DNA of 36,269 bases from a virus, in the IMG/VR virus record IMGVR_UViG_3300032285_002344, positions 1-36,269 of that record; one strand, 5' to 3'. Position 1 is the first letter of the stretch; every line of letters starts with the position of its first letter. This document shows positions 1-36,269 of the stretch, piece by piece. Under the pieces are notes generated by a model. That model was not told where the DNA came from. It ran no database searches and saw only the letters and a program-made list of their open reading frames with translations. The position numbers were made by a program, and so were the translations under genes.

Positions 1-123
1 ACCTCTGCCATGTCCATGTGCGAGTAGCGTTGGATGTCGGATAGGAGCGCATGCGTGTCGGCACCCAATTTGCCTTTTGGTGCTTTGCCCGCTTTGAAGG
101 TCGGTTCAGCCTTGTCGAGCAGC
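1..123. repeat. Terminal direct repeat, left copy (assembly circularity)
   Basis: Bases 1-123 are identical to 36147-36269. The repeat lies inside the reading frame of the giant internal virion protein, and the frame stays open through either copy. This is what a circular genome cut at an arbitrary point gives when the assembler leaves its overlap in place. A biological terminal repeat is possible but less likely inside a coding frame. Confidence 0.95.
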
Positions 124-3100
124 TTCTGGTGACGGTCGGAGTATTCGGTGACCAGTGTGTCGTCAAGGACATCCTTGGCCTTGCGGATCGTCTTGACGAG
201 GAAGTCGGTGCGTTCTTTGTCGGAGGTCAGTGCTGAATACTTGGTGAAGATGTTGCCCTGCTCACCGGAATATGGGTTGCGCCAATCGCGGGTAAAGATG
301 GTGCGTACATCCTTGGGGAGTGCGTTGATGACCGCGTTGATCTCGATGAGACCCTGCTCACGGTACTTCTCCTCCATGGTCTGGTTGGAGTCACGGGAGT
401 CCATGGCAGCAAAGGCATCGAGGGCATCCTGCACCTTGCTGACTTTATTCCGCATGCTTTCCCAGATCGGTGTATACACCTCTGGGTCAGAATAAATGCG
501 CTTGTCGATTTCGTCGTAGAACTTTTGACGGTCTTCTGCGGAACGAATGGAAAACGTGACATCAGACATTTTGACTGATGCAGAACGGATGGCAGCAAAC
601 CCTGTTTTGTCGGTTTGCACGATGTCGTTTACATGAATTGGATTTTCAAACAATCCAAGTCCCTTGCCTTTGATGACAACGGGATAGGACATGTGTTCCC
701 TAACACCAAGTGACTCTGCAGACTCTGGTGCTTTCTGCCCTTTATCAAACTGAACTGCACCAATGAGGTCTCCGTAGTCCATCCCATCCCATCGAGGATC
801 TTCCATTAGGTCAATCATCTTGGAAATGTTGGGGAACCCTTTTTTGACTAGTGAGTCATTGCCAATCTTTGATCCCTTGTTTTCTCCTTTCTTGTTTGCA
901 TCGTATCCAAAAAAAGTAGACCCACGCATTTCAAAAGTAGAGTCTGCAAGTGCTTGTTTTGCTTGCTCAATCGATGTCCATTTTTCTTTCCATGCAGGAA
1001 TCCACGCACCGTCTCCATCTCCAATCTTGCCTCCACCGCGTTTGGCTAGGTTAAGTGCTGCGTCCTTGTACGCATTTGCCTCTTTGAGCCAATCCTCCTC
1101 GGTAAGTTTGCCTGTTTTGATGGCATGCTTGACCTCTTCAAAATAAGCATGAAGGAAGGTTGCGTTGCCTCTGACATTACCTTTTGAAAACAAAGCAATG
1201 ACTCCAACTCCATCGGTATCGTTGACTCTGTTGTTGAAACGAGTCCACATGTCTGGGTCTGAAAAAGCCCAGCCTGCGTCCTTTTGGTAATTTCCTTCGG
1301 TGAATGGGTAAGTTGCTCCACCCTGTAGCGGGATATTGATTCCGCTTTCTGGATCGAGTCCTGTGTAGGTTCCGACCCGCATTCGGTCAGAAAAGTATAC
1401 GAATTTCTTTTTGCCTTTGAGGACAGATCGATCAATCAATGGAACTTCACCTTCCCGTGGTTCCTGTTTGGCTTTGATCGAGAAGGTCGTTCCGGTGTTA
1501 TCCCACTTCGACTCATCGATTTCCGGTTCCGCAAGGGTGCCAGACTCGTCCTCGATGCCTTCTTGGATTTCCGTTTTGGTTAAAGGAACACCAGCATCTT
1601 TACCATCACGCTTCTTGTATGGGTCAGTGGTTTCGTTCTTTGGCTTAACCGAAAAGGTCGGTTGCCCTGCAGCCTCTAGGGGAGGGTTGACCACATCGGC
1701 AAGGGTCTCTGCACTCTTGGGTGCCAGACGGGTCTCTGCTGGCAATCCTAGTGCCGTGGAGAGGTGTTCTGCAAAGTCCTTGGGAACCTCGCCTGCATCG
1801 ACTGCAGCTTTCACATGCTCACCCATCTCGGTGACACCCTTGAAGTATTCACCCATGGCAGCAAAATACCCGCGGAGTTCCGGTGGGTAGGAAGCGAAAT
1901 CCGCGGTGTGCCCGCCGAAAAGGTGGAGTGCTGCCTCGGTGACACCTTCGATGATGTCGGTGCGGGTCGGGTTTTCCTTGTTTTTAAGAAAGGTGACTTC
2001 TTGACCAGATCGTGCAGCGACTGCCTGCTCGGTCTGGGTCAACCAATCTTTGAACTGGTCGAGGGTAGCTTTACCGGAATCGAGAACTCGGGCCGTCCAA
2101 TCGTCTGCGCGCTCGTGGATCTGGGTCTCGGGGTTGAAGTCCGCGTTATGGATCGTGGACACATACTGGTTCACATCACGCACAAGATCCTCGTTGAGAG
2201 GTTTGGTGGACGACCAACCTGCCACCAGAGCATCGGTTAGGGGACTGCTCTCTGGCATGTCGGCGATCTGCATGCGGTTGCGGAGAATCTCCTGCGCGGT
2301 GCCGTTCTTAAAAGCGTCAAGGGAAAGTCCGAGGTGGTAGCCAAGGGAGAACTCGTACTTGCGGTTCTCGATGCCTGCAGCCTTGTCTGCCCGCTGCTGC
2401 ATGTCTTGCGTCATGAAGGTGTGGCGCAGGATGTTTATCCTCCACATGGCAAAAGCAGCTTGGTGGGCATCTGCTGCCTCCTCCGCGTTGGGGGTGTTGA
2501 GGAGTTCGTGAATGTTGCCGTTGATCGGGTCGAGAACGGTGATGATGTGGTTCCCGTTGGCATCCATCTTGTATTGCGGGATGGTCGGGTCTTGTTGGGC
2601 ATTCTTGGCAAGTTCCTCGATCTTCAACCGGAACTCTTCGCCTGCCTTGGCATCACGGGTCTTGAATGCCTCACGGTAGGCAGCACCGACCTCGGAGTCG
2701 GACACCCCTGCCATCTTCGACGGGTCGATGCCCGTGATTTTGAGGGAGACCGGATCTTTGAGACTTGCGCGGAGTTTATCGCTTTCCTCTGGGGATAGCT
2801 TGCCGTGACCGATCCCACCAAGGGCCATCATCACCGCAAAGGTAGATGGGGCATGCTTGAGCGTTGCAACCAGTTCTTGGGCAAGGTTGGAATCGTTGAA
2901 ATCTGAGTCGAGTGCGTGGGCGATTTTTTTGCCGACCTCTTCCACCACATTGCTTGCGGTCATTGCTGCAGTGGATATCCCAGCATGAAGCAGTGAATTG
3001 AGAATTGGGTAATCTAGCGGGAGTGTCTTGAAGAGTGCCTCGGTTGCAGGGAATGCCCGCGAAATGGTTCCCATTCCCAACAAAGTGAGAAGTCCGACTG

Positions 3101-4439
3101 GCACCCCGATGGTCACCGCTGCTAGGTTGAGTGCCTCGTCACTGACCTCTGGGTTGTTAAAAGCAATCCTCTCCTGCACATCGGAAATCGTCGAAGACAC
3201 CATGAGTATAGAACCAGCACCGACTCCGAGTCCGAATGAGGCGACATAGGGGATCGCGGCACCGATGCCTTGCACGAGTCCCTCTGCACCACCGACTGCG
3301 TTGTCTTGGTTTTGTATCGGGTTGACCGTGTTGTGGACGAGGGATCGCAGGTAGGCACCAGACCGCTTCATGGCAATCTTCTGCTTGATGGCATCGATTT
3401 TTGCGGGATCGGTTTCGGTAGCGAGTTGGGCATTCAATGCCGCGATGGAAATCAACCGACCAGAACCGACAACCATGTTTTCTGCCTGCCTTTCCATGGA
3501 CTGCGCCAACTTGTAGACCACATACTTGCTGCTTTTGTTGTCACCATTGACCTTCTCATTGTGTCGAGCGTACTGGTCGATAAGTGCTTTCAGCTTGGGA
3601 AGGTCTTCACGGGGAACGGCATTGACCTTGCTGACGATGTCTTGGTGTGATTCTGGCATCCCTGCATCCTTTGCGGTGGTGCTGCTGCCATCACCAAAGG
3701 AACCGGAGATTCCCAGCGTCGATAGTGCGGTATTGGCGAGGTTCTGCGCCTGCCCTTGCGCTTCCTTGTCCCTGCTTTCGAGATCCTTGGATGCCTGCTC
3801 ATTCTGGAAAACATCGACAATCTGTTTGGCTAGGTCGTTGTAAGGGGAGGCCAGATTGGCGCGGGCCTGCCCGTACTGCATCGTGAATGCTGCCATTTTG
3901 GTAGCCTCTGGCACCCCAATAAATGCGCCTGCATGCTGAGTGTTCCATTGGGCATATCGGGCAAGGATGGAAACGGATTGGTTGCTGGAAGCATCCTCCA
4001 TGTCGTCGGCAACTGCTTGATCCTTCGCGGCCTGCAGTGCTTCGGACTGATTTGCCAAGGTCTCGACATGCTTGCCGAGCATCCCGCGGAACTCACCCTC
4101 GGACTTGGGCATGTCCCACCCTTGGTCTTTCACAAACTTCTGCTTCTCCTGCTCATAGTTGAGTCCGACATCGGAGGAGGGTTTCTGGGTGAGGTAAGCA
4201 AGACCATTGATGTTGATGGATAGGTCGCGGAAATCCTGCGGGTTATCGTCCACCTTTGATGCGGCAATGGCATCGGGGGTCTTGCCTCCGTTGTTTTGTG
4301 GGTCTTGGAATGCTTGGTGCCACCCGCCGAGTTCTGGGTCAATGGACTCAGAAAGTCCTGTTGATGGGGGTTGGAAGTTGTTTAGACCCTTCATGAAGGG
4401 GGTCTGCAATGAGGCAAGCGGATCGGTGATGTCTGGCAT
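1..4439 (-). CDS. Giant internal virion (polyvalent, gp16-like) protein, N-terminal 1480 residues
   Basis: An open frame starts at the ATG at 4437-4439, four bases after the stop of the gp15-like gene. It has no stop down to base 1 and continues in frame at 36146, giving 2343 residues in all. The third gene after gp14- and gp15-like proteins in podoviruses encodes the largest ejection protein, so I infer a DNA-ejection role. Visible features are a charged, helical N-terminus (MPDITDP), hydrophobic segments near residues 385-415 and 437-460 that could be membrane-spanning, and a distinct block near residue 1020 (SDRMRVGTYTG) with a GGATYPFTEG stretch after it. That block resembles domains of large phage polyvalent proteins; I cannot assign an enzymatic activity. 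No lysozyme or transglycosylase motif is evident. Confidence 0.85.
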   Translation of the reverse strand, partial: MPDITDPLASLQTPFMKGLNNFQPPSTGLSESIDPELGGWHQAFQDPQNNGGKTPDAIAASKVDDNPQDFRDLSININGLAYLTQKPSSDVGLNYEQEKQKFVKDQGWDMPKSEGEFRGMLGKHVETLANQSEALQAAKDQAVADDMEDASSNQSVSILARYAQWNTQHAGAFIGVPEATKMAAFTMQYGQARANLASPYNDLAKQIVDVFQNEQASKDLESRDKEAQGQAQNLANTALSTLGISGSFGDGSSTTAKDAGMPESHQDIVSKVNAVPREDLPKLKALIDQYARHNEKVNGDNKSSKYVVYKLAQSMERQAENMVVGSGRLISIAALNAQLATETDPAKIDAIKQKIAMKRSGAYLRSLVHNTVNPIQNQDNAVGGAEGLVQGIGAAIPYVASFGLGVGAGSILMVSSTISDVQERIAFNNPEVSDEALNLAAVTIGVPVGLLTLLGMGTISRAFPATEALFKTLPLDYPILNSLLHAGISTAAMTASNVVEEVGKKIAHALDSDFNDSNLAQELVATLKHAPSTFAVMMALGGIGHGKLSPEESDKLRASLKDPVSLKITGIDPSKMAGVSDSEVGAAYREAFKTRDAKAGEEFRLKIEELAKNAQQDPTIPQYKMDANGNHIITVLDPINGNIHELLNTPNAEEAADAHQAAFAMWRINILRHTFMTQDMQQRADKAAGIENRKYEFSLGYHLGLSLDAFKNGTAQEILRNRMQIADMPESSPLTDALVAGWSSTKPLNEDLVRDVNQYVSTIHNADFNPETQIHERADDWTARVLDSGKATLDQFKDWLTQTEQAVAARSGQEVTFLKNKENPTRTDIIEGVTEAALHLFGGHTADFASYPPELRGYFAAMGEYFKGVTEMGEHVKAAVDAGEVPKDFAEHLSTALGLPAETRLAPKSAETLADVVNPPLEAAGQPTFSVKPKNETTDPYKKRDGKDAGVPLTKTEIQEGIEDESGTLAEPEIDESKWDNTGTTFSIKAKQEPREGEVPLIDRSVLKGKKKFVYFSDRMRVGTYTGLDPESGINIPLQGGATYPFTEGNYQKDAGWAFSDPDMWTRFNNRVNDTDGVGVIALFSKGNVRGNATFLHAYFEEVKHAIKTGKLTEEDWLKEANAYKDAALNLAKRGGGKIGDGDGAWIPAWKEKWTSIEQAKQALADSTFEMRGSTFFGYDANKKGENKGSKIGNDSLVKKGFPNISKMIDLMEDPRWDGMDYGDLIGAVQFDKGQKAPESAESLGVREHMSYPVVIKGKGLGLFENPIHVNDIVQTDKTGFAAIRSASVKMSDVTFSIRSAEDRQKFYDEIDKRIYSDPEVYTPIWESMRNKVSKVQDALDAFAAMDSRDSNQTMEEKYREQGLIEINAVINALPKDVRTIFTRDWRNPYSGEQGNIFTKYSALTSDKERTDFLVKTIRKAKDVLDDTLVTEYSDRHQKLLDKAEPTFKAGKAPKGKLGADTHALLSDIQRYSHMDMAE

Positions 4440-4443
4440 GAAA

Positions 4444-6348
4444 TTAAGCCCGATAAAAACTCACATGCACATGATTTGTGTGTGGGTTGCTACCGTGATA
4501 GGGATGCCATCCTTGTTGTTGGTTCCAGATTTCTCCGTTGTGGATGATGTATTTGATGGGTTGGTTTGCTGCCATTTTGACCAACTCATTTTTGAGTTGA
4601 TAACCAACAGAAGAAGAAGGAACTCCAATGTCTAAAGCATCTCCCGTATTGTGATCGCTTTTACGTTTTTGATGCGCTTCATCTCCCCATATTCCTTCAT
4701 TAGACAATCCTGCAAATCTTGAAGTCACTGCATCCCACACTGAATAAACAGATGGATTGACACCATCGGATCGAGTCAATTTCTGAGAAGAAGTACCACT
4801 AGAATTATTGTTCATGGTTGTTGGTATTTTAGCCGATGGGATTGGCGCGGTTTTCTTCCACCAGAGCATGCCATCGGTTGGTGGGCTTGGGTCAGTTGCG
4901 CGGATATGCCGAAGTTCCTGTTCGTACACTTTCTGGGCATCGACATCGTTTTTGGCACCGGATGCACGAACCTTTTCCATGACCGAATCCTTCAGTGCAG
5001 AAATCTGGAGGTAGGTTTGTATATCCGCTTGAGAAGCAGTTCCATCTTTCACGGTTTTTCCAATTTCCGAAAATTTCTTACCTCCATAGAACCCTGTGTC
5101 AAAGATGGCATCGACCTGCTGCGCGGCATTGGTCATGACACCCGTTTCCGGCTTAAGGTTTCCACCATTGTTGACCATTTCGGCATACTTTTTATCGAGG
5201 GCATCAATCTGCTTGGAAGCAGCAGGTTCTGGCACATTGCCAAGAATCCATGTCTTGCGATCCAGTAACTCGTTACTCTTGTTGTTCTTATCCTTTGGGT
5301 AGGTATCTACCAAATTCTGACCCGCGCTTGAGTAGACTTCCCCCTCTTGTGTTCCTGCGCGGTTGTTGGTGAGGCGGGCAAGAACTGCTGCCTTTTGGGG
5401 TTCCGGCATGTCTTCAAACGCTTTGTTCCCCTTGAGTTGGTTGGGATCAATGATGTGTTTGAGATCAATTTCGTTTTTGAACTTTTCAACGTTATTGGCC
5501 CAAAGGTTCTGGTTGTAAATTGCTTCTCCAACTTTGCCGAGCTTGACCAAGTTTTCTGGCGAAAGGTCTGGAGCATCTTTAAGAGTTGCTCCCTGCTCGC
5601 CTGCGGACATGACACTTTTGTAAAGTTTGCCCGTTGGGTCATCGTTCATTTTTCCAACAAGGGTCTGAAACTGTTCGTTCGTCTTGATGGTGGTCTCGTA
5701 TCTCAATCCATCTTCTGGAGTGAAGGCACCCGTCTTGACTCCAGTGGCAACGGCGATCCTTGCATTGGCCCAATCCTTTCCTGTGAGCGCAGTTTGGAAT
5801 GCGGTGAGTTGGTTGGTTGCGTATTCTTGTTTTTTGAGTGCGTGTACCTCGTTGGATGCGGCAGTGACTCCGGCATAAAAGTCTTTTGTTGCTTCGACTC
5901 CGTAGGCTTGTTGTTGCTCTGGTGGCATGCCTTGTAGGAAGCGTTGACCTTTTTGGGTCACATCCATCCAGATTCCTGCTCGGGACTCGATGGGGATCGG
6001 GTTGTTGGGATCGTTGATGCGGGAATAATACTCGTCCTCGATGGCGGTTTTGTTTCCGTAATAGGTTGAAAACCCTTCTGCCTCGGCTTGCCGATCTTTG
6101 CCTTTTTTGTAGTAGAGGGCCGCGGAAGAAAAGTTTCCTGCTGAAGAGGTGATGTCGTTGCCAAGACCCGCGATGGATCGTCCTATGAGACCTGCGTTTT
6201 GGGTGTCCTGCATCTGCCCTTGGAATCCGCGGGCAATATCGGCTTTGGCTTCATTGCCGACTTGGTCTCCCGAAAACTGCGGGTTGAGCGAGTAGTTATT
6301 GACTCCCTGTGGGGCGTTAGGAATTTCTGAGAGTTTGATGTTTGCCAT
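4444..6348 (-). CDS. gp15-like internal virion protein with C-terminal M15-type peptidoglycan peptidase domain
   Basis: 634 residues. The chosen start (MANIKLSEIPNAP) lies one base after the stop of the preceding gene; an upstream in-frame start at 6393 would add 15 residues inside that gene. Residues 1 to about 510 are helical and polar, as expected for the middle internal virion protein. The last 110 or so residues contain SDHNTGDALDIG near residue 566 and NPHTNHVHVSF at the end. This His/Asp plus HxH arrangement is that of metal-dependent M15-like D-Ala-D-Ala peptidases. I infer a virion protein that enters the cell envelope during ejection and locally cuts peptidoglycan. Its position between the gp14-like and giant genes supports the structural role. 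The exact substrate bond is unknown. Confidence 0.8.
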   Translation of the reverse strand: MANIKLSEIPNAPQGVNNYSLNPQFSGDQVGNEAKADIARGFQGQMQDTQNAGLIGRSIAGLGNDITSSAGNFSSAALYYKKGKDRQAEAEGFSTYYGNKTAIEDEYYSRINDPNNPIPIESRAGIWMDVTQKGQRFLQGMPPEQQQAYGVEATKDFYAGVTAASNEVHALKKQEYATNQLTAFQTALTGKDWANARIAVATGVKTGAFTPEDGLRYETTIKTNEQFQTLVGKMNDDPTGKLYKSVMSAGEQGATLKDAPDLSPENLVKLGKVGEAIYNQNLWANNVEKFKNEIDLKHIIDPNQLKGNKAFEDMPEPQKAAVLARLTNNRAGTQEGEVYSSAGQNLVDTYPKDKNNKSNELLDRKTWILGNVPEPAASKQIDALDKKYAEMVNNGGNLKPETGVMTNAAQQVDAIFDTGFYGGKKFSEIGKTVKDGTASQADIQTYLQISALKDSVMEKVRASGAKNDVDAQKVYEQELRHIRATDPSPPTDGMLWWKKTAPIPSAKIPTTMNNNSSGTSSQKLTRSDGVNPSVYSVWDAVTSRFAGLSNEGIWGDEAHQKRKSDHNTGDALDIGVPSSSVGYQLKNELVKMAANQPIKYIIHNGEIWNQQQGWHPYHGSNPHTNHVHVSFYRA

Positions 6349-6349
6349 G

Positions 6350-7159
6350 TCAGTGTGTTCCTCTGGAACCGGAGAATAAATTGCCAAATCCACTCAAGAG
6401 GGAACCCGATGAAGGGGAGGTGTATTGGTTGGGGGTGATGCCTGCGATGCCTGTATTTTTCAGCGAGGATGCCTGCATGGAGGCGTACCCGTAGTTGCTT
6501 GCGGCACTTGCAAACTGGGACAGGGCATTGCCGTAACCCGCGATCTGGGTGGCATCGGCAGCGTTGTTGGCCTGCTGCTGTTGCACTCCCGCCGAAGAAA
6601 TGCCCATCTTCTCGTTCCAATTCGCCATGGCCTCTGCGTATTGGTACTGTTTGGCGGTTTCGCGGGTGATTGCCGACTGATAGGATTGCATGGTTCCGGC
6701 CCAATCTTTGCCGGCTGCTGCCATGTTGGTATTGTAGAGGGCATCAAGACGTTGGAGTTGTTGCATGCCTGCGTTGTAGGCATTGACGACCAAGGGGGAA
6801 CCGGAGTCCGAGGTAACGCCACTGGCACTGACTGCTGCTCGGTTGGCAGAATTTTGCGCTTCCTGTCCTTCTGCTAGGCGGTTGATGCCTTCGGCTCCCT
6901 GTTTTTCGACAAGGCGGGCTGCGCCATGGAACATGGTGGCGTTTTGGTTGCCGACATCGGCTTGCGCGATTGCTGTTTTGTAATTGAGGCGGGCTTGGTA
7001 GCGGGACACTGCAGCAGTTGCGCGGGCTTGCGCTTGCATGAGTTCTGCGTTTTGAGAGGCCGCAGCACGTTGATCGGCTGCGGATTTATTGGATCCGTAA
7101 ATGGAGACAGCGGTTCCCGCCACTCCCATGACCAGTGCTGCTGTGCCTATGTATGACAT
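6350..7159 (-). CDS. gp14-like internal virion protein A
   Basis: 269 residues. The N-terminus (TAALVMGVAGTAVSIYG) is a hydrophobic helix, followed by a long alanine- and glutamine-rich helical region and a glycine/serine-rich tail. This is typical of the T7 gp14 group, which forms the outer-membrane part of the ejection channel. The start at 7157-7159 overlaps the end of the cupin gene by 13 bases, and the stop is one base before the gp15-like start. Position and composition carry the assignment; there is no catalytic motif. Confidence 0.75.
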   Translation of the reverse strand: MSYIGTAALVMGVAGTAVSIYGSNKSAADQRAAASQNAELMQAQARATAAVSRYQARLNYKTAIAQADVGNQNATMFHGAARLVEKQGAEGINRLAEGQEAQNSANRAAVSASGVTSDSGSPLVVNAYNAGMQQLQRLDALYNTNMAAAGKDWAGTMQSYQSAITRETAKQYQYAEAMANWNEKMGISSAGVQQQQANNAADATQIAGYGNALSQFASAASNYGYASMQASSLKNTGIAGITPNQYTSPSSGSLLSGFGNLFSGSRGTH

Positions 7160-7602
7160 GTGAGTCGTGCCCTTCCTTCAAAGCAGTTCTGTTTGAAGTT
7201 TGCTGGCAGCAGGTCGTTTTCCATCTCGGTATGGAGTTCCACAAACTCGTCGGGATCGGTGATGTCGGTCGGATGAAACGTTGTGAGGACAAGATCCTCG
7301 TAGACGGCAAAGACTCGGCGGGTTCCTTTTTCGGTGATTCCCGTGTGGGGTGCGCTGATGCGGGTGATGTTGCCCTTTTCGTCCACGATGTCGCAGGTGC
7401 CCTTGGAGATCACAAAGGGGTGCTGGGTCTTGTGGGTTCGGGAGGTAAAGACGGTGCCCGCGGGAACGTGGACTTCTCGGACGTAAAGACCCTCTGTGAA
7501 GCGATGGATGACGGGAACTTGAAGCTGGGGAAGGTGAGCGATTTCTGCCTCAAAGATGTCCATCTTCTGCTTGTGAGATAGAGTATCTAGGGGGAGATCC
7601 AT
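7147..7602 (-). CDS. Cupin-fold phage protein
   Basis: 151 residues. The middle contains VPAGTVFTSRTHKTQHPFV followed by SKGTCDIVDEKG and an APHTGITEKGTRRVFAVYE block. These are the small beta strands and His-containing turn of a single-domain cupin, a family often seen beside phage tail and internal protein genes with unknown function. I chose ATG 7602 over the in-frame GTG at 7620 because the predicted -10 (7611-7616) lies between them; a transcript would start at about the ATG. It is the first gene of the internal virion protein unit. Confidence 0.7.
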   Translation of the reverse strand: MDLPLDTLSHKQKMDIFEAEIAHLPQLQVPVIHRFTEGLYVREVHVPAGTVFTSRTHKTQHPFVISKGTCDIVDEKGNITRISAPHTGITEKGTRRVFAVYEDLVLTTFHPTDITDPDEFVELHTEMENDLLPANFKQNCFEGRARLTCHT

Positions 7603-7610
7603 GTTGGTGG

Positions 7611-7646
7611 GTTTTATCACGGGTGAATATACACCTCAATCTGTTA
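7611..7646 (-). promoter_or_regulatory. Promoter with dyad operator before the cupin/internal protein unit
   Basis: Read on the minus strand: AACAGATTG, then -35-like TTGAGG (7634-7639), a 17-bp spacer, and -10-like TAAAAC (7611-7616). The spacer region holds the dyad site GGTGT-ATAT-TCACC (7622-7635). Eight bases separate the -10 from ATG 7602, so the mRNA would be nearly leaderless. The upstream end overlaps the stop codon of the tail nozzle gene. This is one of five matching sites in the genome. Confidence 0.65.
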
Positions 7647-10520
7647 TTGCCCCGCCTCCGAGGAGTCCCAACTTGCCACAATTGCGGCAATGGTGAGGGG
7701 CATGGGGAGGGATTGCCGGATGGATATATCGACCCCGTCTTTCCAGTTGGAGGCAACGGTGACCCGTTCGTATCCCATCATGACGGGAGGCAGGGCATCC
7801 ATGTCATCGGAAAGGTGGCGAGTGACTAGCGGGAACCAATTGACTTGGTCTGTGGAATATTCTCCGGCGAGGCTTTGGTACACTTTCACGTTCATCTTGT
7901 TGATTTTCATGCGGCGGCCTGCGGAGGTGCCGTCCTGCATGTCTCGCACGAGGGGTTCTGGAACAAGGGTCGAAGTGAAGGGAATGCCCACGAGCACATT
8001 GGAGGCGGGTGCTTGGAGGGTAATAGATCCACTGACAACGGTGGGTTGGGTCACAATGGTGGAGCCGACTGCTTGATCGGCCCAGACCGACACCGTCTTT
8101 CCGTTCAAGTGAGAAAGTCCCGTGATCGTGGTGGAAGGCGACCCAAGCACGACCCGTTTGGCACAATCGAGATACCACCAGTTTGCGGTGTCCGCGGTGT
8201 CGAGGGCATCACGCATTCCGGTTTTGAAGCGTTCGATGTAGCGGGCCGTGGATCCGTTGATGGTGCGATTGACGAGAACGTAGACTTCGTCTTCGGTGCC
8301 GAGTCCGTTGACTGTGGCAACCGATTCAAAAGTGCCATTGGTGGTGTGACGACTAAATCCGACCACCTGCTGTTCGCGTTCATAGGTCATGGAAACCAGT
8401 TGCCCGTCTGAGCGCACCATCCAGAGGAGGGCATCGGGCACACGTTGGTAGGCGAGTTCTACAATGGTGTTGCGGGTGACATGTTCGGCAAGGGCTGTGA
8501 TGTCGTTGGAGATCCATGTCTCGCTTGCCCATGTGTAGACAAATTCCCTCAATTTGCGTCCGAGCTTTTGAAGGTAGATGACCGTGTCGTTGATGATGAG
8601 TGCGGGCAGTCCTTGTGATCCGTACTTGGACTGTTTCTTTGCCGTGACATTGGTCGGGGTGAGTGCACTGGTTCCGTTGGAAGAGGAAACACTCCATTCG
8701 TCTTGGGTGGTGCCTACAAGCAGTGAGGTTTTGCTCACGATCCATTTGATCAAACCACCGGAGTTGGAGGCTAGGGTGAAGGAATAGCTATCGGAGTCGT
8801 AGGCACCCTGCTTGAAGTTTTCGAAGTCGTTGGAATAGCTGCCCCAGAGTGTGGTGGGAGACAGCGAGGTTCCTCCAAAAACAACGCGGCCCTCGTGGAT
8901 GGAGCATGCTGATGGAAATCCTTGTGCGTTGCTAAAGGCACCCTCTCTCCATGTGGTGGTTGATGTGGTGTTGCCGAGATCTTTGATGACGGTGGCGTTG
9001 ACCGAGGTGGAACTATTGTATTGAGTGACCCGCACGAACCCTTTGAGGGTGGGGTCGGTTGGGGTGAGCATGGCGCGGCTTGATCCCTTGGTGAAGGCGA
9101 TGGTTCCGCTAGGGACACTTGTGCCACTGGGGACATCGTAGGTGAGGGTGGTTGCGGTAGCCGAATTTTGAAAAGTGATGTTTCCACTGGGAACGGTGGC
9201 ACCACTTGCCACGGTGTAGGTGATGACCGTGGCCGTTGCGCTGACAATGGTGAAGACCCCAAGCATTTTGGCATCGTTGACATCTTGGGTCAGATCCGAT
9301 GATGTGACGGTGATCTGCTGGCCTGCCGATGCTGTATATCCTTTTCCAGTGAGTGTTGCGGTGGTTCCCGATACGGTGAGTGTGCCAGTGGCTTTACTAG
9401 CAGTCTTTACCGTAAAAGTGCCGAGGGCTTTGTTTGCCGATTGGGTGGAGTCGCTTGTGGCAACGGTGATTTGTTGACCCACCGCGGTAGAATATCCGTA
9501 TCCGGTGAGGGTTGCCGTAGTGCCGGCAATGGTGAGAGTTGTGGCCTTGGGGTCGGAATTGGTGCCCGAAACGACCATGCGCAGGAGGCACTGGGAGGTG
9601 GATTCTCCGGTTGCAGAAATGTTGTAATCGTCGCGGGACTTGTAGGATCGGATGGTTTTCCAGTTGGTTCCGTTGTCGTCGGATTGCTGGATAGCAAGGT
9701 CTGCTGTCCACGTTCCAAAGGTAAGCAGCGACCATTTTCCTAGCACCTTGATGGAACCGGACGTGGCGTTTGCATCAAGGTTTTGGGTGAGGAGTCCGGT
9801 GGGGTTTGGGTGATCGATTTGCCAGTAACTGCCAACGTGGGTGGTGTTAAAGGTGGCAGAAGATGCGGTGAGTGTGATGGCACCACTTGTGCCACTTGGG
9901 GTGATGGTGGTGGAGGTGATGTTTTGGTCGAGCATCGGTGCCCATGACCAAGTGATTTCTCCAATGGTGAAGGGAGGGTTGTAGGCATCGGTTGCCCAAT
10001 AGGACAAACGCATGGGGGCGTAAGAGGGGTGGGTGATGTAGACCACATTGTTGATCTGCACGATCTGGACACTTCGCAGGTCGGACTCGGTATAAGGGTG
10101 GGGGGTGCCGACTGAGCCGGAGGATGCCGCGTAGACGGGGGCAGTCTTGGTGGAAGCGTAGGTGATGCCGATAGCCTCTAGAATGGAAGAGGTGGTGTAG
10201 GCTATCCCATTCCAAGTTTTTGCGACCGGATGGGTCATGAGTGCCCCGTTCTTCCAAAAGCGCATGTATCCGACACCGAGTTCCATGACGATGCGGTTGT
10301 CGTCCGATAAGTTCAAACCAAAGAGACGGCAACGGGTTCCGGCGTTCTTAGCAGCACCGAGATATTCGGTGCCACTCCTGCGGTTGGCAGGCCCGTAGGG
10401 GGTGATCAGATAGTTTTCTAGGGTCTTGCAGCCACTGCGGTACTTGTCGAGAGTTGTACGGCTTTCTAGGTAGGGAGAAAGTTCGCCTGCGTTGAAACTA
10501 GCGATGATGTCATGGATCAT
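7644..10520 (-). CDS. Tail nozzle protein (gp12-like tail tubular protein B)
   Basis: 958 residues. The N-terminus FNAGELSPYLESRTTLDKYR followed by a CKTLENYLITPYG segment and RRSGTEYLG is the conserved opening of the podoviral nozzle/stabilisation family: aspargine-glycine-glutamate near the start, then a repeated tyrosine, then R-x-GTE-Y. The protein forms the distal tail tube through which DNA leaves. Residues about 325-486 contain serine/threonine-rich repeats beginning T-L-T-hydrophobic-x-G-T-T-A-T-L-T-G, which look like an inserted beta-sandwich region. The start ATG overlaps the stop of the adaptor gene (ATGA). T7 gp12 is about 790 residues, so this one is longer by roughly the inserted region. 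Confidence 0.85.
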   Translation of the reverse strand: MIHDIIASFNAGELSPYLESRTTLDKYRSGCKTLENYLITPYGPANRRSGTEYLGAAKNAGTRCRLFGLNLSDDNRIVMELGVGYMRFWKNGALMTHPVAKTWNGIAYTTSSILEAIGITYASTKTAPVYAASSGSVGTPHPYTESDLRSVQIVQINNVVYITHPSYAPMRLSYWATDAYNPPFTIGEITWSWAPMLDQNITSTTITPSGTSGAITLTASSATFNTTHVGSYWQIDHPNPTGLLTQNLDANATSGSIKVLGKWSLLTFGTWTADLAIQQSDDNGTNWKTIRSYKSRDDYNISATGESTSQCLLRMVVSGTNSDPKATTLTIAGTTATLTGYGYSTAVGQQITVATSDSTQSANKALGTFTVKTASKATGTLTVSGTTATLTGKGYTASAGQQITVTSSDLTQDVNDAKMLGVFTIVSATATVITYTVASGATVPSGNITFQNSATATTLTYDVPSGTSVPSGTIAFTKGSSRAMLTPTDPTLKGFVRVTQYNSSTSVNATVIKDLGNTTSTTTWREGAFSNAQGFPSACSIHEGRVVFGGTSLSPTTLWGSYSNDFENFKQGAYDSDSYSFTLASNSGGLIKWIVSKTSLLVGTTQDEWSVSSSNGTSALTPTNVTAKKQSKYGSQGLPALIINDTVIYLQKLGRKLREFVYTWASETWISNDITALAEHVTRNTIVELAYQRVPDALLWMVRSDGQLVSMTYEREQQVVGFSRHTTNGTFESVATVNGLGTEDEVYVLVNRTINGSTARYIERFKTGMRDALDTADTANWWYLDCAKRVVLGSPSTTITGLSHLNGKTVSVWADQAVGSTIVTQPTVVSGSITLQAPASNVLVGIPFTSTLVPEPLVRDMQDGTSAGRRMKINKMNVKVYQSLAGEYSTDQVNWFPLVTRHLSDDMDALPPVMMGYERVTVASNWKDGVDISIRQSLPMPLTIAAIVASWDSSEAGQ

Positions 10521-11110
10521 ACGAGCACCCCGCTAAAGCGCGAGTTGACAAGGGGGGAATTGACCCAAGGTTCTATTTTCCTTGGTCGGGTGGAGTTGGC
10601 ATCGATGCGTCCTGCCTCCGCGACCGAGCGTTCAAACTGCTGGAGGAGTTGGTTTTTCAAATCCAAGGAACCGGAGACGGGTTTGGCTAGGTCGCTTGCG
10701 AGTTTGAGGGTGAGGATTGAGATGAAACTCGACGTAAAGGTGGAGGGGTCGGGGTTATTGGAAATATAGGCAATGGACGCATAGTCATCGTCGGTGAGCA
10801 GGGTGTTGCCGTTGATTTCGTAGTTGGCAATCCGGTCACTGGTTTCAAAGGAGTTGAACTTGGTGATGCGGTTGAAGTCCGCGGGCAACTGGTAGGCATA
10901 CGTCCAATCAAAGAGTGGGGCATCCGTGAGGAGGGAAAGGTTGGCGAGTTTGGTCGCAAAGTTCCAAGTGTTGAGCATCAAGCACTCGGAAAGGACAACG
11001 GGGTAGAAGAGTTTGCAGAAACGGGCCTCCAGCGTGTTGTCGTCAAGGGAGGTGATGGATTGGTCACCGATCTTGCTGAGGGCGAGGTTGCAGATAGTTG
11101 TGGAATCCAT
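10517..11110 (-). CDS. Tail adaptor (gp11-like tail tubular protein A)
   Basis: 197 residues. The start is set at ATG 11110 (MDSTTICNLALSKIGDQSI). An in-frame start at 11170 would translate the capsid terminator hairpin and is rejected. The N-terminal pattern of a short helix, LSKIG, a small insertion, ARFCKLFYP and an LMLNTWNFA segment is characteristic of the gp11 head-tail adaptor/gatekeeper family. It also has the conserved tail after a FDWTYAYQLPADF motif. It joins portal to nozzle, and its gene overlaps the nozzle gene by ATGA. Its leader lacks a Shine-Dalgarno sequence and is A/C rich. Confidence 0.85.
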   Translation of the reverse strand: MDSTTICNLALSKIGDQSITSLDDNTLEARFCKLFYPVVLSECLMLNTWNFATKLANLSLLTDAPLFDWTYAYQLPADFNRITKFNSFETSDRIANYEINGNTLLTDDDYASIAYISNNPDPSTFTSSFISILTLKLASDLAKPVSGSLDLKNQLLQQFERSVAEAGRIDANSTRPRKIEPWVNSPLVNSRFSGVLV

Positions 11111-11127
11111 GGGTCTATTTTTGGGTT

Positions 11128-11168
11128 TTAACAAGAAAGGGGGTGGCAGCAGTTGCGCCACCACCCCC
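11128..11168 (-). terminator. Intrinsic terminator after the major capsid gene
   Basis: On the minus strand, GGGGGTGG and CCACCCCC pair around an inner GGTGGC/GCCACC stem (hairpin 11139-11168). TTTCTTGT follows. It begins 15 bases after the capsid stop codon and ends before the adaptor start, so it would lower adaptor and nozzle expression relative to capsid. Confidence 0.8.
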
Positions 11169-11183
11169 ATCCTTGAAGCGGAC

Positions 11184-12104
11184 TTACTGCTTGGTCGTGT
11201 CCGTGAGGATCGTCACCACACCGTTGTCGAGCAGACGGGTGGCACCGACAATCGCGGTGGAACGGATCTGGAGACCGTGTGAGAGGTCTGCGCGAATGTC
11301 CATGTAGCTGCGGCGACCACCGTCACAAAGAACTGCGGCGTTCTTCTGGTAGGCGATGCAGGTACGCACGTTGCTGGAAACTCCAAGCAACTCGGTGCGG
11401 ACAACCTTGAATCCGAGGAAGGAATCCACTGCTCCGTCCACCAGTGCGCGAACACTGTTATACAACTGATTTGTCACCTCAGTTGTCGATAATAGATCGG
11501 CGATCTCGGCAGCGGAAACAACCAAGATACGGTCTTCGGCGGGAGCCTCGGCCTTATCGAGCTTGTACTTGGCATAACGCACCTTGTCGATGGTCAAACC
11601 GGAATCGGTTGGCGTACCACCAAATGGAACGCGATTCTTTGCAATCTGCTGATTGGTCGTGTCGTAAGCCGATGTGGTAGTGGTGGGGATGCCCTTGGTC
11701 GTGGTGTCGGTGACCACAGCAGAGCCTGTGAGGGCCGTGATGAGGATCGAGTCGACCGTACGATTGTAGGCAGCGAGTTGGGACTGCATGATCTCGCTGG
11801 AGGGATTGCTGACGCTTCCCAAGAAGAACTCGTCGAACTCGTCGATGATGTTGGAAACATCGTAGGGAGTTGGGTAGGCCCAACGGGTCGGCATCGTGAT
11901 GTCGGTGTTGGGGGTGGACGCATTCTTGGTGGAAACGGCTGCCATGCTGGTCAGACCGAGTTGGTTGAAGCGAACGGCTGCGCCTTTAGCGGCGACGAGC
12001 TTGGTGCGCTCTTTGAGGCGGGCATCCTGCTGCTGGAGCAGCTGCTGCCATGAGTTTTCGTAGGCGATGACGTAGTGGTCATCAACTTTTGTGAGGTTGG
12101 CCAT
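11184..12104 (-). CDS. Major capsid protein
   Basis: 306 residues. It begins MANLTKVDDHYVIAYENSWQ, then has a Q-rich helix (WQQLLQQQDARLKERTKLV). This matches the N-terminal arm of a phage capsid family in T7-tailed podoviruses. A DITMPTRWAYPTPYDVSNII segment and a run of threonines before DSGLTIDKVRYAKYKLDKAE follow. The C-terminal part (LGFKVVRTELLG, then AVLCDGGRRSYMDIRADLSHG) resembles the A-domain of HK97-fold capsids. It lies directly after the scaffold gene and is bracketed by two intrinsic terminators with its own promoter, consistent with very high expression. I infer the HK97 fold; it is not proven by sequence alone. Confidence 0.85.
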   Translation of the reverse strand: MANLTKVDDHYVIAYENSWQQLLQQQDARLKERTKLVAAKGAAVRFNQLGLTSMAAVSTKNASTPNTDITMPTRWAYPTPYDVSNIIDEFDEFFLGSVSNPSSEIMQSQLAAYNRTVDSILITALTGSAVVTDTTTKGIPTTTTSAYDTTNQQIAKNRVPFGGTPTDSGLTIDKVRYAKYKLDKAEAPAEDRILVVSAAEIADLLSTTEVTNQLYNSVRALVDGAVDSFLGFKVVRTELLGVSSNVRTCIAYQKNAAVLCDGGRRSYMDIRADLSHGLQIRSTAIVGATRLLDNGVVTILTDTTKQ

Positions 12105-12262
12105 GATAGTAGGTGGTTGTGTCTCCGCGGGGGTTGGTTTGCGGGGACAAGGTTTGTTTGAGATGACCGGATTGCTCTGATTGTCCCTAGTGGGGTCAGA
12201 CTCATTCGGGGCACTCCACCTACATGGGCCGAAGTTGGTTATCCTTCAGTGGCGTTGGTTCT
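12105..12262 (-). promoter_or_regulatory. Long, potentially folded 5' leader of the major capsid mRNA
   Basis: About 150 nt separate the predicted transcription start from the capsid ATG. In RNA sense, GUAGGUGG (12223-12216) is complementary to CCACCUAC (12116-12109), which ends four bases before the AUG. Inside it GGGACAA (12187-12181 read from the minus strand) pairs with UUGUCCC (12150-12144). These nested stems could expose or hide the start codon. No Shine-Dalgarno sequence is visible. No gene is evident in the 318-base gap that this leader shares with the promoter and terminator. Confidence 0.5.
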
Positions 12263-12298
12263 GTTCTATGGTGTCAATACACCCTACGCAATCTGTTT
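12263..12298 (-). promoter_or_regulatory. Promoter with dyad operator before the major capsid gene
   Basis: On the minus strand: AACAGATTG with -35-like TTGCGT (12286-12291), a 17-bp spacer and -10-like TAGAAC (12263-12268). The perfect dyad GGTGT-ATTG-ACACC is at 12270-12283. The AACAGATTG-to-dyad distance is longer here than at the other four sites, yet the -35/-10 distance is still 17, which argues that the promoter reading is right. Confidence 0.65.
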
Positions 12299-12353
12299 CA
12301 ATCTGGACATCTCAATTGAGAAAGCATTTATTTTTAACGCCCCCCCTGTTACA

Positions 12354-12402
12354 CAAAAAAACCCCTCCCGATGGAGAACACAAAAAACTCCACCGAGAGG
12401 GG
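12354..12402 (-). terminator. Intrinsic terminator after the scaffold gene
   Basis: On the minus strand, a long stem (CCCCTC, then CGGTGGAG, paired with CTCCATCG and GAGGGG; 12362-12402) is followed by seven T residues (12361-12355). It starts about 20 bases after the scaffold stop codon. It separates the portal-scaffold unit from the capsid unit, whose own promoter follows. Confidence 0.88.
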
Positions 12403-12422
12403 TGATCTGGACGGGCGAGCAA

Positions 12423-13379
12423 CTACCCGTTCTTGATCAAATCGAGCACCAACGTGTTGATTTCTGGATCCCCGTTCATGTACCGCTGGTGGTACGGGTT
12501 CTGCGGGTTCTTGATGATGTCAATGCCCTTGGCTTTGCCTGCCATGAAGGTTGCCGTGGAGTCACTGGAAACAATCTTATCGTCGCTCACCATGCGGCTG
12601 AACCTTTCCAGTGCCACAATCACGTTGGGGTCGGAAAGTCCCTTGGTGTTGGGGTCGAGTCCGGTGACTTGGCAGGCCCGCTTCACCACTGCCATGTTGG
12701 TGTCGAACTTGTCTCCCCATGCTTCGGCGAGTGCCTTCTTTCCGGCATCGTATTCTTTGGCAGCGGCTTGTGCCTGCTCTTGCATTTGTGCTGCGGTGCG
12801 CTGGGCATCCCAACTCATGAGTGCTTCGGCTTGCGCTGGGGTGAGACCCTTCTCGTGGGCAAAGGCATTGAATTCTTTGGCTTGTGCCTCGGCCTGCTGG
12901 TTCCATTCAAATCCTTCGGGGAGATTGGCGGGTTTGGTTGCGTAGGCATCGGGGGTTTCTGGCACACCGAGCTTGGATCGGAACGCGGCCCACTCCTCTG
13001 GGGTGGACTTGTCGTTGGGGAGGATGACCGCATCGGCTTTCTTTCCCAAAAGTCGCTGCTGGTTGATCAAGGTCTTCGCCATGGCAGCGGGATCCTTGAA
13101 CTGACCGAGGATCTGCTTGGAGTCGGCAAACTCTTCCGGCAAACGGTCAAGCCAACCCTCACCAAATTGACCCTTCTCGTTGAGCGACCATGGGGAACTA
13201 TCCGTCGATGTCGTTGTCGTTGAGGTATTCTCGCCAGTTGGCTCGACGAGGCTTCCACTGGTTGGTGTGCTCGTCGAACTGTTCGTCGTGCTGGTTACTA
13301 TTGGGTCGGCTTGACTTGCCAATGCCGCGTTGCCGTCCACTGCGGTGACGGTCTGTCCTTCGCCTGTGATCATTGTCAT
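12423..13379 (-). CDS. Capsid scaffolding protein
   Basis: 318 residues. The N-terminal 60 residues are serine/threonine-rich and disordered. An acidic, alanine- and glutamine-rich helical body follows (WLDRLPEEFADSKQILGQF; EEWAAFRSKLGVPETPDAY; AQMQEQAQAAAKEY). A C-terminal region ends in DPEINTLVLDLIKNG. Internal assembly proteins of podoviruses have this composition and this place between portal and capsid; LGVPETPDAY is a recurring scaffold motif. The ATG at 13379 overlaps the stop of the preceding small gene (ATGA), which decides the start. An intrinsic terminator follows the gene. Confidence 0.85.
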   Translation of the reverse strand: MTMITGEGQTVTAVDGNAALASQADPIVTSTTNSSTSTPTSGSLVEPTGENTSTTTTSTDSSPWSLNEKGQFGEGWLDRLPEEFADSKQILGQFKDPAAMAKTLINQQRLLGKKADAVILPNDKSTPEEWAAFRSKLGVPETPDAYATKPANLPEGFEWNQQAEAQAKEFNAFAHEKGLTPAQAEALMSWDAQRTAAQMQEQAQAAAKEYDAGKKALAEAWGDKFDTNMAVVKRACQVTGLDPNTKGLSDPNVIVALERFSRMVSDDKIVSSDSTATFMAGKAKGIDIIKNPQNPYHQRYMNGDPEINTLVLDLIKNG

Positions 13380-13564
13380 TCGGTTTCATGGGGTTGGTTG
13401 TTTACTGCTTCGGAAAGAGGTGGCAATACACCTCCTGCCAAAAACTCGGCATGCTCACTCGGAGAAAAGTTCTCCTTGTGCCATGCGATAAAGAGGGGGT
13501 TGTCCCGAAGCGTTTCGGGGGTGAGTTCAGTCTTTCCTTGCGGTCGTTTTCTTTGGTGTTTCAT
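13376..13564 (-). CDS. Small conserved-looking phage protein before scaffold
   Basis: 62 residues, basic N-terminus (MKHQRKRPQGKTELT) and a LFIAWHKENFSPSEHAEFLAG region. No recognised family. Its start lies inside the end of the Bbp19-like gene (38-base overlap), and its stop overlaps the scaffold start by ATGA, so translation is probably coupled. The dyad site at 13419-13432 lies within it. Confidence 0.6.
   Translation of the reverse strand: MKHQRKRPQGKTELTPETLRDNPLFIAWHKENFSPSEHAEFLAGGVLPPLSEAVNNQPHETE
13419..13441 (-). promoter_or_regulatory. Dyad operator, possible weak promoter upstream of scaffold
   Basis: GGTGT-ATTG-CCACC on the minus strand (13419-13432), preceded by a -35-like TTGGCA (13436-13441). 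The hexamer 17 bases downstream (TCTTTC) is a poor -10. AACAGATTG is absent. It lies 40 bases before the scaffold ATG, inside the preceding coding region. Confidence 0.35.
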
Positions 13565-13790
13565 GAATGGCGCGGTAGATGCAGGACTCGATGTGGAGGA
13601 TCACCTGCCTCTGACCGTCTCGGATGGCAGCTTTGAGTGGGTCGTAGCTGCCGTCCGGTGCTGCAATGAATGCTGGGGAATCAAATCCAAATGACTTCTT
13701 TAAGTGCTCGATGACTTCTTTGCCGGCTTCGGTGGTCAGGCACCCGTAAGAAAGGATCGCCTGCGGGATTGTTGCGACTGGTTCGCTCAT
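13527..13790 (-). CDS. Bbp19-like small phage protein
   Basis: 87 residues, with a central FGFDSPAF segment, then DPLKAAIRDGQRQVILHIES. FGFD/PAF followed by an AA-RDGQ-R-V-L-I pattern is typical of the small protein between portal and scaffold in podoviruses and related phages (Bbp19 family). Function unknown. The start overlaps the portal stop (TAATG). Confidence 0.65.
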   Translation of the reverse strand: MSEPVATIPQAILSYGCLTTEAGKEVIEHLKKSFGFDSPAFIAAPDGSYDPLKAAIRDGQRQVILHIESCIYRAIHETPKKTTARKD

Positions 13791-15544
13791 TACCTCATCA
13801 TTTGGCTGAGTTGGGCACCTGCTGCGGTGTCCGGTTTGACGCTACCGAGTTTCTGGGCAATGTCGGCTTGGTGGGCCTGCTGCGCCATCATCTGCTGCGC
13901 TTGGGCGGATTGCGCCCTCTGCTGCCTCATTTGGGCAATCATCTGGGGATCGCGCAGGAACTCAGCGTCTCCACCGTTGGCGAGGGTCTTTTCACGCACA
14001 ATCTTGTCGAAGTCAAAGTTGTCGAGGGGTGACATGTCTCCGGTAGCTTGGGCGACCGCTACGGCACCTTGGACAACCTCGTCAATGACTTGGACGGAGC
14101 GTGTGCCCACCGCAATGGACATGCGGTTGTTGAAGATCACCTGCGGTTCGGGGATGTAGGGTTCGCCGTTGGGGGCAAGTTGGATGAGAGACTGCGGGGG
14201 AGGGGGAAGCAGTCCGCGGCGGGCGAGGATGCCGTAGCAACGCTTCACAATGGGGATGAGTAGCTCGGTCGTGAGTCGGCTATAGGTGGGGGAGATGAGA
14301 ACCAATTTCTCGGACTCCATGGCCCGCACTTGAGTTGCGGTGATGGGTGTGCCACTGCGCTGGGCCTCCTCTTGTGCAAACATCTGGAAGAGGGGGACAT
14401 TGAATGCGTCTTCAATGTGGGCCTGCTTCATTTTGACCCGATCCTGCCCGATGTCGTAGCGACCTTGGGTGGCCCACTCCCTCGGAATCGAATTGGGGTC
14501 GGCGGCAGAGTAGTAAGTGATGCCTCCGGCGCGCAGATCGACATCTCCGTTCATGTCTTCGGGGACAAGCAGGCGCGGGAATGCCGCAAGTTCCGCTAAG
14601 GAATCGAGTTGCTTCTGTAGGAAATTGAGTTGCTTGGCATCGGGAAGTGCCACCCAAGAGGGAGACCACCCGTAGACCGAGTCCTGCCACTTGAGGAATC
14701 GCGACACAAAGACGGGTTGCTCATCAAACCCACTATTGCGGAGCACATGCTTGGTGGCCCACTCCACATGCGTTGAGGCAAAGGGTTTGTTCGGGCCATC
14801 CTTTTTGCCTTTGGTGCGCTCTTTCTCAGTGCGGGGACGGATCTCCCAGACCACCTCAATCTTGGTGTCCCAGTTCTTGCCATCTCCGGCCTCGTACATC
14901 TTGGCAACCGTGTCGGAGACGTTTTCAATCCCGTAAGCCTCGACCAGTTGCCGCACACTCATCTCGCGTTTGACGAGCACCGTATCCACATAGCCCTCGT
15001 GGTTTTCACTCGCCACAAAGGAACCGACATCAAAGGTCTTGAAGAGAAGTGGGCAATACTCTCCTTCGTCCACAAAGACTGCGGTTGTTCCGAAGGCACC
15101 TCGATCAAGGTGACTTTCATGGATCACGTTGTAGAAGTTACTGCGCCCCAACTCTTCAAGAATCACTTCCGTGCACTCGGCAAAGTATTCCATCACCCCT
15201 TCGCCTTCCTCGATGTTTTCTGGGGCAGCCAGTTGCACCCAATTGCTGTGCGGATCGTTCACATAGCTCATGATGCCCGCCGCCATGATCTGGTTGGCCC
15301 TCACCGCGGTCGTGTCAAAGAGTTGGGTTTCCCGATCAAGGTTTGGCCCGATCTGCTTGTTCAAGATGTACGACTTGCGCGGCATGACGTAGGTGGCAAG
15401 GTTCTGCCACATGCTCATCCAGTAGGCGCGAGATGCTTCTAGTGCACTCCAGCGAGCGATCACTGCTGTTGCTGCCGAAGTTTTACTGGTCGCTTCCTTG
15501 GGTGTCTTTACACCCGTCGACGCAATTGCTCCTTGGTCTGCCAT
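13790..15544 (-). CDS. Portal protein (gp8-like head-tail connector)
   Basis: 584 residues, near the usual 520-600. The N-terminal pattern WSALEASRAYWMSMWQNLATYVMP, FDTTAVRANQIMAAGIMSYV and HSNWVQLA are hallmarks of T7-type collar/portal proteins. Later come AFGTTAVFVDEG and an RQLVEAYGIENVS segment. The C-terminus is glutamine-rich and helical (QMIAQMRQQRAQSAQAQQMM). The dodecameric portal is the vertex for DNA packaging and tail attachment. It starts three bases after the stop of the proline-rich gene. Confidence 0.93.
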   Translation of the reverse strand: MADQGAIASTGVKTPKEATSKTSAATAVIARWSALEASRAYWMSMWQNLATYVMPRKSYILNKQIGPNLDRETQLFDTTAVRANQIMAAGIMSYVNDPHSNWVQLAAPENIEEGEGVMEYFAECTEVILEELGRSNFYNVIHESHLDRGAFGTTAVFVDEGEYCPLLFKTFDVGSFVASENHEGYVDTVLVKREMSVRQLVEAYGIENVSDTVAKMYEAGDGKNWDTKIEVVWEIRPRTEKERTKGKKDGPNKPFASTHVEWATKHVLRNSGFDEQPVFVSRFLKWQDSVYGWSPSWVALPDAKQLNFLQKQLDSLAELAAFPRLLVPEDMNGDVDLRAGGITYYSAADPNSIPREWATQGRYDIGQDRVKMKQAHIEDAFNVPLFQMFAQEEAQRSGTPITATQVRAMESEKLVLISPTYSRLTTELLIPIVKRCYGILARRGLLPPPPQSLIQLAPNGEPYIPEPQVIFNNRMSIAVGTRSVQVIDEVVQGAVAVAQATGDMSPLDNFDFDKIVREKTLANGGDAEFLRDPQMIAQMRQQRAQSAQAQQMMAQQAHQADIAQKLGSVKPDTAAGAQLSQMMR

Positions 15545-15547
15545 GCG

Positions 15548-16000
15548 CTAGTTCCCTAGAAGCGATCCGGTTCCGGTTGCCGTATTTGTTGCGGGATCCT
15601 TAGCTCCGCGCAGGAGACTGGCCTTGTATCCAAATCCCTTTTGAGCATTGGCATACCCATCTGCCATGGCACCATTGGTGTCTGCACTGCTAGGGGGTGA
15701 CGCAGGGGTCGGGGGAACCGGAGGGGTTGGAATAGCAAGGTTGGGAGGCGGGGGAGGCGGGGGAGGTTTTGTTGTGGGATTGTTGCCGCCTTGACCGGAA
15801 ATATTGTAGGGGGAGAGGTGCGCTCCCTTGAACCCACCCGTCCAATTCCAGAGGTTGAATGCCGTGCCTCCCTTGTGCAGCGAGAGGCTGGGTTTCTCCT
15901 GCACGGGAGATGGGGGGAATGGCACCCCTCCGGCGAGTGCCATTTCTGGGGTTAGGAGGGAATAGATGTCCGATATGAAACTAGCGAGTGCCTTGAGCAT
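15548..16000 (-). CDS. Proline-rich small virion protein (gp7.3-like)
   Basis: 150 residues. The N-terminus (MLKALASFISDIYSLL) is hydrophobic, the centre has an eight-proline run and further P-rich stretches, and the C-terminus is KGFGYKASLLRGA ending GSLLGN. A C-terminal short helix, STLL/ASLL and LLG is shared by small tail-associated proteins encoded before the podoviral portal (T7 gp7.3 type), so I suggest a tail assembly or adsorption role at modest confidence. It is the first gene after the promoter at 16007-16043, with only six bases from -10 to ATG. The proline run gives a low-complexity G-rich plus strand at 15740-15765. Confidence 0.55.
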   Translation of the reverse strand: MLKALASFISDIYSLLTPEMALAGGVPFPPSPVQEKPSLSLHKGGTAFNLWNWTGGFKGAHLSPYNISGQGGNNPTTKPPPPPPPPNLAIPTPPVPPTPASPPSSADTNGAMADGYANAQKGFGYKASLLRGAKDPATNTATGTGSLLGN

Positions 16001-16335
16001 GCTGCGTAAATATCCTTCACTCTATACACCCGCAATCTGTTTTTCTTTTCAAAGGAAACATAAGTCGACCAAGCCACTTGCTTGAAGGCATCCATCATGT
16101 CTCCGGCATACAAATATAAGTGCCAGCAGTCCGGTTCTCCTGCGTCCCAGACGTTGCACCAAGGGTTCACAATTTCATAACGCGGCGCGTCATGGGATAC
16201 GGGTCGGGCCATGAAAAACAGATCCGGCGTGGAAACAACCACCCCATAGATGAGGTGAGCCTCAAGATCCTCCTTGAATGACCGAGCACATGGTTCTTGG
16301 TCATAGACTGCGGCAGCACGTTGGACGGGACTCAT
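15952..16335 (-). CDS. Conserved phage protein of unknown function downstream of terminase
   Basis: 127 residues, with the pattern ARSFKEDLEAHLIYGVVVST, then PDLFFMARPV, CWHLYLYAGDM, and near the end FEKKNRLRVYRV. The acidic EDL-HL, ST-PD-F-M-RPV and FE-KNRLR-Y blocks recur in a family encoded near podoviral terminase genes; no function is known to me. Its last 49 bases overlap the start of the next gene, and the portal-unit promoter lies inside its 3' end. Confidence 0.7.
   Translation of the reverse strand: MSPVQRAAAVYDQEPCARSFKEDLEAHLIYGVVVSTPDLFFMARPVSHDAPRYEIVNPWCNVWDAGEPDCWHLYLYAGDMMDAFKQVAWSTYVSFEKKNRLRVYRVKDIYAACSRHSLVSYRTSIPS
16007..16043 (-). promoter_or_regulatory. Promoter with dyad operator before the portal unit
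   Basis: On the minus strand: AACAGATTG with -35-like TTGCGG (16030-16035), a 17-bp spacer and -10-like TATTTA (16007-16012). The left dyad half GGTGT is kept but the right half is AGTGA (16017-16030). Six bases separate the -10 from ATG 16000, so the mRNA would be leaderless or nearly so. It lies within the coding end of the upstream gene. Confidence 0.6.
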
Positions 16336-16394
16336 GTTGATGCCGTAAACACGTTTATGCCCTCGTGTTCAGATTGGCGGGGTTTGTGAACATG

Positions 16395-17720
16395 TTACCC
16401 GCGGAACCCCATGCGGGCCTGCCTTGGTCGCTCACGCTCAAACCCAAAGTCAATGCGCTTCGGTATGGCACGACGATCCACCACCAGACCGTGGGAGATC
16501 GCTTGAAATGCCATGGAGAATGCGTCCGCAGCGTGGGAGGCATGATCGTGCACCGGAACGTCACGGATCGTTATCCCATCGGTTTCGCTCTTGGAATGGT
16601 ACTGGTCGAGTGCATCGATGCCGTCAGCACACCCTTCCTCGTTGAACGACACCCTCGGAAAAGCCTCCAGTGCCAAGTTGATCCCGTCCCACACGCTAAT
16701 TTGCCTTGGTACGGCAACGACATTCTGCAGGCCCGCGGTGAGTAGGTTGCCTTGGAAGAGTCCACCGTTCACTGTGGCAGCGTCATGGGGGACGAAGTGA
16801 CTGGCATAGTTGTAGGCTTTTGCCTGCAGGCGGGCCACCCACTCAGCCGGAGTCCCGCACTCGTGTGATCCAAAAAGACTCTCCAGCATGACGATGCGGT
16901 CACCGACCATTTGCCAGACCCAGACCCGTTGGTTCAGAGGGGCACCAATGTCCCAAGAGGTGAAGACGGGCACCTCCCTGTGCCATAGGATGTCATTGGA
17001 TACTCGGCGTTGATTGCGGGCATCCTCGATGAGTCTTGAGTAGATTGCTCCCGCCTTGCCCACCGTGAAGTCGCACTCCATTTCCTGCCTGTAGAGGTGC
17101 TCCGGTGTCCCTGCTTGGATTGATGCTAGTTCACTTGGATCAATGATGCCGGACTCACTCGCTTTCAGCATGAGGGAAAACCATTCTGGGTCATTGAGGG
17201 ACTGCTGCCACATCCTCCACAGGAACCCGCGACCCTTGGGTGTACCCGTGAATACGCACCACCCTTGGTAATCGAGCAGGGTGGGTCTAATCACCGAATA
17301 CCATGCCTGCGGGTCAATATCGCTGACCTCGTCCATGATTACGCCATCAAAGAAACCACCGCGGAGTCGCTCATACGCATCACCGGAGTAGAGTCGGATC
17401 GTTGCCTCATTGGGAAAAGTCACCATGAGTTCCTGCTCGTTGTATCGTGTGCCCTCAACGGTTGCGGTGAACTGCTTCAGATACATCCATGCAATGTTCT
17501 TGATCTGGTCGCGGGTCGGGCCGACTAGTGCGTAACGTGTGGGCGGGCCTTCACGCTTAAAGCGCAAAGCACGAGTGACCATGTCCATGATGGCGTGGAA
17601 GGACTTGCCGGAACGACGATGCGCCACCACACACCCAAACCGCTGAGTGCGGAATAGGTAGCCCTTGAACTGCTCTCGCGGGTCGAGTCGCAAGTTAACC
17701 TTTAGTTCCTTTGGGGGCAT
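16395..17720 (-). CDS. terL: Terminase large subunit
   Basis: 441 residues. The ATPase has a Walker A-like HRRSGKS at residues 34-40, Walker B GVIMDE with D130/E131, and the coupling motif FTGTPKG near 157-163. The nuclease domain starts at SWDIGAP (D257 as a metal ligand) and includes the C-terminal DHASHAADAFSMA, the usual final acidic motif. The enzyme packages DNA into the prohead through the portal. It overlaps the preceding small gene by 26 bases. The packaging strategy cannot be read from this sequence. Confidence 0.97.
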   Translation of the reverse strand: MPPKELKVNLRLDPREQFKGYLFRTQRFGCVVAHRRSGKSFHAIMDMVTRALRFKREGPPTRYALVGPTRDQIKNIAWMYLKQFTATVEGTRYNEQELMVTFPNEATIRLYSGDAYERLRGGFFDGVIMDEVSDIDPQAWYSVIRPTLLDYQGWCVFTGTPKGRGFLWRMWQQSLNDPEWFSLMLKASESGIIDPSELASIQAGTPEHLYRQEMECDFTVGKAGAIYSRLIEDARNQRRVSNDILWHREVPVFTSWDIGAPLNQRVWVWQMVGDRIVMLESLFGSHECGTPAEWVARLQAKAYNYASHFVPHDAATVNGGLFQGNLLTAGLQNVVAVPRQISVWDGINLALEAFPRVSFNEEGCADGIDALDQYHSKSETDGITIRDVPVHDHASHAADAFSMAFQAISHGLVVDRRAIPKRIDFGFERERPRQARMGFRG

Positions 17721-17979
17721 TGGCGAGTTGCTCGATCTTGTTCATGAGTCGCATGAACTCTCCCGCGGTGATCTCGTTATCAAAGGCGATCTCCATGGGC
17801 CAATCGTCGGTTTCTCCACAGTTCTCGTGGATGAAGGCACAGAGTCGCAGCACCGCGTTGCGTAACTTGTGGGCATTCACGAGTTCCCTCTCCAGATCGC
17901 GGGCATGTTCCAAGATGTTGGTCGCCAGTGCCCCATTTGGGCGCATCAGAGCGTCCGTTCTTGGGGTTTTAGAACTCAT
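17695..17979 (-). CDS. Small phage protein between terminase subunits
   Basis: 94 residues: MSSKTPRTDALM, then LEHARDLERELV and an acidic C-terminal half. The N-terminal PRTDA followed by a helical ARDLERE segment is common among small phage proteins of unknown function. The start overlaps the small terminase stop (ATGA), so it is cotranslated with the packaging genes. Confidence 0.65.
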   Translation of the reverse strand: MSSKTPRTDALMRPNGALATNILEHARDLERELVNAHKLRNAVLRLCAFIHENCGETDDWPMEIAFDNEITAGEFMRLMNKIEQLANAPKGTKG

Positions 17980-18473
17980 TCCATTTTTACCCCACCGATG
18001 TAGACATCCACCTCCACATTGGTCTTGCCGGAATGCTCAATGTCGATGCGCTCCCCGTACTTCTTTGGGGCGAGTTTGCTCATGACCCACTTGAGGGTGT
18101 CCACCCGCAGTCGGCTGCGCTGCACATGCTCTGCATGAAGCACGATGCGATCCTGCTTTGTGCGTTCACATTCAAGGATCTCCCAATCGTTGCGACCGTC
18201 ATGGGCAATCTCCTGTATCTGGTCGAGGAATGCGTCTGCCTGCTTTTCTCGCGCCTGCGCGTATTGCTCCCGAAAGGATTTATTCTCATCCAACCATCGG
18301 TAAACCATGGACTGCGAAGGCATGCCTTCCAGCAAACAGATGTGGCGCATGCTTTCACCTGCTGCGATGCGTCTGCAAATCTCCTCGGCTTTCTCCTCTG
18401 TAAATGCGGAGGGTCTGCCTATCTTCTTTTGGACGGGCACCAGTGCTTTGGATGCTTTCTTTTTGGCAGGCAT
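17976..18473 (-). CDS. terS: Terminase small subunit
   Basis: 165 residues. The DNA-binding region reads GRPSAFTEEKAEEICRRIAA, then GESMRHICLLEGMPSQSMVYRWL, a classical small-terminase helix-turn-helix. A coiled oligomerisation region (REQYAQAREKQADAFLDQI) and a beta-rich C-terminus follow. It recognises the packaging start and recruits the large subunit. The start is set at ATG 18473, which overlaps the DUF3310 stop (TAATG); an upstream start at 18512 would lie inside that gene. Confidence 0.92.
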   Translation of the reverse strand: MPAKKKASKALVPVQKKIGRPSAFTEEKAEEICRRIAAGESMRHICLLEGMPSQSMVYRWLDENKSFREQYAQAREKQADAFLDQIQEIAHDGRNDWEILECERTKQDRIVLHAEHVQRSRLRVDTLKWVMSKLAPKKYGERIDIEHSGKTNVEVDVYIGGVKME

Positions 18474-18676
18474 TAGCGTGTCCTGCGCTCGATTTCTTTC
18501 TGGATGTACCAAACGGCTTTGTGCAGGTCTTGGATGGGAGCGTTTTTATCGTCGCACCTCCAGAGGTACTTGATCGCATTGCCGATGCAGAAATTCATGT
18601 GCTGGGTCACCTCAATGCACTCCACGCCGGAGGGGTGGGTCGTGTAGTGCTTGGGGTTAGTAACCGGATCGTGCAT
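18473..18676 (-). CDS. DUF3310 (SaV-like) protein
   Basis: 67 residues: DPVTNPKHYTTHPSGVECIE, HMNFCIGNAIKYLWRC, then a KAVWYIQKEIE helix. NPKHY, P-G-ECI, F--GNA-KY-WR and DL-KA--Y are the diagnostic positions of DUF3310, related to the small nucleotide-kinase-like phage proteins. A role in nucleotide metabolism is inferred. Start ATG 18676 overlaps the SSB-like stop (TGATG). Confidence 0.85.
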   Translation of the reverse strand: MHDPVTNPKHYTTHPSGVECIEVTQHMNFCIGNAIKYLWRCDDKNAPIQDLHKAVWYIQKEIERRTR

Positions 18677-18993
18677 CAAAACGGGATGTCGTCGTTCTCG
18701 GTGGAATCTTGGTGGACGATGCGCTCGACCTTGGGGGAGGGGGCGGGTGCGTCACCTTTGATCTGATAGTTGCCAAGGATCTGTTTGGCTACCGCGCCGG
18801 ACTCGCGTTGCTCTTTGGACAAGTCATGCTTCACTTGCCCGTCTTGATCGTGATCGTCGCGACCGTGCTCGTTGGGCCAGCACACGAGGTTGAGAAATAT
18901 CGCCTTCTCTCCGTTTTTGCGGGTGATCTCTCGCAGGAGGGACTTGTCGATCTTGGTGACATCGATGCTGAGTTTGAACAGTGGTTGGGCCAT
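18676..18993 (-). CDS. Single-stranded DNA-binding protein-like
   Basis: 105 residues. The N-terminal half could form a small beta barrel (FKLSIDVTKIDKSLLRE; KNGEKAIFLNLVCWPNE), and the end is acidic and finishes ENDDIPF. An acidic tip ending DDIPF is the interaction tail of bacterial and phage SSBs, which docks replication and repair partners. The body resembles short phage SSB-like proteins more than E. coli SSB. Its A/C-rich leader (AACCCAAACACCC before ATG) lacks a Shine-Dalgarno sequence. Confidence 0.75.
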   Translation of the reverse strand: MAQPLFKLSIDVTKIDKSLLREITRKNGEKAIFLNLVCWPNEHGRDDHDQDGQVKHDLSKEQRESGAVAKQILGNYQIKGDAPAPSPKVERIVHQDSTENDDIPF

Positions 18994-19004
18994 GGGTGTT
19001 TGGG

Positions 19005-19175
19005 TTACGGGTACTTGATGACTGTGCGGTTGTGTTTCTTGAGGAAGACCTCACCCCGTGGGGTAGAGTCTGCCTTGAGATTCGGGAAGTTGGCGCGGAA
19101 CACGGGGAAGTTGTCATGACGGGCATCTCCTTTGCCGACTCGTCTCTCGGAGTGCTGTGTGCGTTGTACGGACAT
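19005..19175 (-). CDS. Small basic protein, first gene of the SSB-terminase unit
   Basis: 56 residues, strongly basic, starting MSVQRTQHSERRVGKGDARH and ending FLKKHNRTVIKYP. No family recognised. It is the first frame after the promoter at 19212-19246 and ends 11 bases before the SSB-like gene. The in-frame stop and compact spacing support it, but it is short. Confidence 0.55.
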   Translation of the reverse strand: MSVQRTQHSERRVGKGDARHDNFPVFRANFPNLKADSTPRGEVFLKKHNRTVIKYP

Positions 19176-19211
19176 GTGTTCGGTCTTGATCTATGACAGG
19201 TGACAGGTGAG

Positions 19212-19246
19212 ATTTTACCGAGGTGTCAATACACCGCAATCTGTTT
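19212..19246 (-). promoter_or_regulatory. Promoter with dyad operator before the SSB-terminase unit
   Basis: On the minus strand: AACAGATTG with -35-like TTGCGG (19234-19239), a 16-bp spacer and -10-like TAAAAT (19212-19217), the best -10 of the set. The perfect dyad GGTGT-ATTG-ACACC is at 19222-19235. The site overlaps the stop of the PAPS-reductase-like gene. A roughly 30-nt leader follows, with a short tandem repeat (CACCTGT twice). Confidence 0.7.
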
Positions 19247-20036
19247 ATGCCTCAAAACACCCACATGGCACTTTTGCGGGATCGTTCTCGTCAAGCCACT
19301 CAAACATTTTCATTTGATCGTCATCCGCGGCGACAATATCACTCCACTTGACTCCGAAGTGCAGTCCCTCAATACGACCTTTCACGTTCATGTTCTGCTC
19401 TAGTTTTATCGCACGATCAAAATAATCGGGGTAATCCTTCCGTAACCGGATGATTTCTCCGAGTTTCATGGATGGGCAAAAAAAACACGACGATTTGCCC
19501 ACCTGTGGCAATCCATGTCGCTTAATTGCAGCAACGCAATCCGATCGTTGCCACATCCACTCAATGAGGGGATACCACTGACGTTCGGTTATGCTTTTGC
19601 TAAGATTCTTGTGTTGGATGTTATGTGCCCTATGACCTTCTCCAACATCGTAGCCAACCGCAGAAATCACATGCGTAAGGTTTTTAGATTTTAACCACCG
19701 AGTCACATGGGTTTTTTGGGGGTCAAGTTTATACTTCATACTGCATGCTTTTGATCCGTAAGTGAGGGACGGAAGAACCTTGTTTCGCAGGCAATCTTTT
19801 TCCAGTGATGTCTGCTCCTTTTTGTAAGTCTTAAAGACGATCTCAATAGGAATGCCCCACCATTCTATCGTCTTTTTGGACATGAATTGAATGTGCTCGT
19901 AGGTGTGAGGTAATTCTCCACCTGTATCGGCAAACACAATAAGGTCGGGCTTGATGTCTCGTTCCCGAAACCCGCAAAGCATGGCAACCGAGTTGGTTCC
20001 TCCCCCGTAGGCTACGACGATTGGTATCTCATTCAT
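19245..20036 (-). CDS. PAPS reductase-like PP-loop protein (adenine nucleotide alpha-hydrolase superfamily)
   Basis: 263 residues. The P-loop-like AYGGGTNSVAML is at residues 9-20 (the usual SGGKDS appears as GGGTNS), then FADTGGELPHTYEHI. Paired cysteines appear in SKACSMK and SSCFFCPSMK and could bind metal or a cluster. Enzymes of this fold activate a substrate with ATP or use adenylated sulphate; phage members are annotated as PAPS reductase but rarely tested. Its place after the helicase loader suggests nucleic acid or sulphur-related modification rather than bulk sulphate assimilation (inference). Start ATG 20036 overlaps the loader stop (ATGA). Codons look more AT-rich than in neighbours. 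Confidence 0.8.
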   Translation of the reverse strand: MNEIPIVVAYGGGTNSVAMLCGFRERDIKPDLIVFADTGGELPHTYEHIQFMSKKTIEWWGIPIEIVFKTYKKEQTSLEKDCLRNKVLPSLTYGSKACSMKYKLDPQKTHVTRWLKSKNLTHVISAVGYDVGEGHRAHNIQHKNLSKSITERQWYPLIEWMWQRSDCVAAIKRHGLPQVGKSSCFFCPSMKLGEIIRLRKDYPDYFDRAIKLEQNMNVKGRIEGLHFGVKWSDIVAADDDQMKMFEWLDENDPAKVPCGCFEA

Positions 20037-20719
20037 GCCTTCACAATTTTCGAAAACTCTTTCAACCTGCGTAAGATCGCGGTGGCGCGGTCTTGTGAGA
20101 ACATCCCGTGCAATCCCTCGGCATCCGAGTTGCTTGTCCATATGGTCGGCAACCTTCGACTCGTCCGGTACTCCAGCAAGTCGTAGAGTTCGCTTTCTGC
20201 GCGGTCGGTCATACGGCCCTTTCCCAGATCGTCGAGGAGTAGCACCTCGCAACTCCGGCACATGGTCAGAATCGAGACCGCTATGGACTTGGTGGCAGGG
20301 TTGTCGGCAAACTGGTTGGCACTGTTTAATGCCAGATCCGTTGCCGATATGTAGAAGGTGGTGTGCCCGTCATCGTGCATCCTTTCCAGTAGCAGCACCG
20401 CTGATCGGGTCTTGCACCGTCCCGATAGTCCAATGAGTCCGATCCCGATGGGGTTGTATTCCCACGATTCGGTCGACTCGCGTAAACGGGCAGGAATGCG
20501 TTCCGGCAGGGTGTCGAGGTAGATCGGAGGGATCATTTGCTTAAAACGATCCCTGCGGGCATTCTCGCGCCGTTTTGCGGCATCCTGCTCCGCGTAGGCG
20601 ATGGACTTTTCGGTGCAGGGGTCGCACTTGGTGGGGGAGAAGACCACTTTGTTGCCAAAGGTGATCGGCTCAAAGGTGAAGGGTGTCGCGCAATCGGCGC
20701 ATGTCGATGTCTTGGTCAT
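20033..20719 (-). CDS. DnaC-like AAA+ helicase loader
   Basis: 228 residues. An N-terminal zinc ribbon (C7, C10, C32, C35) precedes the ATPase: Walker A GLSGRCKT at 97-104, Walker B LLLDD at 160-164 with a following GKGRMTDRAESELYDLL helix, and sensor I PTIWTSNSD at 191-199. This order is that of DnaC/IstB-type loaders that place a replicative helicase at the origin. As no phage helicase is seen, it probably recruits the host one. Start ATG 20719 overlaps the replication protein stop (TAATG). Confidence 0.88.
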   Translation of the reverse strand: MTKTSTCADCATPFTFEPITFGNKVVFSPTKCDPCTEKSIAYAEQDAAKRRENARRDRFKQMIPPIYLDTLPERIPARLRESTESWEYNPIGIGLIGLSGRCKTRSAVLLLERMHDDGHTTFYISATDLALNSANQFADNPATKSIAVSILTMCRSCEVLLLDDLGKGRMTDRAESELYDLLEYRTSRRLPTIWTSNSDAEGLHGMFSQDRATAILRRLKEFSKIVKA

Positions 20720-21357
20720 TAGAATGCGTATTCGGCGGGTAGGGTGGAAACGGTTGCCTGCATTGGTGCGTCGATCCTGTTCAGCCAGTTGACCACAAAC
20801 CTGCGGGTCTTTTGCTTGCCTCGACGGGTGGATAGCCAAGCATCCATTTTGCGGGACTCGTTCTCGACATCAATGTGTGGGTAGTTGCCCTTGATCGATT
20901 CCAACCATTCCGAGTCCGAAAGTTTTTGAGTCGGTTGCGGTTTCACCGCGACTGTCTTCTCTTCTTTAGTATTAAGTTCTGAGTCTTGAGTGTTAAGTAG
21001 CATAGCGTTCGCAGTGCGATCGGTGTGCGTTCGCATAGCGTTCGCATAGCGTTCGCATGATTTGTGTCTGGTCAAAGCAGACTCCCGTGCCTTCTGTGAT
21101 TTGGCGTAAGTCTTTTCTAGTTCGGATGTTACCTTCCTATGAGTCCACCCTTCCTCAACCGGAGTGAAAAACTCCATGAGCACGGCATCGATCACCTCCG
21201 CGGTCGATCTGAGCTTTCGCTCTAGACCATCTCGCTTGATCGGAGTCTCCGTATCGTATGCCATGTCCAGCATCCTGCGGTAACATAAGTCCTCATCATT
21301 GGTGAGGTGAGTTGTCGCGTGATGGTACGCTTTAATATCGAAATTGTAGTAGTGCAT
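20719..21357 (-). CDS. DUF1376-type replication protein carrying the origin repeats
   Basis: 212 residues. The N-terminus MHYYNFDIKAYHHATTHLT continues DEDLCYRRMLDMAYDTETPI, the YdaU/DUF1376 signature of phage replication initiators. The C-terminal WLNRIDAPM region resembles the DnaT-like helper found in such proteins. The middle (about residues 100-120) is encoded by five in-phase 11-bp repeats, a likely lambda-O-like arrangement of iterons inside the gene. The start at 21357 abuts the nuclease-like stop (TGATG); an upstream in-frame start at 21378 would lie inside that gene. Confidence 0.85.
   Translation of the reverse strand: MHYYNFDIKAYHHATTHLTNDEDLCYRRMLDMAYDTETPIKRDGLERKLRSTAEVIDAVLMEFFTPVEEGWTHRKVTSELEKTYAKSQKARESALTRHKSCERYANAMRTHTDRTANAMLLNTQDSELNTKEEKTVAVKPQPTQKLSDSEWLESIKGNYPHIDVENESRKMDAWLSTRRGKQKTRRFVVNWLNRIDAPMQATVSTLPAEYAF
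20959..21057. other. Predicted replication origin: five 11-bp iterons plus AT-rich tract
   Basis: Plus-strand 11-mers in exact 11-base register: 21003-21013, 21014-21024 (degenerate), 21025-21035, 21036-21046 and 21047-21057. The consensus is TAGCGTTCGCA; units 1, 3 and 4-5 of this series agree best. The adjoining 20959-21000 is AT-rich. Eleven is not a multiple of three, so the repeats are not protein repeats, and the spacing of one helical turn fits initiator binding. They lie in the replication protein gene, as in lambda O. Confidence 0.7.
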
Positions 21358-21689
21358 CAGAAGGTCTCCTCCACCCACATGCCCTTTTTCCGAGTGAATG
21401 CCTTGAACAAGAACATCGGGAATATCTCCGCGGCGACCTTGATCTTGACCCGTGCATCGTCCTCCCAGAATCCTTTGACCTCATGCATTTCAATGGTCAT
21501 GTCGTTGGTCACGACCATGAAGTCGGGGGTGTAGGTTGTCCGGTCGGCAAGCCGAATCTTGATGGGTTCGTACATGAATGACCGGATCTCGCCCGCGGTT
21601 ACCATCAGTGCGAGCGAGTCCCTGTACGCGGTTTCTAACTTGTTCATGGTGCCCGCGACCCGCGGTGCCCGTGCTCGTGCGTACCTCAT
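21357..21689 (-). CDS. PD-(D/E)xK-type phage nuclease-like protein (DUF1064-like)
   Basis: 110 residues. The key run is FMYEPIKIRLADRTTYTPDF, then EMHEVKGFWEDDARVKIKVAAE. A YTPDF acidic site followed by E-x-K in HEVKG is the core of compact phage PD-(D/E)xK nucleases, including Holliday-junction-type enzymes. Resolution of recombination intermediates is inferred, fitting the ERF gene upstream. The start is ATG 21689, overlapping the previous stop (ATGA). Confidence 0.75.
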   Translation of the reverse strand: MRYARARAPRVAGTMNKLETAYRDSLALMVTAGEIRSFMYEPIKIRLADRTTYTPDFMVVTNDMTIEMHEVKGFWEDDARVKIKVAAEIFPMFLFKAFTRKKGMWVEETF

Positions 21690-22009
21690 TCTCCTGCCTC
21701 CATGTGCTGCGCCATGGCCTCGCGTATTTCGAGGATGCAGTTTTTGATCAGCAAACACCTCTCGTCATCCTTGGAGTGGAACGTCTTGAGGGTCTGGTAC
21801 TGGTGATACAAAAGACCCACACATAGTTCAAAGACCTCGTGCGTTGCCTCTTTCACGCCATCGGTATGGCCCAAACCGTAACCATGCTTAAACCCGTACT
21901 CGCAACGATCTTTCGGTGTCGGGATATATTCCTCCGGCGGGACACCGAGGTGCCTCAGTCCAAGGGTTTGCCAGAACTGCTTCCATTTTGCGTGGATCTT
22001 TTCAGTCAT
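21686..22009 (-). CDS. Small phage protein, unknown function
   Basis: 107 residues. MTEKIHAKWKQFWQTLGL, then DRCEYGFKHGYGLGHTDGVKEA and a helical C-terminus (DDERCLLIKNCILEIREAMAQ). No family recognised. Start ATG 22009 overlaps the previous gene's stop. A dyad site (22030-22043) lies 21 bases before the ATG within that gene. Confidence 0.6.
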   Translation of the reverse strand: MTEKIHAKWKQFWQTLGLRHLGVPPEEYIPTPKDRCEYGFKHGYGLGHTDGVKEATHEVFELCVGLLYHQYQTLKTFHSKDDERCLLIKNCILEIREAMAQHMEAGE

Positions 22010-22310
22010 TGTTTTCGAGGGTTTGGGGTCGTGTATATACACCAAGGACACTAGCGTGTCTTTCGGGTCTCTTTGCCTGCCTGTATCCAATTCGGGTGAC
22101 GATCCCTGCACGGCATGCCGTGAGGAACAATGCGCCCATTGCGTTGGGGGTGGGGGGTTCTCCGATCCATTGCCGGACATCTTCCGCGGTGATCTCGTTG
22201 CCGTTGGCGACAAGGGTCATGATCACGGAAAGACCGGAGTCCCTCCACGATTGCGGGGTGTTCTTGCTAACTCGGTAGACACCGAGGTCTCGTAGGGTGG
22301 TGCCGTTCAT
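22002..22310 (-). CDS. Winged-helix-like conserved phage protein
   Basis: 102 residues. RDLGVYRVSKNTPQSWRD, ITAEDVRQWIGEPPTPNAMG and AGIVTRIGYRQAKRPERHAS form a pattern (RD-G, F/ITAEDVR, PNA-GA, GIV--GY-----R--H) shared by small phage proteins encoded in replication clusters. The fold is probably a winged helix; the role is unknown. Start ATG 22310 overlaps the previous gene's stop by ATGA. GVYT near its end is encoded by the dyad at 22030-22043. Confidence 0.6.
   Translation of the reverse strand: MNGTTLRDLGVYRVSKNTPQSWRDSGLSVIMTLVANGNEITAEDVRQWIGEPPTPNAMGALFLTACRAGIVTRIGYRQAKRPERHASVLGVYTRPQTLENND
22030..22043 (-). promoter_or_regulatory. Dyad operator inside coding sequence
   Basis: GGTGT-ATAT-ACACG on the minus strand, containing the perfect 12-base palindrome GTGTATATACAC. 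It lies 21 bases before the ATG of the 21686-22009 gene, the same distance as at the promoters. The matching -10 position (ACCCTC) is poor, so it may be an operator without promoter activity. Confidence 0.35.
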
Positions 22311-22636
22311 TTCAACGTGCGCTTGAATTTCCGGCTTTTGAAGCCAAGTCGGGCGCGGATTTGACACGGTGGAACCCCGACAAGCCTGCAGAGGATGTCG
22401 AGTTGTGGGGAGTTGAAGAACCAGATGAGTTCCTCGACCTGCTGCGGGCTTTCGATGTTGATCGGACGGTTCCAACTGCCATCGGCGCGGCGTGACCAGA
22501 ACTTGCTGTTGACCGAGTGGTCGGGCCGAATGACGGTGAGTCTTCGCAGGTAGCGGAAATCATCCACTGCCTGCGCGATAATTTCACTGGCAAGCTCGCG
22601 GTAGTTATCGAGTAGGTGGGTTTCATCAGCGGGCAT
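22307..22636 (-). CDS. Small phage protein, unknown function
   Basis: 109 residues. A helical N-terminus (NYRELASEIIAQAVDDFRYL), then GSWNRPINIESPQQVEELIW and a basic C-terminus (RARLGFKSRKFKRTLK) that could touch nucleic acid. No family recognised. It overlaps the coiled-coil gene by 11 bases and the next gene by ATGA. Confidence 0.6.
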   Translation of the reverse strand: MPADETHLLDNYRELASEIIAQAVDDFRYLRRLTVIRPDHSVNSKFWSRRADGSWNRPINIESPQQVEELIWFFNSPQLDILCRLVGVPPCQIRARLGFKSRKFKRTLK

Positions 22637-22985
22637 ATTGTGTGTAGTCGGGGGATGCGTAGTGCCATTCAGTGCTCATGTTTAAAAACCCGCGGAGCCG
22701 AGTGATCTCCGCATGGCATTCGTCGAGCAATGAGTCCTTGGTCGCCAGCATGTCGGTGAGGTGTCTGTTCTCTCGATCCAAAGACAGGTTTTGCTTCTCT
22801 AGGCGGGCGCAGTCGGTCATGAACCACTGCAACGAATCAAACATCTCCGCTGGGGTTTTGAACGTGTAGTGCTCCGTGAATCGGTCGTGCTTCTGCACCC
22901 GTGCCTCATGCGCGACGATTTGCTGCTGGATCTCCTCGTGCTCGCCTTCGGGGGAGATGATTTTTGAGACAACCTTGGTGCTCAT
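22626..22985 (-). CDS. Coiled-coil phage protein, unknown function
   Basis: 119 residues. Two helical stretches (EEIQQQIVAHEARVQKHDRF and ARLEKQNLSLDRENRHLTDM) predict coiled coils, separated by a TPAEMFDSLQWFM segment. The start is ATG 22985, overlapping the 36-residue gene's stop (ATGA); a longer in-frame start at 23063 would lie in that gene. Function unknown. Confidence 0.65.
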   Translation of the reverse strand: MSTKVVSKIISPEGEHEEIQQQIVAHEARVQKHDRFTEHYTFKTPAEMFDSLQWFMTDCARLEKQNLSLDRENRHLTDMLATKDSLLDECHAEITRLRGFLNMSTEWHYASPDYTQYAR

Positions 22986-23092
22986 TGTTTTTCCTCCTCG
23001 TCGATGCGGTTGAGTTCCTCCTTCAATGCCTCGCGGATCTTGATGATCTGTTCTGTCACCCAATCAATGTCGTTGAGCGTGGGGTCTTTCAT
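22982..23092 (-). CDS. Micro-gene between ERF and coiled-coil genes
   Basis: 36 residues: MKDPTLNDIDWVTEQIIKIR, then an acidic helix ending DEEEKQ. The ATG overlaps the ERF stop by ATGA and its own stop overlaps the next ATG the same way. This double coupling is the main support for a real gene. No family recognised. Confidence 0.6.
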   Translation of the reverse strand: MKDPTLNDIDWVTEQIIKIREALKEELNRIDEEEKQ

Positions 23093-23700
23093 GCTGCAAG
23101 TCCCATTGCGTATGCCTTTACGTCATCGATCACCTCGCAAAGACGCTTTGCAAACGCCGGAGGTAGATCCTTGGTGGAGGTGATGGCAGAACCCTTTTTC
23201 TGGCACCACTCAACAACATCCTCGTTGCTGACCTCATTCTTGGTCATGAGTTCCGCAAGTTCCTTATTCCAATCTTTGATCGGTGCCTGCTTCTTCACCG
23301 GAGCAAACTTCTCGTTGCTTGGCTTGCTAGCCTGCTGACCGTCATCGTCATCGTCGGCTGCGATCCCTAGCACCGAAGACACCGCATATCGGCGGGCATA
23401 GGTGAGGGCACTACCGACTCCCTGCGCGGACTGATCCCGCAACGGAAGAAGGAGGGTGGACTCCCTGCTCTCACCACCCGTGTGGATGATTCGGGTGATG
23501 ACTCCGGCAAGACCGTCTTGGAATACGGGTTCCTGTGAGAGTGCCAGACCGTGCTTGCTCAATACGGGCCGTGCTGCGTCGAGGATTGCGTCGAGCGATG
23601 CATAGCGGTTCTTGAAGTGCGGGTTGACCGCGTTCTTCGCCACGTTTCGGAGTTCTCCGAGGCAGGCGACCAGTGCTGCGTTGATACCAGTGTTGCTCAT
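23089..23700 (-). CDS. ERF-family single-strand annealing protein
   Basis: 203 residues. After the start come AKNAVNPHFKNRYASLDAIL, PVLSKHGLALSQ, and later QSAQGVGSALTYARRYAVSS followed by GIAADDDDDG. K-----HF-N-YA-L, H-L---Q, QG-GSA-TYARRY and the DDDDG run are the signature of ERF recombinases, which anneal complementary strands in phage recombination and help circularise the genome. The C-terminal AELMTKNEVSNEDVVEWCQ resembles the small DNA-binding tail of these proteins. I use ATG 23700; upstream in-frame codons lie in non-coding sequence and a micro-gene. Confidence 0.95.
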   Translation of the reverse strand: MSNTGINAALVACLGELRNVAKNAVNPHFKNRYASLDAILDAARPVLSKHGLALSQEPVFQDGLAGVITRIIHTGGESRESTLLLPLRDQSAQGVGSALTYARRYAVSSVLGIAADDDDDGQQASKPSNEKFAPVKKQAPIKDWNKELAELMTKNEVSNEDVVEWCQKKGSAITSTKDLPPAFAKRLCEVIDDVKAYAMGLAA

Positions 23701-23723
23701 TGGTGTTGTTTGGGGTTGTGTCC

Positions 23724-23837
23724 TTACGGACGGGTTGTTGACCGAATCTTTGGTTCCGTGCCGGAGAAGGGGCAGGGGCGCGGGCGATACCCGACAAAGC
23801 GCAGGTACGCTTGCCATAGGCGGGTGAGGTACTTCAT
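23724..23837 (-). CDS. Micro-gene upstream of ERF
   Basis: 37 residues: MKYLTRLWQAYLRFVGYRPR, then a basic, proline-containing end. Amphipathic N-terminus. The ATG overlaps the stop of the preceding 33-residue frame (ATGA). Weak on its own; the coupling gives the support. Confidence 0.4.
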   Translation of the reverse strand: MKYLTRLWQAYLRFVGYRPRPCPFSGTEPKIRSTTRP

Positions 23838-23935
23838 CGGGTGAAGCGGGTGACGATCCATGTAAGGATCTCTGCGGCTTCCTCGCGGCATAGGACGAGG
23901 GTTGCGGTGGTGACGAGTAGGAGTAGTGCGATCAT
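23834..23935 (-). CDS. Single-TM micro-protein
   Basis: 33 residues: MIALLLLVTTATLVLC followed by an acidic, then basic tail. One hydrophobic segment, likely membrane inserted. The start is 16 bases after a dyad site (23952-23965) and has the A/C-rich leader ACCAACAC typical of this phage. Function unknown. Confidence 0.45.
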   Translation of the reverse strand: MIALLLLVTTATLVLCREEAAEILTWIVTRFTR

Positions 23936-23951
23936 GTGTTGGTTTGGTTGA

Positions 23952-23974
23952 GGCGTGTACACACCTTGGGGCAA
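23952..23974 (-). promoter_or_regulatory. Dyad operator before the micro-gene/ERF cluster
   Basis: GGTGT-GTAC-ACGCC on the minus strand (23952-23965), with the central palindrome GTGTACAC. A -35-like TTGCCC lies at 23969-23974, but the hexamer 17 bases downstream (TCAACC) is not a credible -10. The fourteen bases CAAGGTGTGTACAC recur at 24167-24183. Upstream is a nine-C run, 23990-23998 on the plus strand as G. Confidence 0.45.
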
Positions 23975-24003
23975 TAAAAAATGAAATGGGGGGGGGTGGG
24001 TTG

Positions 24004-24285
24004 TTAAGCAGCCGATATAAGAAGTTGATCAATGTCTGCCCTTGCGATAAGCCTGCTTCCCATAACCTTGCGGGACTTGAGGACACCTGTCTTCATCATC
24101 TTGTAGATGGTTCCTCGTGAGAGATTCATGTGAGTCGCTGCCTCTGCTGGTTTCAAGAACTTGGGTTCTGTGTACACACCTTGCGACAAAACAGCAAGGA
24201 GGTTGCGTTTAAAAGATTCAACGAGTTCCTCGCGTGTATTGGCTGGGAACTCAATGTCGATGGGGGTCTTATTGTTTTGGTTCAT
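24004..24285 (-). CDS. Excisionase-like helix-turn-helix protein
   Basis: 93 residues. The C-terminal half, FLKPAEAATHMNLSRGTIYK, then MMKTGVLKSRKVMGSRLIARADIDQLL, is the HTH_17/excisionase type domain (MerR-like winged helix: helix-turn-helix, SRGTIYKM, R-----R------D-LL). The N-terminal 40 residues are helical (TREELVESFKRNLLAVLSQG). In this place beside the integrase it could be an excisionase or a regulator of the lytic promoters. ATG 24285 is preferred; a TTG at 24294 is also in frame. A dyad site falls inside the gene. Confidence 0.75.
   Translation of the reverse strand: MNQNNKTPIDIEFPANTREELVESFKRNLLAVLSQGVYTEPKFLKPAEAATHMNLSRGTIYKMMKTGVLKSRKVMGSRLIARADIDQLLISAA
24167..24180 (-). promoter_or_regulatory. 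Dyad operator inside the excisionase-like gene
   Basis: GGTGT-GTAC-ACAGA on the minus strand, in frame as GVYT. It lies 11 bases before an in-frame TTG exactly at the beginning of the HTH domain (LKPAEAA). A shorter product from there is conceivable but not shown. Confidence 0.3.
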
Positions 24286-24433
24286 GCTTTTCAATGTACT
24301 GGGTTACTTCTTTTTTTAGGTATGCAGACACAGTCATGCCGGACTGTGCTGCAAGTTTCTTTAAGACAGATTTCTCCACTGGCGTTAGCCAGAGAGTGGC
24401 CTGCTTGTTGCCTTTTTTACGTTGGTTTGGCAT
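24269..24433 (-). CDS. Ribbon-helix-helix-like small DNA-binding protein
   Basis: 54 residues: MPNQRKKGNKQATLWLTPVE, then KSVLKKLAAQSGMTVSAYLK and a short KEVTQYIEKH tail. A beta strand (ATLWLTP) followed by two helices with SGMTVSAYL between is the arrangement of RHH repressors (Arc/MetJ type). Its own start is preceded by the dyad at 24452-24465, so autoregulation is possible. ATG 24433 is preferred; the predicted -10 lies between it and an upstream TTG-type start. Confidence 0.7.
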   Translation of the reverse strand: MPNQRKKGNKQATLWLTPVEKSVLKKLAAQSGMTVSAYLKKEVTQYIEKHEPKQ

Positions 24434-24441
24434 AGGGGTTA

Positions 24442-24470
24442 AAGTAAGCACGGAGTGTACACACCTACAA
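24442..24470 (-). promoter_or_regulatory. Promoter with dyad operator before the RHH-like gene
   Basis: On the minus strand: -35-like TTGTAG (24465-24470), 17 bp, -10-like TTACTT (24442-24447; TACTTT one base on is an 18-bp alternative). The dyad GGTGT-GTAC-ACTCC is at 24452-24465. Seven or eight bases separate the -10 from ATG 24433. AACAGATTG is absent here, unlike the structural promoters. Confidence 0.5.
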
Positions 24471-24533
24471 GATAAATTTTACAAGTTTGACCAAATATGA
24501 ACCAATGCAAGATCAAACCGGACATCTTATTTT

Positions 24534-25574
24534 TTACAGGTTCCACCATTTTGCAGCGTCTCGACGGGAAACTGAGTTGGCATACGTCTCGTAAATCAGT
24601 CGAGGCGAGGTGTGTCCCATTTCAAACGCGGTCTTCATGGCATCTTGAAAATGGGCTAGGTGATACGAAGCAAACGAATGCCGCAACGCATTTTGCGGAA
24701 ACCTTTCGCCTCCCAGCTTGGCTTCCATGGGCATTCCGCGGTGGCACCTCCATTCTTTGCTGGCACCCATCAAAGACCCTTGTCCTTTTGGCATGTGCCG
24801 CAGCACTGCGTCCTGCAGGGTCACCGAGCGAGGGCGCATTGCCTTTCCCTGCTTCGACTGTTCTTTGGTCACCATGATTTCCTTGTACTCGTGGTCGATG
24901 CATTCAAAGGACATCTTTGCCATCTCGCAGGTTCGTAATCCTGCAAAGCCTCCCAGCACGATCTTGCACTTGATCCAAGGTTCGACATCCAATTTCAGCA
25001 AGTCACCCATTTGCTCCGGCAAAAGGATCTGCTTGCGGGCATCGGCATCGGTCTTGTCCGGTGCTTCTACTTCTTGAAATGGAGATACCGGCACCAACCT
25101 GCGAACATCCCTCCAGTTAAAAAATTGGCGGGTCTGCGAGTAGTGGTTCCAGACAGTTCGGGTTCCATAGGGTAGACTGCTAAACCATGCCTCAATGTTC
25201 TCTGGGTCGATGTCCTTGGGTGACAGGTGACCAAAGGTTTGGGAAAAGCGCAGCAGGCAGGTCTTGGCTTGCTTGATCCCATCGTCACTCAAGGATCGGG
25301 ACTCCATGGTGGCAAGGTAGGTATCGACAAGACCCGCGACCTTTTCACTCACCTTGTCCTTGGAGACCCGTGTTTTGACTGCCTGCAGTGTGTGCTGTTT
25401 GGTGTGTTTTGCTATCCATGCAAAGGCACTTGCTTGGTCGGAAAAGAACTTTCTGCCCCTGTTTCCTGCGTTCATGTCTGGTGGAAGGTCTACTGCCCAC
25501 CGTTTGCGAGATTTGTAGAATCTAGGGATTAACCTCTTGGATCGTTGGTAATCCGATGCATGTGTCAGTTCCAT
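24534..25574 (-). CDS. int: Tyrosine recombinase integrase
   Basis: 346 residues. A SAM-like DNA-binding region (LSDDGIKQAKTCLLRFSQTF) precedes the catalytic domain: R214 in GFAGLRTCEMAKM, then NALRHSFASY with R298 and H299 (Asn in the usual first-His position), GHTSP with H321, and the candidate nucleophile Tyr331 in IYETYAN. It would recombine attP with a bacterial tRNA gene. The promoter region has a TTGACG (25605-25610) but no convincing -10; AAAGTG lies 17 bp downstream. attP lies just upstream of the gene, as usual. Confidence 0.95.
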   Translation of the reverse strand: MELTHASDYQRSKRLIPRFYKSRKRWAVDLPPDMNAGNRGRKFFSDQASAFAWIAKHTKQHTLQAVKTRVSKDKVSEKVAGLVDTYLATMESRSLSDDGIKQAKTCLLRFSQTFGHLSPKDIDPENIEAWFSSLPYGTRTVWNHYSQTRQFFNWRDVRRLVPVSPFQEVEAPDKTDADARKQILLPEQMGDLLKLDVEPWIKCKIVLGGFAGLRTCEMAKMSFECIDHEYKEIMVTKEQSKQGKAMRPRSVTLQDAVLRHMPKGQGSLMGASKEWRCHRGMPMEAKLGGERFPQNALRHSFASYHLAHFQDAMKTAFEMGHTSPRLIYETYANSVSRRDAAKWWNL

Positions 25575-25667
25575 AGTGTGACACTTTGCCTATTTGTTCG
25601 TACTCGTCAAGACTCGTTCACAAACCTGTTAAAACCTGTATTTATGCCGTTTTCCGGTCGGTTGCCA

Positions 25668-25732
25668 TCTACACTGTAGAATGGCGGTGAGGGAGGGATT
25701 CGAACCCTCTCTTTCTACACTGTTAAAATGGC
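25668..25732. other. attP: attP: tRNA-Ser 3'-end identity core flanked by direct repeats
   Basis: Plus bases 25682-25711, read on the minus strand, are the T-arm and acceptor end of a bacterial tRNA-Ser, including GGTTCGAATCCC and CCTCACCGCCA. E. coli tRNA-Ser genes end in the same CCTCACCGCCA. Only this 3' end is present, so it is an attachment-site core, not a tRNA gene. Near-direct repeats TCTACACTGT-(2-3 nt)-AATGGC flank it at 25668-25685 and 25714-25732. TCTACA-C-TGTAGA is also a palindrome. These may bind integrase or Xis. The gap 25575-25785 has no gene. Confidence 0.85.
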
Positions 25733-25764
25733 ACTAAAATGCTTTTTTGCGCCACTTTAGGTGC

Positions 25765-25785
25765 GGGAGGGTTTTTTACCCTCCC
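25765..25785 (-). terminator. Hairpin directly after the GNAT gene, resembling the att core
   Basis: On the minus strand, GGGAGGGT-N5-ACCCTCCC follows the stop codon (25786-25788) without a gap. There is no strong T run after it. With flanks it matches 19 of 26 positions of the att core (25686-25711) in inverted orientation. It may be a terminator, an att-derived relic, or both. Confidence 0.45.
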
Positions 25786-26226
25786 TCACAATTTCTTTTG
25801 AAAATAGTACGCTTTATTTCCGGCATATTTTGACTCCGGCACATACAGTCGAAACCCGCAAGCAATGAGGGAATTTGCACTGGCAAGGTTCCAATCGAGC
25901 ACATAGGTCACGATCTGCTTGAACCCGTGCCGTTTTGCCATGGCAATGCGGGCGCGGATCAACCTTTTCTGCATGCCTTGCCCTCGGTGCTTGGTCAGCA
26001 CCCCGCTGCGAATCATGAAACAAAGTCCCTTGTTGCTTTCGTGGTGGCAGGGCCGGAGTCCGGCAAAGGCAATGCCCTTGCCTCGGTAATCGCGGATAAT
26101 CCACCACCACCCACCCTCCGGCTCGACCGCTACGTCCTCACCAAAAAGGGTCTTGTCGAGTTTGAGAACGTCCTCCCGCACCCGTGCAGGCAGGTGTTCT
26201 GGTCGAGCCTCGCAGCGCAGGATCAT
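25786..26226 (-). CDS. GNAT-family N-acetyltransferase
   Basis: 146 residues. Motif A reads GVLTKHRGQGMQKRLI with R81-G-Q-G-M as the acetyl-CoA pyrophosphate loop. The remaining GNAT strands include GGWWWIIRDYRG and QIVTYVLDWNLASANSLIACGFRLY, the C-terminal motif with N-x-AS-x-x-L-x-x-x-GF. Substrate unknown. Start ATG 26226 overlaps the previous stop (ATGA). The gene sits in a cassette between lysis genes and integrase, where accessory genes often lie. Confidence 0.85.
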   Translation of the reverse strand: MILRCEARPEHLPARVREDVLKLDKTLFGEDVAVEPEGGWWWIIRDYRGKGIAFAGLRPCHHESNKGLCFMIRSGVLTKHRGQGMQKRLIRARIAMAKRHGFKQIVTYVLDWNLASANSLIACGFRLYVPESKYAGNKAYYFQKKL

Positions 26227-26468
26227 TTGACGATGCGGTAGTGAGGAACCAAATACGTTGCCTTGTGACCCGTTTTGATCCGGTACTTGCGTTGCTCGAT
26301 GCTGCCTTCTTCTAGTGCCGCGGATAATAACCTGCGAGTCTGGCTTTCAGAACGACCCGTCTTTTTGGCAATGGTGCGACAAGATTCCCAATCTTTCGGC
26401 ACCTCGTCGGTCTTGAGTGATCCGGCTTGCACCAATATGGCAAGCCACTCGTTGGCAGTTTTGGTCAC
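26223..26468 (-). CDS. Small winged-helix/HTH protein
   Basis: 81 residues from GTG 26468, which overlaps the phosphoesterase stop as GTGA. An in-frame GTG at 26498 is the alternative. CRTIAKKTGRSESQTRRLLS followed by AALEEGSIEQRKYRI is a helix-turn-helix and wing. Probably DNA binding; target unknown. Confidence 0.6.
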   Translation of the reverse strand: MTKTANEWLAILVQAGSLKTDEVPKDWESCRTIAKKTGRSESQTRRLLSAALEEGSIEQRKYRIKTGHKATYLVPHYRIVK

Positions 26469-27226
26469 AGTGGTAGCCTCCACGGTTCGTTGGGGCACCG
26501 AGTGATGAGGTGGACGGATGAGGCACCGAGTTCGTTGCAGTATTCAAAATAAGACCACCCCTGCATCCACGCCGCCGTGCTCTTGCGGTTCTTTGCGTAT
26601 TCAAGCGACCCGCGACTTGTGAGGGTGCCGATGTTGTAACCAATACCACCGTGGTCGGAAGATGAGGCAGCGACCGCGCACTTGTGGGTGTGACCAAAGA
26701 TCACTTTGCGGACATCCGATCCGTTGCAGTAGTGCTCTGCCATTGTTTTGGTTGCTTGTTCGTTGAACCATGTGCCGTGGGTGAGGAGGATGTCGGATTG
26801 CTCAACCTTCACCTTCTGCCAGATACCCGCGTAGGGGGTGAGGCGGGCGCGGAGTTTGGTGCAGCATTCCTCAATGGATTCGTATGCCTTGTGTGCCGCG
26901 TAGCCGAGCACTCCTTCGCCCTTTCTGAGGCGATCTAGGCGATCCTCGTGATTTCCAAGCAGCACCTCGTAGGTTGCCTTGCTGTCTTTTGGCATCATCT
27001 GTTTGAGGTGCATGAGACCCGTCTCGATGTCCGGCGAGACATCTCCCTCTCCCGTACCACCACCCATGAACGCGGAAAGGTCGGTAAAGTCACCAAGGCA
27101 TGCCACGAACTGCGGTTTCCACCTCTCGCGGAATGCCATCATGGTTTCCATGGCAACTTTGTCCGCGTAAATGGCGTGGGAACATGACCATGCCATCCCC
27201 CGCTTCCACTTGTGTGTTATGTTCAT
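26465..27226 (-). CDS. Calcineurin-like metallophosphoesterase
   Basis: 253 residues. Metal-site motifs: C15-S-H17 where D-x-H is expected, GDFTD at 45-49, GNHED at 91-95, H150 in LLTHG, and GHTH at 178-181. All but the first aspartate are present. It could dephosphorylate a phage or host nucleic acid or nucleotide; no substrate is suggested by the neighbours. The start overlaps the endolysin stop (TAATG). Confidence 0.9.
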   Translation of the reverse strand: MNITHKWKRGMAWSCSHAIYADKVAMETMMAFRERWKPQFVACLGDFTDLSAFMGGGTGEGDVSPDIETGLMHLKQMMPKDSKATYEVLLGNHEDRLDRLRKGEGVLGYAAHKAYESIEECCTKLRARLTPYAGIWQKVKVEQSDILLTHGTWFNEQATKTMAEHYCNGSDVRKVIFGHTHKCAVAASSSDHGGIGYNIGTLTSRGSLEYAKNRKSTAAWMQGWSYFEYCNELGASSVHLITRCPNEPWRLPL

Positions 27227-27675
27227 TAGACAACGGAACGGCCCGCATCATGTAGATCCCTCATCTCCGCAAGGGTGTGGGATGTCTTCCACTGAATGTG
27301 GGGTTCGTCCTGTATGGACTTCCAACTCCCGCCCCATTCTAGTTCTGGGTGGAGGGCAACAATATCCCCAATCTGACGGTAAAACGGGGTGTCCTCTAGG
27401 TAGCGGTTGGGCAAGAACAGACCGCAGTCCACAGCAATTCCAAAGTTATGGTTGGAGTACCCTCCGCGGGCATTGGTGACAATTGGCCCGCCGGATGTCC
27501 GGCCTTTAGCGTAAAGGGCATCTTGCTCCGCGTAGGTGCGGGTGCCGGAGATGTATCGAATATCAAGACCCTTCTGCTCAAAGTGTTTTTTGAGGTCGAG
27601 TAGACATTGCGTAAATACGGGTTGAACCTTGAGGAGCAGGGTGGCGATGACACCCGCGGATCGTTGGTCGATCAT
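27226..27675 (-). CDS. M15-family endolysin (L-Ala-D-Glu or D-Ala type peptidase)
   Basis: 149 residues. SGTRTYAEQDALYAKGR leads to SNHNFGIAVDCG with H76 and D83, and near the C-terminus WGGSWKSIQDEPHIQW with H126 and W129. This is the zinc site of the VanY/M15C endolysins (T5 Lys type). It cuts the peptide stem of peptidoglycan at lysis. It overlaps the holin gene by ATGA. No signal peptide. Confidence 0.9.
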   Translation of the reverse strand: MIDQRSAGVIATLLLKVQPVFTQCLLDLKKHFEQKGLDIRYISGTRTYAEQDALYAKGRTSGGPIVTNARGGYSNHNFGIAVDCGLFLPNRYLEDTPFYRQIGDIVALHPELEWGGSWKSIQDEPHIQWKTSHTLAEMRDLHDAGRSVV

Positions 27676-28076
27676 TTGGTGACTCCTTTGATCTTTTCAA
27701 AAGTGCGATACCCTCCCAGACCCAGCATCCCGATCAGCACCGTCATCAACGCATCGGCTTGAAGCGGAACAACCGGAGCAGGTTGGTGAGTGACCAGTAT
27801 ATACACCCAAGAAAAAATTGGTTGGCCTACGAATTGCCAAGCAAATGCGATGGCACACACCCATCCAACGCATGGTCTCCATCCAGAGACAAACAGGTTA
27901 GGAGATCCTGCCTCCACTGCGTTGACTTGATTTTGTGCTTGAGACATCTGTGCCTCAAACTCAATGAGCTTGGCCTGCAACTCTGCCTCGATTTTGACCT
28001 GCTGGTCGCGGTCGGGAACAAACTTGTTCACGATCTGACCGACCGTTGTAACCATTTGGGGTATATCCCAGAGCAT
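27672..28076 (-). CDS. Holin of the 3-TM family
   Basis: 134 residues. Acidic, helical N-terminus (DRDQQVKIEAELQAKLIEFE), then SGWRPCVGWVCAIAFAWQFV, a second hydrophobic stretch (IFSWVYILV) and a third (ALMTVLIGMLGLGG). WRP-GW in the first segment and G--GYRT-EK at the end are typical of 3-TM phage holins. It releases the endolysin. ATG 28076 is preferred (MLWDIPQMV); longer upstream frames lie in the preceding gene. Confidence 0.85.
   Translation of the reverse strand: MLWDIPQMVTTVGQIVNKFVPDRDQQVKIEAELQAKLIEFEAQMSQAQNQVNAVEAGSPNLFVSGWRPCVGWVCAIAFAWQFVGQPIFSWVYILVTHQPAPVVPLQADALMTVLIGMLGLGGYRTFEKIKGVTK
27794..27807 (-). promoter_or_regulatory. Weak dyad-like site inside the holin gene
   Basis: GGTGT-ATAT-ACTGG on the minus strand, encoding part of WVYIL. 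The right half is poor and no gene starts within 60 bases downstream. Probably a chance match; listed because the left half is perfect. Confidence 0.15.
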
Positions 28077-28080
28077 AGTG

Positions 28081-28362
28081 TTATCGGAGCAGCTTGTCTT
28101 CGATCCTCTTGGTGCGTTGATCAATCTGGGCAAGTGTCGCCAGTGCCGCGGCAAGCATCTCGCGCCTTTGGACGTTGTCGGATTCCATCACCGCGATTTT
28201 GGCGTCTTGGATTTTATTTGTGTCCTCGACTCGATCCATGCGCGTAGGAAGCACCGCGTAAATCGTGAAATAGGTGACAAGTGAAACAATGCTTGCGCCC
28301 GTTGCCAGCAAGCCAAGAACAATTGTAGCAGGGTGAGGTAAAGGTGCGTGGTCAGTTGTCAT
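28081..28362 (-). CDS. Membrane-anchored coiled-coil protein (possible inner-membrane spanin)
   Basis: 93 residues. TM segment IVLGLLATGASIVSLVTYFT near the N-terminus, then a charged helical region (MDRVEDTNKIQDAKIAVMES; LAQIDQRTKRIEDKLL). One N-terminal TM and a periplasmic coiled coil fit an Rz-like i-spanin, or a XhlA-type accessory. No outer-membrane partner is seen. It ends four bases before the holin start. Confidence 0.55.
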   Translation of the reverse strand: MTTDHAPLPHPATIVLGLLATGASIVSLVTYFTIYAVLPTRMDRVEDTNKIQDAKIAVMESDNVQRREMLAAALATLAQIDQRTKRIEDKLLR

Positions 28363-28690
28363 GGTTCAGAATCGGTAAGGGGTTAGCAATTCCGCGTGTC
28401 TCGTAGAGGTACACGAGGGAGATCACTAGGAAGACAAGCGCGACTAGGTCATCGTCTTTTATCCCCTGCAGATTCAGTTCATATTTCACCCGTTGCATGG
28501 CAATCTGCGTACGGGTTGCGCCAAAAAATTGTGACTCGTTGAGTTCCTTCACCACTCGGCTGGCAACAGGAAATGCCGACCGGATCACCTTGAGATCGGC
28601 CTTGATGATCTCACGATCACGCCACACCGCATCGACTTGGGATTTCCAAGTCTTTAGTGTTGCAATGAAAGCGTGAATCTTTTCTTTCAT
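28352..28690 (-). CDS. Helical protein with a C-terminal TM segment, lysis cluster
   Basis: 112 residues. Charged helices, then a hydrophobic VALVFLVISLVYLYET near the end. It may be a lysis helper; no family recognised. The start overlaps the preceding small gene (TAATG). Confidence 0.55.
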   Translation of the reverse strand: MKEKIHAFIATLKTWKSQVDAVWRDREIIKADLKVIRSAFPVASRVVKELNESQFFGATRTQIAMQRVKYELNLQGIKDDDLVALVFLVISLVYLYETRGIANPLPILNHDN

Positions 28691-28863
28691 TATGCAGGAT
28701 ACTGATTTGCGTAAGAGTCGGATGCCGACAAGATCACAAAGGTCAAATATGCTTCGTCCGTTGCAATTGGTTCGGATCCTTCCGGCAAAGAGGAATTGTA
28801 TGCAGCACGGGCAGCCGCAATCCCGCGAAGTTGTTCGGAAGTAAAATCAAGATTCAGTATCAT
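28690..28863 (-). CDS. Small phage protein, unknown function
   Basis: 57 residues: MILNLDFTSEQLRGIAAARA, AYNSSLPEGSEPIATDEAYL and TFVILSASDSYANQYPA. The pattern of a helix with LRGI-AAR-AYN and a Y-TFV-----S-A resembles small proteins encoded near phage tail fibres. It overlaps neighbours at both ends (17 bases upstream, TAATG downstream). Confidence 0.6.
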   Translation of the reverse strand: MILNLDFTSEQLRGIAAARAAYNSSLPEGSEPIATDEAYLTFVILSASDSYANQYPA

Positions 28864-29005
28864 GGTCGGTTTTTGGTTGGAGGATTTCTGCTAGGACTTT
28901 GATTGCTTCCTCAATCGCCACATAGCCTGCACGGGTAATGCGTCCCTGCATGGATGGTTGCAAAGCATCGGAAAGGATCTGAAGTGCTTGTTCTGGTGTC
29001 ATCAT
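28847..29005 (-). CDS. Small helical phage protein
   Basis: 52 residues: MMTPEQALQILSDALQPSMQ, then RITRAGYVAIEEAIKVLAEI. Amphipathic helices, no family. The double ATG at 29005-29000 overlaps the fibre stop (ATGA). Confidence 0.6.
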   Translation of the reverse strand: MMTPEQALQILSDALQPSMQGRITRAGYVAIEEAIKVLAEILQPKTDHDTES

Positions 29006-30252
29006 GCGAGTGCTACCTTTTTCATCGTGGAACCGTCACGCACCCATAGACTGACAACACCAGAAGTCGTGTTCTTATAGACTGCACAATAGGAAGACCC
29101 GTTTGAAAATGGAGATGATGATGTCGTAGGGTCTGATGCCGAAGAAAACCATTGAAACCCAAGAGAATTAAAAGCAGTCACCGCAGAGGTTGAAACTTGA
29201 AACATCCGGCTTGTGTCCGTGCAGTAAAAATCAATTTGCTCCGCTGAGTTGATACGCACTCTCCTTGCGGTTCCACTTCCTGCTTTTGTCGTGCCAATCG
29301 TCAAAGAATTGGCGTTGGTCGTAAAATCAAAGATTCCCGCCTCATAGTTGGAAGCATCAGTTCGGGTATTGAAAATTGAAAACCCGCAAGCAGTCGTTGA
29401 GTTGGCAACGGAAAGTATATTTGCCGTGTAAGCAGTTAGAATGGCATTGGTGCTTCCATTGCCAACATTTGGTGTCGTTAGTGTTTTGTTGGTCAGTGTT
29501 TGTGCGCTCGTCAGCAATGTTACATTGCTGGAAAGCCTAGCATCGGCAAGCGTTCCAGAAGTCAGTGCCGAGGCATCGGTTGAACTTGCCGGAGTGGCTG
29601 CGGCCCAAGTTGTTCCATTCCATGTTGCGACTTGCCCTGTAGTTGCAGAGGATTGGGTAAGGGCAGATAAAGGGTGGGTATGCGCGGTCGGTGTCCTGCT
29701 GTCTGTTAATCGAGTATCAGATCCTAAAACGACTTGGGTTGTGGTAGCGTTACCCGAAGTGGGTACTGATTTAGCCGCAGCAGTTCCAATGTTTGTTCCG
29801 TTAACCGTACCAGCAGCACTAAGATTACCACTTAAAGCAACATCGGTTGCGAGCAAAGACCCAGCAATTCCAATGCTCCCGTCTGGTGCCATATCAAAGA
29901 CGGCAGAATTGGTAAGGTTACCAATCGTGAAGTGCGCTGCATCAACTCCGAAAGTCCCGACACCAAATGCCCAAACGTGATCCGTACCGGAGTTAGAGGT
30001 TATAGTTCCACCCGCACCGTAAGCGTTATTGGCAAGAACGACAGATGCCTCGCCTATATTGGGGTTAATGACTTGGATCTGACCATAGCTTTCATTCGGG
30101 GAAGTAATGGCTAATTTTCCAGATCCCGTGATGTATTCGCCCGTAAATGTCGGGGCATCAGTCGTATTAAGGTCTTGGTCAAACGGATTTCCACCACCAC
30201 CACTTCCAACAAGATCCAAATTTCCCGTTAGTGGGTTGAATTGGTATCCCAT
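29002..30252 (-). CDS. Tail fibre-like structural protein
   Basis: 416 residues. It opens MGYQFNPLTGNLDLVGSGGG, a start used by many short phage fibre or baseplate proteins. The middle includes AHTHPLSALTQSS and repeated threonine-rich strands with LTNKTLTTPNVG, typical of trimeric fibres. The C-terminal SSYCAVYKNTTSGVVSLWVR resembles a small beta head domain. Probably a receptor-binding or accessory fibre subunit. Confidence 0.75.
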   Translation of the reverse strand: MGYQFNPLTGNLDLVGSGGGGNPFDQDLNTTDAPTFTGEYITGSGKLAITSPNESYGQIQVINPNIGEASVVLANNAYGAGGTITSNSGTDHVWAFGVGTFGVDAAHFTIGNLTNSAVFDMAPDGSIGIAGSLLATDVALSGNLSAAGTVNGTNIGTAAAKSVPTSGNATTTQVVLGSDTRLTDSRTPTAHTHPLSALTQSSATTGQVATWNGTTWAAATPASSTDASALTSGTLADARLSSNVTLLTSAQTLTNKTLTTPNVGNGSTNAILTAYTANILSVANSTTACGFSIFNTRTDASNYEAGIFDFTTNANSLTIGTTKAGSGTARRVRINSAEQIDFYCTDTSRMFQVSTSAVTAFNSLGFQWFSSASDPTTSSSPFSNGSSYCAVYKNTTSGVVSLWVRDGSTMKKVALA

Positions 30253-30254
30253 TG

Positions 30255-30641
30255 CTAGGACTTGGTTACCGAGACAAGATTTGAACCGCTGTATGCAAGC
30301 GTGAGTGTTGCAACCGTTGACCCAGAAGCACCACCCGTCTTGTAGACAACACCCGTTAGGTTGGAACCCGTGTAGGATAGGGAGACGTAGTCGTATGGGG
30401 CAATGTTGAGTCCTGCGACTTTGATGGTCAAAGGTGCTTGCAGGTCTGCCTCAATCGAGTGCAGGAGACCATTGGTCGTGTTTGGGTCTGAGTAGGGTGG
30501 CAAATCCACCAGCAGGCGACCCGTAGAAGAATCGCAGAGCAGGGGCATGCTATTGCCCGTCTGCTCCACCGCGGGGAGTGCAGACCCGCTAGTCCACCGC
30601 AGCGCAGGTCTCTGCAGGTGGGGATTTAAAAAGTCACTCAT
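30255..30641 (-). CDS. Virion-associated small beta-rich protein
   Basis: 128 residues from ATG 30641 (MSDFLNPHLQRPALRWTSG). The second half (LTIKVAGLNIAPYDYVSLSY and GASGSTVATLTLAYSGSNL) is strand-rich. No family recognised. It lies between fibre genes, two bases before the next start. Confidence 0.55.
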   Translation of the reverse strand: MSDFLNPHLQRPALRWTSGSALPAVEQTGNSMPLLCDSSTGRLLVDLPPYSDPNTTNGLLHSIEADLQAPLTIKVAGLNIAPYDYVSLSYTGSNLTGVVYKTGGASGSTVATLTLAYSGSNLVSVTKS

Positions 30642-30816
30642 TTCGCAGGAACTTGTCCACCGCAGTCCAAGCATCCTTCACGACACTCTCAACCTTTTTG
30701 GCAATGGTTTTTTCCAATGCCTGCGCTCGCTCAAAATGCACGTTGGAGTGGTGCGTCTCAAGCGTAAGCGAGTGATCATTGTGATCACTGGTTGAAAGTG
30801 TCGGCTCAGTGTGCAT
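30634..30816 (-). CDS. Small helical protein in the fibre cluster
   Basis: 60 residues, histidine-rich N-terminus ([20 protein letters not shown]), then helices (FERAQALEKTIAKKVESVVK). Start TGATG and an 8-base overlap with the next gene. No family recognised. Confidence 0.5.
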   Translation of the reverse strand: MHTEPTLSTSDHNDHSLTLETHHSNVHFERAQALEKTIAKKVESVVKDAWTAVDKFLRNE

Positions 30817-31250
30817 CAGTCGTTACCAATCACCGATGTTGGATAAGCAGTTGATGTGATCCCACCGATGGTAGTCTGGTTTGCGTAGCTTTCCTGCGCG
30901 GTGTTGCGTGATGGCAGGATGCCTTCACTAAATGCAAGAGGGCCATCAATTGGGGTGCCCGTATCCACCCACTGCGTTTGAAGCGGGGACGAGATACGAA
31001 CCACAAAAGTTCCGGTGATCGTGGTCGATGAAACTGTCTGGGAGGCAGAAACTGTGTAGGTGCCTGCGCCACCCGTGCCTGTACCGTATGCCGTGATCGT
31101 TGTTCCGGTGGTGACTCCGCTACCGGAGAGCACCGAGCCAATGAATAGGGAACCGGATGTGACCGATGCAATGGTCAGTGTGGTGGTGGTGATGGATCCG
31201 GTGCCAGTGAAGGAACCGGAGACTGATTCTGCTTGTGGGGAAACACTCAT
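30816..31250 (-). CDS. Fibre-associated beta-repeat protein
   Basis: 144 residues. [20 protein letters not shown] and [18 protein letters not shown] form a strand-rich module found in many phage virion proteins. The C-terminal half ([20 protein letters not shown]) lacks known motifs. Location suggests a virion decoration or fibre component. Confidence 0.6.
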
Positions 31251-31261
31251 GGTATTGGGGG

Positions 31262-31684
31262 TTAGGGGTTCAAAATATCGGGCCAGACTTCTTTGAGTTC
31301 GGGCAGGGTGTCGGGCAAGGGGGTCTTCGTGACATCACGCAATTCCTGTTTTTTGACTGCGATCTCTGCGGCTTTAACCGTGTCTTCGGTTTCCAATGCC
31401 CTCATGTATTGTACATCGAGTGATTCCAATAGGGGCTTACGAGCTTCGCGGAACTTGTCGAGGTGGATTACCTTGGCCTTGTCTATGTTGACCTCTGCCC
31501 CGTCTTTTTCGTGAAACTCGTAAGCGTTGAAATAATCGTTTTCAATGTTGAGGGAATCTACGATCTTGTAGGGAACGCCCTCTGGGACATCCTTTGCGGC
31601 GATCTCTTCAATGGAGAGAGAGGGATCGGCAGGAAAGATTACCGCGACTTGTCCGTTAGGCTGGGGGTAGGTAATATATGGCAT
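31262..31684 (-). CDS. Conserved phage protein with tail-assembly context
   Basis: 140 residues from ATG 31684. [18 protein letters not shown], then [14 protein letters not shown] and a helical C-terminus ([19 protein letters not shown]). The pattern of a short beta strand YP---G-V-VI-P, KDVP-G--Y-IVD and a LD--YMRALE helix recurs beside phage fibre genes, where it is of unknown function. It starts one base after the fibre stop. Confidence 0.65.
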
Positions 31685-31685
31685 A

Positions 31686-33488
31686 TTAGTTTCCAAAGAT
31701 TGTTACGCTGAATTGCCCTGTGTCTTGTGCAACCCATGTGCCTGCAGACTGAGCAACAGATCGGACGCCAACACTATTTGTTGTCGGTGCTCCACCTCCT
31801 GCGGCCAATTCGTTCATTTCGACAAAACAGGGATTGCTGGCATCATTTGAGGCGAGAGCGCAAACCGAGTACCCCGCAGCGATAGAAGAAGAAAAATTGA
31901 CCCTGTGCATTCCAGCGGAAATCTTGGCAACAGAAGAAACATTGTATGATGACCTAATCGTATTGACTTGGTAGGTCATTGATGCCGCACTCAGAGCAGT
32001 TGTAGCTACTGTTGTAATGGTGAATATTGTGGAGCTACTTACGGTTACGATGTATAACCCTGCGACTACCCCCGTCAGCGCATATACACTATTTCCAGTA
32101 GTAAGATTATGTGCTGATGCCGTGGTTACAGTAGCGGTTGTGCTACCAGCGACCCTCGTGACGGTGGCGGAAACAGAACTGACAGTCGTTCCCGAAAAAT
32201 TGACCCACGCCTTTGCCGTTGTTGAGCTATTTGTGATTGGGTTTCCTAATGCATTAATGTTTCCAGAACTAACAGCAAGGTGGGTTAACCATCCACCTGA
32301 TCCGTCAGATTGTTGAATGTAAAAATACCCAGCGGTACTAGGTAATCTTGCGGCGAGGTTGGTGGAATCCCCATAGTAACCAGATGTCACATTACCAAGC
32401 CCAACTTGAAGTCCTGCACTGCCGGCTTTAATGTTGCCGAGAACATCCAGTTTTACGGTGGGAGAAGTTGTACCGATTCCTACGTTGCCAGAGGTATCAA
32501 TCCGCATCCTTTCTGTTGCGCCTGTTGTAAATGCCAATGACCTTGATTGCCCCGTTCCTCCGCTTGAATTGCCCAAATAAGTAACTTGACTTGTTGGGTC
32601 AATTCGTATTTCAAACCTGTCCCAGTTAGCACCAAAAACATCTGTTCCATATTTTGGTGCAAACAAAATCCATCCAGAAGTATTATCATTTCTAGCATTG
32701 ATTGCCCCAGCTACATCTAATTGTGTTGCTGGAGATTGTGTACCAATACCAAAATACCCATTGGTATCTAATAGTGCAGATATTCCTCCATTTGGTTTGC
32801 TTTCAAAAAGAATCAACCCCCCATCTCCCCCCGAATTGTTTCTAATAGTTAAAGTATCGGTTGCATCTAAGATCAACAAAGTTCTTATAGTACCCGCAAC
32901 ATCGGTTCCGTACACTCCGTAATTGTTGTTTAGAATCAGATTTCCAGCAGGAGTCAAAACTCCATCAGTTGTCCAATTTGGATGACCCGCGGAAAGTTTT
33001 GAGGTCGTGATAGACCCATCAGCAATCCCAGACGATGACTGCGGAACCCATGACGGGTTGCCTCCTGTTGCGCTTACACCAAGAACATACGGAGCAGATC
33101 CCGTGGTTGCAGCAGTATCGGGCAAAGTATTTCGGCTTAACTGCTGCGCCTCCATGGTAAGTTTATCTAGTGCCGCCTCGATGCTGTTAGCGGGTAAACG
33201 GTCACCAGTTGTAAACGAGGTAAGCTGAGTATAGGGAACCGTCCGGTTAATTAGAACCGTGCTGGTTGATGGGATTGCCGCGGTCGTTGTGACCGAACCT
33301 GTTGATCCCCCGCCACCGGATACCGTGTAGTTCGTGGTCAATGTCAGCAACGTCGATACTCCCGAAGCATTGACCGAATAGACCTTGAGGTCGGTAGCAT
33401 CGTAGAAAGCAAACGGCACCGTGTACGCGGTGCTGGTCGAGCCATTGCCCGTGTATGAAATGGTAGATGTGGAGGACGATACGGACAT
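31686..33488 (-). CDS. Tail fibre with T7 gp17-like N-terminal domain
   Basis: 600 residues. The N-terminal 120 residues (TISYTGNGSTSTAYTVPFAF and later TVPYTQLTSFTTGDRLPANS, EAALDKLTMEAQQL) match the tail-binding domain of T7-type fibres. Central repeats of the GNVGIGT-SP--KLDV kind occur at least twice. The C-terminal region is beta-rich and ends VAQDTGQFSVTIFGN. It should attach to the nozzle/adaptor and bind the host. Promoter at 33497-33533; the -10 ends eight bases before the ATG. Confidence 0.88.
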   Translation of the reverse strand: MSVSSSTSTISYTGNGSTSTAYTVPFAFYDATDLKVYSVNASGVSTLLTLTTNYTVSGGGGSTGSVTTTAAIPSTSTVLINRTVPYTQLTSFTTGDRLPANSIEAALDKLTMEAQQLSRNTLPDTAATTGSAPYVLGVSATGGNPSWVPQSSSGIADGSITTSKLSAGHPNWTTDGVLTPAGNLILNNNYGVYGTDVAGTIRTLLILDATDTLTIRNNSGGDGGLILFESKPNGGISALLDTNGYFGIGTQSPATQLDVAGAINARNDNTSGWILFAPKYGTDVFGANWDRFEIRIDPTSQVTYLGNSSGGTGQSRSLAFTTGATERMRIDTSGNVGIGTTSPTVKLDVLGNIKAGSAGLQVGLGNVTSGYYGDSTNLAARLPSTAGYFYIQQSDGSGGWLTHLAVSSGNINALGNPITNSSTTAKAWVNFSGTTVSSVSATVTRVAGSTTATVTTASAHNLTTGNSVYALTGVVAGLYIVTVSSSTIFTITTVATTALSAASMTYQVNTIRSSYNVSSVAKISAGMHRVNFSSSIAAGYSVCALASNDASNPCFVEMNELAAGGGAPTTNSVGVRSVAQSAGTWVAQDTGQFSVTIFGN

Positions 33489-33496
33489 CGGTAAAG

Positions 33497-33533
33497 GTTT
33501 TAGCGTGGTGTCAATACACCCACAATCTGTTTT
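33497..33533 (-). promoter_or_regulatory. Promoter with dyad operator before the tail fibre
   Basis: On the minus strand: AACAGATTG with -35-like TTGTGG (33520-33525), 17 bp, -10-like TAAAAC (33497-33502). The perfect dyad GGTGT-ATTG-ACACC is at 33507-33520. Eight bases separate the -10 from ATG 33488, predicting a nearly leaderless mRNA. It sits in the 65-base gap after the giant gene. Confidence 0.68.
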
Positions 33534-33553
33534 CTGGACATCTTGGGGGGCAT

Positions 33554-36146
33554 TTATTCCTCTGCGTTGTTAATTACTCCTGCAATTGCCTTTCCGGTGT
33601 TGCTCCAAGCAGCAACCGAGGCAAGTGCTTTGGCTGCAAGGGTCTTTCGGAAAAGACCTGCCAAAACCAAGCCCGCGGTGAGGGAGGCATCTTTTGCCAA
33701 TTCCGCGTAATCTTTGCCCGTCATCTCGTCATCCATGATGTGTTTTAACACCCGTTTGTTGGCACCAATAAGTTCCGAGTAAGGGTTTCCAGAAGTGTAG
33801 AATGGGTTGTGTCCAGTGATTGCGGATTTGATTCCGGTCGAAAGTAAAGGACCGACAATCGGCACACCGTACACTGGACCTGCTGCAATCGTGGCAACGA
33901 GGTCATGCCAATCTAGAACTTCTTCCTTTTGCTTATCGCTGCCCGCTAAATAAGTGTACGCGGCATGGATCAACCATTCAACGGCACCTGCTGCAAGCCA
34001 ACCACCGACAACAAGTCGGGCAGCGTGGTCAATATGGATTCCCGCCTTGCCTGCAAGATTGTCTTGTTTACTTGCTTCGATCCCCGCGGACTTGGCAATG
34101 TCGATGACTTTGGCAAGTCGCTGTTGGGCTGGGCCTGCAAACATCTGGATCCAATCCGGCCTCGTGGCACCCCAACGGGAAATCGTCTTATCGATCCCGA
34201 AGGTCGGATTCATGGTTTCGTGGAGCATATCGTCCACCTTCTCCTGCGCGTACTGATGTTGTTCGGCGGGATCGGTAATGCCGAGGGACTTGGCTTCGCG
34301 GATGGCACCGTCATAACGAACTGCGCTTGCCCATGCCGCGGATGTGTTCACGGTTGCGTGGATGCCCTGCATGGACATCTTACCTGCCTCGTTTCCGTAA
34401 ATGGAAAGGTCGGTCAGAAGGTTGCTCTTGAACTCTTTTGCGGCTTTGAGCGCATCGGCACCGGACTCTGCGCGGGAGGCATCGGCAAACCGTTTCACCG
34501 ACTGATCCTTGATCATTGCGTCTTTGCCGAACCATGCACCTCGATCCGCGGTCATTGATCCGACTTTGAGGGCCGAAAGCAGGAACTCATGGGTGGGCAT
34601 CTCAAGAAGTGGTGCCGTTGCTACCGTAATGTGTTTTACCGCAGTTGGAATAGATCCTCCAAGTGTGGCAATTGACATTACACCACCCCAGACCCTGTTC
34701 ATGGTGTTACTTAAATTCTGAACATTTCCGGTGGTCATTGCATCTCGCGCCATGACTTTCATAAAATTCTGCAGAAAAAGTTTGTGGTCGGCATTCTTAC
34801 TGCCAATAGCATTCAACACGCTGAGGTCACCGAAGACCGAACGGAAGTCGCGCAGCATCTCTGCATGAGACACCCAGTAGTTCACATTCTGCATGTGGTT
34901 CTGCAGCTTGCTCCACGCATTGTCGTAGCGTAGTGTGCCACCAAAGTTACCGCGGGACTTGCTCCACGATGGTTGACTATTGGCACCTCCTGCTTGTCCT
35001 TCTTCCATATCAATGATCTTGTCGGGATCCGAAGTCTGGAAAGTTAAAGGTGAGTAGTTCTCGATGCGCGAAAGATCGACTCCGTATAATTTGCGAAAGA
35101 CCTCGTTGATCCGGTCGTAGTTGTCGTATGCTTTCCGAGCAAACTGGTAAACATCCTTGGCCTCCGAGGTCATCACGAGGTTGCGGATCTTGTCCACGAC
35201 ATCCGGAGTAAGACCGTTGCGCTCGATCTTCTTCTGGGCATCCGGTTGGTCGGCTGCCATAAGGGCATCGACCAGTTGAAGCGGGGATAGTTTGAGTTCT
35301 TCTTGGTCTCCTTTGTCCACAAGTTCATGGACATCTATCTTCTGAATCTTCCAATCACCCTTTGCGTTCTTGGTGTCGCGGGAAAGGAGTTGGATCAGAT
35401 TGTCGTACTCGCGGTCTGGGATGAGTCCCTTGTAGTTTGGGAGTTCGTCACGCTCGATACGGGAAACCTTGTATTCACTGTTGGGGTAATAGTAGATGCC
35501 CGTCTCCGGAAGGGTCTTGGATAGCTTGGCAATGATCCGGAGTGCCGCGATCCTGCTAATGAGTTTGCCGTCTTTGCCCCACGATTCACGAAGAGTGTCG
35601 ATTGCCTGCTTCTTGAACTTCACATTGGCATCTGCCTCGGCATGGGTTGCCTCGTAAATCCTGCGGACAAAGTGGTCGGCAAGCGGGGAGTTCTGGAGGA
35701 TCTGACGAAAGATTGCAGTGGGTCGCTGCATTTGATCTACGAGGTGACCGACACCCCAACCGTTTTCTGCCTTGTCTTTGGCTGCCTGCACCTTGGAAGG
35801 GGTGCCTTTTTTACCGTTGTTGACGATGTCGAGAACCTGTTGACGGATTGCCTTGAACTGATCGGATCGTGCTTTTTTCTCGGAATTAAAATCAAACCGT
35901 CCCTCGCTGATGATGTCCTTGAGTTCCTCAACTGCTTTTGCCATACGGTCAAGGTCGTTGCGGCGAAGTTCTGCGGTCTTGAGATTTCCCTCGGCATTGG
36001 TTGGTGACATCCCGCCATGGGTGTTCAGCAACCAGATTTGTTGGTCGAGCTTATCGATGCGGGCTTGCCTTTCTTCGTCGGAGTAGACTCCTTCACCGTT
36101 TTCTAGCTTGGCCTTTTCTGCTTCTAGCGCGGAGTCATGCGAGGAA
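33554..36146 (-). CDS. Giant internal virion (polyvalent, gp16-like) protein, C-terminal 863 residues
   Basis: Continues the frame from base 1 and stops at 33554. The annotated sequence is one copy of the genome; 36147-36269 repeats 1-123. The region is helical and charged, with hydrophobic segments near residues 2185-2215 (RLVVGGWLAAGAVEWLIHAA) and after (VATIAAGPVYGVPIVGPLLS). This C-terminal pattern, including WGATRPDWIQMFAGPAQQRL, recurs in phage polyvalent proteins. The total of 2343 residues is larger than T7 gp16 (1318). Confidence 0.82.
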
Positions 36147-36269
36147 ACCTCTGCCATGTCCATGTGCGAGTAGCGTTGGATGTCGGATAGGAGCGCATGC
36201 GTGTCGGCACCCAATTTGCCTTTTGGTGCTTTGCCCGCTTTGAAGGTCGGTTCAGCCTTGTCGAGCAGC
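36147..36269. repeat. Terminal direct repeat, right copy
   Basis: Exact copy of 1-123. See the left copy. The giant gene's coding frame is open in both. Confidence 0.95.

Follow-up and report, generated by a model that had tools for sequence, protein, structure and literature searches.

Many environmental podophages carry an integrase and no recognisable repressor, which raises the question of whether, and how, they form lysogens. We addressed this question in an IMG/VR virus record of 36,269 bp, analysed over its whole length and called the window here, for which the first-pass annotation had proposed a small RHH-like protein as a regulator. We lean towards the reading that this protein is an Arc/CopG-like autorepressor that has turned into a global repressor of lytic genes, and that it probably serves as the lysogeny repressor. 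It is most likely an autorepressor and, among possible switches that would keep the virus dormant, it is the best candidate; the lysogeny role itself is plausible and unproven.

Nearly all genes of the window lie on the minus strand, and the record probably represents a complete genome because a direct repeat of about 123 bp stands at its two ends (1-123 and 36147-36269). The virion module is of podophage type, with a portal (PHROG head-tail adaptor, 3e-103), a major head protein and tail proteins, and an Sf6-like small terminase, a GTA-type holin and an M15 peptidase are also encoded. Consistent with the earlier remark that this integrase-bearing genome lacks a CI- or Cro-like repressor, Pfam searches of 30 window ORFs found no repressor of the CI/Cro/LexA type (HTH_3 or LexA-like); they found no relaxase either, and no phage RNA polymerase was seen among the ORFs scanned. 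A 91-aa ORF in the lysis block (26223-26498, minus), with weak winged-helix matches (HTH_23, HTH_IclR), is kept in three relatives (G001, G002 and G011) and is the sole other possible regulator that we noticed in the window. A PAPS reductase-like ORF (19245-20261, minus) has a Pfam match just under the cut-off, and the window contains no tRNA to hint at an attachment site. The terminases nearest to that of the window come from environmental contigs. A related prophage-like region, with a terminase 59% and a portal 45% identical, lies in a contig of a Verrucomicrobia MAG (L146; JAGWWS010000019.1); the host phylum is probably Verrucomicrobiota because of this terminase match. The L146 region is without an RHH of the window's type.

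The RHH reading frame gives 54 residues from its ATG, or 60 from an alternative GTG start. Its assignment to the RHH proteins, first made from the sequence alone, is supported by the searches: the product exceeds the gathering cut-off of the Pfam NikA-like model (PF21983; 30.5 bits against 27, E 4e-7, residues 7-40 only) and matches the PHROG family 'Arc-like repressor' (E 6e-4), with further profile matches to pRN1 ORF56 (E 8.5e-4) and CopG (E 0.07). The predicted monomer (mean pLDDT 81) has helices at residues 18-31 and 35-50 after an extended N-terminus, and its best PDB matches by Foldseek are CopG, Arc and NikA, with a probability of 0.99 and E values of only 0.06-0.1 over about 45 residues. 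When the RHH of the relative G003 was searched by tblastn, no match was found among named phages, and plasmids gave marginal matches only (E 0.06-0.09), inside sphingomonad cyclase/phosphodiesterase genes.

The dyad GGTGT-GTAC-ACTCC, described previously as lying in the spacer of the RHH promoter, is indeed located there, between a -35-like and a -10-like hexamer (S1 in the table). It has a single mismatched pair, the right arm reading ACTCC instead of ACACC. The candidate promoter is in the top 1.8% of sigma70 scores and was too weak for a strict consensus scan, which missed it; in relatives it is stronger (TTGACA-17-TAGTTT). All nine RHH-bearing relatives have a dyad at the S1 position, about 30 bp before the RHH start, and in most of them it abuts a TTGAC/TTTAC-like -35. 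A palindromic operator in its own promoter, as expected of an autoregulated RHH repressor, is thereby found in the window and in its relatives at the level of sequence.

Table. Features of the window that bear on the candidate RHH regulon.
Feature	Position	Strand	Remarks
Dyad GGTGTATATTCACC	7622..7635	-	upstream of p157, after ACAGATTG
S6, GGTGTATTGACACC	12270..12283	-	upstream of major capsid gene
S8, GGTGTATTGCCACC	13419..13432	-	upstream of scaffold gene; one mismatch; throughout the clade
S5, GGTGTAAAGACACC	15501..15514	-	first codons of portal gene
Degenerate site GGTGTATAGAGTGA	16017..16030	-	after ACAGATTG; about 480 bp upstream of portal gene
S4, GGTGTATTGACACC	19222..19235	-	in promoter (TTGCGG-16-TAAAAT) of p105/terminase block; perfect or degenerate dyad also in those relatives that cover the region
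Dyad GGTGTATATACACG	22030..22043	-	upstream of a 105-aa early ORF (about 22002-21686); kept in G001, G002
ERF-family recombinase gene	23089..23817	-	Pfam ERF 3e-28; start of replication block
S3, GGTGTGTACACGCC	23952..23965	-	16 bp upstream of the ATG of a small ORF preceding the ERF gene; kept in relatives
Excisionase-like HTH_17 gene, 93 aa	24004..24285	-	Pfam HTH_17 2.6e-9; PHROG excisionase and transcriptional regulator 1.3e-6
S2, GGTGTGTACACAGA	24167..24180	-	within HTH gene; orthologous sites in G003, G004, G007, G008/G009
RHH regulator gene, 54 aa (MPNQRKKGNKQATLWLTP...)	24269..24433	-	Pfam, PHROG, predicted fold
Candidate RHH promoter	24441..24470	-	-35 TTGTAG (24470-24465), -10 TACTTT (24446-24441), S1 in spacer
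S1, candidate operator GGTGTGTACACTCC	24452..24465	-	18 bp upstream of RHH ATG
Tyrosine integrase gene	24534..25574	-	PHROG integrase 1.8e-23
S7, GGTGTATTGACACC	33507..33520	-	upstream of a 600-aa fibre-like gene

Dyads of this kind recur across the window. The motif AGGTGTGTACAC occurs three times on the minus strand (at 24465, 24180 and 23965) against a mean of 0.00 in dinucleotide shuffles, and GGTGTN4ACACC occurs four times against a mean of 0.03; none of 300 shuffles matched either count, which rules out chance occurrence. GGTGTGTACAC and GGTGTATTGACACC are each found three times, all on the coding strand, with almost none in shuffles. The three copies of GGTGTATTGACACC are S4, S6 and S7, in agreement with the earlier proposal that the dyad also marks virion promoters, and the same dyad family occupies these places clade-wide. 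Because a PWM trained on six S1 sites lacked specificity at the chosen threshold (34 window hits against 7-14 in shuffles, with the sister clade at background), we relied on exact and near-exact dyads. The gap directly before the integrase holds no dyad in the window or its clade. Two relatives each have a perfect GGTGTATTGACACC dyad some 2.9 kb ahead of the integrase (G003 33254 and G009 23814, oriented coordinates); these lie outside any recognised promoter and may be within coding sequence.

We read 19 related records whole, distinguishing the window's clade (G000-G010) from a sister clade (G011-G019). Within the window's clade, whose terminases are 75-97% identical, GGTGT-N4-ACACC dyads that are perfect or have one or two arm mismatches occur at the orthologous places S1-S7; several late sites in relatives have two. 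The frame spanning S3 contains a stop in G001 and G009, so S3 is not coding there. Only in the window's clade do dyads also precede the blocks for terminase, portal, capsid and fibre, and the GGTGT-N4-ACACC form is absent from the sister clade G011-G019. In integrase-bearing sister clades, RHH dyads are found only in the RHH-HTH region, which indicates that control of virion promoters is not general to the RHH family.

These relatives also bear on which protein binds the dyads, since the excisionase-like HTH_17 product had been put forward as an alternative to the RHH: it is adjacent, DNA-binding and has a dyad within its own gene, and its PHROG family is annotated as excisionase and transcriptional regulator. 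The only sister-clade member with a clear homologue of the window RHH (G016, 39% identical) carries the related dyad GGTGGTTATACACC upstream of the RHH and once more, inverted, before the HTH gene, but its HTH differs. G014 and G016 have HTHs that are 82% identical, RHHs that are 32% identical and different dyads (GGTTTATTAAACC versus GGTGGTTATACACC); in G014 the dyad, GGTTTATTAAACC or GGTTTAATAAACC, is present in three copies. Conversely, G013, G015 and G018 have a common RHH (74-93%), and each has three copies of the dyad GGTT[A/T]TAGTAACC, even though identity between the HTH of G018 and those of the other two is only 39-45%; between G015 and G018 the RHHs are 93% and the HTHs 45% identical, and the dyads are the same. 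This double dissociation argues that the dyad follows the RHH, not the HTH.

RHH-dyad pairs are also found without an HTH of the window's type. In three Verrucomicrobiota genomes, RHH homologues are accompanied by TTGACA-GGTGTGCGTACACC (L152), GGTGGTTAACCACC (L158) or three copies of GGTGG-N4-CCACC (L160), and an unrelated virus (L144/L145) has AGGTGTCATACAC before its RHH homologue and GGTGTATGACACC before two other genes, with no such HTH in the stretch read. A further Verrucomicrobiota homologue (L159) has GGTGACTAGACACC twice, and yet another RHH, in G012 and G019 (L022, L075), has GGTGTCAGACACC about 30 bp upstream. Overall, a GG-led 5-[3/4]-5 dyad mostly lies just upstream of RHH homologues, often straight after TTGAC. 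In a held-out set gathered later with a broader profile, from which 11 RHH homologues were chosen by an MPxQR-like N-terminus and a profile match, seven had such a dyad in exact form no more than 75 bp away, compared with 15 of 494 upstream regions used as controls; L175 and L176 closely resemble one another as well as L158, giving an independent count of about 5 or 6 of 9 or 10, and two of the 11 (L177, L188) had no dyad. The RHH is thus very probably the binder of the dyads, as the first-pass annotation had favoured, and binding together with autorepression can be strongly inferred. Binding by the HTH_17 protein instead appears very improbable, as the dyad changes with the RHH and occurs with it where that HTH is missing.

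The dyad within the portal gene (S5) provided an opportunity to separate selection on DNA from selection on protein. Across seven portals, 163 codons specify the same amino acid among G, V, T, P, A, L, S and R; only nine of these use a single codon throughout, and three of the nine belong to S5, where they specify G, V and T. The chance that three given codons all fall among the nine invariant ones is about 1e-4. The codon test rules out mere conservation of the portal protein as the origin of S5, and selection therefore probably acts on the DNA as such.

The sites differ in their promoter context. S1 and S4 are in about the top 2% of sigma70 scores, their dyads lying in spacers of 16-18 bp; S6 and S7 reach the top 5-7% in G000-G002 and score lower elsewhere; S2, S3 and S5 have no standout sigma70-like score. 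A TTTTGCC-like box lies about 9 bp upstream of four transcript-internal dyads (S2, S3, S5 and S8). Together, the sigma70 scores and the upstream boxes suggest two site classes, promoter-spacer and transcript-internal. Steric exclusion of RNA polymerase would be the natural mechanism at the former, and the latter, with their TTTTGCC-like box, may act as roadblocks or non-canonical promoters. One frame of the same four dyads encodes, in genes that are unrelated, a peptide resembling [LIV]-L-[PSA]-x-G-V-x-T-P, and one of these frames is non-coding in two relatives. In addition, the coding strand of the window has six copies of ACAGATTG and the other strand none, and at five late sites it precedes the dyad by 9-13 bp (33523-33530, 19237-19244, 16033-16040, 12289-12296 and 7637-7644, minus). 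It is likely a late-promoter element of the window's subclade. GATGTCC, considered as a second regulatory element, was rejected: it is found ahead of some promoters but is not restricted to one strand, and it is equally common in sister clades.

In the mechanism that we propose, the RHH would bind GGTGT-N4-ACACC-type dyads as CopG/Arc tetramers do, probably with one dimer per 5-bp arm. On S1, in its own promoter spacer, it would exclude RNA polymerase and limit its own synthesis; on S2, S3 and the terminase, portal, capsid and fibre promoter sites of the window's clade it would hold down lytic transcription. The integrase has no site directly before it. The order S1-RHH-S2-HTH-S3-ERF fits a maintenance repressor. 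Across six lineages, S1 has 1, 1, 2, 1, 4 and 2 arm mismatches and is never perfect, whereas S3 has 1, 0, 1, 0, 0 and 0 and is usually perfect, as is S5; S1 exceeds S3 in five lineages and ties with it in one. If mismatches mean lower affinity, the RHH could be made while downstream genes are off because S1 is less perfect than S3, and it would still reach levels that block those genes. The assumption need not hold, since perfected palindromes bound the RHH protein MobC no better (PMC4175270). A lysogeny repressor would be expected to have operators at lytic promoters and yet to leave its own maintenance expression unblocked. Most lytic blocks have a dyad, the integrase has none directly in front of it, and S1 has the most mismatches in five of six lineages; this may suit such a role, provided that mismatches reflect affinity. 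On the other hand, the RHH is the first gene of the very operon to be silenced, which is unusual for a maintenance repressor. We consider its likely role to be lysogeny maintenance in a phage without a CI-type repressor.

In a different reading, the RHH is an early lytic autoregulator, a Cro-like timer that damps early and late promoters through the same dyads without maintaining lysogeny. Arc of P22 acts as such an early lytic autoregulator, the window RHH gene opens the early operon and its product is predicted to repress its own synthesis, and in sister clades the sites are limited to the RHH-HTH region. A timer of this kind would be expected to have the same S1 and would have less need of sites at virion genes; why late genes should be damped in the course of lytic growth is harder to see, and the window's clade has perfect dyads at nearly all lytic blocks, virion genes included, and none directly before the integrase. 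We regard this reading as unlikely, although by no means negligible. It is more improbable still that the late GGTGTATTGACACC sites merely resemble the RHH operator and belong to an activator or, with ACAGATTG, to a phage-specific late promoter. The strand bias of ACAGATTG before five late sites and the difference between early and late centres in the window would agree with this, but in relatives early and late sites have the same arms and similar centres (GGTGTATAGACACC, for example, is early in G001 and G009), and the sites are absent from sister clades that have other RHHs. A role as a NikA-type mobilisation accessory protein at an oriT-like repeat, suggested by the best Pfam match, deserves almost no credence: no relaxase is present among the scanned ORFs, and the spread of sites over the genome, not gathered in one oriT, largely refutes it.

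Judged by its sequence features, the system that we favour is an autoregulated RHH repressor, a known kind, with an unusually wide predicted operator set. Arc and Mnt of P22 are likewise small, autoregulated phage RHH repressors, in keeping with the PHROG match; their action is confined to the immI/ant locus and does not extend to promoters across the genome, and P22 also has a CI-type repressor, C2. CopG of pLS1 and pRN1 ORF56 are small RHH autorepressors too, but they act at one locus only, in the control of plasmid copy number. In function, F55 of SSV1 comes closest. Several promoters, its own included, are bound by this 55-aa RHH, which represses its own and early genes and sustains the carrier state (PMC9608457). 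F55 belongs to an archaeal fusellovirus and the window RHH to a bacterial tailed phage; the F55 sites are 11-nt (ATAGATAGAGT) and not mirror-image, whereas those of the window are dyads and also stand at virion genes. MobC of plasmid RA3, whose own promoter has an imperfect palindrome separating -35 from -10, is an RHH autorepressor (PMC4175270) that shares the promoter-spacer operator logic but differs in operator sequence. MobC and NikA of R64, the latter linked to the window RHH through the Pfam model, work with a relaxase at oriT, whereas no relaxase was found among the window ORFs scanned. Among podophages, no repressor is known for the T7-like cyanophage S-TIP37, which integrates but does not form stable lysogens (PMC8776855), and a MarR-like protein has been proposed as the repressor of LUZ100, likewise T7-like (PMC10134795). 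Both resemble the window in having an integrase and no CI-type repressor, but they carry a phage RNA polymerase, which was not seen among the window ORFs scanned, and the candidate repressor of the window is an RHH rather than MarR-like.

The RHH offers a concrete, testable repressor candidate with operators predicted at base resolution, and some 20 natural RHH-operator pairs may allow a beta-ribbon DNA recognition code to be read from sequence covariation. From the CopG alignment we take residues 11, 13 and 15 to be the DNA-facing strand positions. In a post hoc comparison, proteins with W15 have GGTG[T/G] arms and mostly a 4-bp centre (3 bp in L144), and those with G13 and Y/F15 have GGTGA or GGTT[A/T] arms and mostly a 3-bp centre; L192, with G13, W15 and GGTGT, agrees with the W15 and not the G13 pattern. 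Tentatively, and with some doubt, we propose that this mini-RHH family swaps its operator with the protein, all copies of the dyad changing when the RHH gene does and beta-strand residues 13 and 15 tracking the arms, and that in one podophage clade the operator has spread to almost all lytic blocks and into codons of the portal gene, the RHH being the sole lysogeny repressor. One further locus (L154/L169; G281) has a pair of RHH-like genes, one on each strand (MPKKPRRSKLLTVWL and MPSQRAANRTPMSLWL), which share a stretch containing GGTGTATGACAC-type as well as GGTGTAATAAAGTTTATTACACC repeats.
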